Part shown: piece by piece, positions 1-64,000 of the stretch
Layout: each line of letters begins with the position of its first letter
How positions within the stretch are numbered: the stretch's first letter is position 1
Source of the DNA: Chryseobacterium sp. JJR-5R
GTDB taxonomy: Bacteria; Bacteroidota; Bacteroidia; Flavobacteriales; Weeksellaceae
Direction of reading: 5' to 3'
DNA: 64,000 nt
NCBI RefSeq assembly: GCF_034047335.1
Contig: NZ_CP139137.1
Location: 3,658,001-3,722,000, forward strand
Notes under the pieces: generated by a model
What the model was told of the DNA's origin: nothing
Databases searched by the model: none
What the model saw: only the letters and a program-made list of their open reading frames with translations
Program-made: the position numbers and the translations under genes

Positions 1-3000
1 TGCAGATTTTCTCGGGATTTTAATCAAGACCTTACCGGCCTTGATTTTCTCACCGTCGTTTACCATTAAGTGGGCTCCTACCGGTAAGTTGTATGCTTTC
101 TGCTCAACGCCTTTGGAATCTACCACTTTTAAAGTAGGTACGGCTTTCTTGTTTCTGGATTCAGAGATTACTTTCTCTTCAAATCCGGTCTGTTCGTCAA
201 TTTCTAATTGGAATGAAATACCCTGGATGATGTCTTCATATTCTACCTTACCAGCAGTTTCTGCAATGATAACCGCATTATACGGATCCCATCTACAGAT
301 TACATCTCCTTTACTTACTTTGTCACCCGGTTTTACAGCCAGGATGGATCCGTAAGGTACGTTTGCAATCATCAACGGTGTTCTGGATTCGTTATCCGCA
401 ACCAATCTGAATTCCGTAGAACGGGAAACCACTACTTCAGCCGTGTTTCCGTTTTCATCTTCAGAAGTAATTGTTCTTACTTCATCCATTTCAACGATAC
501 CGTCTCTTCTTGCAACGATGGATGGGTTTTCTGAAACGTTACCTGCAGTACCCCCCTGGTGGAAGGTTCTCAGCGTAAGCTGGGTTCCCGGTTCCCCAAT
601 GGACTGTGCTGCAATTACTCCTACCGCTTCACCCATATGGATTACTTTACCGGTGGCTAAGTTTCTACCGTAACATTTTGCGCAGATTCCTTTCTTGGCT
701 TCACAGGTCAACGGTGAACGAACTTCAACCGATTCCAGTGCCGCTTCTTCAATTCTCTTGGCTAATGTTTCATTAATTACCTGATCTGCTTCAGCGATTA
801 ATTCATCACTTTCAGGATCATAAATATTATGAAGGGAAACCCTACCTAAGATTCTTTCGGAGATTCTTTCAACAATCTCGTCATTTTTCTTAAGTGCAGT
901 TACTTCTGTACCTCTCAATGTTCCGCAGTCTGCTTCTGTAACGATAACATCCTGTGCAACGTCTACCAGTCTTCTCGTTAAGTAACCGGCATCGGCCGTC
1001 TTAAGAGCGGTATCCGCAAGACCTTTACGGGCACCGTGGGTAGAGATAAAGTATTCCAAGATGGAAAGACCTTCTTTAAAGTTTGCAAGGATCGGGTTTT
1101 CAATGATCTCCGCACCGGTAGACCCGGCTTTCTGCGGTTTCGCCATCAAACCTCTCATCCCTGATAACTGACGGATCTGTTCCTTGGAACCCCTTGCCCC
1201 GGAGTCAAGCATCATGTATACAGAATTGAATCCACCCTGGTCAACTTTCATTCTGCTCATGATCATCTCCGTTAATCCTGCGTTGGTATTCGTCCAAACG
1301 TCGATTACCTGGTTATAACGCTCGGTATCGGTAATAAGCCCCATGTTATAGTTGGCTCTGATCTCGTCAACCGTTTCGATAGATGTTGCAATCATTTTCT
1401 TTTTCTCAACAGGAACTACAATGTCCCCTAATGAGAAGGAAAGACCGCCTTTGAATGCGTTTGAATACCCTAAGTCTTTCATGGCATCCAGGAACTTCAC
1501 AGTTGTAGGGAAGTCTGTATCATCCAATACCCTACCGATAATGTTTCTTAATGATTTCTTGGTAAGAAGCTCATTGATATATCCTGACTGTTTAGGAACA
1601 ATCTGGTTAAACAGGATTCTTCCTACAGAAGTTTCAATCAGCCTGGTAACAATTTCGCCTTCTTCTTTTACCGGAAGCCTGCATCTTACTTTAGCATTTA
1701 AAGAAACCCTGCCTTCAGCATAAGCGATTTCCGCCTCTTCAGGAGAATAGAATACAAGACCTTCGCCTTTTACTTTCATATCGTCCGTAGAGCTTAATTC
1801 TTTGGTCATGAAATAAAGACCAAGAACCATGTCCTGAGAAGGTACGGTAATAGGAGAACCGTTTGCCGGGTTCAGGATGTTCTGAGATCCCAGCATCAAC
1901 AGCTGCGCTTCAAGGATCGCTTCAGGACCTAACGGTAAATGTACCGCCATCTGGTCACCGTCGAAATCGGCATTGAAGGCCGTTGTTACCAACGGGTGAA
2001 GCTGGATCGCTTTCCCTTCGATCATTTTAGGCTGGAATGCTTGGATCCCCAGTCTGTGAAGCGTAGGTGCCCTGTTCAGAAGAACCGGGTGGCCTTTCAT
2101 CACATTTTCAAGGATATCATATACTACAGGCTCTTTCCTGTCAATAATTCTTTTTGCGGACTTTACTGTTTTTACAATTCCTCTTTCAATCAGTTTTCTG
2201 ATGATAAACGGTTTGTAAAGCTCAGCTGCCATATCTTTAGGGATACCGCATTCGTGAAGCTGCAGGTTAGGACCTACGACAATTACCGAACGCGCCGAGT
2301 AATCCACCCTTTTCCCTAATAAGTTCTGACGGAAACGCCCCTGCTTACCTTTCAGTGAATCTGAAAGTGATTTCAACGGTCGGTTGGATTCAGATTTTAC
2401 GGCTGAAGATTTTCTTGTATTATCGAACAATGAATCTACTGATTCCTGAAGCATACGCTTTTCGTTTCTTAAGATTACTTCAGGAGCTTTGATCTCCAGC
2501 AATCTCTTCAAACGGTTATTCCTGATAATTACCCTTCTGTAAAGGTCATTTAAATCGGATGTTGCGAAACGCCCTCCATCCAACGGAACCAATGGTCTCA
2601 ATTCCGGCGGTATAACAGGAAGCACACGCATAATCATCCACTCCGGCTTATTGATCATCCTTGTATTGGCACCTCTCAATGCTTCTACAACGTTCAGTCT
2701 TTTTAAAGCTTCGGTTCTTCTCTGTTTGGAACCTTCGTTGTGCGCTTTATGTCTTAAATCGAAAGACAGGGCATCAAGGTCGATTCTCTTCAACAGTTCT
2801 TCTACCGCTTCAGCACCCATTTTGGCGATGAATTTGTTCGGATCTGAATCATCAAGATACTGGTTCTCCACCGGAAGTGTCTCCATGATATCCAGATATT
2901 CCTCTTCTGTCAGGAATTCCATGTTATCAAAATCGGAACCGTCTAATTTCTTGGCAATCCCCTGCTGAATCACCACATATCTTTCGTAATAGATGATCAT

Positions 3001-3387
3001 ATCCAATTTCTTGGAAGGAATTCCTAAAAGGTAACCGATTTTATTCGGTAAAGAACGGAAATACCAGATGTGAGCAATAGGAACTACCAGATTGATATGT
3101 CCGATTCTCTCTCTTCTTACTTTCTTCTCCGTAACCTCTACTCCACAACGGTCACAAACGATCCCTTTATAACGGATTCTCTTGTATTTACCACAAGCAC
3201 ATTCGTAATCTTTGATAGGACCGAAGATCTTTTCACAGAACAGACCGTCCCTTTCAGGCTTGTGCGTTCTGTAGTTAATGGTTTCCGGCTTTAAAACCTC
3301 TCCTCTCGAATCCTGTAAAATGGACTCCGGAGAAGCTAAACCGATGGTTATTTTATTAAATCTACTTGATTTATTTTTATTTGACAT
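1..3387 (-). CDS. rpoC: DNA-directed RNA polymerase subunit beta' (C-terminus beyond window)
   Basis: Largest subunit of RNA polymerase. The frame is open from the ATG at 3387 to the window edge: 1129 codons of a protein normally about 1400 in this phylum, so the C-terminal fifth is missing. The N-terminal zinc-binding cysteines are visible (CACGKYKR...CDRCG), and the catalytic Mg-binding motif NADFDGDQM falls at residues 472-480 (D474, D476, D478). It follows rpoB by 82 nt on the same strand with no terminator between them, so it is co-transcribed. The start is supported by the typical opening [12 protein letters not shown]. Identification is certain; only the end is unseen. Confidence 0.98.
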
Positions 3388-3469
3388 TTTTTAGATTTTA
3401 GATTTTGGATTATAAATTCCGGATTATAAATTCTGAAACGATTCAGAATTCAACATTCAAAATTTAAAA

Positions 3470-6400
3470 TTATTCCTCAAGTCTTACATCAAGTCCAAGT
3501 CCTTGTAACTCGTGAAGTAATACGTTGAAAGATTCAGGAATACCAGGTTCCGGCATCGATTCACCTTTCGCAATGGCTTCATAAGTTTTCGCTCTACCAA
3601 TTACGTCATCAGATTTCACAGTCAGGATTTCTCTCAGGATATTGGATGCTCCGAACGCTTCAAGTGCCCAAACCTCCATCTCTCCGAATCTCTGGCCTCC
3701 GAACTGAGCTTTACCTCCTAACGGCTGCTGCGTAATCAGTGAGTAAGGTCCGATGGAACGTGCGTGCATTTTATCATCCACCATGTGCCCTAATTTCAGC
3801 ATGTAGATAATACCTACGGTTGCTGCCTGTGTGAACCTTTCTCCGGTACCTCCGTCATAAAGATATGTATGACCGAATTTAGGAAGGCCTGCTTTCTCTG
3901 TATACTCTGTAATCTGATCAAGCGTAGCCCCGTCAAAGATCGGTGTAGCGAACTTCATTCCCAGTTTCTGACCCGCCCATCCGAGAACGGTTTCATAGAT
4001 CTGCCCGATGTTCATACGGGAAGGTACCCCAAGCGGGTTCAGTACGATGTCTACCGGTGTCCCGTCTTCAAGGAACGGCATATCTTCTTCACGAACGATT
4101 CTTGAAACAATCCCTTTGTTACCGTGACGTCCTGCCATTTTATCCCCTACATTCAGCTTACGCTTTTTAGCGATGTATACTTTAGCCAGCTTCATAATAC
4201 CTGCAGGCAGTTCATCCCCGATAGAAATTGCGAATTTCTCACGGTTTTTAACCCCCTGGATATCATTGAATTTGATTTTATAGTTGTGAATCAACTGTTT
4301 GATCAATTCATTCTTATCGTTATCAACCGTCCAGTCTGCACCGCTTACGTTAACGTAATCTTCAACGGAGGTCAATAATTTATGCGTGAATTTAATTCCT
4401 TTACCGATAATTTCTTCATCAAGGTCATTTTTCACACCCTGAGAAGTTTTGCCGCTAACCAGTGTATTCAGTTTCTCGATTAAAGTATTTCTCAGCTCGT
4501 CAAACTTAGCTTTGTAGGTATTTTCAATCTCTTCAAGCTTAAGTTTTTCTTCGCTTCTTTTCTTTTTATCCTTAATATTTCTTGAGAATAACTTTTTATT
4601 GATCACCACCCCTCTTAATGAAGAGTCAGCTTTCAATGAAGCATCTTTTACATCACCGGCCTTGTCTCCGAAGATCGCTCTCAAAAGCTTTTCTTCCGGA
4701 GTCGGGTCAGATTCACCTTTCGGTGTGATCTTACCGATCATGATATCACCAGGCTTCACTTCAGCACCGATTCTGATCATTCCGTTTTCGTCAAGATCTT
4801 TGGTCGCTTCTTCAGAAACGTTAGGAATATCTGCTGTCAGTTCTTCCATACCCAATTTGGTATCACGGACTTCAAGAGAGTATTCATCTACGTGGATCGA
4901 AGTAAACCAGTCTTCACGAACAACTTTTTCATTGATTACGATTGCATCCTCGAAGTTGTATCCTTTCCAAGGCATGAACGCAACCACTAAGTTTCTCCCT
5001 AAAGCCAATTCTCCTTTTTCAGTAGCATAACCATCACAAAGCACCTGTCCTTTTTCCACGGTATCCCCTACTCTTACGTTTGGTCTCAGGGTAATGGTTG
5101 TACTCTGGTTGGTTTTTCTGAACTTGGTCAGTTTATATGTTTTAGTAGCAGACTCGAACTGTACCAGATCTTCGTCTTCACTTCTTTCATATTTGATAAT
5201 GATCTTATCCGCATCTACGTATTCTACCGTACCGGTACCTTCAGCATTGATCAAAATCCTTGAATCTCTTGCCACCTGCTGCTCAAGCCCTGTACCTACA
5301 ATCGGAGCCTGCGGCTTCAGTAAAGGAACTGCCTGACGCATCATGTTGGAGCCCATCAATGCACGGTTTGCATCATCATGTTCCAGAAACGGAATCAATG
5401 AAGCGGAAATACCGGAAATCTGGTTCGGTGCTACATCGATAAGGTTTACCTGAGAAGGTTCCACTACCGGGTAATCGCCATCCAGCCTTGCAATAATCCT
5501 GTCTGTTAGGAATTCACCGCTATCATTCAGCTCAACGTTTGCCTGGGCAATTACTTTGTCTTCTTCGTCCTCCGCATTTAAGTAGATAGGATCAGCATTA
5601 AGATCAATCTTGCTGTCAGCTACTTTTCTGTACGGTGTTTCGATGAAACCAAGCCTGTTGATTTTAGCATAGATACCCAAAGATGAAATCAAACCGATGT
5701 TTGGTCCTTCCGGAGTTTCAATCGGGCAGATTCTTCCGTAGTGGGTATGGTGAACGTCACGAACCTCGAAACCTGCTCTTTCTCTTGATAAACCGCCGGG
5801 CCCTAGGGCAGAAAGCCTACGCTTATGCGTGATTTCTGACAATGGGTTAGTCTGGTCCATAAACTGAGAAAGCTGGTTGGTACCGAAGAATGAGTTGATT
5901 ACCGATGTTAACGTCTTTGCGTTAACAAGGTCCAGCGGTGTAAAAATTTCGTTATCTCTAACGTTCATCCTTTCCTTGATGGTTCTTGCAATTCTTGAAA
6001 GACCTACGCCGAACTGTCCTGCCAACTGCTCACCAACCGTTTTAATTCTTCTGTTTGATAAGTGGTCAATATCATCAACATCAGTTTTTGAGTTTACTAA
6101 CTCAATTAGGTGTCTTACAATCGCAATGATATCTTCTTTTGTAAGCACTTCAGTGGTAGTCGGGATGTTTAGGCTTAACTTTTTGTTCAGTCTGTAACGT
6201 CCAACTTCACCTAATGAATACCTCTGCTCAGAGAAGAATAATTTTTCAATAATTCCCCTTGCCGTTTCCTCATCGGGCGGATCTGCATTTCTTAACTGAC
6301 GGTAGATATATTCAACCGCTTCTTTTTCAGAGTTGGTTGGGTCTTTCTGTAACGTATTCTGGATGATAGAGAATTCGTTTGAATTTTCTTTGTGAATCAG

Positions 6401-7291
6401 TATTGATTTCACCCCAGCGTCCAAGATAAGATCCAAGTGTTCTTTTTCAAGAATTGTTTCTCTGTCCAGGATGATTTCATTTCTTTCGATAGAAACCACT
6501 TCACCTGTATCTTCATCTACGAAATCTTCGAACCATGTGTTCAAAACTCTCGCAGCCAATGTTCTTCCTTCTACTTTTTTAAGGGCGGCTTTAGAAACTT
6601 TCACTTCTTCGGCAAGGTCAAAGATCTGAAGGATATCCTTATCAGATTCATAACCGATCGCTCTCAACAGTGTAGTTAACGGTAATTTTTTCTTACGGTC
6701 GATATACGCGTACATTACGCTGTTGATATCGGTTGTAAATTCCATCCAAGATCCTTTGAAAGGGATAATTCTTGAATAGTAAAGTTTGGTTCCGTTCGCG
6801 TGGTAAGTCTGTCCGAAGAATACACCGGGTGAACGGTGAAGCTGCGTAACAATAACTCTCTCAGCACCATTGATGATGAAAGATCCGCTAGGCGTCATAT
6901 AAGGAACCGGGCCTAAATATACATCCTGAACCACGGTCTGGAAATCCTCGTGCTCAGGGTCTGTACAATACAATTTAAGTCTTGCTTTAAGAGGAACGGA
7001 ATACGTCAGTCCTCTTTCCACACACTCATCAATTGAATAACGCGGAGAATCTACCAGATAATCCAGGAATTCCAATACGAATTGGTTTCTGGAGTCTGTA
7101 ATCGGGAAGTTTTCCTGAAAAGTCTTGTAAAGACCTTCATCCGTTCTGTCTTCAGGAAGCGTATCCAGCTGGAAAAACTCTCTGAAAGACTCAATCTGGA
7201 TATCCAGGAAGTCAGGAGTAATGATTTTTCCTTTTGCTGAAGAGAAATTAATTCTCGGCGTTCCCTTAGTTGTTGCTGTTGTTTTACTCAT
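3470..7291 (-). CDS. rpoB: DNA-directed RNA polymerase subunit beta
   Basis: Second-largest RNA polymerase subunit, 1273 residues, the usual length for Bacteroidota. The rifampicin-binding region is at residues 470-505 and is wild type at the classical resistance positions: D479, H489 and S494 correspond to E. coli D516, H526 and S531. The C-terminal region near residue 1180 has the conserved [25 protein letters not shown]-type segment. The gene has its own promoter (7611-7642) and a leader of about 310 nt. A terminator after rplL (7844-7876) separates it from the ribosomal protein genes, so rpoBC is a distinct transcription unit here. Confidence 0.99.
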
Positions 7292-7604
7292 AAAACTTTT
7301 AAAGAAAGGGTTAAAAAATATTTTGATTTACAAAAAATATCAGAAAAAGGCAAAAAGCAAGTTAAAAATCAAAAGGTTAAAGTGTTTTTGGCGCTCACAG
7401 AGGACCTCAATTTTTTTTAAACTCAGCACTTGGCTCTTTCTAACTGCAACGCTGGTATATCTTTTCACAGCGTAATGCAAAATATTTTTATTACTTCTGG
7501 GCAAGGCCTGTCATAATATCTATAAACACGAAATCCCTTTCACTTTTATGAAAGAGCTGTTATTCAGTATTTTATAGATGTATGTATAATTATTCGCGCC
7601 AAAA
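7292..7604 (-). promoter_or_regulatory. Long 5' leader of rpoBC
   Basis: About 310 nt lie between the predicted rpoB transcription start (near 7604) and the rpoB ATG, with no convincing ORF on either strand. The distal part holds short self-complementary stretches, for example an arm pair around CTCTTTCA/TGAAAG near 7540-7560, and the proximal part is A/T-rich with T-runs. I cannot assign a known regulatory RNA family. A leader this long suggests post-transcriptional control or a processing site, but that is inference. Confidence 0.4.
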
Positions 7605-7610
7605 GAGAGG

Positions 7611-7642
7611 CAAAGATACAATAATTTATCCGGAATAACAAA
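7611..7642 (-). promoter_or_regulatory. Bacteroidota-type promoter of rpoB
   Basis: On the minus strand TTTG (7639-7642) is followed after 20 nt by TATCTTTG (7611-7618), a full match to the primary sigma factor consensus of this phylum (TTTG-N17-23-TAnnTTTG). It lies upstream of the rpoB leader and downstream of the rplL terminator, so it would drive rpoBC independently. Confidence 0.75.
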
Positions 7643-7699
7643 TAAACTATTTCATAATGAATCAGTTAAGACTTGAATGAATATAAACCGCCCGTACCC

Positions 7700-7784
7700 T
7701 TAGCCCCGATAGAAGCGGCTACCCCGCAGCAGCCGGGCCTCAGGAGCGTGCGAGGAGTAAAAGCGGATAGCGGGATAAAGCTCC
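7700..7784. repeat. Flavobacterial intergenic repeat element with conserved ends
   Basis: An 85-bp segment begins TTAGCCCCGATAGAAGCGGC and ends AGCGGATAGCGGGATAAAGC followed by TCC. These two end modules are an intergenic element I recall from many Flavobacteriia genomes, with a variable middle; here the middle is a short G+C-rich sequence. The ends are imperfect inverted repeats of each other. It is much more G+C-rich than its surroundings. It is non-coding, function unknown. Family recognition is from memory and only one copy is in this window. Confidence 0.5.
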
Positions 7785-7843
7785 AAATAAATATCCGGAA
7801 TTAAATATTTCTCCTGAAGTGAGCAATAACAGAAACTTTCAAC

Positions 7844-7876
7844 AACAAAAAAGCCCGGACACTTATGCCCGGGCTT
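7844..7876 (-). terminator. Rho-independent terminator of rplKAJL
   Basis: The hairpin AAGCCCGG (7851-7858) / CCGGGCTT (7869-7876) is followed on the minus strand by a run of six T. It sits 25 nt beyond the rplL stop codon and ends the ribosomal protein operon before rpoB. Confidence 0.85.
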
Positions 7877-7900
7877 ATATTTTAAGGTAAAAAACCAGAA

Positions 7901-8269
7901 TTATTTCAATTCTACTTCAGCACCAGCTTCTTCCAATTGCTTTTTAAGCGCTTCAGCTTCGTCTTTAGAGATCCCTGTTTTGATTGCAGCAGGAGCACTG
8001 TCTACGATATCTTTAGCTTCTTTAAGACCAGCACCAGTTAAATCTTTTACCAATTTAACGATTGCTAATTTAGAAGCACCTGCAGCTTTAAGAATTACGT
8101 CGAATTCAGTTTTCTCTTCAGCAGCTTCACCTGCACCACCTGCAGCAACTACTACAGCAGCAGCAGCCGGCTCAATTCCGTACTCGTCCTTAAGGATAGC
8201 AGCTAATTCGTTTACGTCTTTTACGGTTAAGTTTACTAGCGTTTCAGCTAAATTTTTTAAATCTGACAT
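7901..8269 (-). CDS. rplL: 50S ribosomal protein L7/L12
   Basis: Stalk protein of the large ribosomal subunit, 122 residues (normal length). The N-terminal dimerisation domain (about 1-35) is followed by an Ala/Val-rich hinge near residues 36-45 and the C-terminal factor-binding domain with the signature [20 protein letters not shown]. It is last in the rplK-rplA-rplJ-rplL unit, 46 nt after rplJ, and is followed by a strong terminator. Binding partners are L10 and the translation GTPases such as EF-Tu, encoded about 8 kb upstream on the same strand. Confidence 0.99.
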
Positions 8270-8315
8270 TGTTGTAATGTTTTTGTTGATTATTTATTTA
8301 ATTTTTTGAGTGTAA

Positions 8316-8903
8316 TTATTCAGCAGCCGGAGTTTCTTCGGTGCTTTCTGCGGATGCTTCAGGAGCGTCAGCAGTTTTTTCTTCTTCAGCAGGAGCCGCT
8401 TCTTCAGCGTTTGCTTCTGCAGATTCAGATTTATTCTGAAGAGCAGAAACCACTCTCTGGATTGGAGACTGAAGCAATCCGATGATTTCACCGATCATTT
8501 CTTCTCTTGACTTAATGCTTACTAAAGCATCAAGGTTGTTGTCACCAACATAGAATGTTTCCTGTACAAAAGCAGACTTCAATGCCGGCTTTTCTTCTTT
8601 CTTTCTGAAGTCTTTGATTAATTTTGCAGGCGCGTTTGCCGTTTCAGCAATCATCAAAGCAGAGTTTCCTTTAAATGTTTCAAACATTTCAGAGTAATCC
8701 ACACCTTCAATCTGCTCCATTGCTTTTTGTAAAAGTGTGTTTTTCACTACTTTTACTTTAATATTCTGCTTGAAAGCCTGTCTTCTGAAATCTGAAGATT
8801 TAGCAGCGTTCAAACCGTCAAGATCAGCTACATAAACTACTTTAGCATCCTGAAGCAAATCTTTGATCTCTTGTATTGCTACAACTTTTTGGTCTTTTGT
8901 CAT
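8316..8903 (-). CDS. rplJ: 50S ribosomal protein L10 with long acidic tail
   Basis: Anchors the L7/L12 stalk to the large ribosomal subunit. Residues 1 to about 155 are a standard L10. The remaining 35-40 residues are a low-complexity Ala/Glu/Ser tail (EANAEEAAPAEEE...ESTEETPAAE), making the protein 195 residues against about 165-175 typically. No L10-leader space exists upstream, because rplA ends only 17 nt before it. A shadow reading frame in the same stretch (8294-8491) is an artefact of the repetitive tail. Confidence 0.98.
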   Translation of the reverse strand: MTKDQKVVAIQEIKDLLQDAKVVYVADLDGLNAAKSSDFRRQAFKQNIKVKVVKNTLLQKAMEQIEGVDYSEMFETFKGNSALMIAETANAPAKLIKDFRKKEEKPALKSAFVQETFYVGDNNLDALVSIKSREEMIGEIIGLLQSPIQRVVSALQNKSESAEANAEEAAPAEEEKTADAPEASAESTEETPAAE

Positions 8904-8920
8904 TGTCTTAAGGATTATAA

Positions 8921-9613
8921 TTAGTTAACAGCTTTAGTATCGATTGCAATACCCGGGCTCATGGTAGAAGACAGATAAATGCTCTTCACATAAGTACCTT
9001 TGGCAGCAGTCGGTTTCATTTTAATCAATGTAGAAATTAATTCCTGAGCATTTTCCCTGATTTTGGCAGCATCAAAAGATACTTTACCGATACCTGCGTG
9101 GATAATACCGTATTTGTCTACTTTGAAGTCAATTTTACCTGCTTTTACTTCAGTTACCGCTTTACCGATTTCCATCGTTACCGTACCTGATTTCGGGTTA
9201 GGCATCAAACCTCTTGGTCCTAAAACCCTACCCAAAGGTCCTAATTTACCCATAACAGCCGGCATGGTAACAATAACGTCAACATCTGTCCAGCCTTCTT
9301 TTATTTTCTGTAAATATTCGTCAAGACCTACATAGTCAGCACCCGCTTCTTTAGCCTCTGCTTCTTTATCCGGAGTTACCAAAGCCAGAACTTTGATGTC
9401 TTTACCGGTACCGTGAGGAAGAGATACTACACCTCTTACCATCTGGTTAGCTTTTCTAGGGTCTACACCTAAACGTACAGCGATATCTACGGAAGCATCA
9501 AACTTTGCCGTGTTCACTTCTTTTACAAGAGCTGAACCTTCCTCAAGGTTATAGATTCTTCCTTTTTCTACTTTGCTTAAAGCTTCTTTCTGCTTTTTAG
9601 TCAATTTTGCCAT
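8921..9613 (-). CDS. rplA: 50S ribosomal protein L1
   Basis: Binds 23S rRNA and forms the L1 stalk involved in release of deacylated tRNA; in many bacteria it is also the translational repressor of its own operon. The 230-residue length matches the family. Recognisable segments include [19 protein letters not shown] and the C-terminal [18 protein letters not shown]. It starts 11 nt after rplK and is translated from the same transcript. Confidence 0.99.
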
Positions 9614-9624
9614 TTCAATACGTT

Positions 9625-10068
9625 TTAAGCGTTAGCTGGTTTAGTTCCTGTTACTCTCAATCCCATAGATCTTGCAGTACCTGCCACCATAGAAATAGCT
9701 GAATCCATTGTGAAGCAGTTAAGGTCGCCCATTTTATCTTCAGCGATTTTCTGAACCTGAGCCCAAGATACAGCACCTACTTTGTTTCTGTTCGGTTCAC
9801 CGGAACCTCCCTTGATTTTAGCTGCATCCATCAACTGGATCGCTGCAGGTGGAGTTTTAATTACGAATTCAAAAGATTTGTCTTCGTACACTGTAATTAC
9901 TACAGGTAAAACTTGCCCTGGCTTATCTTGGGTTCTCCCGTTAAATTGCTTACAAAACTCCATGATGTTCACACCTGCAGAACCCAATGCCGGGCCTACT
10001 GGTGGAGAAGGGTTAGCTGCGCCACCTTTCACCTGAAGTTTTACCATTTTAAAGACTTTTTTAGCCAT
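9625..10068 (-). CDS. rplK: 50S ribosomal protein L11
   Basis: Part of the GTPase-associated centre of the large subunit. The 147 residues include the Pro-rich N-terminal motif [17 protein letters not shown], which contacts 23S rRNA and is the usual site of thiopeptide resistance changes; no unusual residue is apparent. It is first in the rplKAJL unit and has its own consensus promoter about 100 nt upstream. In most relatives nusG lies directly upstream, but here 4.6 kb of unrelated genes intervene. Confidence 0.99.
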
Positions 10069-10165
10069 TTTTTGTTTTTTAAATTTGAATAATTAATGAG
10101 TTTGGAAGCATTATTATTCAGCAGGTTACCCATTCTCACATTAGATGAACCTACTTTTCGGATTG

Positions 10166-10196
10166 CAAAAGTATAAAATATTTTTGGAATAGCAAA
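10166..10196 (-). promoter_or_regulatory. Bacteroidota-type promoter of rplKAJL
   Basis: On the minus strand TTTG (10193-10196) is separated by 19 nt from TACTTTTG (10166-10173), a full consensus match. Transcription would start near 10159, giving a leader of about 90 nt before rplK. It lets the ribosomal protein genes be expressed without nusG readthrough. Confidence 0.8.
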
Positions 10197-10261
10197 TACT
10201 TAACTCATTAAAGTTCAGAAATTAATACATAAACCAAATTATACATCCTCAGTACCGGTTT

Positions 10262-10297
10262 TAATAAAAATTACCGTTTATTGCTAAACGGTAATTT
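10262..10297 (-). terminator. Terminator of the metzincin operon
   Basis: A perfect 12-bp stem, AAATTACCGTTT (10268-10279) / AAACGGTAATTT (10286-10297), is followed on the minus strand by a T-rich tail. It lies about 70 nt after the stop codon of the metalloprotease and before the rplK promoter, insulating the inserted genes from the ribosomal operon. Confidence 0.8.
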
Positions 10298-10368
10298 ATC
10301 TTTGTGAAAACAGAAGCCTATTTTGTTTTATTATTGCCGTAATTCAGCACGGTATTCAATAAGGATTA

Positions 10369-11997
10369 TTATTTTTTAATAAACTTCTCAGTTATCGTTC
10401 TCGTCCTGGTTTTTACTTCCAGCAGATACATTCCGGCCGGGATGGACTGAACATCAATCCTTTTGTTATTCTGTCCAACGGTTATGATCTTCTGTCCGGA
10501 TGCGTTATATACCGATACTGAGGTTATTTCATCATGGGTCTGTATATTGATAAAATCCCCGGTCGGGTTAGGGAAAATCCTGAATGCATCGGAAGCTGCC
10601 GGATTATTGTCTACGGCTTTTGAAGCAGGTATCGTCATTTCCTTTTCTGTACTTTTCAGGTTTGGCAAGACGGTATTATCCGCATATACATAAAAATACC
10701 CGTTATCAATCTTCGTATCCGGTAAAATCAGGCAATAGCCGGTTCCTTCCACTTTGATTCCTTTCCAGCTGGCATTGTTGGCAGAACTCACCTCTGCGCC
10801 TTCAATGATAAAGCTGCTCCCGCTTTTCACCACTACCCTGCTTTCAGGTGCCATGATCAGTTTACACGTTGTTTTCAGGCTGGAATTGTTATCAATCTTA
10901 ACATTGGAATAGTTCCTGAAATCAATATCCCAAAGCTGATTGGAGTTTACATTGATATTGGTCGTTTTAAAGGAGTCTTCTGTGAAATACTGCCTTGCAT
11001 TTGTTATTGATGCATTCTGAAACATCAATGAAATGTCTTCACTACTCAGATAATCATGATTTCCGGAAGAATAGCTCATGATATTTGATCCACAGTCATG
11101 ATGGTATAAACCTAAATTATGGCCTAGTTCATGTACCATTGCCCTTGCTCCAATATCCGAATAGTACCATTCTTTGACAGTTTCCCAGGTAGGACTGCCG
11201 AAAACCGGATTACCGACAGCATAATTTTTTCTTTGAAGGAAACCATTATAAATATCAGGCCAGAACTGTCTTAATTTATCATTGAACTGATTATAAGAAG
11301 GAAATTCAGAAGCAGCCCATCCAATAGGGGACTGGCTATAATTCCCTACCTGATGCTGAGAATAGATCTGTCCGTTATTAGAAAAAGTGATGTTAATTCC
11401 CGGAGGAATGCTTGGGTCGTTATCATAATAAGAATAATAATAGGTAGAACCCGGAATTAAAACACTGTTATTATCATAAGGATCATTAGCAGCAGGATTA
11501 AAACCGGTGATTAAAAAATCCCATGCAGGATCTACCTTCCAGATTTTATTCACAATAACCCTGATTTTCGTATCAGCTATCTGCTGAGAAGAATTTTCAC
11601 ATCCGCTTACCGGATTCCCGAGGTTTCCCAGACGATAGTTGATCAGATCAACCATACTGTTGAGAAAAGATATATGCTCAGGATTATTCTGTTCAAAATT
11701 CCCTGTACCGTCCGGTTTAGTAGGGAAAATAAAATTTAATTTTATATATATGACATTATCGTTTACCGATGGAATATATAATGGGTTATCATGATAATTT
11801 TGATTATAATACGGCGAAGTATTGCCGCAGTTCATATTCAAAGTCTGCATGCTGTTTTTCACGGAGTTTTCAATTTCCGTTGCCTTCGTGTCTTTCTGCA
11901 TTGCACAGGCAACGTCAAAAGGATTTTCCTTCTGTGCTTTTATGCCGGTAAAAGCAACTGTCAAAAGTATGAGGAAAAATAGATTCTTCATCATCAC
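10369..11997 (-). CDS. Secreted metzincin (pappalysin-like) with T9SS type A sorting domain
   Basis: Predicted exported zinc metalloprotease, 542 residues. A signal peptide is evident (about residues 1-21, cleavage after KAQ). The zinc site HELGHNLGLYH is at residues 289-299 (H289, E290, H293, H299), with the Met-turn NIMSYS at 305-310, the arrangement of metzincins such as M43 pappalysins. The last 75 residues (FRIFPNPTGDFINI...KFIKK) form a T9SS type A sorting domain, so it should cross the outer membrane by type IX secretion. Its ATG overlaps the stop of the upstream gene by 4 nt, so the two are coupled. Substrate unknown; the exact peptidase family is less certain than the fold. Confidence 0.85.
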   Translation of the reverse strand: MMMKNLFFLILLTVAFTGIKAQKENPFDVACAMQKDTKATEIENSVKNSMQTLNMNCGNTSPYYNQNYHDNPLYIPSVNDNVIYIKLNFIFPTKPDGTGNFEQNNPEHISFLNSMVDLINYRLGNLGNPVSGCENSSQQIADTKIRVIVNKIWKVDPAWDFLITGFNPAANDPYDNNSVLIPGSTYYYSYYDNDPSIPPGINITFSNNGQIYSQHQVGNYSQSPIGWAASEFPSYNQFNDKLRQFWPDIYNGFLQRKNYAVGNPVFGSPTWETVKEWYYSDIGARAMVHELGHNLGLYHHDCGSNIMSYSSGNHDYLSSEDISLMFQNASITNARQYFTEDSFKTTNINVNSNQLWDIDFRNYSNVKIDNNSSLKTTCKLIMAPESRVVVKSGSSFIIEGAEVSSANNASWKGIKVEGTGYCLILPDTKIDNGYFYVYADNTVLPNLKSTEKEMTIPASKAVDNNPAASDAFRIFPNPTGDFINIQTHDEITSVSVYNASGQKIITVGQNNKRIDVQSIPAGMYLLEVKTRTRTITEKFIKK

Positions 11998-12743
11998 TTT
12001 GTTTTTTCAATTAGCTTTATCCTTTCTTCCTGTGCCTTTACTTTTTCGTTCATCTCAATTAAATGCAGTGTCAGCTCTTCAACTTTTTTCAGCAGGATGA
12101 CATTCATTTCTTTCAGCTCCACACCATTTTTCACCGCTTCTTCTGCAGAGGGCACTTCCGGTAGATGTTTATTTTCATTGATATAAGATTTTACTTCTTC
12201 CAATGGTTTCAACTGATAATCTTTGTCAAAAACATAATCTGCCCAGCCGCTGGCGGATGCAATTTCCACTTTGATCTTTTCGGTTTTTATGCCGTCTTTT
12301 ACAAACAGCCTGTAGGTATTGCAGTCTGAACAGGAAACCATTCCCGTATTGTTCCATGCTACCCCCATCAGTATTTTACCGTTTTCGCGGGCACTGAATA
12401 CAGGATACTGCCAGTTTGAAGATGACAGGGTCAGAAGGCCGACATCATTGGCCTGGCTCTGCGAACTTGAGATCCAGACGATATCAGTACCAGCGTTTCT
12501 GTTGGGTGAATTGTCAATAAAATCTACGCCGTCACCGCTTACGGTATTGGTATGAAACAAAAAGGTCCCCTGCCCGATTTTAAATCTTTCGGTATTGTTT
12601 GTTTTAAAGGTCAGGTCTTTGGCATCAAGGGTTCCGAGGAAGCTTGCAGGAGGATTTGTTCCGTTATTCCCGGTTAATGACCAGCTTTGTGCTTTATTAA
12701 GCGTTACGCACGAGATAAGTGCCAGAAAAATTACTTTCTTCAT
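11994..12743 (-). CDS. Secreted tail-fibre-like protein with C-terminal chaperone-type coiled coil
   Basis: A 249-residue protein with a signal peptide (about 1-18, MKKVIFLALISCVTLNKAQ). The body (20-160) is a Gly/Asn/Ser-rich beta structure without known catalytic residues. The C-terminus has DYVFDKDYQLKPLEEVKSYI, then a stretch containing ENKHLPEVPSAEE and a heptad-rich helix (about 205-249), a pattern common in Bacteroidota proteins annotated as tail-fibre-like or S74-peptidase-like. It is first in a two-gene unit with the metzincin. The role may be cell-surface or secreted and is not known. Confidence 0.65.
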   Translation of the reverse strand: MKKVIFLALISCVTLNKAQSWSLTGNNGTNPPASFLGTLDAKDLTFKTNNTERFKIGQGTFLFHTNTVSGDGVDFIDNSPNRNAGTDIVWISSSQSQANDVGLLTLSSSNWQYPVFSARENGKILMGVAWNNTGMVSCSDCNTYRLFVKDGIKTEKIKVEIASASGWADYVFDKDYQLKPLEEVKSYINENKHLPEVPSAEEAVKNGVELKEMNVILLKKVEELTLHLIEMNEKVKAQEERIKLIEKTK

Positions 12744-12809
12744 ATTAATTTGAATTATGGTTATATTTAATTTTCTAAATTTACTAAATAATTCGTATTT
12801 CTTAAGAAA

Positions 12810-13799
12810 ATGTTAAAATTATTTTTAAAAAAAATAAATTCATTACTCGGCTCCTCTGCAAAATTCCCTCTTTCCTATGTAATTCCGGTTTATCACTGTG
12901 TTTCTGACGAATACCTGCCTCACATCAAACACATTATCAATTATAAAAACACAAAAGATTTTGAAAATGATCTTGATGATATGCTTAAGAAATTTGAATT
13001 CGTAACGTGGGATTTTTTCAAGGACCATTATAACAGGCCTGCCCAAAAGCCTTACGCACTCCTTACGTTTGATGACGGGCTTTATGAATTTAAAGAGTTC
13101 GTTATGCCGATTCTTTTAAAGAAAGGGATTTACGCCGTTAATTTTATCAATCCGGCTTTTACAGACAATTCAGACATGATGTTCCGGTTGAAAGCCAGCC
13201 TGATTATAGAAAAAATGACGGATAAAAAGTACACCATCCCGGAACCGGTTCTCAGCAGGCTAAGCCAGAAAGATCATAATAAAAACAAAGCCATCAGCAG
13301 TATACATGCCATTCGCTACGAAAACAGGTATCAGTTAGAACATTTGGGAGAGATGATGGATCTGGATTTTGAAAAATACAGGACAGGCAGAAAGATCTAC
13401 ATGGATGCTGATGATTTAAAAGCTGCGCAGGGAAAGGGATTTGGCATTGCCTCGCACAGCTGGGACCATCCTTATTTTGCTCACCTTCCGCTGAATGAAC
13501 AACTGCATAATATCCGGAAATCATTAAGCTACATCAAAGAAAACGGGCTTCTGGAAGAATGCTTTGCCTTTCCGTTTACGGACTTCGGGCTTACAAAGGA
13601 GCTGTTTGTTAAATTATTTGCTGAGAATGAATCTCTACGGCTGACCTTCGGTACGGCAGGCGTAAAGACTGACGGCTTTGAAAAGAATCTTCAGCGTATT
13701 CCCATGGAAAACGGCCTGTCTGCCAAACGGGAAATACAATTTGAAACCAACTACTTTCAGTTAAAAAAAATATTCAATAAAAACACAATCATTAGATGA
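12810..13799 (+). CDS. Polysaccharide deacetylase (NodB fold)
   Basis: Predicted metal-dependent N-deacetylase acting on a cell-surface or exported polysaccharide. The 329 residues carry the NodB motif TFDDG at 86-90 and the zinc-binding HSWDH at 215-219; the later motif is partly visible as ECFAFPFTDFGLT. No signal peptide is seen, so it is probably cytoplasmic or acts on an intermediate. It diverges from the tail-fibre-like gene across a 66-nt gap and overlaps the next gene by 4 nt (ATGA), implying translational coupling with the GNAT protein. Confidence 0.85.
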   Translation: MLKLFLKKINSLLGSSAKFPLSYVIPVYHCVSDEYLPHIKHIINYKNTKDFENDLDDMLKKFEFVTWDFFKDHYNRPAQKPYALLTFDDGLYEFKEFVMPILLKKGIYAVNFINPAFTDNSDMMFRLKASLIIEKMTDKKYTIPEPVLSRLSQKDHNKNKAISSIHAIRYENRYQLEHLGEMMDLDFEKYRTGRKIYMDADDLKAAQGKGFGIASHSWDHPYFAHLPLNEQLHNIRKSLSYIKENGLLEECFAFPFTDFGLTKELFVKLFAENESLRLTFGTAGVKTDGFEKNLQRIPMENGLSAKREIQFETNYFQLKKIFNKNTIIR

Positions 13800-14884
13800 T
13801 TTCACTGCAAACCTATAATAAATCTCAATTAAAAGAACTGGTCATTTCCGAGCGGTTCCGCCAGTTTCCTTTCTGCCCTATATCGGTTCACAGGGCACAG
13901 TCCCATATCAGCAACCCAGCTGCCGGTGATGAGGATACTCTGCTGATCCTTGCTTTTGAGCAGCAGGATTTAGCAGGATACATCGGTATCTTACCTGATA
14001 TGATTAACAAAGCACAACAAACAGTCAAGACCGGATGGCTGAGTACGATTTTTGTGCATCCTGGTTACCGCGGGAAAAAAATTGCCCAACAACTCCTGCA
14101 AAAAGCCTGTGATGAGTATCTGGGCCATATTATTATTACCGAATTTACCCCTGAAGCCGGAAACATGTATATGAAAAGCAATCTTTTCATTCCTAAGGAG
14201 TCATTACAGGGGCGGGCCTATTATTTTCGATCTGATCTTCATAAAATACTTCCTGTAAAAAATAAAAAATGGAGCAATTTTAAGCCGGCCCTGAAAATAC
14301 TGGATGATGGAATTAATGCATACGTAAAGATCATGCACAGAACCAGTAGCCATGCCTTTCAGAAGTTTGAAATCATAAAGAGCCTGGATGAAGAATCTGC
14401 AATATTTATCAGCACAAACCAGACATACAACAGCTTTAACAGGAATACCGCAGAAATCAGCTGGATTACCGGTTATCCCTGGATACTGAACAGACAGCCA
14501 TATGAGCCTGCCGACTATCAGTTTTCGGCATTCGATAAAAAGTTTGAATACGTATTTATTAAAATTTACACAGGTGCTGTGCTCAGTACTGTATTGATGC
14601 TTTCCGTACGCAACGGTACGGCCAAACTTTATTTTGCTTTCGGCAGTAAAGGTAAAGATGCCGGTGTAAGTGCACAGATTTTAGATGCATACATCAGAAA
14701 GGAAAACATTTCAATCCTGATCAGCTTTGATCAGGAAGTCAATAAGCATCTGGATAAGATCCGTACTTTATATAAAAAAGACCGACAGAGGCATTTCCTG
14801 ATGCATAAAAACCTTGACCAGGTCTTGGGAAATAATTTTGGGTTCAATGTTGCTGCCGGAGACGGAGATGCAGTTTTCACATAA
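13796..14884 (+). CDS. GNAT-family N-acetyltransferase, two-domain
   Basis: 362 residues. Residues about 10-150 resemble a GNAT domain: the beta4 strand and acetyl-CoA loop read TIFVHPGYRGKKIAQQLL, with the R-G-K-K-I-A pyrophosphate-binding turn. The rest (about 170-360) has no family I recognise. Being coupled to a polysaccharide deacetylase, it may modify an amino sugar or a carrier in the same surface-polymer pathway; this is inference. A bidirectional terminator follows immediately. Confidence 0.7.
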   Translation: MISLQTYNKSQLKELVISERFRQFPFCPISVHRAQSHISNPAAGDEDTLLILAFEQQDLAGYIGILPDMINKAQQTVKTGWLSTIFVHPGYRGKKIAQQLLQKACDEYLGHIIITEFTPEAGNMYMKSNLFIPKESLQGRAYYFRSDLHKILPVKNKKWSNFKPALKILDDGINAYVKIMHRTSSHAFQKFEIIKSLDEESAIFISTNQTYNSFNRNTAEISWITGYPWILNRQPYEPADYQFSAFDKKFEYVFIKIYTGAVLSTVLMLSVRNGTAKLYFAFGSKGKDAGVSAQILDAYIRKENISILISFDQEVNKHLDKIRTLYKKDRQRHFLMHKNLDQVLGNNFGFNVAAGDGDAVFT

Positions 14885-14885
14885 G

Positions 14886-14926
14886 AAAAGCCGTTCAGTA
14901 TCTGAACGGCTTGACTTTCTTTATTT
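14886..14926. terminator. Bidirectional terminator between the GNAT gene and nusG
   Basis: Stem AAGCCGTTCAG (14888-14898) / CTGAACGGCTT (14902-14912), with T-rich sequence on the right and a short A-run on the left. It serves the plus-strand GNAT gene and the convergent nusG. It implies that nusG transcription ends here and does not reach rplK. Confidence 0.85.
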
Positions 14927-14939
14927 TATTTTAAAAGCA

Positions 14940-15482
14940 TTACACTTTTTCTACCTGCATATAGCTGAGTTCCATTGGCGTCTTTCTTCCGAAGATAAGA
15001 ACCGAAACCTCGATTTTCTTTTTGTCCTCAAGGATTTTTTCCACTGTTCCGTTGAATCCGTTGAACGGCCCGTCAATTACCTTAACATTCTCACCCACGA
15101 TATACGGGATTTCAACATCGCTGGCAAATTCTGAAAGCTCATCCATCCTTCCCAACATCCTGTTAACTTCAGATTTTCTCATCGGGACAGGATCTCCTCC
15201 TTTGGTTAAGCTCAGGAAAGAAATAACACCGGGAATATTTTTGATTGCGTGAGGAATTTCTCCCATCAAATCTGCTTCTATCATTAGGTATCCAGGGTAG
15301 TAAGGCCTTTCTTTAGGAACTTTTTTGCCATTCCTGATCTGAATTACCTTTTCCATAGGAATAACTACCTGAGTAACATACTGCTCAAACCCTAAACGCT
15401 TGATTTCTGTCTCAATATAGTTTTTCACTTTATTTTCCTGTCCGCTGATTGCTTTCAGCACATACCATTTCAATTCGCTCAT
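14940..15482 (-). CDS. nusG: Transcription termination/antitermination factor NusG
   Basis: Binds RNA polymerase and couples it to ribosomes and Rho. The 180-residue length is normal. The N-terminal NGN domain opens WYVLKAISGQENKVKNYI; the C-terminal KOW domain (about 125-180) contains VKVIDGPFNGFNGTVEKI. It lies 20 nt after secE, the usual pairing. Unlike the usual order, rplK does not follow: a terminator and a four-gene insert come next. Confidence 0.98.
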   Translation of the reverse strand: MSELKWYVLKAISGQENKVKNYIETEIKRLGFEQYVTQVVIPMEKVIQIRNGKKVPKERPYYPGYLMIEADLMGEIPHAIKNIPGVISFLSLTKGGDPVPMRKSEVNRMLGRMDELSEFASDVEIPYIVGENVKVIDGPFNGFNGTVEKILEDKKKIEVSVLIFGRKTPMELSYMQVEKV

Positions 15483-15502
15483 TGTGGGAAAATACTTTAT
15501 TA

Positions 15503-15709
15503 TTAATTGAATACGTTGATAAGCATTCCTATGATGTTGCTGATTGCTTTGGAAAACAATTCATCAACCCCAAAAGTAAATAATGCCAGAATTACTGTTG
15601 CAACCGTCACTACAATAGTAGAAGACTGCAGATCAGACCATTTCGGCCATTCAACTTTATGTCTGAATTCGTTATAAGAACCTTTTAAAAAATCGATTAA
15701 TGAACTCAT
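15503..15709 (-). CDS. secE: Preprotein translocase subunit SecE
   Basis: Small essential subunit of the SecYEG channel, 68 residues. An amphipathic N-terminus with the conserved EWPKW segment (residues 20-24) precedes a single membrane helix at about 31-62. The ATG at 15709 is chosen because any longer reading frame would run into the tRNA-Trp gene just upstream, and MSSLIDFLKGSYNEFRHKVEWP is the family-typical opening. It is co-transcribed with tRNA-Trp and nusG. Confidence 0.97.
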   Translation of the reverse strand: MSSLIDFLKGSYNEFRHKVEWPKWSDLQSSTIVVTVATVILALFTFGVDELFSKAISNIIGMLINVFN

Positions 15710-15721
15710 AATTATTATTTG

Positions 15722-15792
15722 CACGGGCACAAGGATTCGAACCCTGATCAACGGTGTTGGAGACCGGTATCCTACCATTGGACGATGCCCGT
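15722..15792 (-). tRNA. tRNA-Trp (CCA)
   Basis: A cloverleaf with acceptor ACGGGCA/TGCCCGT, T-loop GGTTCGAATCC and anticodon loop CTCCAAC giving anticodon CCA. The 3'-terminal CCA is not encoded. Its position between tuf and secE is the conserved arrangement in Bacteroidota and many other bacteria. Confidence 0.97.
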
Positions 15793-15795
15793 AGA

Positions 15796-15832
15796 TTAAA
15801 AAGGTTTCGTAAGTTTCCTTACGGAACCTTTT
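15796..15832 (-). terminator. Hairpin after tuf
   Basis: A 15-bp stem, AAAAGGTTTCGTAAG (15799-15813) / CTTACGGAACCTTTT (15818-15832) with one G-T wobble, ends in a T-run on the minus strand. It lies between the tuf stop and tRNA-Trp. It may be a leaky terminator or an RNA-processing stem, since no separate promoter for tRNA-Trp-secE-nusG is visible in the 54-nt gap. Confidence 0.7.
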
Positions 15833-15846
15833 ATATTATTTTAGAA

Positions 15847-17058
15847 TTAATCTAAGATTTCAGTAACCTGACCTGAACCAACTGTTCTACCTCCTTCTCT
15901 GATCGCAAATCTAAGACCTACGTTAAGAGCGATTGGCTGTAACAATTCTACAGTGATCTCTAAGTTATCACCAGGCATTACCATTTCTACACCTTCCGGT
16001 AAGAAGATTTCACCTGTAACGTCAGTAGTTCTTACATAGAACTGAGGACGGTATTTGTTGTGGAACGGAGTGTGACGTCCACCTTCTTCTTTAGAAAGGA
16101 TATAAACTGATGCTTTCAGTTTTTTGTGTGGCTTCACAGAGTCTTTCTTAGCGATTACCATACCTCTCTTGATGTCGGTTTTTTCAATACCTCTTAACAA
16201 AAGACCTACGTTATCACCAGCTTCACCTCTGTCTAGGATTTTTCTGAACATCTCAACTCCTGTAATGGTAGAAGTTAATTTTTCATCACCCATACCAACG
16301 ATATCTACAGGATCACCTGTGTTGATGATACCAGCTTCAATTCTACCTGTTGCTACAGTACCTCTACCTGTAATAGAGAATACGTCTTCAATCGGCATTA
16401 AGAATGGCTTTTCAGTATCTCTTACCGGCTCTTCGATCCAGGTATCAACAGCATCCATCAATTCTTCAACACTTTTAAACCACTGATCATCAGTATTTAC
16501 CGGAGTTGCAGTAGCAGCAGTAAGTGCACCAAGTGCAGAACCCTGAACTACAGGAGAATTATCACCGTCGAAATCGTAAGTAGACAATAAGTCTCTCAAT
16601 TCCATTTCAACAAGTTCTAATAATTCAGCATCATCCACCATGTCAACTTTGTTCATGAAAACAACGATTCTAGGTACGTTTACCTGACGGCAAAGTAGAA
16701 TGTGCTCTCTTGTTTGAGGCATTGGTCCGTCTGTAGCAGCACACACAACGATAGCACCGTCCATCTGAGCAGCACCTGTTACCATGTTCTTAACATAATC
16801 CGCGTGACCTGGACAGTCAACGTGAGCATAGTGTCTTTTTTCAGTTTCGTACTCGATGTGAGCTGTATTGATAGTAATCCCTCTTTCTTTTTCTTCCGGA
16901 GCAGAGTCAATAGCAGAGAAATCTTTTTTCTCAGCAAGACCTTTGCTCGCTAATACAGCACTGATCGCTGCAGTAAGTGTAGTTTTACCATGGTCAACGT
17001 GACCAATAGTACCAATGTTCAAGTGTGGTTTGTTACGATTAAACGTTTCCTTTGCCAT
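15847..17058 (-). CDS. tuf: Elongation factor Tu
   Basis: GTPase that delivers aminoacyl-tRNA to the ribosome. The P-loop GHVDHGKT is at residues 19-26, DCPGH at 81-85 and NKVD at 136-139. The length is 403 against about 395 in many relatives; the extra residues form a small Ala/Thr-rich insertion after GSALGAL, around residues 177-192, at the end of the G domain. It is probably the only tuf, but other copies would lie outside this window. Strong consensus promoter upstream. Confidence 0.99.
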
Positions 17059-17100
17059 GATGTAAATTATTTATTTATTGTTTTTCAAATTTTCGGTGTG

Positions 17101-17108
17101 CAAATATA
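17101..17108 (-). promoter_or_regulatory. -7 element of the tuf promoter
   Basis: TATATTTG on the minus strand, a full match to the phylum -7 box TAnnTTTG, 43 nt before the tuf start. No clear TTTG is seen 17-23 nt further upstream. The rest of the 330-bp gap (to 17388) is A/T-rich and holds the divergent start region of the DUF4394 gene; I see nothing else in it. Confidence 0.65.
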
Positions 17109-17388
17109 ATGATTTTTTAAATACTATAAACTTTTTGATAAAAAAAGTTTTAATATCCAAATCAATATCGTACAGACCTTATGTATCTCATGTATTGAGA
17201 CTGCAAATTTACACAAATTTCTCAATTGAAAAAATCCTGGGCAGACCTTTTCCTCAAAATATAAATTATCACTCTGGTTATGAATGACATAGAATCAGAT
17301 TACAGCCTGATATTGAATTAATTTTTCATTTAAAAAATCCGCTGCCCCGCTTTTGTCGTACATATTACAAACCATTTAAAATAATATT

Positions 17389-18885
17389 ATGAGAAAACTA
17401 TTACACATTTGCTCGGTACTGTTCAGCGCGGCCGTTTTATTTTCCTGTGATGATTCTGATGACATGATGTCTATGGAAAATGAAGTTAAAGGCCCGGACC
17501 TTATGGTATACGGGATCACAGCCGGTAATGAACTGGTATCTTTCAATTCCAATAATCCCAAGGCGTTCATTTCTAAAACAGCAGTTTCAGGCGTGGCTTC
17601 AGGAGAAAAATTATTAAGTATTGATTTCAGGCCCGCCACCGGAGAACTTTACGCACTTTCCAATGCCAGCAAGCTTTATGTCATCAATACCTCCAATGCA
17701 TCTGCCAGAACGGTAAACACCACTGCATTTGCACCGGCGGTTTCAGGAACCATCGCTTCCATAGATTTCAACCCTACGGTTGACAGGATCCGGCTGGTAA
17801 GCAATACAGGGCAGAACCTGAGATTAAATCCTGAAACGGGAGCCGTAGCTGCTATGGATTCCAACATCAACGGAGGTGGAAGCCCTACCATTACCGGAGT
17901 AGCGTATACCAACAGCAGATCCGGAGCTTCTTCTACCGTTTTATATGACATTGATGCCGCTTCAGGTAAGCTGTTCAAGCAGGATCCGCCCAATGCAGGG
18001 ACACTGGTAGAGGTAGGAAGCCTGGGTACTACTTTTACAGGGCAGGCAGCTTTCGATATCAAATATGACAACAGCGCAGCACTGGTAGCGGTAAACAATA
18101 AACTGCATATGATTGACCTTAACAACGGAAAAGCGACCAATATCGGGATGCTTCAGCAGACAGTTATTGATCTTGCCATTCCTACGGAACCGGTAGCATA
18201 TGCGGTAGACAATTCCAACAACCTTCAGATTTTCAATCCCAATAATCCGATGCCGGTTTCAAAATCCATTGCCGGATTACAGACCGGTGAAAATATTTTA
18301 GGTATAGACTTCCGTCCTGCAAACGGTCAGCTGTATGCACTGGGAAGCTCCAGCAGGATGTATACCATTAACCTGGGAACAGGGGCTGCAACAGCAGTCG
18401 GTACCTCATCGTTATCCACTTTACTAGTGGGAGCGGATTTCGGATTTGATTTCAATCCTACGGTTGATAAAATACGGGTAGTAAGCAATACAGGGCAAAA
18501 CCTCCGCCTTGATCCGGTAACCGGAGCGGTTACGCCAGATGGCGCCATCAATCCTTTGGGAGCTACGTTAAGCGCTGCAGCCTACACCAATAATATGGCC
18601 GGAGCGACTTCAACTACTTTATTTGTTATCGATCATAATACAGATAAACTTTATCAGCAGACGCCTCCGAATAACGGGACACTGGTAGAAACAGGTTCAC
18701 TGGGAGTCAATATTTCCAATTCCAACGGGTTTGATATCGGAAGCATGAGCCAGAAAGCGTACCTGATGGCTACTGTAGGAACCTCAACAAAAATCTACAG
18801 CATTAATACCACTACCGGAGCCGCTACTTCCGTAGCAGATTTCCCGAATGCGGTAAAAGCTTTTGCTTTAGGACTAGGATTCTAA
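17389..18885 (+). CDS. Lipoprotein with two DUF4394 domains
   Basis: 498 residues. A lipoprotein signal ends in LFSC with the lipidated Cys at residue 20. The body is two tandem copies of DUF4394 (about 37-265 and 270-498), each containing the repeated phrases IDFRPA-G-LYAL, FNPTVD-IR-VSNTGQN and a DG/PP-N-GTLVE segment; the fold is likely a beta propeller. Function is unknown. It is probably anchored in a membrane facing the periplasm or outside. It is the only plus-strand gene in this block and is closed by a strong terminator. Confidence 0.8.
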   Translation: MRKLLHICSVLFSAAVLFSCDDSDDMMSMENEVKGPDLMVYGITAGNELVSFNSNNPKAFISKTAVSGVASGEKLLSIDFRPATGELYALSNASKLYVINTSNASARTVNTTAFAPAVSGTIASIDFNPTVDRIRLVSNTGQNLRLNPETGAVAAMDSNINGGGSPTITGVAYTNSRSGASSTVLYDIDAASGKLFKQDPPNAGTLVEVGSLGTTFTGQAAFDIKYDNSAALVAVNNKLHMIDLNNGKATNIGMLQQTVIDLAIPTEPVAYAVDNSNNLQIFNPNNPMPVSKSIAGLQTGENILGIDFRPANGQLYALGSSSRMYTINLGTGAATAVGTSSLSTLLVGADFGFDFNPTVDKIRVVSNTGQNLRLDPVTGAVTPDGAINPLGATLSAAAYTNNMAGATSTTLFVIDHNTDKLYQQTPPNNGTLVETGSLGVNISNSNGFDIGSMSQKAYLMATVGTSTKIYSINTTTGAATSVADFPNAVKAFALGLGF

Positions 18886-18908
18886 ACTCATCATATTATT
18901 TCAATAGC

Positions 18909-18944
18909 AGAAGCCCGGGGATTTATTTCCGGGCTTCTTATTTT
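18909..18944. terminator. Terminator between the DUF4394 gene and the efflux operon
   Basis: Stem GAAGCCCGG / CCGGGCTTC (18910-18937) with a T-run to the right. It serves the plus-strand lipoprotein gene and possibly the convergent czcA-like gene that ends at 18970. Confidence 0.85.
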
Positions 18945-18969
18945 CTGCCTGCTCAGTGTAATAAAAGAA

Positions 18970-21900
18970 TTATGAGATCTGCTGCGATTTTTTTGTCCGG
19001 TTAAAAATCCAGAAGATAACCGGGAAGATCAGCAGGGTCAGCACAGTGGCGGTAACCAGCCCGCCGATAATAACAATGGCCAGCGGCTTCTGCGATTCTG
19101 ATCCGATGCCTGTTGATAATGCGGCCGGTAACAGCCCGATAGAAGCCATTAAAGCCGTCATGATAACAGGCCGTGTTCTTGATTTCACCCCATTGAAAAC
19201 AGCTTCTTCCAGAGCTGCCCCATCCCGGACATTCTGATGGAATTCCGTGATCAGGATTACCCCGTTCTGGATACAGATCCCGAGAAGCGCGATCATTCCC
19301 ACACCGGCTGAAATCCCGAAATTAAGCCCGGTGAGATGCAGGGCAATGATCCCCCCGATCAGTGCAAACGGCACATTGGCCAATACCAGAAGCGCATCTT
19401 TCATGTTCCCGAAAAGGATAAATAAAAGGAAAAAAATTCCCAACATACTGACCGGAACTACCTCAGCCAGCCTTTTGGAAGCCCTCTGCTGGTTTTCAAA
19501 CTGGCCGGTCCAGCCTACGGAATACCCGTCGGGAAGGTCAATTTTAGCCACTGACTGCTGGGCATCTGCAATTGTTCCCCCCAGATCACGGTCACGGATC
19601 GAGAACTTTACCCCGATATACCTTTTGATATCATCCCGGTAAATAAATGCGGCTCCGTTGTCTTTTTCAATGGTACTGATTTCTTTTAAGGGTATTTTTG
19701 CACCATCCTGTGTAGGGACCATTAAGGCGGCAATATCATTTTCATCTTTTCTGTAGTCCTGCGCATAGCGGAGGCGGATCGGGAACTTCCTCTCCCCGTC
19801 AAACATCTCCGAAGCAGTTTTTCCTCCGAATGCCATTTCCAGGACCGACTGTGCATCATCCGGCATCACCCCGTACGCTGCCATTTTATCCCGGTCGAGC
19901 ACCACGCTTACTTCCGGCTGCCCGATATTTTTAATGATTCCGGCATCTTTTACGCCCCTGATGCCTTTTACCTGTTTCATCACTGCTTCAGCCAGCCTGT
20001 CCAGGATCTGCAAATTATCACCGTATATTTTAATCCCGTTTTCCGCTTTAAAACCGGCCACAGCTTCGGCTACGTTGTCGGAAATCGGTTGGGAATAATT
20101 AAATGTGATCCCCTGATATGCCCTCAGCTTTTTATCAATCCCTTCGATCAGTTCATCATACGTGATCTTCCGTTTCCAGTCTTCTTTAGGCTGGAGGTTC
20201 ACTGCAAACTGTACAAACCCGAAACCGTTCGGGTCGGTTCCGTCGTTGCTTCTTCCGGTCTGCGCCAGTACATCGGTTACTTCAGGGAAGCTCATGATGT
20301 CTTTCTTTAAGAGATCTGCGGTTTTCAGGGATTCCTTTAAAGAGGAACTCATCGGCATTTCTGCAGTAATCCAGAGCGAACCTTCATTCAGCTGCGGCAG
20401 GAACTCCGTCCCTAAGAATTTACCTGAAACCAAAGTCACCACCATAAATGAAACGGCAATAATCAGGCTCATTTTTTTATGCCTGAAAGTATAACCGAAG
20501 CCTTTTAAGACCATTTTGTCCCAGAAGTTTACAAAGGGATTGTTTTTTTCCTTTACGTTTTTATTTAAAAGGATATGTGAAAGGACAGGTACTAAAGTCA
20601 ACGTAAAAATCAGCGCACCTATCAATGCAAACCCCAGGGTAAACGCCAGCGGCGAGAACATCTTGCCCTCTACTTTCTGGAATGAGAAGATCGGGACCAA
20701 TGAAGTAATGATGATCAGCTTGGAAAAGAAGATGGCTTTCCCCAGGCCGGTCCCTGTCTTTTTGATCCAGCCGGCTTTTGCCATTTTATTGAATTTTTCC
20801 TGTCCGTATTTAACTGCTTTATGGTCGAGCATTACAAAAAGGCCTTCGACCATGACGACGGCTCCGTCGATGATAATCCCAAAATCCACCGCGCCCAGAG
20901 AAAGCAAATTGGCGCTCATCCCTGCCATTTTCAAACATAAAAAGGCAAATAGTAAGGACAGCGGGATGATGATGGAGACGATCAGGGTCGTCCGCCAGTC
21001 GGCCATGAAAATCAACACGATTACGGTTACCAGGATGATCCCTTCAAACAGGTTATGCATTACGGTTTCCGTGGTAAAATCCATCAGGTTATCACGGTCA
21101 TAGAAGGTTACCATTTTAACATCTTTCGGAAGTATTTTTTCATTGAGTTCTTTGATCTTAGCTTTTACACCCACCAGCACCTCCCGGGGATTTTCGCCTT
21201 TTCTCATCACCACGATCCCTTCTACCGTATCTTCCCGGCCGTTCAGCCCGGCCTGTCCTACCCTGGGCATCGAGCTTTCATGAACTTGTGCCACACTCTT
21301 AACCAGCACAGGGTTTCCGCTGTCATTCTGTATCGTGATATTCCCGATATCCGAAACTGATTTTACCAGTCCGATTCCCCTTACCACATAGGCCTGCCCG
21401 TTCTTTTCGATCACATCTCCGCCGACGTTCAGATTGCTTTTCGTTACGGCTTCATATACCTGAAGCGGTGTAAGGTTATATTTATCCAAAGCGCGCGGGT
21501 CAATGCTTAATTCAAACACTTTGTCGCGGCCTCCGAAGACATTGATATCCGCAACCCCGGGAACGCCTCTTAAAGCACGGTCGATAACCCAGTTCTGCAA
21601 TGTCAGTAAATCACGGGAGTCTTTGGTTTTGCTTTGTAAGGTGTACCGGAAAATCTCACCCGTAGGTCCGTAGGGTGGCTGTACTTCAGGGTCTACCTCA
21701 TCAGGAAGGCTAATGGTTCGTAACTGGTTATTGACCTGATTTCTGGCAAACGTATCATCCACCCCATCGTCAAAAAGAATTTTCACAATGGAAAGCCCGA
21801 ACATCGTCGTGCTCCTCACACTGGTTTTCTTCTGAACCGGACTCATGGCCAACTCGACGGGCGTGGTGACAAAACGCTCTACTTCTTCCGCGCTCCGCCC

Positions 21901-22071
21901 GTTCCATTGGGTAATAATAACAATCTGGGTATTGGTGACATCGGGAAAGGCCTCAATAGGCATATTTTTGAAGCTTATGCACCCTGCAACCGCTAACACG
22001 GCTACCCAGATAAAAGTAAAGGCCTTGTTTTTTAATGAAAAAGCAATGATTTTTTTTATGAATTTATTCAT
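18970..22071 (-). CDS. CzcA/CusA-family heavy-metal efflux RND pump
   Basis: Inner-membrane proton-driven pump of a tripartite metal exporter, 1033 residues. The first membrane helix is near 13-30. The membrane-core Asp motif of the heavy-metal efflux branch, DFGIIIDGAVVMVEG, is near residues 395-410, and large periplasmic loops follow the first and seventh helices. Ion choice (Cu/Ag or Co/Zn/Cd) cannot be settled by eye. It is third in the minus-strand operon TolC-like, adaptor, pump; the gap from the adaptor is 68 nt. Confidence 0.92.
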   Translation of the reverse strand: MNKFIKKIIAFSLKNKAFTFIWVAVLAVAGCISFKNMPIEAFPDVTNTQIVIITQWNGRSAEEVERFVTTPVELAMSPVQKKTSVRSTTMFGLSIVKILFDDGVDDTFARNQVNNQLRTISLPDEVDPEVQPPYGPTGEIFRYTLQSKTKDSRDLLTLQNWVIDRALRGVPGVADINVFGGRDKVFELSIDPRALDKYNLTPLQVYEAVTKSNLNVGGDVIEKNGQAYVVRGIGLVKSVSDIGNITIQNDSGNPVLVKSVAQVHESSMPRVGQAGLNGREDTVEGIVVMRKGENPREVLVGVKAKIKELNEKILPKDVKMVTFYDRDNLMDFTTETVMHNLFEGIILVTVIVLIFMADWRTTLIVSIIIPLSLLFAFLCLKMAGMSANLLSLGAVDFGIIIDGAVVMVEGLFVMLDHKAVKYGQEKFNKMAKAGWIKKTGTGLGKAIFFSKLIIITSLVPIFSFQKVEGKMFSPLAFTLGFALIGALIFTLTLVPVLSHILLNKNVKEKNNPFVNFWDKMVLKGFGYTFRHKKMSLIIAVSFMVVTLVSGKFLGTEFLPQLNEGSLWITAEMPMSSSLKESLKTADLLKKDIMSFPEVTDVLAQTGRSNDGTDPNGFGFVQFAVNLQPKEDWKRKITYDELIEGIDKKLRAYQGITFNYSQPISDNVAEAVAGFKAENGIKIYGDNLQILDRLAEAVMKQVKGIRGVKDAGIIKNIGQPEVSVVLDRDKMAAYGVMPDDAQSVLEMAFGGKTASEMFDGERKFPIRLRYAQDYRKDENDIAALMVPTQDGAKIPLKEISTIEKDNGAAFIYRDDIKRYIGVKFSIRDRDLGGTIADAQQSVAKIDLPDGYSVGWTGQFENQQRASKRLAEVVPVSMLGIFFLLFILFGNMKDALLVLANVPFALIGGIIALHLTGLNFGISAGVGMIALLGICIQNGVILITEFHQNVRDGAALEEAVFNGVKSRTRPVIMTALMASIGLLPAALSTGIGSESQKPLAIVIIGGLVTATVLTLLIFPVIFWIFNRTKKSQQIS

Positions 22072-22139
22072 TGTAGAATCAGACGTTAGACATCAGATAT
22101 AAGACTAATACCTGAATGTTTGATAGTTTAAAATTAATT

Positions 22140-23225
22140 TTAGCTGTTCAATGAACGGTAGATCAGCAGCTGGTTGTTGGTAATGATTTCCTCTCCTTCA
22201 GACAGGCCTTCGGAAACATAGGTAATATCGCCGGCCTGTTTCAGTACTTTTATTTCTTTTACTTTGATATCCGTCCGGGATTTATAGGTTATTACGAAGC
22301 TCCTGTTATCATCAAAGATCACGGCTTTTGACGGAACGGCCAGTGCCGTGGTATTTTCCGAACGGGTTACTTTAATGGTAGCCTTGCTGTCCGGGATCAG
22401 CAGGCCGTTCCGGTTATCCAGCACTACCCTGGCCTGCATGGCATTGGTTTCGGGATCGATAATCTTAAAGATTTTATCAATTTTCCCGTCAAAAACCTTA
22501 TCCGGGTAAGATAGCGTGGATACCTGTGCCCTCATTCCAAGGCTGATTTTATCAATATCGGATTCGTTTACATTCATGATCGCCCACACATTGGTGGTAT
22601 TGGCCACATCAAAGATATTTTCGCTCCTGTCATTCCGCAGCTGCATGTCTTTATTAATATTTTTCTGAACAATGTAGCCGCTGATCGGTGCAATCACACT
22701 GTAAATATTCCCTTTTTTCACATTATAGACGGTGCTTACCGCACCTGCCCGCTGCATCTGGTCCTGTGCTTTCTGCACCTGGCTCCTGGCTTCCAGTACA
22801 TCCCTTTCGGTATTCAGTTTTCCTTCATACATTTCTTTGGCCACACGAAGGTTGTTCTGCGCTACCAGAAGGTCGGTTTTTGCATCGCTTACATCTTTCT
22901 GCAGTTCAGCTAATTCCGTACTCCTGATCGTTGCCAGCACCTGCCCTTTTCTCACATGGTCCCCAAGTTCCACATTAACGCTCAGGACATTCCCCCCCAC
23001 CAGCGGATACACATCGATATAGCTGTTTTTATCCGCTGAAATCTTTCCGTAAAAACTGTACTCATCTTCTATATTCTTTTTCTCGACTTTTGCCAGGTCA
23101 ATAGACTTAAGCATAGTATTGCTGAGCTCAAAACCTTTTTTGGCCTGTGGTTTTATATCTTCCTCTTTTTTGGAACAGGATAAAACAGACAAAGTAATGA
23201 GTACAGGAATTATATATTTTTTCAT
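22140..23225 (-). CDS. Efflux RND periplasmic adaptor subunit (CzcB/CusB-like lipoprotein)
   Basis: Membrane fusion protein linking the RND pump to the outer-membrane channel. 361 residues with a lipobox LSVLSC (Cys17). A biotinyl-lipoyl-like half motif is visible near residue 75 (GGNVLSVNVELGDHVRKGQVLATI), a coiled-coil hairpin at about 105-165, the second lipoyl half at about 178-190, then the beta-barrel domain. It sits 2 nt after the TolC-like gene and precedes the pump gene, giving the standard CBA order. Confidence 0.92.
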   Translation of the reverse strand: MKKYIIPVLITLSVLSCSKKEEDIKPQAKKGFELSNTMLKSIDLAKVEKKNIEDEYSFYGKISADKNSYIDVYPLVGGNVLSVNVELGDHVRKGQVLATIRSTELAELQKDVSDAKTDLLVAQNNLRVAKEMYEGKLNTERDVLEARSQVQKAQDQMQRAGAVSTVYNVKKGNIYSVIAPISGYIVQKNINKDMQLRNDRSENIFDVANTTNVWAIMNVNESDIDKISLGMRAQVSTLSYPDKVFDGKIDKIFKIIDPETNAMQARVVLDNRNGLLIPDSKATIKVTRSENTTALAVPSKAVIFDDNRSFVITYKSRTDIKVKEIKVLKQAGDITYVSEGLSEGEEIITNNQLLIYRSLNS

Positions 23226-23227
23226 AA

Positions 23228-24469
23228 CTAATAGAAGATTTTTGTTTGTACGAGTTGATTCAATTGTTCCGCCGACTGCATGATCCCGTTTTTCATATCA
23301 TAGATCTGCAATGCCGTTTCTCTGTAGCTGTCCATAAAATCTGCAAATTCAATCAGGCTGATGTTGCCTTTCCTGAAATTGTTCAGCATTCCGTTATAGA
23401 CCTGTTCCATATTTTCAAGGTCGGCAGACGTGATCCTGGACAGCTGTTCATGCTGCACTTTCCAGGTTCTGTAAACGGCCTGCACGCGGGTTTCAAGATC
23501 CAGTTTCCGGAAATCTGCGCTTTTCTGGCTCTGCCGGATGGCAAAACCGGCTTTTTCAATATTTCCTTTATTGGATTTCCACAAAGGCAGCGGGATCCCT
23601 ACCATCAGGTTGACTTCATTTTTGAAAGTCCCGCTGTTCTGGTCCCACCCTGCCCCGACATTCAGGTCGGGCACATTCAGGGATTTCTGCCATTGGGCAT
23701 AGAGCTTACTGTTATCGATCAGCTTTAAGTAGTACTGATAATCCGCATTATTTTCCAGGGCTTTTTTCTGAAGCTCCGTTTCGTCTCCGAAAGGCTGTGC
23801 AGCAAGCATATCTTTAACTTCAGCTTCGGAAAAATACGGCTGGATGCCTTCCGTAATGCCGGTTAAAACTTTAAGGCCCTGTTCAAATTCAAGGATGTTT
23901 TTGCTGATTTCGGTTTTGTCATTATTCAGCTGGATGACCATGCTCTGCAGCCTTACTTCTTCTTTGAGGGAAACATTACCTTTCGCAGACTGTACTTTAT
24001 AAGCCGACAGAAGATCATTCATATAATCTAGCTGCCTGTTGGTATGGTCCAGCTTCAGGTTTTCGTAGTAGAGATGGTAATAGCCGGCATGAAGCTGTGT
24101 TTTAAGATCTGCCAGAAGCTGTGAAAACTGGAGCTGCGCCAGTTCCTTATTCGATTTTGCAAAAGCAATCTCGTTTTTCTTTTTGCCGCCCATGTAGATC
24201 AGCTGGGTAATTTCCGCTCCTTTTGCCTGGCCTATGTCAAATGCTTTTCTATCTTGCGGGTTGTAGGCATTGATGTACCCGCTGGCCTGCGGAAGTTCCC
24301 AGATCTTAGCCTGCAGGATATCGGCATCCGCCATATTGATGTTATATCGTTCAGCAAGCAGCTGGAAATTGTTCTTCAGGAAAGCTTCCTCGCATTCCGA
24401 GAGAGACATCCGCTGTTGTGCCGTGATAAATGATGACATGACAATAAACAGCCCTGCAATTTTGTTCAT
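23228..24469 (-). CDS. TolC-family outer-membrane efflux channel (CzcC/CusC-like)
   Basis: Outer-membrane component of the metal exporter, 413 residues with an N-terminal signal peptide (about 1-18). Long alpha-helical repeats in two halves, rich in Gln/Leu/Asn (for example NKELAQLQFSQLLADLK), fit the TolC barrel-tunnel fold. It is the first gene of the efflux operon; the 420-bp space upstream contains its promoter. Confidence 0.9.
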   Translation of the reverse strand: MNKIAGLFIVMSSFITAQQRMSLSECEEAFLKNNFQLLAERYNINMADADILQAKIWELPQASGYINAYNPQDRKAFDIGQAKGAEITQLIYMGGKKKNEIAFAKSNKELAQLQFSQLLADLKTQLHAGYYHLYYENLKLDHTNRQLDYMNDLLSAYKVQSAKGNVSLKEEVRLQSMVIQLNNDKTEISKNILEFEQGLKVLTGITEGIQPYFSEAEVKDMLAAQPFGDETELQKKALENNADYQYYLKLIDNSKLYAQWQKSLNVPDLNVGAGWDQNSGTFKNEVNLMVGIPLPLWKSNKGNIEKAGFAIRQSQKSADFRKLDLETRVQAVYRTWKVQHEQLSRITSADLENMEQVYNGMLNNFRKGNISLIEFADFMDSYRETALQIYDMKNGIMQSAEQLNQLVQTKIFY

Positions 24470-24476
24470 TTTTCTG

Positions 24477-24750
24477 ATTTGCTACAAAAATGCCCTTACA
24501 GGATTAAAATGCTCTTAAAGAATGCTTAAAAAAAAATTAAATTAGGCTTAAGTGGATTTTGAAAAAGAACCTGAATATTTGTAAACCATTGATTTTAAGG
24601 TGTTTTTATAGTGATCTTAAAAATGATTTGTACAGATTTTTTATATCCATACAGTATCATAATGGATAATCAAACAATGATAACCATACAATATCTATGA
24701 AAATCCCGGAGCCTTTTGAAGAATTATAGCTTTACATTTTTGTAGCAAAT
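24477..24750. repeat. 16-bp inverted repeat in the efflux promoter region
   Basis: CATTTTTGTAGCAAAT occurs on the plus strand at 24735-24750 and on the minus strand at 24477-24492, pointing away from each other in sequence sense; the similarity extends a few bases as (T)CAG. The minus-strand copy lies 8 nt before the ATG of the TolC-like gene and its CATTTTTG resembles a -7 box. The plus copy faces the end of the histidine kinase gene with no annotated gene behind it. The rest of 24470-24888 shows no gene. Confidence 0.5.
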
Positions 24751-24888
24751 TCAGCAGGTTTTTTTTATGGGTATCCGGATCTGTGCAATCACATTGATCT
24801 GCGAGAGATTACACTTTCAATTAAATTTAAACAGGCTCTTAGGGATTTTAAAATGGATAGAGAATATTGATTCTGAATACATTTACAT

Positions 24889-26253
24889 TTACTTATTAAA
24901 AACGACACTGAATTTATTCAACAGGTCTGCCGGGGAAGTATAGCTGATCCCGGCACCATGGTATTCCAAAATCCTCTTGACAATCCGGAGACCGAGGCCG
25001 GACCCGGAAATATTCTGTGAATTTATCCCTCGTTGGAAGGCTTCAAACAACCGGGGCTGCTCTTCTTCTGAAATAGTAGCCCCGCGGGACATGACATCAA
25101 CGATAAGCTGTTCATCCGTTTCGGTAATCAGTACGTCCACTTCTGTATTTTCGGAATATACGGCCGCATTTTTAAACAGGTTGATGAATACAATACCGAG
25201 CAGAGACTGGATGCCTTTAAGGGTAAGCAGTGCATTTTCAGAAGTATTTTCGGAAATCAGGAAATCCATTTTAAGGTTGGGGTAACTCTTTTCAACGGCT
25301 TCAAAAGATTCAAAAATCACTTCGTCAATTCTTACTTCTTCATAAATACTCTGGATATTTTCCTTATCGAATTTTGTTAACAGCAACAGAGAATTGGTGA
25401 GGTCGGAAAGCTGGTATACATCTTTCTGAATCTGTTTTAAAGAAGACAGGGTTTCCGGGGCATGCTGCCCGAATTTAATCAGGTTTTCCAGCTGGAAAGC
25501 CATCCGGGTAATCGGCGTCCTGATTTCATGTGAGGCACTTGCGGTAAAATCCCGCTGTGACTGGAAGACGTCGTCCAGCCTTGCAATCATCGTGTTGAAC
25601 GACTGGGCAAGAACATTGATTTCGTCATTCGACTGCCGGACCGGGATCTGCGTGGTGAGCCTGTGCGCCGTTACTTCTGAAATTTCCTGATTCAGTTCTT
25701 CCAGCGGACGAAGGAACTGCCCCATGAAATAATAGCTGAAAAATCCGATCAGCAGCGTGCTCATCACATAGGCAGTCACCAACAGGTATTTCAGGTACTC
25801 CAGTTTAGATTTCCCGTTGGTATCGAATGCACTGGTCAGGATATAGTAATTTTCCCCGTTAATCTTTCGGAAGGCGGCATAAATTTCGGGGACTGTCTTT
25901 TCGGAGTAAATAACTTTCTTACCGTCAAGCTCCTTCAGCAGGGCATTGTCCCAGGTTACATTCCGGTCTTTGATAGTGCTGTAAATCAACTCTTTCCGGC
26001 CGTTGAAAATCAGGATCGTTTCGTTAAGCAGGATATTGTCTGAATTTTCATTGAAAAATACAGGTGCTTCTTCTTCAAAATCTTTCGACTTGGCAATAAA
26101 ATGGGACGTAAACTCCAGCCGCTGCCTGAAGCGTTCCTTAAATTCATCCCTCCTGAAATCATTAAAGGACATATAAATGACAACCATTACAATACCGAAA
26201 AGCAGTGAAAAGGCAATACTGAGATTGAGCGCGATCTTTCTTTTTAAAGACAT
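24889..26253 (-). CDS. Two-component sensor histidine kinase
   Basis: Membrane sensor kinase, 454 residues. TM1 is at about 8-30, a periplasmic sensor domain at 31-154, TM2 at 155-177 and HAMP at 178-230. The phosphoacceptor H-box SASHEIRTPITRM has His242; the N-box NLFKNAAVYSENTEV and the G-box GSGLGLRIVKRI complete the ATPase domain. It starts 3 nt after the response regulator. Placed next to a metal efflux operon it probably senses metal or envelope stress and activates that operon, as CusS/CzcS do; this is inference from context. Confidence 0.93.
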   Translation of the reverse strand: MSLKRKIALNLSIAFSLLFGIVMVVIYMSFNDFRRDEFKERFRQRLEFTSHFIAKSKDFEEEAPVFFNENSDNILLNETILIFNGRKELIYSTIKDRNVTWDNALLKELDGKKVIYSEKTVPEIYAAFRKINGENYYILTSAFDTNGKSKLEYLKYLLVTAYVMSTLLIGFFSYYFMGQFLRPLEELNQEISEVTAHRLTTQIPVRQSNDEINVLAQSFNTMIARLDDVFQSQRDFTASASHEIRTPITRMAFQLENLIKFGQHAPETLSSLKQIQKDVYQLSDLTNSLLLLTKFDKENIQSIYEEVRIDEVIFESFEAVEKSYPNLKMDFLISENTSENALLTLKGIQSLLGIVFINLFKNAAVYSENTEVDVLITETDEQLIVDVMSRGATISEEEQPRLFEAFQRGINSQNISGSGLGLRIVKRILEYHGAGISYTSPADLLNKFSVVFNK

Positions 26254-26256
26254 CTT

Positions 26257-26940
26257 CTATAACGGGCTTAAATAATATCCGAATCCGGAGCGGGTATGAA
26301 TGAGCTTCACTTTAAAATCCTTGTCCACTTTTTTCCTCAGAAAGTTAATGTATACTTCTACGGTATTGGTGTTGGTATTGAAATTATGCTCCCAGACATG
26401 CTCGGTGATCTGCTGCTTGGAAACCGTCCTCCCCTGCGCTTCCGCAAGGTATACCAGCAGTTGGAATTCTTTTAGTGTCAGTGTGATTTCATTTCCGCCG
26501 CGGTACACTTTCTGTTCGGTCTTATTGATGATCAGATCATCGACCCGGATGATCTCCTGGTCATTGTTTTCCGAAGGGGCTTTCCTCCGCAGCAGGGAAT
26601 TCATGCGCAGCAAAAGCTCTTCAAACTGAAAAGGCTTTACCAGGTAATCATCGGCAAGCCTGGTGAAGGCATCTTTTTTATCCGAAAGGTCTCCGTAGGC
26701 CGAAATGATAATAATCGGGGTATTTTTATCGAAAGAACGGATGGTCTGGCAGACATCCAGCCCGTTGATCTTGGGAACATTGATGTCCAGAAGGTAAAAA
26801 TCATAGGTATTGTTCTTGATCTGGCGCAGAAAGGTTTCCCCGTCATAGATTTTATCACACGTAAAATGATTGGATTCTAAAAATTTGCAGAGTTCCGCCG
26901 ACAGGATCAGGTCGTCTTCCAGTAAAAGGATATTCATCAA
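26257..26940 (-). CDS. OmpR-family response regulator
   Basis: DNA-binding response regulator, 227 residues. The receiver domain (1-115) has acidic residues E8, D9 and D10 and the phosphoacceptor Asp52 in LLDINVPKING. The C-terminal winged helix (about 130-225) has the typical ITLTLKEFQLL...VSKQQITEHVW and VEVYINFLRKKVD. First gene of the two-gene regulator-kinase unit. An ATG one codon later (26937) is an equal start candidate. Likely target: the efflux operon downstream. Confidence 0.94.
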   Translation of the reverse strand: MMNILLLEDDLILSAELCKFLESNHFTCDKIYDGETFLRQIKNNTYDFYLLDINVPKINGLDVCQTIRSFDKNTPIIIISAYGDLSDKKDAFTRLADDYLVKPFQFEELLLRMNSLLRRKAPSENNDQEIIRVDDLIINKTEQKVYRGGNEITLTLKEFQLLVYLAEAQGRTVSKQQITEHVWEHNFNTNTNTVEVYINFLRKKVDKDFKVKLIHTRSGFGYYLSPL

Positions 26941-27368
26941 TATTTATTTTATACGAATGTAAAGAAAATTTTTACGGAACGAAAGAAACGGAAAGATGAT
27001 ACCTGTACTTTAATTAAATTTTAAGTTAATCTGCTCCGGCTGAAAATACACAATTTTACACCACCATTGTTCAAAATAAAAATTTCATCGCATAAGGGAT
27101 TCCCGTAATCTTTTAAGAAAAAAAGAGATCAAATTTACAGTATAGAAACTGATGCAACAGGGAGATTCAGAAAGAAAGGAAGATTGCAAAAAATAAAAGA
27201 AATATTTAACCTGAGCTTAGGAAAAGTTCCTGCTTACTGATTAAATCAGTAAATCAGCATTGCTATTATTTTTAATACATCACCTTGATGGGGATCATGC
27301 GGAGCTTCTACTGCTGTAGCCTGTGCAGTCATATCGTCGATAACCTAAAAACTACTCATATGATACTC
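26941..27368. other. Intergenic region, nothing recognised
   Basis: About 430 A/T-rich bases between the divergent response regulator and a small membrane protein gene. A possible -7-like TACATTCG for the regulator lies on the minus strand near 26955-26965. No RNA gene, repeat or convincing ORF is seen. Confidence 0.4.
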
Positions 27369-27569
27369 ATGGAAAATCCTGTCATCTTACTTATCGCATT
27401 TTTGGTATTCATCATATTGAATATCTATACGATAAGAGACATTGTGAAAAACAAAAGTTTAAACAAACGGCAAAAGAACAATTATATCTGGCTGCAGTTC
27501 GGATTACCGCTCTTCGGCCCTATCATTTATTTTTCAGAAAAGAAAAACCATACTGCTCAGACAAAGTAA
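27369..27569 (+). CDS. Small membrane protein with PLDc_N-like (phospholipase D nuclease N-terminal) fold
   Basis: 66 residues from the ATG at 27369; an in-frame ATG at 27360 would add three residues, and the longer upstream extension has no hydrophobic or conserved content. One helix at about 4-22 is followed by a basic linker and the segment WLQFGLPLFGPIIYF, which matches the second helix of PLDc_N proteins with the conserved Pro-Gly and Tyr. Such stand-alone proteins are common and of unknown role in Bacteroidota. Confidence 0.6.
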   Translation: MENPVILLIAFLVFIILNIYTIRDIVKNKSLNKRQKNNYIWLQFGLPLFGPIIYFSEKKNHTAQTK

Positions 27570-27701
27570 TATTTTGAGAACTGCAGCAAGTATCTTTTAA
27601 GGTGCTGCTGTATCGAAATAACTGGGTGGAATGAATAAAACCTGACTAAATAGTGTAACCTTGTTCTGGATTTTATCTGGTTGAGCTATGGTTCATATCC
27701 A

Positions 27702-27839
27702 TTACTTCTCACGGGATTCCTGAACTCCTTTTTTAACTGAATATTTTATGAGACGGTACAGGCCATAAACGGCTGCAAAAAAGAAGGGAATAATTGCCAG
27801 GCAAGCTATTATGATATGCTGATAAGATATTGATAACAT
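27702..27839 (-). CDS. Small single-pass membrane protein (DUF6019-like)
   Basis: A 45-residue ORF starting at the ATG complement at 27839: an N-terminal hydrophobic helix (about 8-30, IIIACLAIIPFFFAAVYGL) followed by YRLIKYSVKKGVQESREK. The pattern of one TM helix then a basic, 'K/R-x-x-V-K/R-x-G-I/V-x-E-S' amphipathic tail resembles DUF6019 small proteins. It is convergent with the PLDc_N-like gene. The assignment is from pattern only. Confidence 0.5.
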   Translation of the reverse strand: MLSISYQHIIIACLAIIPFFFAAVYGLYRLIKYSVKKGVQESREK

Positions 27840-28034
27840 GGTATCTGATATTTTAGTTATTATTACGCAATATACAAATTATTGCCTTTTTAAACAGGCA
27901 TATTAATTATGATATTACAATTGATAAGCAGATCCGTAACGAAATGTAAATATTTCGCGATTTATGATACAGGTATTTTAAGGATAGTATATTTATATTG
28001 ATTAACGATCTTCATTTTTGAACTTACATCAGAT

Positions 28035-28060
28035 CCCTCTGTACCGGAGGGTTTTTATTT
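28035..28060 (+). terminator. Terminator-like hairpin without an obvious upstream gene
   Basis: CCCTCTG (28035-28041) / CGGAGGG (28045-28051) with one G-T wobble and a 3-nt loop is followed by TTTTTATTT. No plus-strand gene is visible in the 190 nt before it. The surrounding 27840-28218 is otherwise featureless and A/T-rich. It could end an unannotated small RNA. Confidence 0.45.
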
Positions 28061-28218
28061 CATATAAAATGAAACAGCAAGACCTAAAAGCTGCCGAGTA
28101 CTGAAGGTTTAAATAATGCACAACCGGTTGACGGAACTTCAATATTATAAAATAATTATCCGGGACAGGTTCATAAAAAATAATAGCCCAAAAAGAGCGG
28201 AAAAATTTAAATTCAAGG

Positions 28219-28247
28219 CAAAAAAAAATCCCGAAGAATTTCGGGAT
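28219..28247 (-). terminator. Terminator of the tRNA operon
   Basis: Stem ATCCCGAA (28228-28235) / TTCGGGAT (28240-28247) is followed on the minus strand by nine T. It sits 9 nt past the 3' end of the last tRNA (Thr-GGT). Confidence 0.85.
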
Positions 28248-28256
28248 GATACTGAG

Positions 28257-28328
28257 AGCCAACTACGGGACTTGAACCCGTGACCTCTTCCTTACCAAGG
28301 AAGCACTCTACCGCTGAGCTAAGTCGGC
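28257..28328 (-). tRNA. tRNA-Thr (GGT)
   Basis: Acceptor GCCGACT/AGTTGGC, anticodon stem CTTCC/GGAAG with loop TTGGTAA (anticodon GGT), T-loop GGTTCAAGTCC. Last of the seven-tRNA operon; it is outside the duplicated block. Confidence 0.96.
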
Positions 28329-28369
28329 ATCAAGCAAAAAAATCACACCGTGCAGTATGATTTTTTCTG

Positions 28370-28442
28370 AGCGGAAGACGGGGGTCGAACCCGCGACATT
28401 CAGCTTGGAAGGCTGACGCTCTACCAACTGAGCTACTTCCGC
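28370..28442 (-). tRNA. tRNA-Gly (TCC), copy 2 in transcription order
   Basis: Acceptor GCGGAAG/CTTCCGC, anticodon loop CTTCCAA (anticodon TCC). Identical to the tRNA-Gly at 28798-28870. Confidence 0.96.
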
Positions 28443-28527
28443 AATTTTGTTTCCAAAATTATTGGTAACGCTGTGCAAATTTAAGAAAAATCCTTTAGCC
28501 TTGCAACTTTTTATCTAATATAAAATG

Positions 28528-28608
28528 TGGGGAGAGCAGGATTCGAACCTACGAAGCCGAAGCAACTGAGTTACAGTCAGTCCCATTTAGCCACTCTGGA
28601 ATCTCCCC
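28528..28608 (-). tRNA. tRNA-Tyr (GTA), copy 2
   Basis: 81 nt with a long variable arm as expected for a class II tRNA; acceptor GGGGAGA/TCTCCCC, anticodon loop CTGTAAC (GTA). Identical to the copy at 28956-29036. Confidence 0.96.
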
Positions 28609-28628
28609 AGATATTTTATATTAAAATG

Positions 28629-28702
28629 AGCCTCCAGAGGGATTCGAACCCACGACCCCGAGATTACAAATCACGTGCTCTGGCCAGCTGAGCTATGGAG
28701 GC
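28629..28702 (-). tRNA. tRNA-Thr (TGT), copy 2
   Basis: Acceptor GCCTCCA/TGGAGGC, anticodon loop TTTGTAA (TGT). The anticodon stem CGTGA/TCTCG has a central U-U mismatch that is shared by the other copy. Identical to 29056-29129. Confidence 0.95.
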
Positions 28703-28797
28703 ATTTTAATAATTATAACCGACTGGATGCTGTGAGAAAATCTACTCTACACCATTTCAGTAGTAAAAAAAACACCCTGTTAAAGTGTGATTATCTG

Positions 28798-28870
28798 AGC
28801 GGAAGACGGGGGTCGAACCCGCGACATTCAGCTTGGAAGGCTGACGCTCTACCAACTGAGCTACTTCCGC
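28798..28870 (-). tRNA. tRNA-Gly (TCC), copy 1
   Basis: Acceptor GCGGAAG/CTTCCGC, anticodon TCC. Same sequence as 28370-28442, 428 bp away. Confidence 0.96.
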
Positions 28871-28955
28871 AATTTTGTTTCCAAAATTATTGGTAACGCT
28901 GTGCAAACTTAAGAAAAATCCTTTAGCCATGCAACTTTTTATCTAATATAAAATG

Positions 28956-29036
28956 TGGGGAGAGCAGGATTCGAACCTACGAAGCCGAAGCAACTGAGTT
29001 ACAGTCAGTCCCATTTAGCCACTCTGGAATCTCCCC
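28956..29036 (-). tRNA. tRNA-Tyr (GTA), copy 1
   Basis: 81-nt class II tRNA, anticodon GTA, same sequence as 28528-28608. Confidence 0.96.
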
Positions 29037-29055
29037 AGATATTTTATATTAAATG

Positions 29056-29129
29056 AGCCTCCAGAGGGATTCGAACCCACGACCCCGAGATTACAAATCA
29101 CGTGCTCTGGCCAGCTGAGCTATGGAGGC
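29056..29129 (-). tRNA. tRNA-Thr (TGT), copy 1
   Basis: First tRNA of the operon. Anticodon TGT, same sequence as 28629-28702. Its 5' end is about 45 nt downstream of a consensus promoter. Confidence 0.95.
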
Positions 29130-29173
29130 AAATAAAAAAGAATTCAAAAGATCGCGGTTCCTTTTTGCGAGTG

Positions 29174-29205
29174 CAAATATAGAACGGATTTTTTGAATTC
29201 TCAAA
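29174..29205 (-). promoter_or_regulatory. Bacteroidota-type promoter of the tRNA operon
   Basis: Minus-strand TTTG (29202-29205), 20 nt, then TATATTTG (29174-29181): full consensus. It lies between hpf and the first tRNA-Thr. Confidence 0.8.
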
Positions 29206-29234
29206 TTTTTTATTAACTTTTTTGGCTTTTTTTA

Positions 29235-29525
29235 TTAAGCCAATTCTTTTTTCTTGATTAATAGCTTTTTAGCGGTATCAACACAAAGGTCCAAACTTTC
29301 TTCAAAAGTAGCAGAGGTCTTTTTCACCACAATATCTTCACCGGGAACCACCAGGATAATCTCGGTAGTCTTGTTGTTCCGGTCTGTATTATTTTCTACT
29401 TTAAGGAACACTTTGCAGTCCTGGATTTTGTCATAAAACGTTTCCAGCTTGCTTACTTTTTTCTCAATGTGCGATTCTAGTGGTTCGTGTGGAGTTAAAC
29501 CAATTGACTGTACTGTGATCTTCAT
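29235..29525 (-). CDS. hpf: Ribosome hibernation-promoting factor, short form
   Basis: Binds the decoding region of idle ribosomes; the short form (96 residues) favours 100S dimer formation in stationary phase. The beta-alpha-beta-beta-beta-alpha fold is readable, with the opening MKITVQSIGLTPHEPLESHIEKK and the basic C-terminal helix ending KKLLIKKKEL. Its ATG overlaps the stop of the recombinase gene by 4 nt, so the two are translated together. The xer-hpf pair is common in Flavobacteriia. Confidence 0.9.
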   Translation of the reverse strand: MKITVQSIGLTPHEPLESHIEKKVSKLETFYDKIQDCKVFLKVENNTDRNNKTTEIILVVPGEDIVVKKTSATFEESLDLCVDTAKKLLIKKKELA

Positions 29526-30409
29526 AACTCTTCATTTTTTGAGGCCCTTGGATGGGCCTGATTAAATACTTTTTTCAATTGTTCTATATTGGCATTGGTA
29601 TACACCTGGGTACTCGCCAGGCTGGAATGCCCTAATATTTTCTTTACCTTGGAGATCTCCGCCCCGTTATCCAGGACATGCGTTGCAAAACTGTGCCTGA
29701 GGATGTGGGGGCTTCTTTTTTCCTTTGTCGTAACCATACTAAGATACTTATTCACGACCAGGTAAACAAATTTTTCGGTGAGTTTTTTACCTTTTTTGTT
29801 CACAAAGAAGAACGCTTCATGTTCCGGCTCCGGCTTCCTTATTCCGGTATATTCTCTTAGCAGGCCAGATAAATCAGCAGCGATGGGTATAATCCTCTGT
29901 TTATTGCCCTTCCCTGTTATTTTCAGTTCGTTTTCGCTTAAATTAACACTTCCAAACATCATACCACAAAGCTCTGCCTTACGGATCCCGGTCTGGTAAA
30001 GTACTTCCATGATGCATTTTTCCAGCACATCGGTCACCTGGCTGAATACGGAATCGCTTAACCGCTGCATCTCCTCTTCAGACATCGGGATCTGCTTTTC
30101 GGCATAAAACTTAAGGGACTGGATGGCATCGGCCGGGGAAACACGGATCTCCCCTATTTTCAGCAGGAACAGGTAAAAGCTGCGGAGCGAGGACAGCTTC
30201 CTGTTGATGCTCCGTTTTGCTATATTGTTTTCGCTGAGGTCTACGATGAAATTGCGGATGACTTTTTTGTCGGCTTTGGAGATGTCTGCCGTAGCTTCCG
30301 TCTTCAGGCAGAACTGCGCAAAGTCTTCCAGGTCTTTTTTATAGCTGGTTACGGTATGGGGTGAGCACCGCTTCTCGAACTGCAGGTATTCTAAAAATTT
30401 ATCAACCAT
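29522..30409 (-). CDS. Tyrosine recombinase of the XerC/XerD family
   Basis: Site-specific recombinase, 295 residues. The N-terminal SAM-like core-binding domain (1-90) and C-terminal catalytic domain carry all expected residues: R143 (TGIRKAEL), K167 (GKGNK), H235 and R238 (HILRH), H261 (LGHSS) and the nucleophile Y270. Its length and conserved place next to hpf suggest the housekeeping dif recombinase, but XerC versus XerD cannot be decided from this window. It is probably not the integrase of the islets next to ssrA. Confidence 0.88.
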   Translation of the reverse strand: MVDKFLEYLQFEKRCSPHTVTSYKKDLEDFAQFCLKTEATADISKADKKVIRNFIVDLSENNIAKRSINRKLSSLRSFYLFLLKIGEIRVSPADAIQSLKFYAEKQIPMSEEEMQRLSDSVFSQVTDVLEKCIMEVLYQTGIRKAELCGMMFGSVNLSENELKITGKGNKQRIIPIAADLSGLLREYTGIRKPEPEHEAFFFVNKKGKKLTEKFVYLVVNKYLSMVTTKEKRSPHILRHSFATHVLDNGAEISKVKKILGHSSLASTQVYTNANIEQLKKVFNQAHPRASKNEEL

Positions 30410-30429
30410 AATGAAGGGTATGAAAACAA

Positions 30430-30469
30430 AAATTCACTCTTCAAATATAACTATTTAAAGAGTGAATTT
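30430..30469 (-). terminator. rpsU terminator whose loop holds a promoter -7 box
   Basis: A perfect 12-bp stem, AAATTCACTCTT (30430-30441) / AAGAGTGAATTT (30458-30469), is followed on the minus strand by TTTTTGTTTT. It lies 22 nt after rpsU. The 16-nt loop contains, on the minus strand, TATATTTG (30442-30449), a full -7 consensus correctly placed for the recombinase-hpf genes that start at 30409. Confidence 0.7.
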
Positions 30470-30490
30470 ATATGTGGGTTAAGAAAATTC

Positions 30491-30688
30491 TTAAGCCTGC
30501 TCTTCCTTGCTCAGGTTTCTTTGCTTGTGAGCTGCCTTTAGTCTGGCTTGTCTCAACGTTACAGAAGGCTTAATAAACGCTTGTCTGGATCTTAACTGAC
30601 GAACCGTTCCCGTTTTATCAAATTTTCTTTTGTATTTTTTTAATGCTCTGTCGATGGATTCACCATCTTTTACTGGAATTATTAACAT
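30491..30688 (-). CDS. rpsU: 30S ribosomal protein S21
   Basis: Small basic protein of the 30S platform, 65 residues, with the conserved opening MLIIPVKDGESIDRALKKYKRKFDKTG. In Flavobacteriia bS21 helps to bury the 16S rRNA tail, so that most mRNAs do not use Shine-Dalgarno pairing. The leader here is short (about 17-20 nt by the predicted start) and has only a partial match, GAGATG, about 7 nt before the ATG. It has its own consensus promoter and terminator. Confidence 0.97.
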   Translation of the reverse strand: MLIIPVKDGESIDRALKKYKRKFDKTGTVRQLRSRQAFIKPSVTLRQARLKAAHKQRNLSKEEQA

Positions 30689-30711
30689 ACTTTACATCTC
30701 ATTTTGGATGG

Positions 30712-30742
30712 CAAAAATACACATTTTTACTTAAAACACAAA
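30712..30742 (-). promoter_or_regulatory. Bacteroidota-type promoter of rpsU
   Basis: Minus-strand TTTG (30739-30742), 19 nt, then TATTTTTG (30712-30719), a perfect consensus. The remaining stretch to ssrA (30743-31050) shows no gene. Confidence 0.8.
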
Positions 30743-31054
30743 TATTTATTGCATAAAAATGATTTCAGTCTTCGCTTAGGAACAGGAATATTTTAAAATA
30801 CCCCAACCTGAATATAGGTTATCGGCAGCTATCAATAATAATAAACCCGTCAGCAATACACATCCGCACCTGCTGCCGGTAACGGCCCTGCATTGTGAGG
30901 AATACAGGCACCTGGCATCTTCAGTGTTTTTTTCCAACAATTAAATTGGGATACAGATAAAAAATTATCCTGATCCAGACTGCATAAATCCATTGCCATG
31001 AAGCGGTTTATTTAAAAGTGCACAATGATAGCAAGGATATTCAAACAAAATCCG

Positions 31055-31062
31055 TATCTTTG
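31055..31062 (+). promoter_or_regulatory. -7 element of the ssrA promoter
   Basis: TATCTTTG, a full match to TAnnTTTG, ends 16 nt before the mature 5' end of tmRNA, so initiation would give a short precursor leader. No clear TTTG is found at the usual upstream distance. Confidence 0.65.
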
Positions 31063-31078
31063 TTTTCACTTAATTCAT

Positions 31079-31477
31079 GGGGTTGACTGGTTTCGACAGC
31101 AAGGTCAATGGGTAAGTAAGCATGCAGAGAACCGTAGCGCGATCTCTTAAATCCCTTGCTACAAAATTTTAACTGGCAACGAAGAGTTCGCTCTTGCAGC
31201 TTAATATCGAAGTATAGTAGATCAAGCGTTTTCCCGAAGATTTCAGTAGGGAAGCAAGATGTCCCGCAAATGCCCCGTTCTGCGGCGTTTGATTCCGGGA
31301 TATAGGAATGCAGGAATAAGTCCCGTTTTGCTTCGCAACGGGATCGAAAATCTCAGAAGATAAGCTGGAAGTTGAGCGTCTGCTCTCTGCCTCCAGTCGA
31401 AAACCAACAGCAGGCTAAGCATGTAGAAATCTTATGTATTGCTTGTTTGGACGAGGGTTCGAATCCCTCCAACTCCA
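31079..31477 (+). ncRNA. ssrA: Transfer-messenger RNA (tmRNA)
   Basis: 399-nt one-piece tmRNA for ribosome rescue. The 5' acceptor strand GGGGTTG pairs with CAACTCC at the 3' end; the conserved GACTGGTTTCGACAG follows at the start and the T-arm GAGGGTTCGAATCCCTC is near the end. The tag reading frame starts with GGC at 31175 and reads GNEEFALAA then TAA (31202-31204), fitting the G-initial, ALAA-ending tags of Bacteroidota. CCA is not encoded. A terminator follows. Its 3' end is duplicated twice downstream. Confidence 0.97.
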
Positions 31478-31485
31478 CTGATCAA

Positions 31486-31525
31486 AAAAAAGAGAAAACG
31501 TTTTGTTTTCTCTTTTTTGTTTTTA
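31486..31525 (+). terminator. ssrA terminator (copy A)
   Basis: Stem AAAAAAGAGAAAAC (31486-31499) / GTTTTCTCTTTTTT (31505-31518), then TTTTTGTTTTT-like sequence. The same hairpin recurs at 32380-32411 and 33838-33870. Confidence 0.85.
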
Positions 31526-31552
31526 GAATTCTTTTATCTGTTATATCCAGCT

Positions 31553-31650
31553 TATCTGTTGGCACGGGCATTTTGCTCATGATTCATTAAGACGGATCTG
31601 CTTTATTAGTTTCCTTGATGTTCGCGAGCGGGACGCTCGTGCCAGCAAGG
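31553..31650 (+). repeat. REP-like structured element, copy A
   Basis: GGCACGGGC (31561-31569) can pair with GCTCGTGCC (31635-31643); a competing hairpin CGAGCG-GGA-CGCTCG (31625-31639) shares part of the right arm. Between them lies CTGCTTTATTAGTT, which is also found at the partial copy near 33630. A diverged full copy is at 33905-34015. Confidence 0.65.
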
Positions 31651-31693
31651 GAAATAGAGAATTTGAAAAACCAAAACCTAAAAAATATTATTA

Positions 31694-32193
31694 TGAAATA
31701 TTTTGTTTACGCAATTGATCATACTTATACGGATGAGCTTAGTACTAGTACTAAGCTTTTAGGATTCTGTGATGGTATAGAAGGGCTTGAGAAAATAAAG
31801 CAGGAAGCATTAAAATTGTCGGGATTTAATAGATATCCTAATAGTTTTATCATTAATAAATACATTTTGGATAAAGTATATTGGAAAAATGGATTTGAAA
31901 ATATTATAGGAGAAATTGGAAGAGATTATCTTTTGGAGGGAGATAATTTAATAGATGAAACTTATTTATCTATAAAAAATTTAGGTTTAGAATCAGTTTT
32001 TAGCGTTAGTCATAACTATACTATTGATAGGTATTTAGATGATGAAAGATTTATAGGTGTTTTTTCTTCAGAAGAAAAAGCTGAAAAGGCAATTGAAAAA
32101 TTGAAAAAACAAAATGGATTTATTCTGCATCCTGATGATTTTGATCTAAGTGAGTTAGAAATAAATAATCTGCTATGGAAATCTGGATTTTAA
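31694..32193 (+). CDS. Orphan protein with two tandem DUF7336-like domains
   Basis: 166 residues from the ATG at 31694, chosen because the upstream in-frame extension runs through the repeat element. Residues 1-67 and about 104-166 are two copies of one module, each with an aromatic/His start (FVYAIDHTY; VFSVSHNY), a 'GF/GV...S' turn, a helix, a Phe-rich P-x-F segment and an ending W-K-x-G-F. The pattern fits DUF7336, function unknown. It is A/T-rich in codon use compared with core genes and sits between two copies of the ssrA terminator, as expected for transferred cargo. Confidence 0.6.
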
Positions 32194-32365
32194 TTTGCAT
32201 AACAATTGGGTTCTAATAAAAATTAGAGTAGTATGATACGTTATTTTTAGTCATAAATATGATAAGATCCAAAATCATAATATTATAATAAAAGTTGTTA
32301 TACTGAGAGTTTTAAATAAACCAATCGGTGATAGCATTAGCGGTAGCAAAGTTTAAATTTAAACG

Positions 32366-32420
32366 TATCCACTGATATCAAAAAGAGAAAACGTTGTGTT
32401 TTCTCTTTTTTGTTTTTAGG
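32366..32420 (+). repeat. Second copy of the ssrA 3' end and terminator (copy B)
   Basis: TCCACTGAT (last bases of tmRNA and its flank) followed by a hairpin AAAAAGAGAAAAC (32380-32392) / GTTTTCTCTTTTT (32398-32410), matching the ssrA flank almost base for base with a changed loop (GTTGT). No tRNA-like part remains. The stretch 32194-32365 before it is non-coding. Confidence 0.75.
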
Positions 32421-32478
32421 ATTTTTGTTCATTATTTTTATATGCTTTCACTGCTTACAATTTACTCAAATTAGATTA

Positions 32479-32766
32479 TTACTCTTTAATATCTAAATAG
32501 CCATGAGGTGTAATAATATATAACAATTCTCCTGTTTCTGCATGAATTAAAACGGCCATACTTCTTTCTTCTATTCCCCAAATTTCTCCATAAGAAATGG
32601 CATAGTAATCTATTTTTTGTCCTTCATATTTTCCATGAGAAATAGGGTAATTCATTTCATCTTTTGAAGTAAATGCAATTTCGTTAATAGTATCAATACT
32701 TGAATATTTAATATTTCTATCCAAATAGCTTTTAATTTTATTATAGTCTTCTTCTTTTGCAATCAT
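32479..32766 (-). CDS. Small orphan protein of unknown function
   Basis: 95 residues from the ATG at 32766 (a further ATG upstream at 32790 would add MKFLKLII). It has no signal peptide and a mixed alpha/beta composition: an N-terminal helix with EEDYNKIKSYLDRN and a C-terminal strand pair around MAVLIHAETGELLYIIT. I do not recognise the family. The size, single domain and low-G+C islet setting resemble immunity proteins of toxin systems, but no toxin gene is adjacent, so no function is proposed. Confidence 0.5.
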   Translation of the reverse strand: MIAKEEDYNKIKSYLDRNIKYSSIDTINEIAFTSKDEMNYPISHGKYEGQKIDYYAISYGEIWGIEERSMAVLIHAETGELLYIITPHGYLDIKE

Positions 32767-32953
32767 AATTATTAATTTTAAAAATTTCACTTGTCTTAAT
32801 TTCTTTTCGAACAGTGTGTTTTTATTAATAATAGGAAATAAAGCCTCAACTCACTGAAAAACAATCTGATTTTTTAGCAGCTGTAGTGTACAGATTGTAA
32901 TTAGCCTTGTTATTTAATCGTTTTTACGGATCTCAAAATTTCCTGAATTTGCT

Positions 32954-33400
32954 TTATCTGCTCCGGCGATAGATTTTTTTAGGAATCAAAATCGCAGATA
33001 AATTGTTTTGATAGATGAGAAACCAATTTTTCTTTTCAACGATCTTATAGATTTTCGGCCAGAGAATTTCCATGTAGAAGGATTCGCCTCTGATTTTTAT
33101 CTCGTTTTCGGCCAAATCCATATCCAGCGTTTCCCTTAAATGATTGCTTGAGTAATAATTTCTTAGAATGGTAGTAAATATCACGACCGGCTGAATCACC
33201 GAAATTAAGAGTAAAGTAATATACTGATAAATTACAGGTTTCGGAAGATTCAAAATATGTAAGTGGTAAAGCGTAATCCAAAGCACCATTAACGATGCGA
33301 AACAAATAAGGAATATCATTATGGGCTTTGAATAGGTTAAACTGAATAATATTTTTAAATATTGCCGGATAGTCACTTTTGCTTTTGCCTTTAACTTCAT
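32954..33400 (-). CDS. YcxB-like membrane protein
   Basis: 148 residues with two membrane helices (about 27-48 and 60-84) followed by a cytoplasmic C-terminal domain with the motif SFYMEILWPKIYKIVEKKNWFLIYQNNLSAILIPK, which fits the YcxB-like C-terminal domain (the W/P-x-x-I-x-x-I-x-E and late IPK features). Role unknown; such proteins are often found as orphan cargo in Bacteroidota and Firmicutes. It lies between copies B and C of the ssrA 3' end. Confidence 0.65.
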   Translation of the reverse strand: MKLKAKAKVTIRQYLKILFSLTYSKPIMIFLICFASLMVLWITLYHLHILNLPKPVIYQYITLLLISVIQPVVIFTTILRNYYSSNHLRETLDMDLAENEIKIRGESFYMEILWPKIYKIVEKKNWFLIYQNNLSAILIPKKIYRRSR

Positions 33401-33591
33401 TCTGTCGTTTCCTGAAAAGGGTTAGCTTTAAATATATGAATACTTTTGGTTATATCATTTTTTTAATCAATAATAAATTAATCATTCCTGCTATAAAATA
33501 CTTCAAATATTTGAAGACTTCACCTCTACTTTAATAATTGATAGTTCTATAGTTAACATTAACCGTTACCATACTTTGATAACTTCCTGCT

Positions 33592-33645
33592 GATGCAAGC
33601 GCAACATTCATGACCCATAAGAAGAACCTGCTTTATTAGTTCTGT
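33592..33645 (+). repeat. Partial REP-like remnant directly before the ssrA pseudocopy
   Basis: CATGACCCATAAGAAGAACC then CTGCTTTATTAGTT aligns with the middle of copy A (CATGATTCATTAAGACGGAT then CTGCTTTATTAGTT); the left GCGC-AACATTC part matches copy C. The right arm is missing. Confidence 0.55.
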
Positions 33646-33650
33646 TAATT

Positions 33651-33832
33651 CCCGAGATATAGGAATGCAGGAATAATCTTGTTTTGCTTCATAACGGGAT
33701 CGAAAACTTAGAAGTTAAGCTGGAAGTTCGATGCCTGCGCTCTGCCTCCAGCCGAAAACCAACAGCAGGATAAGCAGGTAGAAATCTTATGCATGGCGTG
33801 TTTGAACGAGGATTCGAATCCCTCCAACCCCA
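33651..33832 (+). pseudogene. Decayed 3' half of ssrA (copy C)
   Basis: About 182 nt aligning with ssrA 31293-31477. Shared blocks include GATATAGGAATGCAGGAATAA, GTTTTGCTTC, ACGGGATCGAAAA, TAAGCTGGAAGTT, CTCTGCCTCCAG, CGAAAACCAACAGCAGG, GTAGAAATCTTATG and TTCGAATCCCTCCAA. The 5' half, tag frame and 5' acceptor strand are absent. Substitutions are scattered, including a T-stem change (GAGGA against CCCTC) that breaks a pair, so it cannot work as tmRNA. The similarity continues through a terminator hairpin (33838-33870) and the REP-like element. Confidence 0.85.
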
Positions 33833-33837
33833 ATCAC

Positions 33838-33876
33838 AAAAAGAGAAAAATGTTACATTTTCTCTTTTTTGTTTTT
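33838..33876 (+). terminator. Terminator copy C
   Basis: AAAAAGAGAAAAA (33838-33850) / TTTTCTCTTTTTT (33858-33870) and a following GTTTTTT; a diverged copy of the ssrA terminator after the pseudocopy. Confidence 0.7.
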
Positions 33877-33895
33877 TAGAATTCTTTCAGCTATT

Positions 33896-34015
33896 ATATT
33901 CAGCTTATCTGCCGGCGCGAACATTCTGCTAGTGACTGATCAATACGGACCTGCTTCATTAGTTTATTTTTTATTTGTCTTGATGTGCACGAGCGGGACG
34001 CTCGCGCCAGCGAGG
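33896..34015 (+). repeat. REP-like structured element, copy C
   Basis: GGCGCGAAC (33914-33922) faces GCTCGCGCC (34000-34008), and the inner hairpin CGAGCG-GGA-CGCTCG (33990-34004) is exactly conserved with copy A. Relative to copy A the fourth base pair has changed from A-T to G-C on both arms. Confidence 0.65.
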
Positions 34016-34090
34016 GCAATTTATAGCTGCAGTAATATAATTGGCAGCGGAACCGGCAGGAGCTCTCTAAACAGTCTATCGTGTAAATAT

Positions 34091-34867
34091 CTAATTTTTT
34101 AAATTAATAAAATTGTTATTTTTTTTATTTTTTCTCCTATAATATTCTTTCATTTTATTTTTGAATTCTTCATTACTTAAACCGTCTTCAGTAGAAGTGA
34201 TTTCTATATTCATCAATTCTTTTTGAGAATTATTTCTATAGTCACTTAATAATTTTCTATACTTTACTTCACTAATAATAATGGACTTTTGTGGAAAAAT
34301 AATTAATTCCTTTTGAAGAGGCTCTATTGCTATTAAATTAAAAATATGTGTACCGGTTATATCAGATGCTTTTATTATTAAGCCTGGAAGCTTATTAAAT
34401 TTATACGGCCCATCTTGAAAAGGTAGATCTGTAGTAAACCAAACTTCCCATTTTCGTCCTTCAAAATGACATTCTGCCTGTTGAGCATTGAAATTAAGAA
34501 TTTTATCCAATCTACTATTTATAGACCATTGAAAATTTGTTCTACCTTCAATTGAATAAATAAATTCAGATAAATTATTATACTCGATTAAAACGTCATC
34601 AGATGTATTTTTTAATATCCTGTAATCAAAATCTGAATAAACATAATTGTCTTTTATAAATAGTGTATCATTAGATTTATGTTTAATATTATAAAACAGG
34701 GATTTATTATTAATAAAATCTAAAAAATAGGTTTCTTTAATTTTATTCTCAATTTTTGTAGAATCTGGTGAGTACGAATATTCATAAGTAAATCTAAATG
34801 CATTTTGTGCATTCAGAAAATTTGCGAAAATCAAGAATATTACTTTGAAAAAATATCGTTGTTTCAT
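34091..34867 (-). CDS. GLPGLI family protein
   Basis: 258 residues with a signal peptide (about 1-20, ending NAQ). The family motif appears as NKLPGLI followed by I-x-x-x-D (near residue 163), in the usual context of a preceding W-x-x-x-x-x-P-F-x-D-GPY. GLPGLI proteins are secreted or periplasmic Bacteroidota proteins of unknown role. The C-terminus is strongly basic and Asn/Lys-rich. It is the second gene after a GG-leader peptide gene, 49 nt downstream on the same strand, which suggests a joint role. Very A/T-rich codon use. Confidence 0.85.
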   Translation of the reverse strand: MKQRYFFKVIFLIFANFLNAQNAFRFTYEYSYSPDSTKIENKIKETYFLDFINNKSLFYNIKHKSNDTLFIKDNYVYSDFDYRILKNTSDDVLIEYNNLSEFIYSIEGRTNFQWSINSRLDKILNFNAQQAECHFEGRKWEVWFTTDLPFQDGPYKFNKLPGLIIKASDITGTHIFNLIAIEPLQKELIIFPQKSIIISEVKYRKLLSDYRNNSQKELMNIEITSTEDGLSNEEFKNKMKEYYRRKNKKNNNFINLKN

Positions 34868-34916
34868 AATAGTAAAATAGCTAGAGTTATACTCTAGCTA
34901 TTATTATTGTTATTAT

Positions 34917-35123
34917 TTATCTTTCACATTTTGGTCCAGTTTGAGTATAACTATAACATCCTCTACCGGTTTTAGGACAAGGTCCATCGCCGACAGACGT
35001 AATTACCATATCTTCACCCCAAAGAGTTCCAGTGTAATTCATATGACACTGTTTTGAAGTTTCATCTCCACCTCCATGGATAACTGATAAATCTTTTCTA
35101 GAAAGTTTTTGTAAATTTTTCAT
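34917..35123 (-). CDS. GG-leader, Cys-containing 'bacteriocin-like' peptide precursor
   Basis: 68 residues. Residues 1-18 (MKNLQKLSRKDLSVIHGG) are a textbook double-glycine leader of the Bacteroidota type, in which a peptidase-containing ABC transporter cleaves after GG. The 50-residue core has four Cys (QCH, PCPK, GCYS, KCER) and many Gly/Thr. No transporter or maturation gene lies near, so export would use a system encoded elsewhere. It is the first gene of a pair with the GLPGLI gene. An antimicrobial role is possible but not shown by sequence. Confidence 0.75.
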   Translation of the reverse strand: MKNLQKLSRKDLSVIHGGGDETSKQCHMNYTGTLWGEDMVITSVGDGPCPKTGRGCYSYTQTGPKCER

Positions 35124-35448
35124 GATATATAATTTAAAATTAAGTGATAAATATAATAAATTAATTCACATGTATAATGATATATTTAACGAATATTTTT
35201 ATGTAACATGTTTTTAATTAAAATGATATAAAAAATTCTTTCTCTTTTTTTCTGCAATAGGCTTATAAACGGCAGCTGATCTCCTTGAAAGACCCGCAGC
35301 AAGCTCTCCAAATAGTCTGCATTATCTCCTGAGCAGATCTGCACCGATAATAATTAACATTAACCAGAGACGATGACCAGCTGGGCAGATCTGCACTAGC
35401 GACAAATACCGTCACTTAATCCCTAGAGGAATCAACAGCGATATAATA
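35124..35448. repeat. Intergenic mosaic of short repeat remnants
   Basis: No gene in 325 bp. The palindrome GCAGATCTGC occurs twice (35333-35342 and 35385-35394), both times in CTG-GCAGATCTGCAC context. GCAAGCTCTCCAAATAGTCT resembles GGAGCTCTCTAAACAGTCT at 34054-34075, and TTAACATTAACC recurs at 33552-33563. These look like debris of the repeat family that surrounds the ssrA copies. Confidence 0.5.
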
Positions 35449-36567
35449 ATGGCCTATCACCTCTACGCCAGCCTTTTCGAATACTATCTTTTCCATCTGG
35501 AGCTCCTCTGCCTGGGCAGGCATTTCCTTAAAGAAACGCTGAACGAGCGATTCCTGAGACTGGAAGGTTTCCTGCCTGAAATCAGAACCCTGATGCTGAA
35601 AAAAACACGGACGGATTATTTTATCATTGATGCGCTCCTCAGTGCCAAAGAAGCGGATGCACAGGAAGAAGGCCTGCGCCTGAAGGCAGAGTTTAAGGAA
35701 GCCATTGCCGGGACAGCACAACAACTGCATCACCTCGTAAAAAGGACTTTCCGGGAAATGAAGAAAGCGGTGAAACATCCTGAGCCGCCTTTAAAGGTGA
35801 TGATTGAAAATAAAGAAGCCTTTCCTTACCAGCCCGTGATTGACCTCCTGACCCGCCATTTCCGTATTGAAGAGATTTACCTCTTTCATCAGGAAGAAGT
35901 GTATGCTGTCGGGCATAAAACCCGGGTCCTGTACCTTCTCCTGATCAGCAACACCATCGGTAACGGCCATCTTTTTAACATGATGCAGATGACGCAGCAG
36001 CAGACCGAAGGAAGGTTTACCATTGTTCCGGTTGCCCACTCCAAATCATGGATACAGGAGCATCTTTGGGAATCCCAGGCATTCTTCCGGAAAGTAATGG
36101 CTCCGGAAAATGCAGTCTATACCGCAGATTTCCCGTCCGTAATCCATTGGCATCCGGAAACAAACCTGTACACCGACATAGAGATTTACTGCCAGCATTG
36201 CACCGCACTATACGAACAATATAAAGTACTGCGCTCCCGGACAGGATCTGACTCCCATGAAGGGCTGGGATTGATGTTAAGCGGATTCTTTTACAGGGCC
36301 TGTGCTGTGTTCATTTATATGCGCCTTCGGTACCGCCCCAATGAAATTGATATCCGCATCCTGTGGAAACTGTGTGAATATGCCGATCCCAAGGTGAAAG
36401 ACCTGGGTTACCTCATCGGGAAGCTGCCGTTTGATTTCTTTGAGTTCCTGAACCCATCAAAAAACTTATATAAAAATGCGTTTTATCTTGATGAACAAAC
36501 CCTCTGTGTATTTGATGAACTGATAAAGGATTTTTTAATTCTGTTAAATGACCGGTCTGAAAATTAA
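35449..36567 (+). CDS. Unknown protein, possible degenerate nucleotidyltransferase plus HEPN-like domain
   Basis: 372 residues, no signal peptide or membrane helix. Residues about 1-110 are helical. Residues 125-235 (EEIYLFHQEEVYAVGHKTRVLYLLLI...ENAVY) have the layout seen in Bacteroidota proteins with a degraded nucleotidyltransferase-like fold. Residues about 265-365 form a helical domain with GLGLMLSGFFYRACAVFIYMRL, reminiscent of HEPN domains, although a clear R-x4-6-H motif is not evident. G+C and codon use return to core levels at this gene, so it marks the end of the accessory patch. I cannot assign a role. Confidence 0.5.
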   Translation: MAYHLYASLFEYYLFHLELLCLGRHFLKETLNERFLRLEGFLPEIRTLMLKKTRTDYFIIDALLSAKEADAQEEGLRLKAEFKEAIAGTAQQLHHLVKRTFREMKKAVKHPEPPLKVMIENKEAFPYQPVIDLLTRHFRIEEIYLFHQEEVYAVGHKTRVLYLLLISNTIGNGHLFNMMQMTQQQTEGRFTIVPVAHSKSWIQEHLWESQAFFRKVMAPENAVYTADFPSVIHWHPETNLYTDIEIYCQHCTALYEQYKVLRSRTGSDSHEGLGLMLSGFFYRACAVFIYMRLRYRPNEIDIRILWKLCEYADPKVKDLGYLIGKLPFDFFEFLNPSKNLYKNAFYLDEQTLCVFDELIKDFLILLNDRSEN

Positions 36568-36801
36568 TACAAACCTATCTGTTTACTTCATGTGTATGAT
36601 ATCTGTAATTTCTGCATTTTCAATGTCTCCTTCTCCATTCATTTGCTGTAGAACAATAAAAATAACCAATCTATATATCTCAGAACAGTTCATCTCAGCT
36701 TCTTATTAAATTACTCCCATTCAGTACCTTATACATACCTCATTATCAGTACGTGGCATAATGTTAGGGGATTATAAAGCCAACACCTAAAAAATTAAGT
36801 T

Positions 36802-37755
36802 ATGTTTTACCATTCACAAAATCTTATCAACCCGATTGTACCGGACGAACCGGATCCGTCAGCAGCCAATGCTTTACAGGAAGGCCTGGGCGGCCAGTTC
36901 GGGGAAATGCGTACGATGATGCAGTACCTTTTCCAGAGTTTTAATTTCCGCGGCAAGGCTACGCCGTACCTGGATCTGATCCAGGGCGTAGGTGTTGAGG
37001 AAATCTCCCACGTAGAGCTCATTACCAAAACCATTTCCCAGTTGCTGGACGGTTCGCCAAGGTATCAGGGAGACAAATACGAAGCACCCAGCAAAGGCGG
37101 AGGCGTTGCCCTGGAGATGGCCAAGGAACAGCAAAATCCGCATCATTACATTGTAGGTGCCCAATCTGCGCTGCCGGTAGACGCTGCCGGAAACCCGTGG
37201 AGCGGCAGTTATGTGCACAACCATGGGAACCTGGTTCTCGACCTGATGGACAACCTGGTGGTAGAAGCTACCGGAAGGATCCAGAAGTGCCGGATTTACC
37301 AGATGAGCAGCAATAAGACCCTGCGCGCCACAGTTGCCTTCCTTATTGTCCGGGACAAGGCTCACCAGGCTGCTTTTGCAAAAGCGCTGGAAACCCTCGG
37401 TATAGACTGGGCCAAAGCCCTGCCGGTGCCGAAATTCGATTCTTCACAGTTCCCGGAAGTAAAAAGATTACTTGATTTAGGCCTTCACAGGGAACAGTAC
37501 ACTTTCCGGATGGACGGATCCATGATGGAAAAGATTTTCAGCGGCCCTTCACCTTTTAATGACGGTACAGAGCTTACGACGCTTAAAGAGCCCCGTGAAT
37601 CTTACCCAATCCCACAGGCACCGGAACGTCCGGAAGAATTTGCTCCGGGTCTGGATGAAGAGATGCAGGCGTTAGCGGATGCGTTTACCGAGTTTAAGGA
37701 ATCGGGAGGAAAAGTAAAGAAAAGCGTTGCCGTTAAAGGCAGCAAAAAGAAATAA
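36802..37755 (+). CDS. Manganese catalase
   Basis: Breaks down hydrogen peroxide with a dinuclear manganese centre. 317 residues, four-helix core. The metal ligands fit the family spacing: E35, E67, H70, E155 and H188 (compare E35, E66, H69, E148 and H181 in the Lactobacillus enzyme). The C-terminus (about 285-317) ends in a Lys-rich tail. It stands alone, with a hairpin terminator after it. The 234 bp upstream hold no recognisable gene. Confidence 0.93.
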   Translation: MFYHSQNLINPIVPDEPDPSAANALQEGLGGQFGEMRTMMQYLFQSFNFRGKATPYLDLIQGVGVEEISHVELITKTISQLLDGSPRYQGDKYEAPSKGGGVALEMAKEQQNPHHYIVGAQSALPVDAAGNPWSGSYVHNHGNLVLDLMDNLVVEATGRIQKCRIYQMSSNKTLRATVAFLIVRDKAHQAAFAKALETLGIDWAKALPVPKFDSSQFPEVKRLLDLGLHREQYTFRMDGSMMEKIFSGPSPFNDGTELTTLKEPRESYPIPQAPERPEEFAPGLDEEMQALADAFTEFKESGGKVKKSVAVKGSKKK

Positions 37756-37812
37756 CCTTTTCCTTATTTATTCTGTTTAGTACGCATATTATGATTTAAT
37801 ATGTATATGATA

Positions 37813-37850
37813 AAAATGTCCATATAACCCATGTGTTTTATGGGCATTTT
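37813..37850 (+). terminator. Terminator after the Mn-catalase gene
   Basis: AAAATGTCCATA (37813-37824) / TATGGGCATTTT (37839-37850), a 12-bp stem with one G-T wobble and a 14-nt loop. From 37851 to 38235 there is no gene; TTACTTTG at 38197-38204 is one base off the -7 consensus and could serve the next gene. Confidence 0.6.
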
Positions 37851-38235
37851 ATGTACAGTTGTCAAGCGCGTGTAATAGCGATCACCCATATCAAACTGAG
37901 TTTCCGCTGATGTTAAAATTTGTCCTGGTTGAAGAATAAACAGGCTTGCCTTACAATCATTTTCCGGGATAAGTACGTTTTATGCCTTTCCTAATACATA
38001 ATTGAAGAAGATCACGGACCATATAATGATTAAAGGGATGAAAACCAAGTCAGCCTTATTGTATTTTCCCGGATAGTTCATATGATGCTATTTAGCAATA
38101 TCTTATAGTCCTTAATTTCTGAAGCCGTGCCTATCGTATTTATACCTAAGACCAGAATTGGTTATTTCTACGCTATGCCGGATCTCTTTTTCTGCGTTAC
38201 TTTGAATTACAAAATAACCCATAAAACCATATACC

Positions 38236-38670
38236 ATGGATCAGACAGACACCAACACAAACTCAAACTACAATGCAAATTCTTCGGGACAAATCCAATT
38301 AGGCGGCGGCGCCCAGTTCTGGGTGTATATTTCACCGCAAAACGAAACGGCCAAAATGATTACTCAATGGAGGGTAGCTTTTTCACAAGGAAACTGGAAA
38401 GACACGATCTCCAGTGAAAACCCGACTAAGCAGCTGCAGACCCCGAACCTTTCTGGTATCTTTGACATTAAAGTAGAACTGTTAAGCGGTTCTACCGGAA
38501 CATGGCGCGAGATCCCAGCTCAGCAGGGAAGCAAAAACCAGATTGGCTGCAACTCCAACTGTGCTTCCATGGTAGGTATTGTTGCAGACAGCACCAACCC
38601 TGCTCCGGGCGCTATCAACGCTCATTTCTGGACTACATGGGATGCATTCTGCAAGTCAGGTGCAGAGTAA
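38236..38670 (+). CDS. Hypothetical protein, Cys-containing
   Basis: 144 residues with no signal peptide. The N-terminus is Asn/Thr/Ser-rich (1-18), followed by a beta-rich body that starts GQIQLGGGAQFWVYISPQ and has W46-containing strands. Three Cys lie in the C-terminal half: two in IGCNSNCASM and one in DAFCKSGAE. I do not recognise a family; the composition resembles a soluble beta-sandwich. It is probably mono-cistronic, with a large inverted repeat 34 nt downstream. The ATG at 38236 is the only reasonable start. Confidence 0.65.
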   Translation: MDQTDTNTNSNYNANSSGQIQLGGGAQFWVYISPQNETAKMITQWRVAFSQGNWKDTISSENPTKQLQTPNLSGIFDIKVELLSGSTGTWREIPAQQGSKNQIGCNSNCASMVGIVADSTNPAPGAINAHFWTTWDAFCKSGAE

Positions 38671-38703
38671 TCTGAGGAACTGACTGAAAAGTTTCAACAA
38701 TGT

Positions 38704-38766
38704 ATTGCCGCGGTATTTGTACCAGCCAGCTTCATGCCTGTCTGCTCTGCAAAGTACCGCGGCAAT
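38704..38766 (+). terminator. 12-bp inverted repeat, possible terminator
   Basis: ATTGCCGCGGTA (38704-38715) / TACCGCGGCAAT (38755-38766), perfect arms around a 39-nt interior, then TGTTGTTT. The large loop is unusual for a terminator. It follows the hypothetical gene; no transposase is nearby. Nothing else is seen to 39030. Confidence 0.5.
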
Positions 38767-39030
38767 TGTTGTTTATAAAACCGCGCTTATTCTAAAATAT
38801 CCTTCAAATACTGTAAAAAGGTATATTTTACCGGAGTTTTACTGTAATTTAGATTTGCCTGATGTACATCCAAACTCATTTATTAAATCCTTTTTTCGTA
38901 ATTTTGTGTAGGTATTTGTACGAAATTAAAATCAAAGAATACAATTACATATTCAAAAATCAATAAATAATTGATTATTTTACAATTATTTATTGTTTTT
39001 CACTTTTTTATAACAACAAAACTGATTAAA

Positions 39031-39330
39031 ATGAAAATTTACCAAAAGATCCGGGAGTACAGCAAGGGAAAAGGAGAGACGATGAAAGAGATTGCAGATG
39101 CCTACGGCGTTACGCCTCAGGCCATACAGCTTTATTTTTCAGGGAAGAATGCCATACCACTTACTTTCCTTGCCTGGTATATTGAGAAGCATCCGGATAT
39201 CGACCTTTACGCCCTTTTCAGCAATGAACAACAAAGTATTGTTTCTGAACCCAAAGCTGAATATCAGACTAAATCTAAAAAGCAGGATGTTATCGATAAG
39301 ATTGTTTCCATTCTGGAAAAAGAATTATAA
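39031..39330 (+). CDS. XRE/CI-type helix-turn-helix protein
   Basis: 99 residues from the ATG at 39031, preferred over an upstream start because the extension is hydrophobic and A/T-rich without conservation. The HTH spans about residues 18-45: MKEIADAYGVTPQAIQLYFSG with the recognition helix PQAIQLYF, then a CI-repressor-like helix (FLAWYIEKHPDIDLYALF). The C-terminal tail is charged. A DNA-binding regulator of unknown target; it is not next to phage genes. Confidence 0.75.
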   Translation: MKIYQKIREYSKGKGETMKEIADAYGVTPQAIQLYFSGKNAIPLTFLAWYIEKHPDIDLYALFSNEQQSIVSEPKAEYQTKSKKQDVIDKIVSILEKEL

Positions 39331-39698
39331 GTCCGGAAAGCAATCTCGCCATTGGAGAAAGAGATGTAATCGAACGGTCCGGCAACAGTCAAATCCGGAA
39401 GAAATACAGCCATCTGCCAGTTTTCCGGCCCGTATGCCGTTCTTTCAAATTACAGCTTAAATTTCAGTCTGCCCGCAGAACCTTTGTTCTGATGCGACAA
39501 AGCGTGTCGTATTACAATAAATTTTTATAATTGAGGATGTAATGATCAACGTAAATTTTACATCATTTCATTTTACCATTATTTTTTATACGAAGCTCTT
39601 CTATTATCAGAGTGCACATTGAAGCTGGCAAAAAACAGAGCCGCTGGTCAGCTTATGGATAAAATAGTCCTGCTTTACAAATTTGACCCGGCAGGAAA
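39331..39698. other. Intergenic region, nothing firm
   Basis: 370 bp between convergent genes. A weak hairpin TGCGACA/TGTCGTA near 39492-39511 may end the XRE transcript. No other feature. Confidence 0.3.
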
Positions 39699-40217
39699 TC
39701 ACTGAGCCGATTCAGAACTTTTATTTTTACTCTTTACTGTCGGCGTTTTCTTTTTATTTTTCCCCTTTCTGAAATCCCACGGTGATACCGGCTGCCGATC
39801 TGCCCACAGGCCGAGCCTCTTTTCCCTGGCTTCATCCTGCAGCTTCTGCAGTTCCGTATTTTTTGATGCTTTAAAATACCACCATCCGAATCCTGCCCTC
39901 ACAATTTCCCTAGACAGATATTTACCGTTATCGTAAAAGACTCCGGCAACAGACCGCCCGTAACGGTCTTTTCCTACGCTGTAAAAGGTAACCGTTTTCC
40001 CGAAAACCTGTGAGCCGGTAAATGACTTTGCATTGTTCCCGAAAGCCTGGCTGTTTTCAGGACAGTCTACTTCCGCCAGCCTCAAAGTCTGATGTGTATT
40101 GCCGGCCAGCAGCACCACAACGGTATCCCCGTCTTTAATACTGATGACTTTTCCTTTGGTCTGTGAAAAAACTGAAGCGGAAATAAAAAACAAAGCAGCA
40201 GGGATAAACTTTTTCAT
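39699..40217 (-). CDS. Secreted thermonuclease (SNase) family protein
   Basis: Predicted calcium-dependent nuclease, 172 residues from the ATG at 40217; this start gives a clean signal peptide (MKKFIPAALFFISASVFSQ), while a start 27 nt upstream does not. Catalytic counterparts of staphylococcal nuclease are visible: the Arg and Glu in TLRLAEVDCPE and the Arg in KDRYGRSVAG. The metal-binding Asp is in IKDGDTV. The C-terminal 30 residues are Lys/Ser-rich. No partner genes. Confidence 0.88.
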   Translation of the reverse strand: MKKFIPAALFFISASVFSQTKGKVISIKDGDTVVVLLAGNTHQTLRLAEVDCPENSQAFGNNAKSFTGSQVFGKTVTFYSVGKDRYGRSVAGVFYDNGKYLSREIVRAGFGWWYFKASKNTELQKLQDEAREKRLGLWADRQPVSPWDFRKGKNKKKTPTVKSKNKSSESAQ

Positions 40218-40561
40218 TAAAATTCTAAGCAATAAATTAAGCATTAAACATCAAATCACATCAGGATAAACAGGCATCAGGCTTAAGAAATACAATTATT
40301 TTTAACTGAATCCTGTTTCTGGATGTGTGTCCCCTTTATCAACCCCGATAAACACCAAAGGTCTGTTAAAATTCCTTTCAGCGCAAATCTGTACACGGCA
40401 TCTTCATCTAACGTTATGCCAAGAATAAAAGTTATTTCAGACCCCGTAAAGCTGTACAATATAAACCGTTGAAAACTAAAACACTAAAGTATCCGCCAAT
40501 AAAATAAGTACCTATAGGCCACAAAAAAGACTAAAAAAATGTTTTATCGTAAAGAATTTTA

Positions 40562-40569
40562 TATATTTG
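40562..40569 (+). promoter_or_regulatory. -7 element of the acpP promoter
   Basis: TATATTTG, a full match, 32 nt before the acpP start. It would drive acpP-fabF-rnc and the genes after. The gap 40218-40561 has no other recognised feature. Confidence 0.7.
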
Positions 40570-40600
40570 CACCATCTAACAATTAAAAAAATAATTTACT

Positions 40601-40840
40601 ATGTCAGACATTGCATCAAGAGTAAAAGCTATCATCGCTGATAAGCTTGACGTTGAAGAAACTGAAGTGACTCCTGAAGCTAGCTTCACAAACGATTTGG
40701 GAGCAGATTCATTGGATACAGTTGAATTGATCATGGAATTTGAAAAAGAATTCAACATTCAAATCCCTGATGATCAGGCTGAAAAAATTACTACTGTAGG
40801 CCACGCTATCGCTTATATCGAAGAAGTAGTAAATAAATAA
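40601..40840 (+). CDS. acpP: Acyl carrier protein
   Basis: 79-residue acidic carrier of fatty acid synthesis. The phosphopantetheine attachment site is Ser37 in [10 protein letters not shown]. First gene of acpP-fabF-rnc, the usual order in Flavobacteriia; fabF follows after 33 nt. Confidence 0.98.
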
Positions 40841-40873
40841 TATTCTTCAACAAAAGAAAATTAAAGAAAGTTT

Positions 40874-42118
40874 ATGGAATTGAAAAGAGTAGTTGTAACC
40901 GGTTTCGGAGCAATAACGCCGATTGGGAATAATGCAAAAGAATACTGGGAAAACCTTGTAAAAGGCGAGAGCGGTGCCGCTCCGATTACTCTTTTTGATG
41001 CCACAAACTTTAAAACAAAATTCGCCTGCGAAGTAAAGAATTTCGATCCGCTGCAGCATTTCGACAAGAAAGAAGCTAAGAAAATGGACAGAAATACACA
41101 GCTTGGCATGGTGGCTGCCAGAGAAGCAGTGGCACACTCAGGAATTATTGAAGACAGCGTAAACAAAGACAGGGTCGGCGTAATCTGGGGTTCAGGAATC
41201 GGAGGGCTGGAAACATTTGAAAATGAAGTCCTGGGATGGGCCAACACGGATATTCCGAGGTTCAACCCATTCTTTATCCCTAAAATGATTGCAGACATTA
41301 CTCCGGGACATATTTCTATCGAATATGGCTTCCATGGACCTAATTACACAACGGTTTCTGCCTGTGCGTCTTCTGCCAATGCCCTGATTGATGCCAAAAT
41401 GCTGATCCAGCTCGGAAAAGCAGACGTCATTGTATGCGGAGGCTCCGAAGCAGCCGTAACCGCAAGCGGTGTCGGCGGATTCAACGCCATGATGGCACTT
41501 TCTACAAGAAATGATGACCCTACGACAGCTTCAAGGCCATTTGACAAAGACAGAGACGGATTTGTACTGGGTGAAGGAGCAGGATGCATTATCCTTGAAG
41601 AGTATGAGCATGCGGTAAAACGTGGAGCAACAATTTATGCAGAATTAAAAGGCGGAGGCCTGAGTGCAGATGCACATCACATGACGGCACCTCATCCTGA
41701 AGGACTGGGCGCTTATCTGGTAATGAAGAACTGTCTGGAAGACGCAGGATTAACGGCTGATGAAGTAGACCATATCAACATGCATGGTACCTCTACTCCA
41801 TTAGGAGACATTGCAGAATCCAATGCCATTTCCAAATTACTCGGCGAGCATGCCTTCAACATCCAGATTAATTCTACGAAATCAATGACCGGCCACCTTC
41901 TGGGTGCTGCAGGGGTTATTGAAGCAATTGCTGTGTTAGGGACTATTATTCATGGTATCGTTCCTCCTACTATCAATCATTTTACCGATGATGAAAATAT
42001 CGACAGCAGACTGAACTTCACGTTCAACGAAGCTGCGAAAAAAGATGTAAAAGTAGCCATGAGCAATACTTTCGGGTTTGGCGGGCATAATGCCTGCGTT
42101 CTATTTACGAAAATCTAA
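40874..42118 (+). CDS. fabF: Beta-ketoacyl-ACP synthase II
   Basis: Condensing enzyme of fatty acid elongation, 414 residues. The Cys-His-His triad is C164 (SACASSANAL), H304 (MHGTSTPLGD) and H341 (KSMTGHLLGAAG); the C-terminal gatekeeper loop reads NTFGFGGHNA. It acts on acyl chains carried by the adjacent acpP product. Nine nt separate it from rnc. Confidence 0.98.
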   Translation: MELKRVVVTGFGAITPIGNNAKEYWENLVKGESGAAPITLFDATNFKTKFACEVKNFDPLQHFDKKEAKKMDRNTQLGMVAAREAVAHSGIIEDSVNKDRVGVIWGSGIGGLETFENEVLGWANTDIPRFNPFFIPKMIADITPGHISIEYGFHGPNYTTVSACASSANALIDAKMLIQLGKADVIVCGGSEAAVTASGVGGFNAMMALSTRNDDPTTASRPFDKDRDGFVLGEGAGCIILEEYEHAVKRGATIYAELKGGGLSADAHHMTAPHPEGLGAYLVMKNCLEDAGLTADEVDHINMHGTSTPLGDIAESNAISKLLGEHAFNIQINSTKSMTGHLLGAAGVIEAIAVLGTIIHGIVPPTINHFTDDENIDSRLNFTFNEAAKKDVKVAMSNTFGFGGHNACVLFTKI

Positions 42119-42127
42119 TTTTACTGA

Positions 42128-42889
42128 ATGGAGTTACAGAAATACTTTTCTAAATTCCTTCCCAAACAAAGAAAAATAAAATTATCGGAGAGAGATTATT
42201 TTCTCAGTACCAGGCTCAGCAGGATCCTTGGAACTGAGGTACAGAATATCGCGCTCTACCGTGAAGCTTTCTCTGTGAAAAGTTCTTCTAAAAATAAAGA
42301 CAGCAACTATGAGAGGCTGGAATTTTTAGGGGATTCTGTTTTGGGTACCGTTATTTCCTGCCATTTGTTTCATACCTATCCCCAGGCTAATGAAGGATAC
42401 CTGACACAAATGAAATCCAAGATTGTCAACAGGAAAAACCTCAATAAATTAGGAGAAGACCTGAAACTTACTGACCTGCTGCAAAAGCAGAATTCCGTGG
42501 CTTTAGGGGAAAATATCGCCGGAAATTTATTTGAGGCTTTAATCGGTGCGGTTTACCTGGACTTTCAGTACGATACCTGTAAAAGAATTATCCTGGAAAG
42601 GCTTCTGACGGCCACCGAGATCAATAAGCTCGAAAATAAAATTGTAAGCTATAAAGGACTCCTGCTTGAATGGAGCCAGAAGAAAAAGCTGAATATAAAG
42701 TACGAAACCTGTGAAGAGATACAGGTAAACAAATCAATCGTTTTCCGCTGCCATGTCTGGCTGGGCGAAGAGAAAATAGCCAACGCTACAGAAACTTCCA
42801 AAAAGAAAGCAGAAGAAAAATCGGCACAGAGGGCATTTTATATTTTAAACAAAAAAGAAAACATCCTTGGAAATCCAAAAACTTTATGA
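42128..42889 (+). CDS. rnc: Ribonuclease III
   Basis: Double-strand RNA endonuclease for rRNA and mRNA processing, 253 residues. The RNase III signature ERLEFLGDSVLG lies near residue 60-71, with the second acidic cluster in GENIAGNLFEALIGAVYLD; the C-terminal double-stranded RNA binding domain covers about 170-245 (KGLLLEWSQKKK...ATETSKKKAEEKSAQRAF). Its end overlaps the next gene by 23 nt. Confidence 0.97.
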   Translation: MELQKYFSKFLPKQRKIKLSERDYFLSTRLSRILGTEVQNIALYREAFSVKSSSKNKDSNYERLEFLGDSVLGTVISCHLFHTYPQANEGYLTQMKSKIVNRKNLNKLGEDLKLTDLLQKQNSVALGENIAGNLFEALIGAVYLDFQYDTCKRIILERLLTATEINKLENKIVSYKGLLLEWSQKKKLNIKYETCEEIQVNKSIVFRCHVWLGEEKIANATETSKKKAEEKSAQRAFYILNKKENILGNPKTL

Positions 42890-43340
42890 TCTTGATGATA
42901 TAGAATCTGATGATATTACCGTAGGACTGGTAAGATTGGCAAAACATATCCCCGACCATGAGTTTTTCTTCACTGTAAACCAAAAAAACGGCCTTCATTT
43001 TAAACGTATTGATGACCTCATCTTTGAGGGTTCCCATTATGATTATCACTTTTCAAGGTTTGAGGCTTACGATAAGTTTACAAAGACCTGTTTCACGTTC
43101 ATTTCCAACCGTTCTTTTGAAAGCAGGCAGAAACATACACATACAGAGCTCTTCTTACAGGAAGACAACATTAAATTTTTATTAAATAACCAGGTAGAAG
43201 TACAATATATTTTGTACAGTCCGGAACAGTTTACTGATTTTTCCGTAATTTTGCTACCTGAAAATCTTGTGTTTCCGATTCAAGATTATACATTAAGTTC
43301 TGAAGAAGAGCTTTATCAAATTATCCAGTATTATGAATAA
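42867..43340 (+). CDS. IPExxxVDY family protein, TTG start
   Basis: 157 residues, a Bacteroidota family of unknown function usually found between rnc and pyk; the N-terminus reads IQKLYDLDD. The frame has no internal Met at all and no ATG that fits, so TTG at 42867 (Leu codon inside the rnc end) is the probable start. It overlaps rnc by 23 nt and pyk by 8 nt, so all three are translationally coupled. The family's name motif is present only loosely (IPDHEFFF). Confidence 0.75.
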   Translation: MEIQKLYDLDDIESDDITVGLVRLAKHIPDHEFFFTVNQKNGLHFKRIDDLIFEGSHYDYHFSRFEAYDKFTKTCFTFISNRSFESRQKHTHTELFLQEDNIKFLLNNQVEVQYILYSPEQFTDFSVILLPENLVFPIQDYTLSSEEELYQIIQYYE

Positions 43341-44778
43341 GTATTTAAAGAAGACAAAAATTATCGCGACACTTGGTCCGGCTTCATCGTCGAAGGAAGT
43401 AATGTTAGGGTTAATGAAAGCAGGTGTTGATATTTTCAGAATCAACTTTTCGCATGCAGACTATGATTTAGTTCGATCCAATATTAACATCATCAGAGAA
43501 CTCAATAAAGAATACGGTTTTTCTGTAGGGATCCTCGGTGACCTTCAGGGCCCGAAGCTGAGAGTAGGTGTCGTAAAGGAAGGTTCTTACCTTAATCCTG
43601 GAGATATTCTTACGTTTACGAATGAAAAAATAGAAGGTGATTCCACCAGAGTCTATATGACTTACCAGCAGTTTCCGCAGGATGTGAAAGTGGGTGAGAA
43701 AATCCTTATTGATGACGGGAAGCTGATGCTTGAAGTTATTGAAACCAACGAAATAGATACGGTAAAAGCCAAAACCATTCAGGGCGGGCCTTTAAGCTCT
43801 AAAAAAGGGGTTAACCTTCCGAATACGAATGTTTCCCTTCCTGCCCTAACGGAAAAAGACATCCAGGATGCCAATTTTATGCTTGACCATGACGTAGACT
43901 GGATCGCTCTTTCTTTCGTGCGCCATGCCCAAGACATCATTGACCTGAAAGAACTGATTTCAAAACATCCCAACGGAAAATTCAAAACGCCGATTATCGC
44001 GAAAATTGAAAAGCCTGAAGGGGTAAAGAATATTGAGGAAATCTTATTGGAGTGCGACGGCCTGATGGTAGCTCGTGGAGATTTAGGGGTTGAGGTTCCG
44101 ATGGAAGAAGTTCCTGCAATCCAGAAAACACTGGTTGAAAAAGCAAGATTCTACTCCAAGCCGGTAATCATTGCCACCCAGATGATGGAAACGATGATCA
44201 ACAGCTTAACACCAACGAGAGCGGAAGTAAATGACGTAGCCAACTCTGTACTTGACGGTGCCGATGCGGTAATGCTTTCCGGAGAAACTTCTGTAGGAAG
44301 ATATCCTGTTCAGGTGGTTGAAAACATGACCAAAATCGTTAAGAATATTGAAACGACGCATTTTTACCAGCATAAAAACGAACCGATTGAAAAAGACTTC
44401 AACTGTATCGATGAAAGGTTTATTACCAACAGGGTATGCCTTGCCGCGGTAAGGATTGCCAAAACAACCAATGTAGCCGCTATCGTTACCCTGACAAGCT
44501 CAGGATATACCGCATTCCAGCTGGCTGCGCACCGACCGAATTCCCACATCATCGTGTTCAGCGGAAACAAAAGAGTAATTACCATGCTGAACCTGCTTTG
44601 GGGCGTTCACGCCTTCTATTACGACATGAAGAAATCCACAGATGAAACGATTATCCAGGTCAATATGCTGACGCATAACTACGGATATATCGAAGCGGGA
44701 GATTTCGTTATCAACATTAACGCTACTCCATCTTACGAAGGCGGAAAAACAAATACGTTAAGATTGACTACGGTTTAA
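43333..44778 (+). CDS. pyk: Pyruvate kinase
   Basis: Last step of glycolysis, phosphoenolpyruvate to pyruvate with ATP formation. 481 residues, one A-B-C domain set with no extra C-terminal domain. Landmarks: TKIIATLGPASSS at the N-terminus, the B-domain about 70-165, and the active-site signature IIAKIEKPEGVKNIEEIL followed by GDLGVEVP. The ATG lies inside the end of the previous gene. A strong terminator follows. Confidence 0.98.
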   Translation: MNKYLKKTKIIATLGPASSSKEVMLGLMKAGVDIFRINFSHADYDLVRSNINIIRELNKEYGFSVGILGDLQGPKLRVGVVKEGSYLNPGDILTFTNEKIEGDSTRVYMTYQQFPQDVKVGEKILIDDGKLMLEVIETNEIDTVKAKTIQGGPLSSKKGVNLPNTNVSLPALTEKDIQDANFMLDHDVDWIALSFVRHAQDIIDLKELISKHPNGKFKTPIIAKIEKPEGVKNIEEILLECDGLMVARGDLGVEVPMEEVPAIQKTLVEKARFYSKPVIIATQMMETMINSLTPTRAEVNDVANSVLDGADAVMLSGETSVGRYPVQVVENMTKIVKNIETTHFYQHKNEPIEKDFNCIDERFITNRVCLAAVRIAKTTNVAAIVTLTSSGYTAFQLAAHRPNSHIIVFSGNKRVITMLNLLWGVHAFYYDMKKSTDETIIQVNMLTHNYGYIEAGDFVININATPSYEGGKTNTLRLTTV

Positions 44779-44800
44779 TGTAAACCTCAACTTTATCAAT

Positions 44801-44836
44801 AAAAAACTCCCGGAAATCTTTCCGGGAGTTTTTTTA
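44801..44836. terminator. Bidirectional terminator after pyk
   Basis: AACTCCCGGAA (44805-44815) / TTCCGGGAGTT (44820-44830), with six A on the left and seven T on the right; it serves pyk and the convergent WG-repeat pseudogene. Confidence 0.9.
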
Positions 44837-46434
44837 TTCGTAATCGGTTTTATCAAGATATTCCTGCTCAGCTTCATAAATATTTACTTGATTCTTATAA
44901 ATATCATACAAAATTTTATTATCAAAGATTGTAATCCCTTCTTTCATTTTTGGAGGTTCATACTCAAAATCATATGGATAAAACATTTTTCCGTCCTTCT
45001 GCACCAGAGTGTAGCCGAATCTTTTTTTGAAAACAAAAAACTTTTCAGCATAGAAATCATCCATTACTTCATCCACATTTTCAAATTCAAAAGGAATTAC
45101 TACTTGGTTATTCTCGTCTACTGCTCCTAATTTACCTTCTTTCTTAACAAAGTAAAAGCTATTCTTTTCACCGTCAGCCATCACATGATAATCATACTCT
45201 GCAGGAATACGCTTCTTACTTTTAGTAATTAATCCTAATTTCCCGTTTTCAGAAACTGCTATTACGGAAAAACAGGTCATTATGTTATGCTCAAAAGGGA
45301 TAATGATGTCACCTTTATAATTTAATATCCCAAATGTATCATCTTTTTTAAAGCACAGCCAATATTTAGAAATAGTATTGATCTCGTTTTCATTTTTCGG
45401 AGCGATAAAATTATAAGTCAGCATATGATATGGTATATCATAAATAAAAGGAATTGTATTCAAAAGGTACAACAATTCTTCCTTTCTTATCAATCAGTCC
45501 TGTAAATTTGCCGTTAAACGCTGCAAAAAGGTCTCGTGTTTTCCGAATATTTTTATATTTTTCTGAAATAATTTTCCCTTTATCATTTATTAAAAAGGAA
45601 CCCCTCTTTTTGTTCCAGTGTTATAACATCTTTACTGAAATTATAGTCAAGCATTTCTGTTTCAGTATAAAAGTCTTCTCCATAAGGCTTTAAATCTTTA
45701 TTTAGTAATACCATGTATATACGTTGTCTTCCTTTACCAATCCAAAGCAGAAATCATTATAGGCTAAACATCTTCATAAAGAAAGTTCGTAAGATGATGT
45801 CCCTTTATATCAACCAGATCTTTTTTACCATTATTTCTGGATTCTTTAATAAAATAATCAGATGATTTATAACGGTTTGCATCAATCGAAAGTCTTGTAT
45901 TACCTTTAGACTGATAGATCACATGCATATCTTTTTTTCTGACAATTTCATCTCTTTTATTGATTTCATCGATAAAATAATCTTCATTATCATCCCAATC
46001 GTTAATGTTTTCAAAGTAATTGCTTCTTTGAACTCCATTTTTATCTATAAAATAATAAAAAGGTAAATTTTCTTTTTCGATACAGGGATTTGACTGTCCA
46101 CAATTTACTTTTCGGTTTATTGAGATGTTTTCCCTTACTTTTGCATATCCAAATATATTGAAAACACCAACTGACAGATACTTAGCAGGAATAACTTCTT
46201 TACCTGTCTGATCTACAACCCCCACTGATTGTTTTCTCTTTTTAAAACTTTGGCTCTCCTTGTTTCAGATTTATCATGACTTTTTTGAAATGTCCCTATA
46301 ATCATATATTTTTCCTTAAGATTATTAATATCTGCAGAATCTGTCATTACTCCATATCTATCAATAGAGATCAATTTCTGAGAAAAGTATAAGCAACAGG
46401 TGAAGAGAAAGAATAAAATATACAGTTTTTGCAT
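44834..46434 (-). pseudogene. WG-repeat protein, broken by about five frameshifts
   Basis: The DNA encodes one continuous secreted WG-repeat protein if frames are joined. It starts at the ATG complement at 46434 (signal peptide MQKLYILFFLFTCCLYFS), 1 nt after the aldehyde dehydrogenase stop. Shifts lie at: 46219-46223 (five G on the coding strand where six restore ENNQWG-VVDQTG); near 45765 (LYEDV / AYNDFCFGLVK); near 45718 (KEDNVY / MVLLNKDLKPYG); near 45600 (one G too many before SFLINDKGK); and near 45445 (one T too many, EYNSFY / YDIPYHML). That is three minus-one and two plus-one changes. Longest intact pieces: 219 residues at 44834-45493 and 153 at 45764-46225. WG repeats form beta-rich propeller or solenoid proteins. 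Confidence 0.8.
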
Positions 46435-46435
46435 A

Positions 46436-47728
46436 TTAATTCCCCACAATTGTCCTTGCCGTCACAAATTCTTTCAAGGCCAGTAAAGAGAGTTCCGTAC
46501 CGTAGCCTGAAGTCTTGGTACCGCCAAAAGGGAAACGCGGATCAGAACTGGTCATCCTGTTGATATTTACGGTTCCCGATTCGAGGTTTTCAATAAAGAA
46601 CAGCTGACGGCCCGTGTCTTTTGTCCAGACCGAATTGGAAAGTCCGAAAGGGATATCATTAGCCATCTGTAGGGCTTCATCATCATTTTTTGCAATCATG
46701 ACCATTCCCAGCGGCCCGAAAAGTTCTTCCTGTAAAATCGGGTTGCCTTCCTGTATCCTGATCAGTCCGGGCATGAATTCGTTATCAGAAATCCTTTCCA
46801 AAGGAAGAATAATTTCAGCACCATGTTCCAGAGCCTTTTCAAACTGCTTTTCCAGGTCGTCCGCAAGGTCCGGGCGGGCCATTCCTGCGATTTTCGTTTC
46901 CTTATCCATCGGGTCGGCAGGAACGTATTTCTTATATTCTTCAATGAATTTAGGGAGAAAGGTATCCTCTATTTTCTCATCAATGATAAATCTTTTAGCG
47001 GCCACACAGGTTTGTCCGCAGTTCTGAAGCCTTGCCTGTGCTCCCACTTTGGCCGCTTCATCCAGGTCTGCATCATCCAGAACGATAAAAGCATCGCTCC
47101 CTCCCAGTTCCAGCAGGGATTTTTTGATATTCTGCCCTGCAATGGAAGCCACTTCAGCGCCGGCCTTTTCACTTCCCGTTAAGCTTACGCCAGCAATAAC
47201 TGTATGTTCCAGTACTTCTTTTACATCTTTATGGCCTATTTCGAGATTCTGGAAAACACCTTCCGGGAAACCGGCTTCCAACAGTACATCTTCAATAGCA
47301 TTCCCGCTCCCGAAACAGATCGAAGCATGTTTAAGGACTACCGTATTGCCCGCTAAAATGGCAGGAACTGCAAACCTCAGCACCTGCCAGAAAGGAAAAT
47401 TCCACGGCATAACGCCTAAAATAACACCTTTCGGGATGTACTGAATTTCAGAATAGCTGTATTCCGAATCCACTTTTTCAGGCTTTAAAATATTTTCTGC
47501 ATCTGCATAATAGTTCATCATCAGGGCACATTTCTCAACCTCAGCAATGGACTGTGAAATCGGTTTGTTCATTTCTGAGGTAATGATCCTGCCGAACTTT
47601 TCAGCATTGGTTTTTAATAATTCAGCTGCTTTGGCGATATATTTCTGGCGGTCTTCAAACGGTACGTTTTTCCATTCTTTGAATGTTTTTCCTGCCCTGA
47701 TCAGTTTATTTTCAATTGATTGTTCCAT
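46436..47728 (-). CDS. NAD(P)-dependent aldehyde dehydrogenase (succinate-semialdehyde type)
   Basis: Oxidises an aldehyde to the acid; close in pattern to succinate-semialdehyde dehydrogenases. 430 residues from the ATG at 47728; a longer frame upstream adds a non-conserved stretch. The catalytic Glu207 (ELGGSD) and Cys241 (GQTC) are present, as is the cofactor loop VSLTGSEKAGAEV. The usual 'KPAP' near residue 133 reads KHASICFG, and the protein is slightly short for the family. It runs just into the WG-repeat pseudogene downstream. The precise substrate is uncertain. Confidence 0.88.
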   Translation of the reverse strand: MEQSIENKLIRAGKTFKEWKNVPFEDRQKYIAKAAELLKTNAEKFGRIITSEMNKPISQSIAEVEKCALMMNYYADAENILKPEKVDSEYSYSEIQYIPKGVILGVMPWNFPFWQVLRFAVPAILAGNTVVLKHASICFGSGNAIEDVLLEAGFPEGVFQNLEIGHKDVKEVLEHTVIAGVSLTGSEKAGAEVASIAGQNIKKSLLELGGSDAFIVLDDADLDEAAKVGAQARLQNCGQTCVAAKRFIIDEKIEDTFLPKFIEEYKKYVPADPMDKETKIAGMARPDLADDLEKQFEKALEHGAEIILPLERISDNEFMPGLIRIQEGNPILQEELFGPLGMVMIAKNDDEALQMANDIPFGLSNSVWTKDTGRQLFFIENLESGTVNINRMTSSDPRFPFGGTKTSGYGTELSLLALKEFVTARTIVGN

Positions 47729-47856
47729 AATGTAAGATCTGTTTAATTCAGATAATAATGAATGTATTGGTTTTAAAGCACCGGAAAACAATCAAATTTT
47801 ATTCCCTGAAGCGATTGGATGTAATGATTCTATCTATAAAAACCATAACTATACAT

Positions 47857-48774
47857 TTATATCATGAACCATTCGTTAACGAGTGTGGCTGCAAGCCTGG
47901 CAGTATGGTCCTGGATATCAAAGGCAGGATTAACTTCCGCTATGTCCAGAGCCAACAGTTTTTGGCTCTTTAAAATATGCCTGTAAAAATGCATGAAAGC
48001 AGCATCGGCGAAGATGCCGTTGTATGCCGAAGCCGAAACTCCGGGTGCTATGGAAGCATTAAAAACATCCATACAGACAGTAAGGTAAAGATAATCCACG
48101 CTGTTCAGCAGGTCGTCAATACGCTGATAAACAGACGGAAGGTTTTCAAAGAAAATTTCATCAGCCAGAATATACTTCATCTTATACTGGTGTGCGGTAT
48201 CAAAAAGTTTTAAGGTATTTGAATTCCTCTGGATCCCGATGTGCAGTGAATTCATCTCGCCTTCCTGGGCAATCTGCCAGAAACCTGTCCCTGAACTTGC
48301 ACCTGCACTTTCAGGCTGTCGGTTGTCAAAGTGCGCATCAATATTAATAATTCCGATCTTCTGCTCCGGAAATGCGGTTTTTACGCCTAAATAATGGGCA
48401 TAGGTAACCTCATGCCCGCCTCCGAGGACTATTGATTTCCCCCCTTTCAGCAAGACTTTAGAAACCCTTTTGGCAAGGTCCTGCTGGGTATTTTCCAGAT
48501 TTCCGTCGGGGCATACGATGTTGCCGAAATCCAGCAGTGAAAAATCAGGAAGGATAACCGGAAAGTTAGCCATATTTTTCCGGATGATATCCGGAGCCTC
48601 TTTTGCTCCCTGCCTGCCTTTATTCCTTTGGACGCCTTCATCTACGGCAAATCCGTGCAGCACAAAGTCATCTGCCGAAATTGTATCATAGTTATCTTCT
48701 TCTCTTACCCTCTGAAATATTCTGTGGAAAAGAAGTTCTTCTCCGTCTAATCTTCCCTGCCAAATATTTTTCAT
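47857..48774 (-). CDS. hutG: Formimidoylglutamase (arginase/ureohydrolase family)
   Basis: Hydrolyses N-formimidoyl-glutamate to glutamate and formamide, the last step of histidine breakdown. 305 residues with metal-binding motifs GGGHEVTY (H121), NIDAHFD (D146, H148, D150) and CMDVFNASIAPGVSA (D236). It lies 35 nt downstream of hutI on the same strand, which points to the histidine pathway rather than to arginine; hutH and hutU are not in this window. Confidence 0.88.
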   Translation of the reverse strand: MKNIWQGRLDGEELLFHRIFQRVREEDNYDTISADDFVLHGFAVDEGVQRNKGRQGAKEAPDIIRKNMANFPVILPDFSLLDFGNIVCPDGNLENTQQDLAKRVSKVLLKGGKSIVLGGGHEVTYAHYLGVKTAFPEQKIGIINIDAHFDNRQPESAGASSGTGFWQIAQEGEMNSLHIGIQRNSNTLKLFDTAHQYKMKYILADEIFFENLPSVYQRIDDLLNSVDYLYLTVCMDVFNASIAPGVSASAYNGIFADAAFMHFYRHILKSQKLLALDIAEVNPAFDIQDHTARLAATLVNEWFMI

Positions 48775-48809
48775 TATTAATATGTGTGTGATAAAGTGTG
48801 TTGGATAGT

Positions 48810-50033
48810 TTAAATTATATTTCCGTTAATATAGACATTTTCAGCCTTTAAACTTCCCTGATGATAAAGAATATTCTGGAAATTATCAGTTTTGAAAGTA
48901 ATGAAATCCGCTTTCATCCCTTCTTCCAGTTTCCCCCTGTCTTCCAGACCCAATGCAAAGGCAGAACGGAAGGTAATTCCCGCTAAAACCTCAGCGGTGG
49001 TGAGCTTTTCAAATGTGGCTAAAACTGAAGCCTGGGTAATCAGGTTCCCCATGGGTGCAGACCCGGGGTTCCAGTCACTGGCAATAGCCAAAATAGCACC
49101 TGCATCCAGTAATTTTCTGGCCGGCGTAAACTTCTCGCCCAATCCCAGGCTTGCGCCCGGCAAAGCGGTGGCTACCGTATCAGATTCTGCCAGAAATGCA
49201 ATATCTTCATCTATGGTGGCCTCCAGGTGATCAGCAGATTTCGCGCCAACCTCCACTGCAATTCTTGAGCTCCCTGGTGTAAACTGATCAGCATGAACCG
49301 TAATCTCAAAACCTAAATCTTTAGTTTTAAGCAGAAAATCACGGCTTTCTTCCGGTTGGAAGGCAGATTTCTCAATAAATATATCGACACGTTCTGCAAG
49401 ATTTTCCTCTTTTACCTTAGGCAGAATTTCAGTCAGGATATATTGTAAATAGGCAGCGTTACCGCCTTCAAAATCCTTTGGCTTCAGGTGTGCTGAGAGA
49501 CAGGTAGGCACTAAGGTTGCCTGGGTCTGTGCCTGGGCTTTCTGAATGGTACGGAGCATTTTCAGCTCGTTGTCAACATCCAGGCCGTACCCGCTTTTAA
49601 CTTCAATGGTCGTAATCCCGAGGGAAATTAAAAAATTGATTCTTTCCAGAAGCGTGGCCAACAGTTCTTCTTCCGGTGCATTCCTGGTATGCTGAACCGA
49701 ACTCCAGATCCCGCCTCCGCTTTCGGCAATTTCCAGATAGGTCTTCCCTGCATTACGCATGGCAAAATCATTGGCCCGGTTACCGCCGAAACAGATGTGG
49801 GTATGTGAATCTGTAAACGCGGGAAGAATGATGTGTTCGCCTTGTACAGATTCGGTTTCGATATCCGTGTATTCAGATTTCAAAGTTTCAAAAGTTCCGG
49901 TTCTGTGAATTTTACCGTTGTTGACAACAATTCCGCCATCAGGGATGATCTCTATCTGTTCATCAGAAAGCTTTCCTCTTAACGGGAGATGGGCAAGGGT
50001 TATGACCTGCCTGAAAGGACCTATAAGTTTCAT
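48810..50033 (-). CDS. hutI: Imidazolonepropionase
   Basis: Amidohydrolase that opens the imidazolone ring in histidine degradation, giving N-formimidoyl-glutamate for hutG. 407 residues. The metal site TDSHTHICFGG has H77 and H79; further landmarks are the HADQ motif (metal His near 250) and ASDWNPGSAPMGNL near the C-terminus, which is a signature of HutI. It is first in the hutI-hutG pair. The 232 bp to ruvB hold divergent upstream regions. Confidence 0.95.
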   Translation of the reverse strand: MKLIGPFRQVITLAHLPLRGKLSDEQIEIIPDGGIVVNNGKIHRTGTFETLKSEYTDIETESVQGEHIILPAFTDSHTHICFGGNRANDFAMRNAGKTYLEIAESGGGIWSSVQHTRNAPEEELLATLLERINFLISLGITTIEVKSGYGLDVDNELKMLRTIQKAQAQTQATLVPTCLSAHLKPKDFEGGNAAYLQYILTEILPKVKEENLAERVDIFIEKSAFQPEESRDFLLKTKDLGFEITVHADQFTPGSSRIAVEVGAKSADHLEATIDEDIAFLAESDTVATALPGASLGLGEKFTPARKLLDAGAILAIASDWNPGSAPMGNLITQASVLATFEKLTTAEVLAGITFRSAFALGLEDRGKLEEGMKADFITFKTDNFQNILYHQGSLKAENVYINGNII

Positions 50034-50265
50034 GTATCGGGTTTAGTTATAGTTCAGATAAAATATGCAGGATGCTTCAGTAGGCCGGATTATATTTTTA
50101 TATGCATTTCTGCATTAATCCTGACAAGGGCAGAAGCTCAATACATTCTCATCTTTACATTTTCTCTCTCAAAAATACTCAAAATATCTCTTGTTCTCAA
50201 ATCTTAATTTTTCCGTAATCTCAACCTCAATTTTTCCTATCTTTACGGTAAATGAAATTGAATTA

Positions 50266-51288
50266 ATGCCTGATTTTTTACATCCTGATAAAGACAATTT
50301 TTCCCGCGATGAACTGATGCAGGAAGAACAGATCCGTCCGCAGAGCTTTAAAGATTTTGCCGGACAGAGAAAGACTTTGGAAAACCTCGAAGTTTTTGTA
50401 AACGCTGCCAAAAGACGTGGCGGAGCTTTGGATCATGTGCTGCTGCACGGCCCTCCCGGCCTGGGTAAGACCACCCTGGCCAATATTATTGCAAATGAAC
50501 TTGGGGTTGGCTGTAAGATTACTTCCGGCCCCATACTGGATAAGCCGGGCAGCCTTGCGGGCCTGCTCACCAACCTGGAAGAGAACGATGTTCTCTTTAT
50601 TGACGAGATCCACCGCCTGTCTCCTGTGGTGGAAGAATACCTGTATTCTGCTATGGAGGATTATAAAATTGATATTATGCTGGAAACGGGCCCGAATGCA
50701 AGAAGTGTCCAGATCAGCTTAAACCCTTTTACCCTGGTAGGCGCAACAACCAGAAGCGGGATGCTGACGAAGCCGATGCTGGCCAGGTTCGGGATCCAGA
50801 GCAGGCTGGAATATTATACGATTGAACTTTTGTCCATGATCATTATCCGGAGTGCCCGGGTCCTGGGCGTGAGAATTTATGAAGATGCAGCCATTGAAAT
50901 TGCCAGAAGAAGCCGCGGAACCCCAAGGATTGCGAATGCCCTCTTGAGAAGGGTCCGGGATTTTGCCGAAATAAAAGGAAACGGCGAAATTGAAATCAAC
51001 ATCACCAAATATGCACTGGATTCCCTGCATGTAGATGAATTCGGACTGGATGAAATGGACAATAAGATCATGCGCGTCATGATTGAGAACTTCAAAGGCA
51101 AACCGGTGGGAATTTCCGCCCTGGCCACTTCAATTGCAGAAAATCCGGAAACGCTGGAGGAAGTGTATGAACCTTTCCTGATCCAGGAAGGATTCATCAT
51201 CAGAACCCCGAGAGGCCGCGAAGTAACAGAAAAAGCTTATAAACATTTAAATATTCCTATACCGAGAAACCCGGGAGAACTTTTTTAA
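50266..51288 (+). CDS. ruvB: Holliday junction branch migration ATPase RuvB
   Basis: AAA+ motor of the RuvABC complex, 340 residues from the ATG at 50266; an upstream in-frame ATG adds a hydrophobic stretch not seen in the family. Walker A GPPGLGKT is at 62-69 and Walker B LFIDEIH at 110-116; sensor and arginine-finger regions include GATTRSGML. The C-terminal winged helix ends with [24 protein letters not shown] (50238-50245) is one base off the -7 consensus and could serve it. Confidence 0.98.
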
Positions 51289-51366
51289 ATACACCTTTTT
51301 ATTATAACTGTATTTCAATCTTAAAAACTATTTTCAGATTTGCGGTTAAAGAAAGTAATTGGATTT

Positions 51367-51978
51367 ATGTATGTACCTAAATTATACAGAAGCGAAGATA
51401 ATAACGTGATGAAGGAAATCATCAGGGAAAATGCATTTGCTTTACTGGTTTCTTCCGGTAACAGGATAAGGGCCACCCACTCCATGATGGTGCTGAATGA
51501 AGATGATCCTGAAAACATCTATATAGAAACCCACATTTCACGGGCTAATTCACAGGCAAAAACATTTAAAAACGGAGATGAGGTCTTGTGCGATTTTTTA
51601 GGAGCCCACAGCTATATTTCGAGCAGCTGGTATGACCATATCAATGTTTCGACCTGGAATTACGAAGCCGTGCAGATCTACGGAAAGGTACAGCTGATGG
51701 ATCAGGAAGAACTGTACAGGCATCTTGAAAAGTTAACTTCCCGGTTTGAAAAAAAACAGCAGTGCCCGGTTATGGTAGAAGATATGGGGAAAGCATTTGT
51801 AGAGAAAGAGATGAAAGGTGCTTTTGGTATCAAGATAATCCCGGATGAGATTTTCATCCAGCAGAAACTTTCCCAGAACAGAAAAGAGCATGATTTCCGG
51901 AACATCATTTCAAATCTCGAAAACGGAAGCGTCAATGAACAAAAAATAGCTAATCAAATGAAAAAGCTAAAAAGATAA
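51367..51978 (+). CDS. PaiB-like FMN-binding split-barrel protein
   Basis: 203 residues from the ATG at 51367, matching the family opening MYVPKLYR; upstream codons of the frame are not conserved. The central strands show the flavin-binding split barrel (VSSGNRIRATHSMMVL; HISRANSQAK; the HSYISSSWY segment). The family is named after B. subtilis PaiB, a negative regulator of degradative enzymes and sporulation; here it may be a simple flavoprotein. It follows ruvB by 78 nt and may be co-transcribed. Confidence 0.85.
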   Translation: MYVPKLYRSEDNNVMKEIIRENAFALLVSSGNRIRATHSMMVLNEDDPENIYIETHISRANSQAKTFKNGDEVLCDFLGAHSYISSSWYDHINVSTWNYEAVQIYGKVQLMDQEELYRHLEKLTSRFEKKQQCPVMVEDMGKAFVEKEMKGAFGIKIIPDEIFIQQKLSQNRKEHDFRNIISNLENGSVNEQKIANQMKKLKR

Positions 51979-52002
51979 GACACGATAAAAACTTAATATT
52001 AT

Positions 52003-52869
52003 ATGAAATTATATCCAATACAATGCGGAAAATTTAAACTGGACGGCGGCGCCATGTTCGGAGTCGTCCCGAAGAGTCTGTGGGAAAAGACAAACCCGGC
52101 AGACGAAAGAAACCTGATTGAACTGGGAACCCGTTCCCTTCTTGTAGAAGACGGAAAAAAACTGATCCTGATCGACTGCGGCCTCGGCAATAAGCAGGAC
52201 GAAAAATTCTTCGGCCACTACTCGCTTTGGGGAGATGACAATTTAGACAAAAACTTAAAAAAATACGGTTTTGTAAAAGAAGATATCACTGACGTTTTCC
52301 TGACCCACCTTCATTTCGACCACTGTGGCGGTGCCATTGAATGGAATGATGACAAGACAGGCTATCGGCCGGCTTTCAAAAACGCACAGTTCTGGTCAAA
52401 TGAAAACCACTGGAAATGGGCGACAGAACCTAATCCAAGAGAAAAGGCAAGTTTTCTGAAGGAAAATATCATTCCGATCCAGGAAAGCGGACAGCTTAAT
52501 TTCGTATCCCTTCCCAATACGGGAAATTACGGCTTCATGCCTGATCTGAAAATGGATGTTATCTTTGTTGACGGCCACACGGAGAAACAGATGCTCCCTG
52601 TGATCCAATACCAAGAAAAAACGATTGTATTTGCCGCAGACCTGATCCCTACAGCCGGACATATCAACCAGGTCTATGTAATGGGATATGATACAAGACC
52701 TCTTTTAACGGTAGAAGAAAAAGGAAAATTCCTGAAAAAGTGTGTGGATAATGAATATCTGCTGTTCTTCGAGCACGATGCCCATCATGAACTGGCCAGT
52801 CTTAAAATGACTGAAAAAGGAGTAAGGCTTGATGAGACGTTCAGCTTTAATGATGTTTTCGGATATTAA
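52003..52869 (+). CDS. MBL-fold metallo-hydrolase
   Basis: 288 residues, cytoplasmic. The metallo-beta-lactamase motif THLHFDHCGG gives H102, H104, D106 and H107; later metal ligands are in VDGHTEKQM (His, near 189) and the FFEHDAHHE segment (near 257). Its pattern, with N-terminal DGGAMFGVVPKSLWEK, resembles quorum-quenching lactonase-like or alkylsulfatase-unrelated MBL hydrolases; the substrate is not predictable. It lies 24 nt after paiB-like and just before coaE. Confidence 0.88.
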   Translation: MKLYPIQCGKFKLDGGAMFGVVPKSLWEKTNPADERNLIELGTRSLLVEDGKKLILIDCGLGNKQDEKFFGHYSLWGDDNLDKNLKKYGFVKEDITDVFLTHLHFDHCGGAIEWNDDKTGYRPAFKNAQFWSNENHWKWATEPNPREKASFLKENIIPIQESGQLNFVSLPNTGNYGFMPDLKMDVIFVDGHTEKQMLPVIQYQEKTIVFAADLIPTAGHINQVYVMGYDTRPLLTVEEKGKFLKKCVDNEYLLFFEHDAHHELASLKMTEKGVRLDETFSFNDVFGY

Positions 52870-52878
52870 TTTTTGACA

Positions 52879-53514
52879 ATGGAAGAATTACATTCAGAAA
52901 ACCTTACTACAGATCCGGATCCGTTATCGGTCCCGAAAGTCATTGGCCTTACAGGCGGTATCGGATCAGGAAAAACTACTGTTGCACATTTTATTGAGGA
53001 ATTCGGGTTTCCGGTATATTATTCGGATGACCGCGCAAAGACTATTGTGAATGAGGACAATGGTTTAAAGCTGAAAATAAAAGAACTTTTAGGAAATGAA
53101 GCTTACGATACAAACGGTCTTTACGACCGGAAGACAGTAGCCGGAAAAGTTTTTAATGATAAGGACCTGCTTTACCAGTTGAACGAAATCATCCATCCCG
53201 CTGTCCGGACTGATTTTGAAAAATGGCTGCAACGCCAGACCAAATACCTTGTTTTTAAAGAAACTGCTTTACTGTTTGAATTAAAACTCAACCGCGAATG
53301 CTACAAATCTCTTTTAATTACTGCTGAAGACAATATCAGGATTAAAAGGGTAATGGACCGGGACGGCAAGACTTACCGCGAAGTGCAGGCCGTTATGGAA
53401 AAGCAGATGCCTGAAAAAGATAAAATAAAACTGGCAGACTGCGTAATCCACAACAATACAAATTTAGACGATTTAAAGGACCAGACTGAAAAAATCATCT
53501 TCGATATAGAATAA
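52879..53514 (+). CDS. coaE: Dephospho-CoA kinase
   Basis: Last step of coenzyme A synthesis. 211 residues from the ATG at 52879. The P-loop GGIGSGKT is at 26-33; an N-terminal extension of about 18 residues (ELHSENLTTDPDPLS) precedes the usual start of the domain at PKVIGLTGG. The substrate-binding segment KAREIV-like DDRAKTIVNED and the LID with MDRDGKTYREVQAVM are visible. It is 9 nt after the MBL gene and ends at a strong terminator. Confidence 0.95.
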   Translation: MEELHSENLTTDPDPLSVPKVIGLTGGIGSGKTTVAHFIEEFGFPVYYSDDRAKTIVNEDNGLKLKIKELLGNEAYDTNGLYDRKTVAGKVFNDKDLLYQLNEIIHPAVRTDFEKWLQRQTKYLVFKETALLFELKLNRECYKSLLITAEDNIRIKRVMDRDGKTYREVQAVMEKQMPEKDKIKLADCVIHNNTNLDDLKDQTEKIIFDIE

Positions 53515-53520
53515 ACATAA

Positions 53521-53553
53521 AACCCGTCAGAAAATATCTGACGGGTTTTTTTA
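53521..53553 (+). terminator. Terminator after coaE
   Basis: AACCCGTCAGA (53521-53531) / TCTGACGGGTT (53536-53546), then TTTTTTT. A second hairpin AATAGGCTCC / GGAGCCTATT (53656-53683) ends the convergent T9SS gene. Confidence 0.92.
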
Positions 53554-53653
53554 TTGAATGTTCTCAAAAAAATGAATTTACCAACAGACCAGGAAATCAG
53601 ATCCGGTATGTTTAAATCCTGTTTTCCCATAGAAGTTTAAAAGGTATTATATA

Positions 53654-53685
53654 AAAATAGGCTCCCGTAAACAGGAGCCTATTAC
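53654..53685 (-). terminator. Terminator of the 2153-residue T9SS protease
   Basis: AATAGGCTCC (53656-53665) / GGAGCCTATT (53674-53683) with T-rich sequence following on the minus strand, 28 nt after the stop codon. Confidence 0.8.
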
Positions 53686-53710
53686 AAATGATTAATAATT
53701 AAATGTATAC

Positions 53711-56700
53711 TTATTCTTTGATAAATTTCTTCTGGGCAGAAATTTCGTTTCCGTCCTGAATGTCTATTACATAAACACCATTTATCAGATTATGTACATC
53801 TATGCTGTTGTTTAGGATGATACCGTTGGCTACAAGTTGCCCTGCAGCGTTATAGATCTTATAATTCGCTTTTTTGCTGATATTTTTCACATACAACACT
53901 GTTCTAACCGGATTAGGATAAATTAATATATCCGTTTGATTTACCGGGTTAGGAATAGGGAACTTAGAAATCCGTACTGTATAATCTTCTACTTCGCCAA
54001 CAGGGAAATTAGCACAGTTTACCGGGATTGCATCTTTTGCCATCGCTACTCTCATCACTACGTATTTATAGTCTGTCAAGCTGATAAATGCATCTGCAGG
54101 CACTGTGAATGTCGTGCTGGCCGTAGCATCTGTATTCGGGGCAGCAGCCATGATTCTTTCGTTGATATCGAAATATCCGTTTCTGTTGAAATCAATCCAG
54201 ACAGCTACGCCTGCTTTCGCACCTCCTGTCAGTTTCTTATCAATGGTAATCTGGTTTCCAGTAGATCCCTGTATTAACTCAATAAACTTGAGAGGGTTAC
54301 CTGTAAAGTCTGAATAACTGGAAGCTGCTGAAGTATTTTCCATTTTCGGTTTACCGTTTGGTGTAACGGTAACTTTTGAAATATACTCCGTACTTGCCGC
54401 AGAACTCATCTGGCAGTATACAATCGTAGGCGTTGTAAAGAAATATGGCAGTGTGTAAGTAGCCGGCGTACCGTTACATACATTCGCAACCTGCATTTCA
54501 TACTGTGTAAGCTCAATCAGTCCGGTTAAGGTAACCGTATTGGTTGCAACCGCTACCGTTGTCCAGCTTGGAATACCCACTTTTCTATATCTTAATACAT
54601 ATGTTGCTCCAGGGAAAGGATCCCAAACTACAACTGCAGTAGTCGGCGTAAGATTGGTAATCGTTAATCCCGGAGGAGGCAGCTCGCAAATCCTCTCTGT
54701 AATAAATACTTTAGGATTAGACCAAGGGTTAACCGTTGTTTCACCGTTACAGATATTGGCTACCTGCACTTCATATGTTGTATACGGACTTAAACCTGTA
54801 AGGGTATACGTATTTAAAGGTGGTGTTGTAACGTTTACCGTTGTCCATGGCGTAGTTCCTACCACCCTGTATCTGATCTGATAAGTTGAGCTTGCTGCTA
54901 CAGGAGCCCAGTTGACTACTGCTGAGGTTGCTGTTACCGTACCGATCGTTACATTCGGAGGTGTAGGATCACATCTCGTTGTAAATGTTTTTACAGGTGC
55001 AAATGTACCAGGGCTTGTTCCGCAGCTTGATGCAATCTGTACTTCATATGTTGTTGCAGGAGTAAGTCCTGTTAAACTCAAAGGAGGGTTTCCTGTTAAT
55101 GTAGAAGCTGTAACTTCTGTCCATGGTGCTGTACTTCCGGCTACCCTGTATCTTACGATAAAGGTAAGACTGCCTGTAGGAACCGTCCATGTAACATTAG
55201 CAGAAATATGCGTGATGGTATTGAACGCTAGATTAGTCGGTGCCGTTGTAGAACAAGGCCTTAACCTTACCGAATAATCTTCTACTTCTCCATTGACAGC
55301 ATTCTGACACATTACAGGTGCACTTGAACGTTTCAGAACCACTCTCATGGTTGTGGTCAACGGACCGTTATATGCTGTTGCAGGTACATTAAACAGTGCT
55401 GTTACCGGAGTTGTAGCACTTGCTGCAGAAGCCATGATCTGTTCTGAAGTTTCAAATATACCGTTTCTGTTAAAATCGATCCATGCAGATACTGCATCAC
55501 TCTGTGCAGCTCCGGACCATCCTTTAGATACGGAAATCTTATTTCCTGTAGAACCGATTTCCAAATTAACCAGCGTAGCCGGAGCTGTATAACTGATATA
55601 ATTGGTCTGAACGGATGTATTGCTCATCGGAGGGATTCCCGGGTTAACAGAAGTCATGGTCACATTGGAAATGAAATCAGTAGTTCCGGTACCGGTCATG
55701 TTACAATACGTAATCGGTGTTGTATTAAACGGTGTGGAAGTAGACCAAGGCCCCTGGGTTCCGCCACAAATTGTAGCTACCTGTACTTCATATGCCGTCT
55801 GCTCTGTCAATCCTGTGATATTATAACTGTTTCCTGTAATAGGCGCAGGAGATACATTCCATGCCCCTACCGGGTTGGTCGTTCTCCATCTTACCAGGTA
55901 AGTAGCACCTGTAGAAGATATCCATGAAACCGTAGCCGTCGTAGCCCCAATATTAGTTAATACGATACCTGTTGGTGCCGCCGTGGTACATGGCTGGATA
56001 TCGATGAACTTAATCTGATAGTCCTCAACTTCTCCGTCACTTGTAAGTGGTGAACACGCATCAGTTGGTGTAAGGAAATACACGATAACACGCATTTTCA
56101 GCTTATTGTTTCCGATGTAAGCTCCTGCCGGAACAGCAAATGTAGCAGTAACAGGTGTTGTAGAAGAATATCCTAAGTTCATGATTCTCTCTCCTCCTGC
56201 AACCGTCGTCGGATTGTTATTGAACACGCCGTCTCCGTTGAAGTCGATCCATGCATACGTGGAATAAGTCCCTGATGTTATGGTTCTTCCTACAGAAAGT
56301 ACATTATTCGCAGAGTTGCGGGCTAATGTGATAATCTTGTTAACATCATTAGAATAGTCCGTGTAAGTACTAGGCCCGGAGTTATTGGACATAGCCGGTG
56401 TATTGGTACCTGATACTGTAATATTACTGATATAAGCATTATTAACAGTGGCTGTACCTGATGTACAGTATGAAATGGCAGGTGTCGTAAAGTTTACAGA
56501 ACCTGACCATGCTCCGGTAGTACCGCCGCATATCGTTGCTACCTGTACTTCATAGGTAGTGGAACCGTTAAGGTTACTGATGGTATAAGGATTGGTTGCT
56601 GCCGCAACAGTTGTCCATGCTCCCGTTCCCGTTCTGTATCTCAATGTATAAGTAGCTCCTGTTGCATTGATCCAGGAAACCAAAGCGGTAGAGGCCGTTA

Positions 56701-59700
56701 TGTTGGAAACAATAATAGGAGATGGCGGAGCTGTAGTACAAGGTGCAAGATCAATGATCTTAACTGCATAGTCTTCAATTTCACCGTTCGCTACTGTAGC
56801 ACAAGGGTCTGCAATGGTGCTGGTAGCGAAGATCACTCTCATTCTAAGGGTCAGCGGACCGTTGTAAGAAGTAGTCGGAACCGTAAACGTTGCCGTGATC
56901 GGCGTTGTTGTATTGGCTGTGGTACTAACTACTCTTTCACTTGTCTCAAAAATACCGTTTCTGTTAAAATCAATCCATGCTCCTACGGCTAATGAAGATG
57001 TAGTAGTGGTTAACCATGATTTGGAAACAGAAATACTGTTATTGGTTGAAGTACGAACCAGTGTGATCAGCTTGGCAGGATCAGCAGAATAGTTTGTATA
57101 GGTATTCGCGCCTGAGTTGTTACTCATCACATAAGAATTCGTAGGGGCAATTGTTACATTTGAAATATAACCGTTTGTATTATTGCTTGAAGTAATCGGA
57201 CAATAAGTAACCGCAGGAGTTGTAAAAGGCATTGGTGCCGTATAGGTTCCTGTAGTTCCTGAACATACATACGCTACCTGAACTTCATATTGGGTCTGTT
57301 CCGTTAAACCGGTAATGGTATAAGCACTGGTGGTTAAAGGAACGGTAGTCCATGTTGTAGAACCCAAAGGTCTGTACTGCAATATATAGGTAGCACCTAC
57401 AGCAGGATCCCACATTACATAGGCAGAAGTAGCTGTAATATTACTTACAGAAAGATTCAGAGGAGCATTGCTCGTACAAGGAATCGGCTGGATCAGCTTT
57501 ACAGCATAATCTTCCACTTCCCCATCCCCGAAGCTCTGGCACATTACCGGAGAACTTGAGTATCGCATCGCTACTCTCATTCTTGTTGTCGCCGGGCCGT
57601 TATAGGCCGTTGCCGGAACGTTGAAGGTAGCGGTAACAGGAGTTGTTGCACTGGCAGGGGAATTCATTACCTGCTCGGTTGCTTCAAACACTCCGTTTCT
57701 GTTAAAGTCAATCCAGACACCTACAGCTTCACTGTAACTAAAACCGCCAGGGTAAAACTTAGATACAGAAACCGTATTCCCTATAGATCCGATAACCAGG
57801 TTTACCAAGGCACTAGGTGTCGTTGAATAATCCGTATAAGTAGATCCTACAGAGTTGTTGCTCATTACAGGCGCGCCTACCGGAGTTACCGTAACATTAG
57901 AAATATATTCCGATGCAAAGTTACTTGAGGTCATTGTACAATAAGTCAGACCTAAAGTAGTAAAAGTTGTAATCGCCGAGAAAGGTCCCTGAACGCCTGA
58001 ACAAACAGTAGATACCTGTACCTGGTACTGGATACCGTCTGTTAATCCTGTAAGGTTTATAGAATTTCCTGTGGAAGGAACCGTAATCCACGTTGTGCTG
58101 CCTAACGGGCGGTACTGAACCACATAGGTTGAGTTTGCCGTAGCAACCCATGAAACTGTTGCCGTAGTCTGCGTAATTGCTGAAACGACAATACCTGTAG
58201 GAGCCGCTCCCGTACAACTTGCCAATGAGGCTACTGTAGAACTTCCGATGGCGTAGAATACATTTCCGATAGCACTTACTCTGATTTTCACATTGCCTCC
58301 CAACGTAAGACCGGTCAAGTTAATAGACTCGTTACCGTCATTCGCTGTAGAAGCTGAAGCTACCGTCCACGTTACCCCGTTATCTGTGGTATAGTCAATT
58401 TTTACATTGGCTACGTTATAAGGAGCAGCCGTTGTATTTACAACATCCCAGGTAATACCGGTAGGGCCGTTGTTATACGCAGTGGTAGTGGTCACTTTAA
58501 AAGGACCATCATTTCCCACAATAATCTGCTGGTTGGCAAACTGGGTTTGCTGCTGAGTAGCTACGGGATTGTTATCCCTTACCGTTACCCGGAAATTAGT
58601 AGTCCTGGCAACTGTGGAAACAGATTCCCAGCCATTATTAGAATTATTTAAAACTCCGGCCAATACTGAAGATAATTTTGGGAAATATCTTACAGGGTTG
58701 GTTGTAGGATTAAATGATCGGAACGATGCACCGGTAAGTGTGGTTCCTAAATTATTTTTATTTATGGTGGCAGATGCGTTATCCACTTCTTCCCAGGTAT
58801 AGGTCATTGGGTCATTCTCAGCATCCGTTGCAGACGCTGTCAACACAAATGCAGTACCTTTAGGAATATTGTAGGTAGGCAAAGCCGTAATAACAGGCGG
58901 GTTGTTTGTGGTCGTGGTTTCCACGTCACAAGTTTTGCTGTTAAGGTTATTCTGAACCTGCGTGATGCTTACTGCATGAAAGTAAGGGTCAGAATGCGGC
59001 TGAACATCGGTATTGGCACCAGTAATTCCTGCATAGCCCATAATGGTGGAACCGGAACCCGGCTCAACATTTACGCCTGTTCCTTCCAATGCATGAGAGA
59101 ATGTATGATTGGCTCCCAGCTGATGCCCGATTTCATGGGCAACATAGTCAATATCAAAATTATCTCCCTGCGGGATACCGTCTGCCGGTGATGTATATCC
59201 TGAACCTTTACCATTTGGTACTGAAGTTGTTGGATTTATACAAACACAGCCTATACAGCCTGCATTACCGCCACCGCCTGAAGCACCAAACAAGTGACCG
59301 ATGTCATAGTTGGCATTTCCTACATTGGCAGTAAGTGCCTGTTGTAATTCACCGTTCCATGCACCTCCGGCACCTGTGGCTGCAGGCGAATAAGGGTCAG
59401 TTGCAGGGTTCGTGTAAATAACGCCCGGATAGTTCTGCAAATCCAGATGGAGGGCAAAATCTTTTTCAAATACGCCGTTTACTCTGGTTAAGCTGGCATT
59501 GATGGCAACAAGTGCATTCGCAACCGTTCCCCCAAAAAACTGGGTATATTCCCCTGTTACCGACATAGCCAATCTCATCGTTCTGTATTTTTTGTCAGAA
59601 GATTTTGCAAAATTGGTAGTCTGGTTGGAAAAAGCCTTACCGGTTGTATACAGTTTTTCTATCTCTTGTTTGGATAGCCTGTCTTCGTTCATGGAACAAA

Positions 59701-60172
59701 GGAAACCTTCATTGCTTTTGTCAGTTTTTGGATGCACACCGTAAACTGTTTTAGACTTGTCAGCAGGCTCTATGAATTCGTACTGACCTTCTTTGACGAT
59801 CATCGACTGAAAATCATCCGGTGCCAGGCTGAATCTAAGGTATTTACCGGGATCATCGATCCCGACACCCACATAGGAGCCCAGTTGATACTGGTCTGCC
59901 AGTTCTTTCACTACCACAGGGAAGCTGTAAACGGCAAACCTTTCGATTTTTCCTTCTAAAGTCGGCAAAGAAATGGTAACGGGTTTTGCATTTTTACCCG
60001 TTTGCTGTGCTTTTGCCAATTGAGACTTTAGTAAAGAAATGTCTAGAGAATAATAGTTCTTAATATCAGAACCTGCTCTGGATTTTTCCCCTCTGAATGT
60101 TGCCGGACTCCATTGTGCACTGGTAATCGCAAACAAAAAGAGGAAAAAGAAAGAAGTAAAATTTTTCTTCAT
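53711..60172 (-). CDS. Giant reprolysin-like metalloprotease with FN3 and GEVED repeats and a T9SS sorting domain
   Basis: 2153 residues. Signal peptide 1-20, propeptide-like region to about 195, then a metzincin domain with HEIGHQLGANH (H346, E347, H350, H356) and Met-turn STIMGY (M378). A Pro/Asn-rich region to about 640 holds 'FKVTT' beta domains. From about 650 there are seven FN3 and five GEVED domains: four FN3-GEVED units of about 245 residues, then FN3-FN3-FN3-GEVED. Each GEVED ends G-(E/D)-V/I-E-D-Y. The last 70 residues (YPNPVRTVLYV...KFIKE) are a T9SS type A sorting domain. It is thus a large extracellular or surface-bound protease. A consensus -7 box lies 25 nt upstream. It is a tandem paralogue of the next gene. 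Confidence 0.93.
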   Translation of the reverse strand: MKKNFTSFFFLFLFAITSAQWSPATFRGEKSRAGSDIKNYYSLDISLLKSQLAKAQQTGKNAKPVTISLPTLEGKIERFAVYSFPVVVKELADQYQLGSYVGVGIDDPGKYLRFSLAPDDFQSMIVKEGQYEFIEPADKSKTVYGVHPKTDKSNEGFLCSMNEDRLSKQEIEKLYTTGKAFSNQTTNFAKSSDKKYRTMRLAMSVTGEYTQFFGGTVANALVAINASLTRVNGVFEKDFALHLDLQNYPGVIYTNPATDPYSPAATGAGGAWNGELQQALTANVGNANYDIGHLFGASGGGGNAGCIGCVCINPTTSVPNGKGSGYTSPADGIPQGDNFDIDYVAHEIGHQLGANHTFSHALEGTGVNVEPGSGSTIMGYAGITGANTDVQPHSDPYFHAVSITQVQNNLNSKTCDVETTTTNNPPVITALPTYNIPKGTAFVLTASATDAENDPMTYTWEEVDNASATINKNNLGTTLTGASFRSFNPTTNPVRYFPKLSSVLAGVLNNSNNGWESVSTVARTTNFRVTVRDNNPVATQQQTQFANQQIIVGNDGPFKVTTTTAYNNGPTGITWDVVNTTAAPYNVANVKIDYTTDNGVTWTVASASTANDGNESINLTGLTLGGNVKIRVSAIGNVFYAIGSSTVASLASCTGAAPTGIVVSAITQTTATVSWVATANSTYVVQYRPLGSTTWITVPSTGNSINLTGLTDGIQYQVQVSTVCSGVQGPFSAITTFTTLGLTYCTMTSSNFASEYISNVTVTPVGAPVMSNNSVGSTYTDYSTTPSALVNLVIGSIGNTVSVSKFYPGGFSYSEAVGVWIDFNRNGVFEATEQVMNSPASATTPVTATFNVPATAYNGPATTRMRVAMRYSSSPVMCQSFGDGEVEDYAVKLIQPIPCTSNAPLNLSVSNITATSAYVMWDPAVGATYILQYRPLGSTTWTTVPLTTSAYTITGLTEQTQYEVQVAYVCSGTTGTYTAPMPFTTPAVTYCPITSSNNTNGYISNVTIAPTNSYVMSNNSGANTYTNYSADPAKLITLVRTSTNNSISVSKSWLTTTTSSLAVGAWIDFNRNGIFETSERVVSTTANTTTPITATFTVPTTSYNGPLTLRMRVIFATSTIADPCATVANGEIEDYAVKIIDLAPCTTAPPSPIIVSNITASTALVSWINATGATYTLRYRTGTGAWTTVAAATNPYTISNLNGSTTYEVQVATICGGTTGAWSGSVNFTTPAISYCTSGTATVNNAYISNITVSGTNTPAMSNNSGPSTYTDYSNDVNKIITLARNSANNVLSVGRTITSGTYSTYAWIDFNGDGVFNNNPTTVAGGERIMNLGYSSTTPVTATFAVPAGAYIGNNKLKMRVIVYFLTPTDACSPLTSDGEVEDYQIKFIDIQPCTTAAPTGIVLTNIGATTATVSWISSTGATYLVRWRTTNPVGAWNVSPAPITGNSYNITGLTEQTAYEVQVATICGGTQGPWSTSTPFNTTPITYCNMTGTGTTDFISNVTMTSVNPGIPPMSNTSVQTNYISYTAPATLVNLEIGSTGNKISVSKGWSGAAQSDAVSAWIDFNRNGIFETSEQIMASAASATTPVTALFNVPATAYNGPLTTTMRVVLKRSSAPVMCQNAVNGEVEDYSVRLRPCSTTAPTNLAFNTITHISANVTWTVPTGSLTFIVRYRVAGSTAPWTEVTASTLTGNPPLSLTGLTPATTYEVQIASSCGTSPGTFAPVKTFTTRCDPTPPNVTIGTVTATSAVVNWAPVAASSTYQIRYRVVGTTPWTTVNVTTPPLNTYTLTGLSPYTTYEVQVANICNGETTVNPWSNPKVFITERICELPPPGLTITNLTPTTAVVVWDPFPGATYVLRYRKVGIPSWTTVAVATNTVTLTGLIELTQYEMQVANVCNGTPATYTLPYFFTTPTIVYCQMSSAASTEYISKVTVTPNGKPKMENTSAASSYSDFTGNPLKFIELIQGSTGNQITIDKKLTGGAKAGVAVWIDFNRNGYFDINERIMAAAPNTDATASTTFTVPADAFISLTDYKYVVMRVAMAKDAIPVNCANFPVGEVEDYTVRISKFPIPNPVNQTDILIYPNPVRTVLYVKNISKKANYKIYNAAGQLVANGIILNNSIDVHNLINGVYVIDIQDGNEISAQKKFIKE

Positions 60173-60196
60173 AACTTTCTCAATATATTAATTAGA

Positions 60197-60204
60197 CAAA
60201 TCTA
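60197..60204 (-). promoter_or_regulatory. -7 element of the giant protease gene
   Basis: TAGATTTG on the minus strand, a full TAnnTTTG match, 25 nt before the ATG; it lies in the palindrome TTAGA-CAAA-TCTAA. No clear TTTG partner. Confidence 0.55.
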
Positions 60205-60404
60205 ATCATTTTTTATTACTAATTTATAAATGTAACTATTTTTTTTATATAAATTCCACAAGGATTCAAACCATGTATTTGGAATAAACAAACCAAAAAT
60301 CAGCTGTGGGATTTGGACATATCTTCTTATTCCAAGTTATGAGATAAGCATATTATTCAATTTTTATTAAATCAGGAAATATTTTACTCTGGTACTGAAA
60401 AACA

Positions 60405-60440
60405 AAAATCCCCGGCAGTAGATTGGCCGGGGATTCTTGT
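60405..60440 (-). terminator. Terminator of the 995-residue T9SS protease
   Basis: AATCCCCGGC (60407-60416) / GCCGGGGATT (60426-60435) followed on the minus strand by TTTTTGTTTTT-like sequence. Confidence 0.85.
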
Positions 60441-60460
60441 ATTGATTTTAAAAATTTTAA

Positions 60461-63448
60461 TTATTTTTTGATGAATTTAGAAGTGAATGCGTCTCTTCCT
60501 TTTTCTTCAATGGTAATAACATATCCGCCTTTGATCAATTCAGACACATTAATCTGTCCGTTGCTGATATTTCCTTGTCTTACTAACTGGCCGGCTGCAC
60601 TGTAAATTTTATAAGCTGCCTTATCAGAAACTTTAGTAATGTTAAGGATATCTGATACCGGATTCGGATATAACTGGATATCATTTTTAGGACCGGCTAC
60701 GTCATGTGTTGCCAATGATGTTGCAGTGACAATCACATTATAGTCTTCAACCTCTCCGTCATTAAAATTATTTCCGCAAACCCATGCTGCAGGTGCAGAT
60801 AATCCGATATTACTGGATCCGGCAAAGCCTAAAAGCACTCTCATTCTTAAGGTCTGTCCTTCAACAACACCTGTAGTAGGAACAGTGAATGAACCTGTAA
60901 ATGATGATGAATTGGCCACCGGGAAATTAAGAACTCTTTCAGTCGCATCAAAAACACCGTCTCTGTTGTAATCTATAAACACCATCGCAAAGTTGGCGGC
61001 AGTTAAAGATCCTGTAACAGTTGTCGGATAACTCGTTCCTTTTACAAGATTAATCTGGAGAGCAGGATTTGTTGTAAAGTTTGTATACGTGTTTCCGGTT
61101 GAGGTATTATTGATATTGGCTACTTGTACTTTAGAAATATAAAGTACCGCCGCCGTAGTGGATGCTGCTGAACAGTATGGTAGTCCGGAAGTTGTAAAGG
61201 TCGTAGTTGCAGAGTAGGCTCCGGTTGTTCCTGAACAAACAGTGGCTACCTGAACTTCATAATTGGTTGTATCTGTCAGCGATGCAATTGTTACCGAAGC
61301 TGATGTAGAAGTCGTCTGCTGCCAGGTTGCTGAACCTACCGGTCTGTAACGGATGATATAAGTAGCATTTAAAACCGGTGTCCACGTCAAAGTAACACTA
61401 TTATTTGTAATGTTACTTGTTGTTACCCCTGTCACTGCAGATCCGTCGCAAGGAGCAAATGCCGTTACCGTGATCCTTCCGATAGCATAAAATACATTAG
61501 CGATGGAAGATACTCTTAATTTAATAACCTGACCATTCAGCGTTGAAGGGAAAGTGAAATTTTCAGTACCGTCATTGGGAGTAGAAGCGACCAGCGTAGT
61601 CCAGCTGGTTCCGTTATTTGTGGTATAGTCAATTTTGACATTGGCCACATTATAAGGTGCTGCAGTTGTATTGGCTACGTCCCAGTTGATAGGTGTCGGC
61701 GCATTTACGTTCGCAAATAAAGTAGTTACCTTAAACGGTCCGTCATTTCCAACGGTGATTGCCTGTACATTATAATCAGACTGTTGCTGATTGGCGTTAG
61801 GGTTGTTATCCCTTGCCGTAATAGCAAAATTCATAGAACGTGCTACCATTGGAACAGACTCCCAGGTATTGTTGCTGTTATCCAAATATCCGTTCAGCAC
61901 AGATTCCAGCTTAGGGAAATAACGGGTAGGCACTGTAGTCGGAGCAACAGATCTGAACGATGCCCCTGTAGTAGTGGTTCCGATATTATTTTTATTAATA
62001 ACAACGTTTGCATTATCTATTTGTTCCCATGTAAAAGTCATCGGGTCATTTTCAGGATCCGTCACATCAGCCGTTAGCATAAATGCAGTTCCTTTAGGAA
62101 TTGTATATGGTGTCAGGTTAGGTATTACCGGCGGGTTGTTGGCAATAGGTGTTTCTACGTCACATGTTTTGGCTATCAGATTATCATTGATCTGATCAAT
62201 GCTTACTACATGAAAATAAGGGTCCGAATGTGCCTGAACATCTGTCGTAGCTCCCGTGATACCGGCATACCCCATAATAGTTGATCCTGAACCCGGTTCC
62301 ATATTGGTACCTGAACCTTCCAAACTCTGTGCAAATGTATGATTACCCCCAAGTTGATGGCCCATTTCGTGGGCAACATAATCAATATCAAAATTATCTC
62401 CTGAAGGAGGGTTTGCCGCAGAAGGATTCACACTTCCCGTAGCCGGCGAAGTAATCCCAGATCCTTTACCGTAACCTACTACCGGATCATACGTAGTACC
62501 TACAGGACTCATACAAACACACCCAATACATCCTGCATTTCCGCCACCGCCGGAAGCTCCGAATAAGTGACCGATATCATAATTAGCCTGGCCTACAGTA
62601 GACGCCAGTATATCCCTGAGAGAAGTATTCCATGAAGCAGGAGGCGCTGAAGCGTTGGTAACGGTTGCATAAGGATCGGTTGTGGCATTGGTATAGATAA
62701 GCGATGGATAACTTAACACATTTAAATGCAATGCAAAGTCTTTTTCAAACACTCCGTTTACCCTTGTCATGGTTGCATTTATTTGAGCCAATGCCCCTGC
62801 TACCCCTCCGAAGAAGTTAGTGTATTCAGCTGTTGTTGACATGGCTAACCTCATTGTTCTGTACTTCTTGTCGTAACTTTTACTGAAGTTGGTCAGCTGA
62901 TTTGTAAAAGATGCCCCTTTTTTAAGCAATGCATCAATTTGTTTTACCGCAGCAGGATCTTCCCCTGTAGAACATAAGAATCCATTTTCATTCTTTTGAG
63001 ATTTAGGATGAACACCATAAACTGTTTTAGCAGTATTAGCAGGCTCAATAAATTCATATTCTCCGTTAGTGATAATCATAGACTGAAAATCATTCGGAGC
63101 AAGAGAAAACCTTACATACTTTGAAGGATCATCAATCCCTACACCTACATATGAGCCTAACTGATATTGATCTGCAATATCTTTTGCAAAAACAGGAAAA
63201 CTGTATACTGCAAACTTTTCAACTTTACCATCCATTGTAGGCAAAGAGATTTCAACGGCTTTAGCTCCTCTGCCCGTTTCCTGTGCATTTGCCAGCTGAG
63301 ATCTTAACGCTGAAATATCCAATGAATAATAGGCTTTCATATCAGCCTCTTTTCTTACTTTCTCTCCTTTAAATGCTGTAGGCGACCATTGTGCGGTTGC
63401 AGCACCCAGCATAAAAAGAGAAAAGAAAGAAGTAAAAAATTTCTTCAT
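60461..63448 (-). CDS. Reprolysin-like metalloprotease with one FN3 and one GEVED domain and a T9SS sorting domain
   Basis: 995 residues. Its first 640 residues align with the giant paralogue downstream almost domain for domain: signal peptide 1-20, DQYQLGSYVGVGIDDP near 93-108, HLFGASGGGGNAGCIGCVC near 293-311, zinc site HEMGHQLGGNH (H360, E361, H364, H370) and STIMGY. Then one FN3 (about 665-750), one GEVED (to about 905, ending GEVEDYNV) and a T9SS type A sorting domain (LYPNPVSDILNI...KFIKK). It probably represents the ancestral form from which the larger gene expanded. A full -7 box is upstream. Confidence 0.94.
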   Translation of the reverse strand: MKKFFTSFFSLFMLGAATAQWSPTAFKGEKVRKEADMKAYYSLDISALRSQLANAQETGRGAKAVEISLPTMDGKVEKFAVYSFPVFAKDIADQYQLGSYVGVGIDDPSKYVRFSLAPNDFQSMIITNGEYEFIEPANTAKTVYGVHPKSQKNENGFLCSTGEDPAAVKQIDALLKKGASFTNQLTNFSKSYDKKYRTMRLAMSTTAEYTNFFGGVAGALAQINATMTRVNGVFEKDFALHLNVLSYPSLIYTNATTDPYATVTNASAPPASWNTSLRDILASTVGQANYDIGHLFGASGGGGNAGCIGCVCMSPVGTTYDPVVGYGKGSGITSPATGSVNPSAANPPSGDNFDIDYVAHEMGHQLGGNHTFAQSLEGSGTNMEPGSGSTIMGYAGITGATTDVQAHSDPYFHVVSIDQINDNLIAKTCDVETPIANNPPVIPNLTPYTIPKGTAFMLTADVTDPENDPMTFTWEQIDNANVVINKNNIGTTTTGASFRSVAPTTVPTRYFPKLESVLNGYLDNSNNTWESVPMVARSMNFAITARDNNPNANQQQSDYNVQAITVGNDGPFKVTTLFANVNAPTPINWDVANTTAAPYNVANVKIDYTTNNGTSWTTLVASTPNDGTENFTFPSTLNGQVIKLRVSSIANVFYAIGRITVTAFAPCDGSAVTGVTTSNITNNSVTLTWTPVLNATYIIRYRPVGSATWQQTTSTSASVTIASLTDTTNYEVQVATVCSGTTGAYSATTTFTTSGLPYCSAASTTAAVLYISKVQVANINNTSTGNTYTNFTTNPALQINLVKGTSYPTTVTGSLTAANFAMVFIDYNRDGVFDATERVLNFPVANSSSFTGSFTVPTTGVVEGQTLRMRVLLGFAGSSNIGLSAPAAWVCGNNFNDGEVEDYNVIVTATSLATHDVAGPKNDIQLYPNPVSDILNITKVSDKAAYKIYSAAGQLVRQGNISNGQINVSELIKGGYVITIEEKGRDAFTSKFIKK

Positions 63449-63471
63449 AGCTTTTCAATTAAATTTACTGC

Positions 63472-63479
63472 CAAATATA
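63472..63479 (-). promoter_or_regulatory. -7 element of the 995-residue protease gene
   Basis: TATATTTG on the minus strand, full match, 24 nt before the ATG. Confidence 0.65.
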
Positions 63480-63559
63480 ACTATTTTGATTTACCAATAT
63501 TATATTTTGATCATAATTAACAGAAAAAAGTGTATTCAATATTACAATACCCTAAAAAA

Positions 63560-63593
63560 AATATAATCCTCAGAAGGGTCTGAGGATTATATT
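63560..63593. terminator. Strong bidirectional hairpin after the sorting-domain remnant
   Basis: AATATAATCCTCAGA (63560-63574) / TCTGAGGATTATATT (63579-63593), 15-bp perfect arms with a 4-nt loop, A-run on one side and T-run on the other. It sits where the terminator of the decayed gene (63621-63690) would be. Confidence 0.75.
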
Positions 63594-63620
63594 TTTTCTG
63601 TAAAAGAGGTTAATTCAGTT

Positions 63621-63690
63621 TTATTTTTTAATGGATTTAAAAGTCAGTGTTTATTTTCCTTTTGATCAATTATAATTATTTAGAGCTGGC
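63621..63690 (-). pseudogene. Remnant of a T9SS sorting-domain C-terminus
   Basis: On the minus strand the stretch reads IIIIDQKENKH in one frame and, after a shift, TFKSIKK then stop. This corresponds to the final strands of type A sorting domains here (YIITIKDNKISESIKFIKK at the right edge). Nothing upstream of it is open. It is followed by its own terminator-like hairpin, so it looks like the tail of a lost member of this tandem family. The short length limits certainty. Confidence 0.5.
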
Positions 63691-63725
63691 TTAAGATAAT
63701 TTTAAGAAATTAAACTCGACTAAAA

Positions 63726-63752
63726 ATAAAAGCTCCGGGTATCCCGGAGCTT
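63726..63752 (-). terminator. Terminator of the right-edge T9SS gene
   Basis: AAGCTCCGGG (63730-63739) / CCCGGAGCTT (63743-63752), T-rich after it on the minus strand, 23 nt past the stop codon. Confidence 0.88.
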
Positions 63753-63774
63753 CTGTATCTATGAAAAATATGAT

Positions 63775-64000
63775 TTATTTTTTAATAAACTTGATACTTT
63801 CAGAAATCTTGTTGTCTTTGATGGTAATAATATAAGTACCTTTTACCAGTTCCGCTACTCTTACCTGATTATTATCAATATTACCGGCTTTTACTAACTG
63901 ACCGACAGCATTGTGAATTTCAAATTTAGCTTTGTTTGAAATTTTGGTAATATTCAATACATCACTGGCAGGATTTGGATATACCGCAAATGTATCTTTA
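63775..64000 (-). CDS. T9SS type A sorting domain, C-terminus of a gene entering from the right edge
   Basis: 75 codons of the C-terminus; the start lies beyond the window. It reads FAVYPNPASDVLNITKIS...NAVGQLVKAGN...GTYIITIKDN...KFIKK, a full type A sorting domain close to those of the two proteases to its left. Given the tandem array, the missing part may be another reprolysin-like protease, but nothing in the window shows that. Confidence 0.85.
   Translation of the reverse strand, partial: KDTFAVYPNPASDVLNITKISNKAKFEIHNAVGQLVKAGNIDNNQVRVAELVKGTYIITIKDNKISESIKFIKK

Follow-up and report, generated by a model that had tools for sequence, protein, structure and literature searches.

The DNA behind the tmRNA gene of Chryseobacterium sp. 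JJR-5R, analysed here in a window of 64,000 nucleotides (the whole stretch under study), probably represents the worn ends of small elements that inserted serially at the 3' end of ssrA, that is, att-flanked remnants without an integrase that would have built up by CIME-like accretion. Comparison of loci marks the 3' end of ssrA as a hotspot for integration in the genus. On identity values, one or more units of gene size at ssrA moved between species without having an integrase of their own. The features of the locus are as follows.

31079-31478, + strand: ssrA (tmRNA), complete, its 3' end being the target site (ARAGORN, Rfam RF00023)
31469-31482, + strand: core for recombination at the end of ssrA, with CCTCCAACTCCACT at about 31466-31479 and the TCCACTGAT repeat at 31474-31482
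31474-32367, no strand assigned: islet A, 894 bp, bounded by the TCCACTGAT repeats at 31474-31482 and 32368-32376, with one gene and 26% G+C outside T-DS
31479-31655, + strand: T-DS block, made of terminator hairpin (T) and downstream element (DS) with a REP-like repeat at its end (sequence, folding)
31693-32193, + strand: tandem DUF7336 protein, 166 aa (ORF, Pfam, half-versus-half comparison)
32368-32426, + strand: middle junction, TCCACTGATATC plus the terminator of islet B, without 9 bp of the usual core (compared with the inner junction of G105, CGTATCCTCCAACTCCACT)
32479-32766, - strand: ORF B, 95 aa, without a Pfam family; G154 has two homologues immediately behind ssrA
32954-33400, - strand: YcxB-domain gene with shortened C-terminus; an 87% copy elsewhere on its own chromosome
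33574-33641, + strand: partial extra DS copy immediately left of S; a similar pre-S flank in contig C18 of G155
33650-33834, + strand: S, the 3' half of ssrA (from about position 215 to its end) in a decayed copy of 185 nt, right end of islet B
33835-34020, + strand: third terminator, followed by a second DS block that includes a REP-like repeat

Repeated ssrA ends and the genes between them

The tmRNA encoded at 31079-31478 carries the tag GNEEFALAA (ARAGORN) and matches RF00023 with an E value of 8e-61. That its 3' end and hairpin recur downstream had been claimed in an earlier note on this DNA, and terminator registers, alignments and a search of the own genome all confirm it. In ungapped register, the terminator copies lie at 31487-31533, 32380-32426 (94% over 47 nt) and 33839-33885 (70%); their hairpins fold at -17.6, -16.1 and -10.7 kcal/mol, with z scores of -4.6, -4.3 and -2.3 and with 0, 0 and 3 of 200 shuffles equally good. 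The long copy (33650-34020) agrees with the ssrA end in 305 of 377 columns (80.9%), divided into 160 of 186 (86.0%) for the ssrA 3' half and 143 of 191 (74.9%) for the T-DS part, and the middle copy in 54 of 60. Because the own-genome search at E<=0.001 returned just three places, namely ssrA itself, the long copy with 81% identity (E 1.4e-94) and the middle one with 90% (E 4.7e-15), chance is excluded as a source of the repeats. The three places are therefore real, but they are not three copies of one kind as the note had it: the distal junction is a long decayed ssrA fragment, whereas the short middle one consists of the last six ssrA bases and a new terminator, and seems to be att-like with 9 bp apparently lost. 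The long copy does not qualify as a tmRNA gene, cmscan up to E=1 placing RF00023 at ssrA only. Directly before it, the partial DS copy (about 33574-33641) reaches a local score of 46, which none of 1000 mononucleotide shuffles equalled (best 34). As for the 100-nt downstream element also described earlier, it does recur in the long copy, but its REP-like end (about 31616-31655 and 33983-34016) has many relatives elsewhere and is thus not to be counted as ssrA-specific; among 173 genomes, DS was strong in G000, G105, G126 and G161 only.

At 26-29%, the G+C content of the islets lies below the 40.7% of the window, and islet B is composed of terminator, ORF B, YcxB gene and then S as its end. The gene assignments of the earlier note stand: the tandem DUF7336 protein has a PF24024 match on its second half (E 8e-11) and two halves that are 28% identical (E 5e-9), the YcxB-like gene carries the PF14317 domain (E 6e-9), and the 95-residue protein matches no Pfam family. 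The YcxB ORF encodes 148 aa compared with 161 aa in its own-chromosome homologue, and the C-termini differ; we discarded this gene as a marker of islet origin since the similarity among the copies on the own chromosome and in G105, G048 and G042 covers about 480-580 bp only and does not extend into the flanks. ORF, Pfam and profile searches of islets A and B found no PF00589 or PF07508 recombinase, in keeping with the note's statement that they hold no integrase, and the own genome encodes one protein of each family (315 aa and 549 aa, respectively), both away from ssrA. A phage satellite or prophage remnant was rejected as the islet genes have no phage domain in Pfam; a phage collection matched about 83 nt of the ssrA 3' end in two unannotated records and nothing more of the islets, plasmids gave no match for 31479-35440, and no PADLOC defence match was obtained at E<=0.01 for seven proteins, four of them from the window.

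The ssrA locus in related genomes

The distance from ssrA to fabF varies from 0.7 to 16.8 kb in 41 of 77 fetched loci, a non-random sample, and the remaining 36 are unbridged. Relatives contain islands whose ends, at the core CCTCCAACTCCACT, lie next to a tyrosine or serine recombinase: a tyrosine recombinase of 413-419 aa adjoins core junctions in G105, G046 and G005, one of 431-445 aa adjoins such junctions in G041, G044, G058, G099 and G166, and a serine recombinase of 467 aa does so in G161. A core matching that of the ssrA end is found at island ends in G105, G126, G154, G156, G046, G005 and G161, and this shared core together with the recombinase-adjoining islands supports the idea, put forward in the note, of integration at the tmRNA 3' end. 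In G105 the core occurs at three junctions, one of them within a 41-kb composite; by arrangement, it is a two-segment composite at ssrA. A connection between islet A and the serine-recombinase island of G161 through the right flank of the islet was abandoned, the likeness of 22 bp (equalled in 21 of 1000 shuffles) being too weak.

Comparison with relatives, which the note had proposed, revealed that the copies are not common to all of them at one divergence: long ssrA fragments (S) occur in at least 8 of 173 same-genus genomes, own included. With ssrA alone as query, at least 31 of the 173 gave two or more matches; five candidates were scored per genome, so that the counts are lower bounds, and several of the second matches are T-arm-like stretches of 22-35 nt that may be tRNA genes. 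Duplication in half the genus was rejected, as the first query, which yielded many multi-match genomes, included the REP-like stretch. None of the eight S-ended units at the ssrA locus (window, G105, two in G126, G154, two in G156, G116) contains PF00589 or PF07508 at E<=1e-5. Units of 0.75-1.5 kb recur, and a gene-pair unit, X, is present with the same ends in G105, G126 and G156, and with S in G046, where such a fragment is found on a different contig from the closed ssrA locus. G154 shows the locus without islet A: its ssrA runs straight into the islet-B terminator (96% over 49 nt), ORF B comes next, and a copy of S lies 1.46 kb further along. The absence of islet A from this genome may reflect loss instead of its never having been present.

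The X unit moved horizontally, as its identity between G105 and G126 (95.3% over 1101 bp) far exceeds that of the upstream core block (80.7% over 1719 bp); the corresponding values for G046 and G126 are 94.2% and 80.0%. Scanned in windows of 60 columns, identity stays at 92-97% or 100% across T-DS and X, reads 86, 68, 78 and 62% within S, and drops below 50% past it; the break is located at S or within it rather than at the short core. In a tree of S, built on 131 columns with one starred branch and of modest support, three G126 fragments cluster with the S of the window and of G046 (91/91), next to the ssrA of window, G105 and G046 (89/87) and away from G126's own ssrA. The decay of S is uneven, since the fragments of G155 and G116 retain an intact GCATGTAG. 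The idea that a motif marks S as a family was rejected: CTATAG stands in place of TGTAG in 6 of 11 fragments, and a 20-mer of the motif found six stretches in the species collection, three similar to ssrA over at least 60 nt and three not. The strict motif pattern occurred in 2 of 320 family genomes. A Mucilaginibacter MAG contains a similarly shaped unit with a RelE toxin-antitoxin pair, which hints that a cassette-like shape is not limited to the genus; the motif there is not independent evidence because the search had selected for it.

Serial insertion and its alternatives

Under serial insertion, an element would integrate at the core, which lies among the final T-stem/acceptor bases of ssrA. 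It would restore the ssrA end and bring its own terminator, leaving ssrA intact and insulated. The first to arrive was presumably islet B (terminator, ORF B, YcxB, S), and islet A (T-DS, DUF7336) would then have been inserted between it and ssrA. In one class of elements the right end would include the long fragment S, carried from host to host and decayed for want of a function as RNA. While intact, the recombinase-less units were probably moved by ssrA-specific recombinases of neighbouring islands, and we infer that such a recombinase could have acted in trans on S-ended units. The window has cores at ssrA, those at the other ends being decayed, while G154, G105 and G156 have cleaner ones; the window units look inactive and would now be immobile. 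The note's mention of remnants agrees with this reading; relatives have larger islands at the same place. The repeat, which it considered far longer than a normal att core, is of unusual length indeed, yet has a parallel in relatives with the 431-445 aa tyrosine recombinase, whose right ends also include ssrA-like sequence.

The break of identity at or inside S is also expected from homologous recombination between S copies, and the breakpoints differ between G126 and G105/G046. It is conceivable, at perhaps one chance in a handful, that circles or incoming DNA of the S-T-DS type, about 340 bp resembling the ssrA end, entered by a Campbell-type crossover without integrase and left long flanking repeats, which are long enough as recombination substrates. 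However, one terminator type gives way to another exactly after CCACT, behind ssrA as well as behind S; a long repeat is missing altogether from the middle junction of the window, and 80-86% identity makes a poor substrate today. Somewhat less probable is a scheme in which units of 0.75-1.5 kb, each composed of terminator, cargo and ssrA 3' fragment, line up head to tail behind ssrA like cassettes, with ssrA as entry and S as exchange site, and spread by helper recombinases of same-site islands; S resembles an integron attC by analogy only. Local duplication, raised in the note, would presume an ancestral tandem of ssrA 3' half and T-DS (about 323 bp) later split by unrelated insertions; the DS-like sequence that immediately precedes S, both in the window and in contig C18 of G155, does resemble a tandem joint, and the window S is close to the G046 S and to own-clade ssrA. 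We regard it as improbable, for it leaves unexplained why S adjoins the transferred X unit, why S lies off the ssrA locus in G046 and why the G126 fragments group with foreign ssrA. Least credible is that all islets are leftovers of one large island with its middle deleted: G105 does retain a broken recombinase remnant after ssrA in its left part (PF00589 positions 1-67, one stop), but independent deletions are not expected to yield recurring 0.75-1.5 kb units, such as the small X unit with identical ends in G105, G126 and G156, and with S in G046.

Known islands and significance

In CIME and ICE accretion, att-flanked units lacking integration or transfer genes lie beside complete elements. 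Serial insertion at ssrA would resemble this in that integration and transfer genes are absent from islets A and B (transfer genes judged from ORFs and Pfam), with the difference that mobilisation is inferred here and the window copies have damaged ends. In Dehalococcoides, as described, islands in tandem follow ssrA and have ssrA or its 3' repeat, of 20 bp, as their borders, with a serine recombinase; for the many that lack an integration module, the authors propose cis-mobilizable elements and accretion (PMC3146451). Measured against that description, the islets are alike, yet with repeats of 13-14 bp, 60 nt or about 130-185 nt, very small units (down to 0.75 kb), long ssrA-derived ends and both tyrosine and serine recombinases at ssrA. 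Riemerella anatipestifer belongs to the same family as the bacterium of the window. Its 10K island, as reported, has a tyrosine integrase, and integration and excision at a 53-bp site were shown (PMC6764341); unlike the window islets, it is a complete element targeting tRNA-Arg. Islands of the Islander type, as the paper on Islander presents them (PMC4383910), are marked at their ends by ssrA and a displaced 3' fragment in the same orientation. The window has such a fragment, downstream and in the same orientation, and no integrase gene lies inside islets A or B. By its description, Islander accepts an island only if it has an integrase and a length of 2 kb or more, so that both islets would be rejected; according to the same text, only tyrosine recombinases were known to target tDNAs.

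The locus illustrates how small genes may collect behind an essential RNA gene without a recombinase of their own; with the end of the target gene and a terminator carried along the RNA gene stays functional. The lengths of the repeats call for caution, as a long target-gene repeat is not necessarily a local duplication. If the units were moved in trans, this layer of gene exchange would escape island finders that, like Islander, require an integrase and set a minimum of 2 kb.

Copies of the ssrA end and the islets between them

The window carries a complete ssrA and repeats of its 3' end, some with DS, the element downstream of the terminator.

31079-31478: ssrA, complete
32368-32426: last ssrA bases repeated, with a new terminator
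33650-34020: decayed second copy of the ssrA 3' half (the fragment S), with terminator and DS
Immediately left of the long ssrA copy: partial additional DS copy

At E<=0.001 our search of the own genome returned no further ssrA-end copy beyond these places. The intervals, islet A adjoining ssrA and islet B ending in S, are A/T-rich: islet A encodes a tandem DUF7336 protein, and islet B carries ORF B, an orphan of 95 aa, and a shortened YcxB gene; searches for tyrosine (PF00589) and serine (PF07508) recombinase families, with matches taken at E<=1e-5, found no recombinase gene in either islet. A REP-like repeat at 31616-31655 and 33983-34016 has numerous copies across genus genomes, and a tRNA Gly-Tyr-Thr set is duplicated in tandem at 28369-29129 (spacing ~428 nt).

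In the same-genus genome G154, the terminator directly behind ssrA is that of the middle junction of the window (96% over 49 nt) and is followed by two ORF B homologues and then S. Because its ssrA leads straight into these islet B components, islet B and the G154 unit are related, and islet A is peculiar to the window, where it separates ssrA from islet B. Islet A was probably never present in G154, or it may have been lost there. Both ends of islet A share TCCACTGAT; its right end reads CGTATCC-ACTGATATC and the inner junction of G105, another relative, reads CGTATCC-TCCAACTCC-ACT; the former looks as though it has lost 9 bp.

The YcxB segment (32836-33415) has an 87% copy elsewhere on the same chromosome (C1:703071-703639), and homologues in G105, G048 and G042 (in the last, 293 bp downstream of ssrA) have ~500 bp in common between unrelated flanks. 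Right of the last DS copy, 34091-35123 is A/T-rich and holds a GLPGLI-family gene adjoined by a 68-aa peptide that has a Chryseobacterium bacteriocin-like leader (NF047798).

S-ended units and their movement

S fragments, decayed ssrA 3' parts of at least 88 nt, occur in at least eight of 173 genus genomes, the own included (G000, G046, G105, G116, G126, G154, G155 and G156). Eight S-bounded units lie at the ssrA locus (window, G105, G116 and G154, with two each in G126 and G156), and none of the eight contains a PF00589 or PF07508 match. Both G156 units are located upstream of the fabF cluster, and a complete ssrA was not recovered for this genome; in G155, S and ssrA are on different contigs. 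S-ended units measure between 0.75 kb (G156) and 32 kb (G126). The ssrA-to-S island of G126 (contig C9, oriented 5016-34800) is filled by six copies of one gene (~750-850 bp, 91-94% identical to the last copy), which encodes a putative secreted protein of 181 aa, interspersed with differing genes; contig C18 of G155 has two further copies.

A small gene pair, the X unit, is found in G105, G126, G156 and G046; in G046 it stands with S and a terminator on a contig separate from the ssrA locus, which is itself contained whole in a single contig (ssrA, island, SNase, fabF). Identity of the X unit is 95.3% over 1101 bp between G105 and G126 versus 80.7% over 1719 bp for the core block beside ssrA, 94.2% versus 80.0% between G046 and G126, and 94.2% versus 90.2% between G105 and G046. 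In a 131-column tree that combines 11 S fragments with 28 ssrA ends and has one starred branch, the three G126 fragments group with S of the window and of G046, close to ssrA from the clade of the window and away from G126's own ssrA, at modest support (91/91 and 89/87); that ssrA has the same sequence as in G154, G048 and G147. We conclude from these comparisons that the X unit moved horizontally and that S was carried along with the units rather than freshly copied from the ssrA of each host. The X-unit alignment keeps 92-100% identity from DS through X and drops inside S; as this break falls in S, homologous recombination between S copies, the main rival to site-specific insertion, may contribute as well.

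Recombinases and occupancy of the ssrA end

The ssrA loci came from same-genus genomes that were nearest or had at least two matches in a genus-wide search, a non-random sample. In 41 of the 77 loci with full ssrA, fabF lies 711 to 16,849 bp away (median 4,470); in 36 it was not reached within 1.4-18.5 kb of extracted sequence. From ssrA to the next DS it is 41 kb in G105 and about 37 kb in G161. By these distances, the ssrA end is an insertion hotspot in the genus, with some sites filled and others almost empty. Across the 173 genomes, strong DS matches occur only in G000, G105, G126 and G161, with short near-threshold matches in 15 further genomes. In G161 and G105, DS directly follows the right-hand core (the short recombination site at the ssrA end) of an island with a recombinase, a position consistent with DS as long-standing native sequence behind ssrA.

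Three recombinase kinds adjoin ssrA-core junctions in relatives: a tyrosine recombinase of 413-419 aa (G105, G046, G005), another of 431-445 aa beside a 60-nt ssrA-end copy (G041, G044, G058, G099, G166) and a 467-aa serine recombinase in G161 (PF00239 and PF07508; L134 17105-18508), which ends about 80 bp ahead of the core. The second accounts for five of the seven genomes with 53-60-nt ssrA-end copies; the island side of the other two (G125, G081) gave no PF00589 match at E 1e-5. The G105 island is composite: it contains a second core (at 12750 in oriented coordinates), and close to its left end lies the remnant of a broken recombinase. Tyrosine recombinases are given as the sole kind known to target tDNAs in the account of Islander (PMC4383910), which sets out the general principle of tDNA islands and the filters that Islander applies, and a serine recombinase at ssrA is described in PMC3146451.

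Parallels and a likely mechanism

A 20-mer characteristic of certain S fragments matched six stretches in a species collection, three with ssrA-like sequence (two Chryseobacterium records and one Mucilaginibacter MAG) and three without. In the MAG (L141 3575-4340), ssrA core and terminator come first, then a small gene pair of toxin-antitoxin type whose toxin is of the RelE type (PF06296, E 4.7e-11), then an S-like fragment, all within 0.8 kb, a single case found through a motif picked from S; the 8 kb examined showed no tmRNA gene. In the unannotated phage records MT836513.1 and MT837283.1, both from human faeces, ~83 nt resemble the ssrA 3' end (77-80%), as expected for phages using the ssrA site.

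The nearest published case is that of the Dehalococcoides ssrA islands, described as tandem, with 20-bp repeats and with members lacking an integration module, for which cis-mobilisation was suggested (PMC3146451). For the islets, the most likely course is that elements inserted one after another, by site-specific recombination, at the 3' end of ssrA, the recombinase genes having then been lost, or absent from the start, while the ends decayed; mobilisation in trans may account for the small units.
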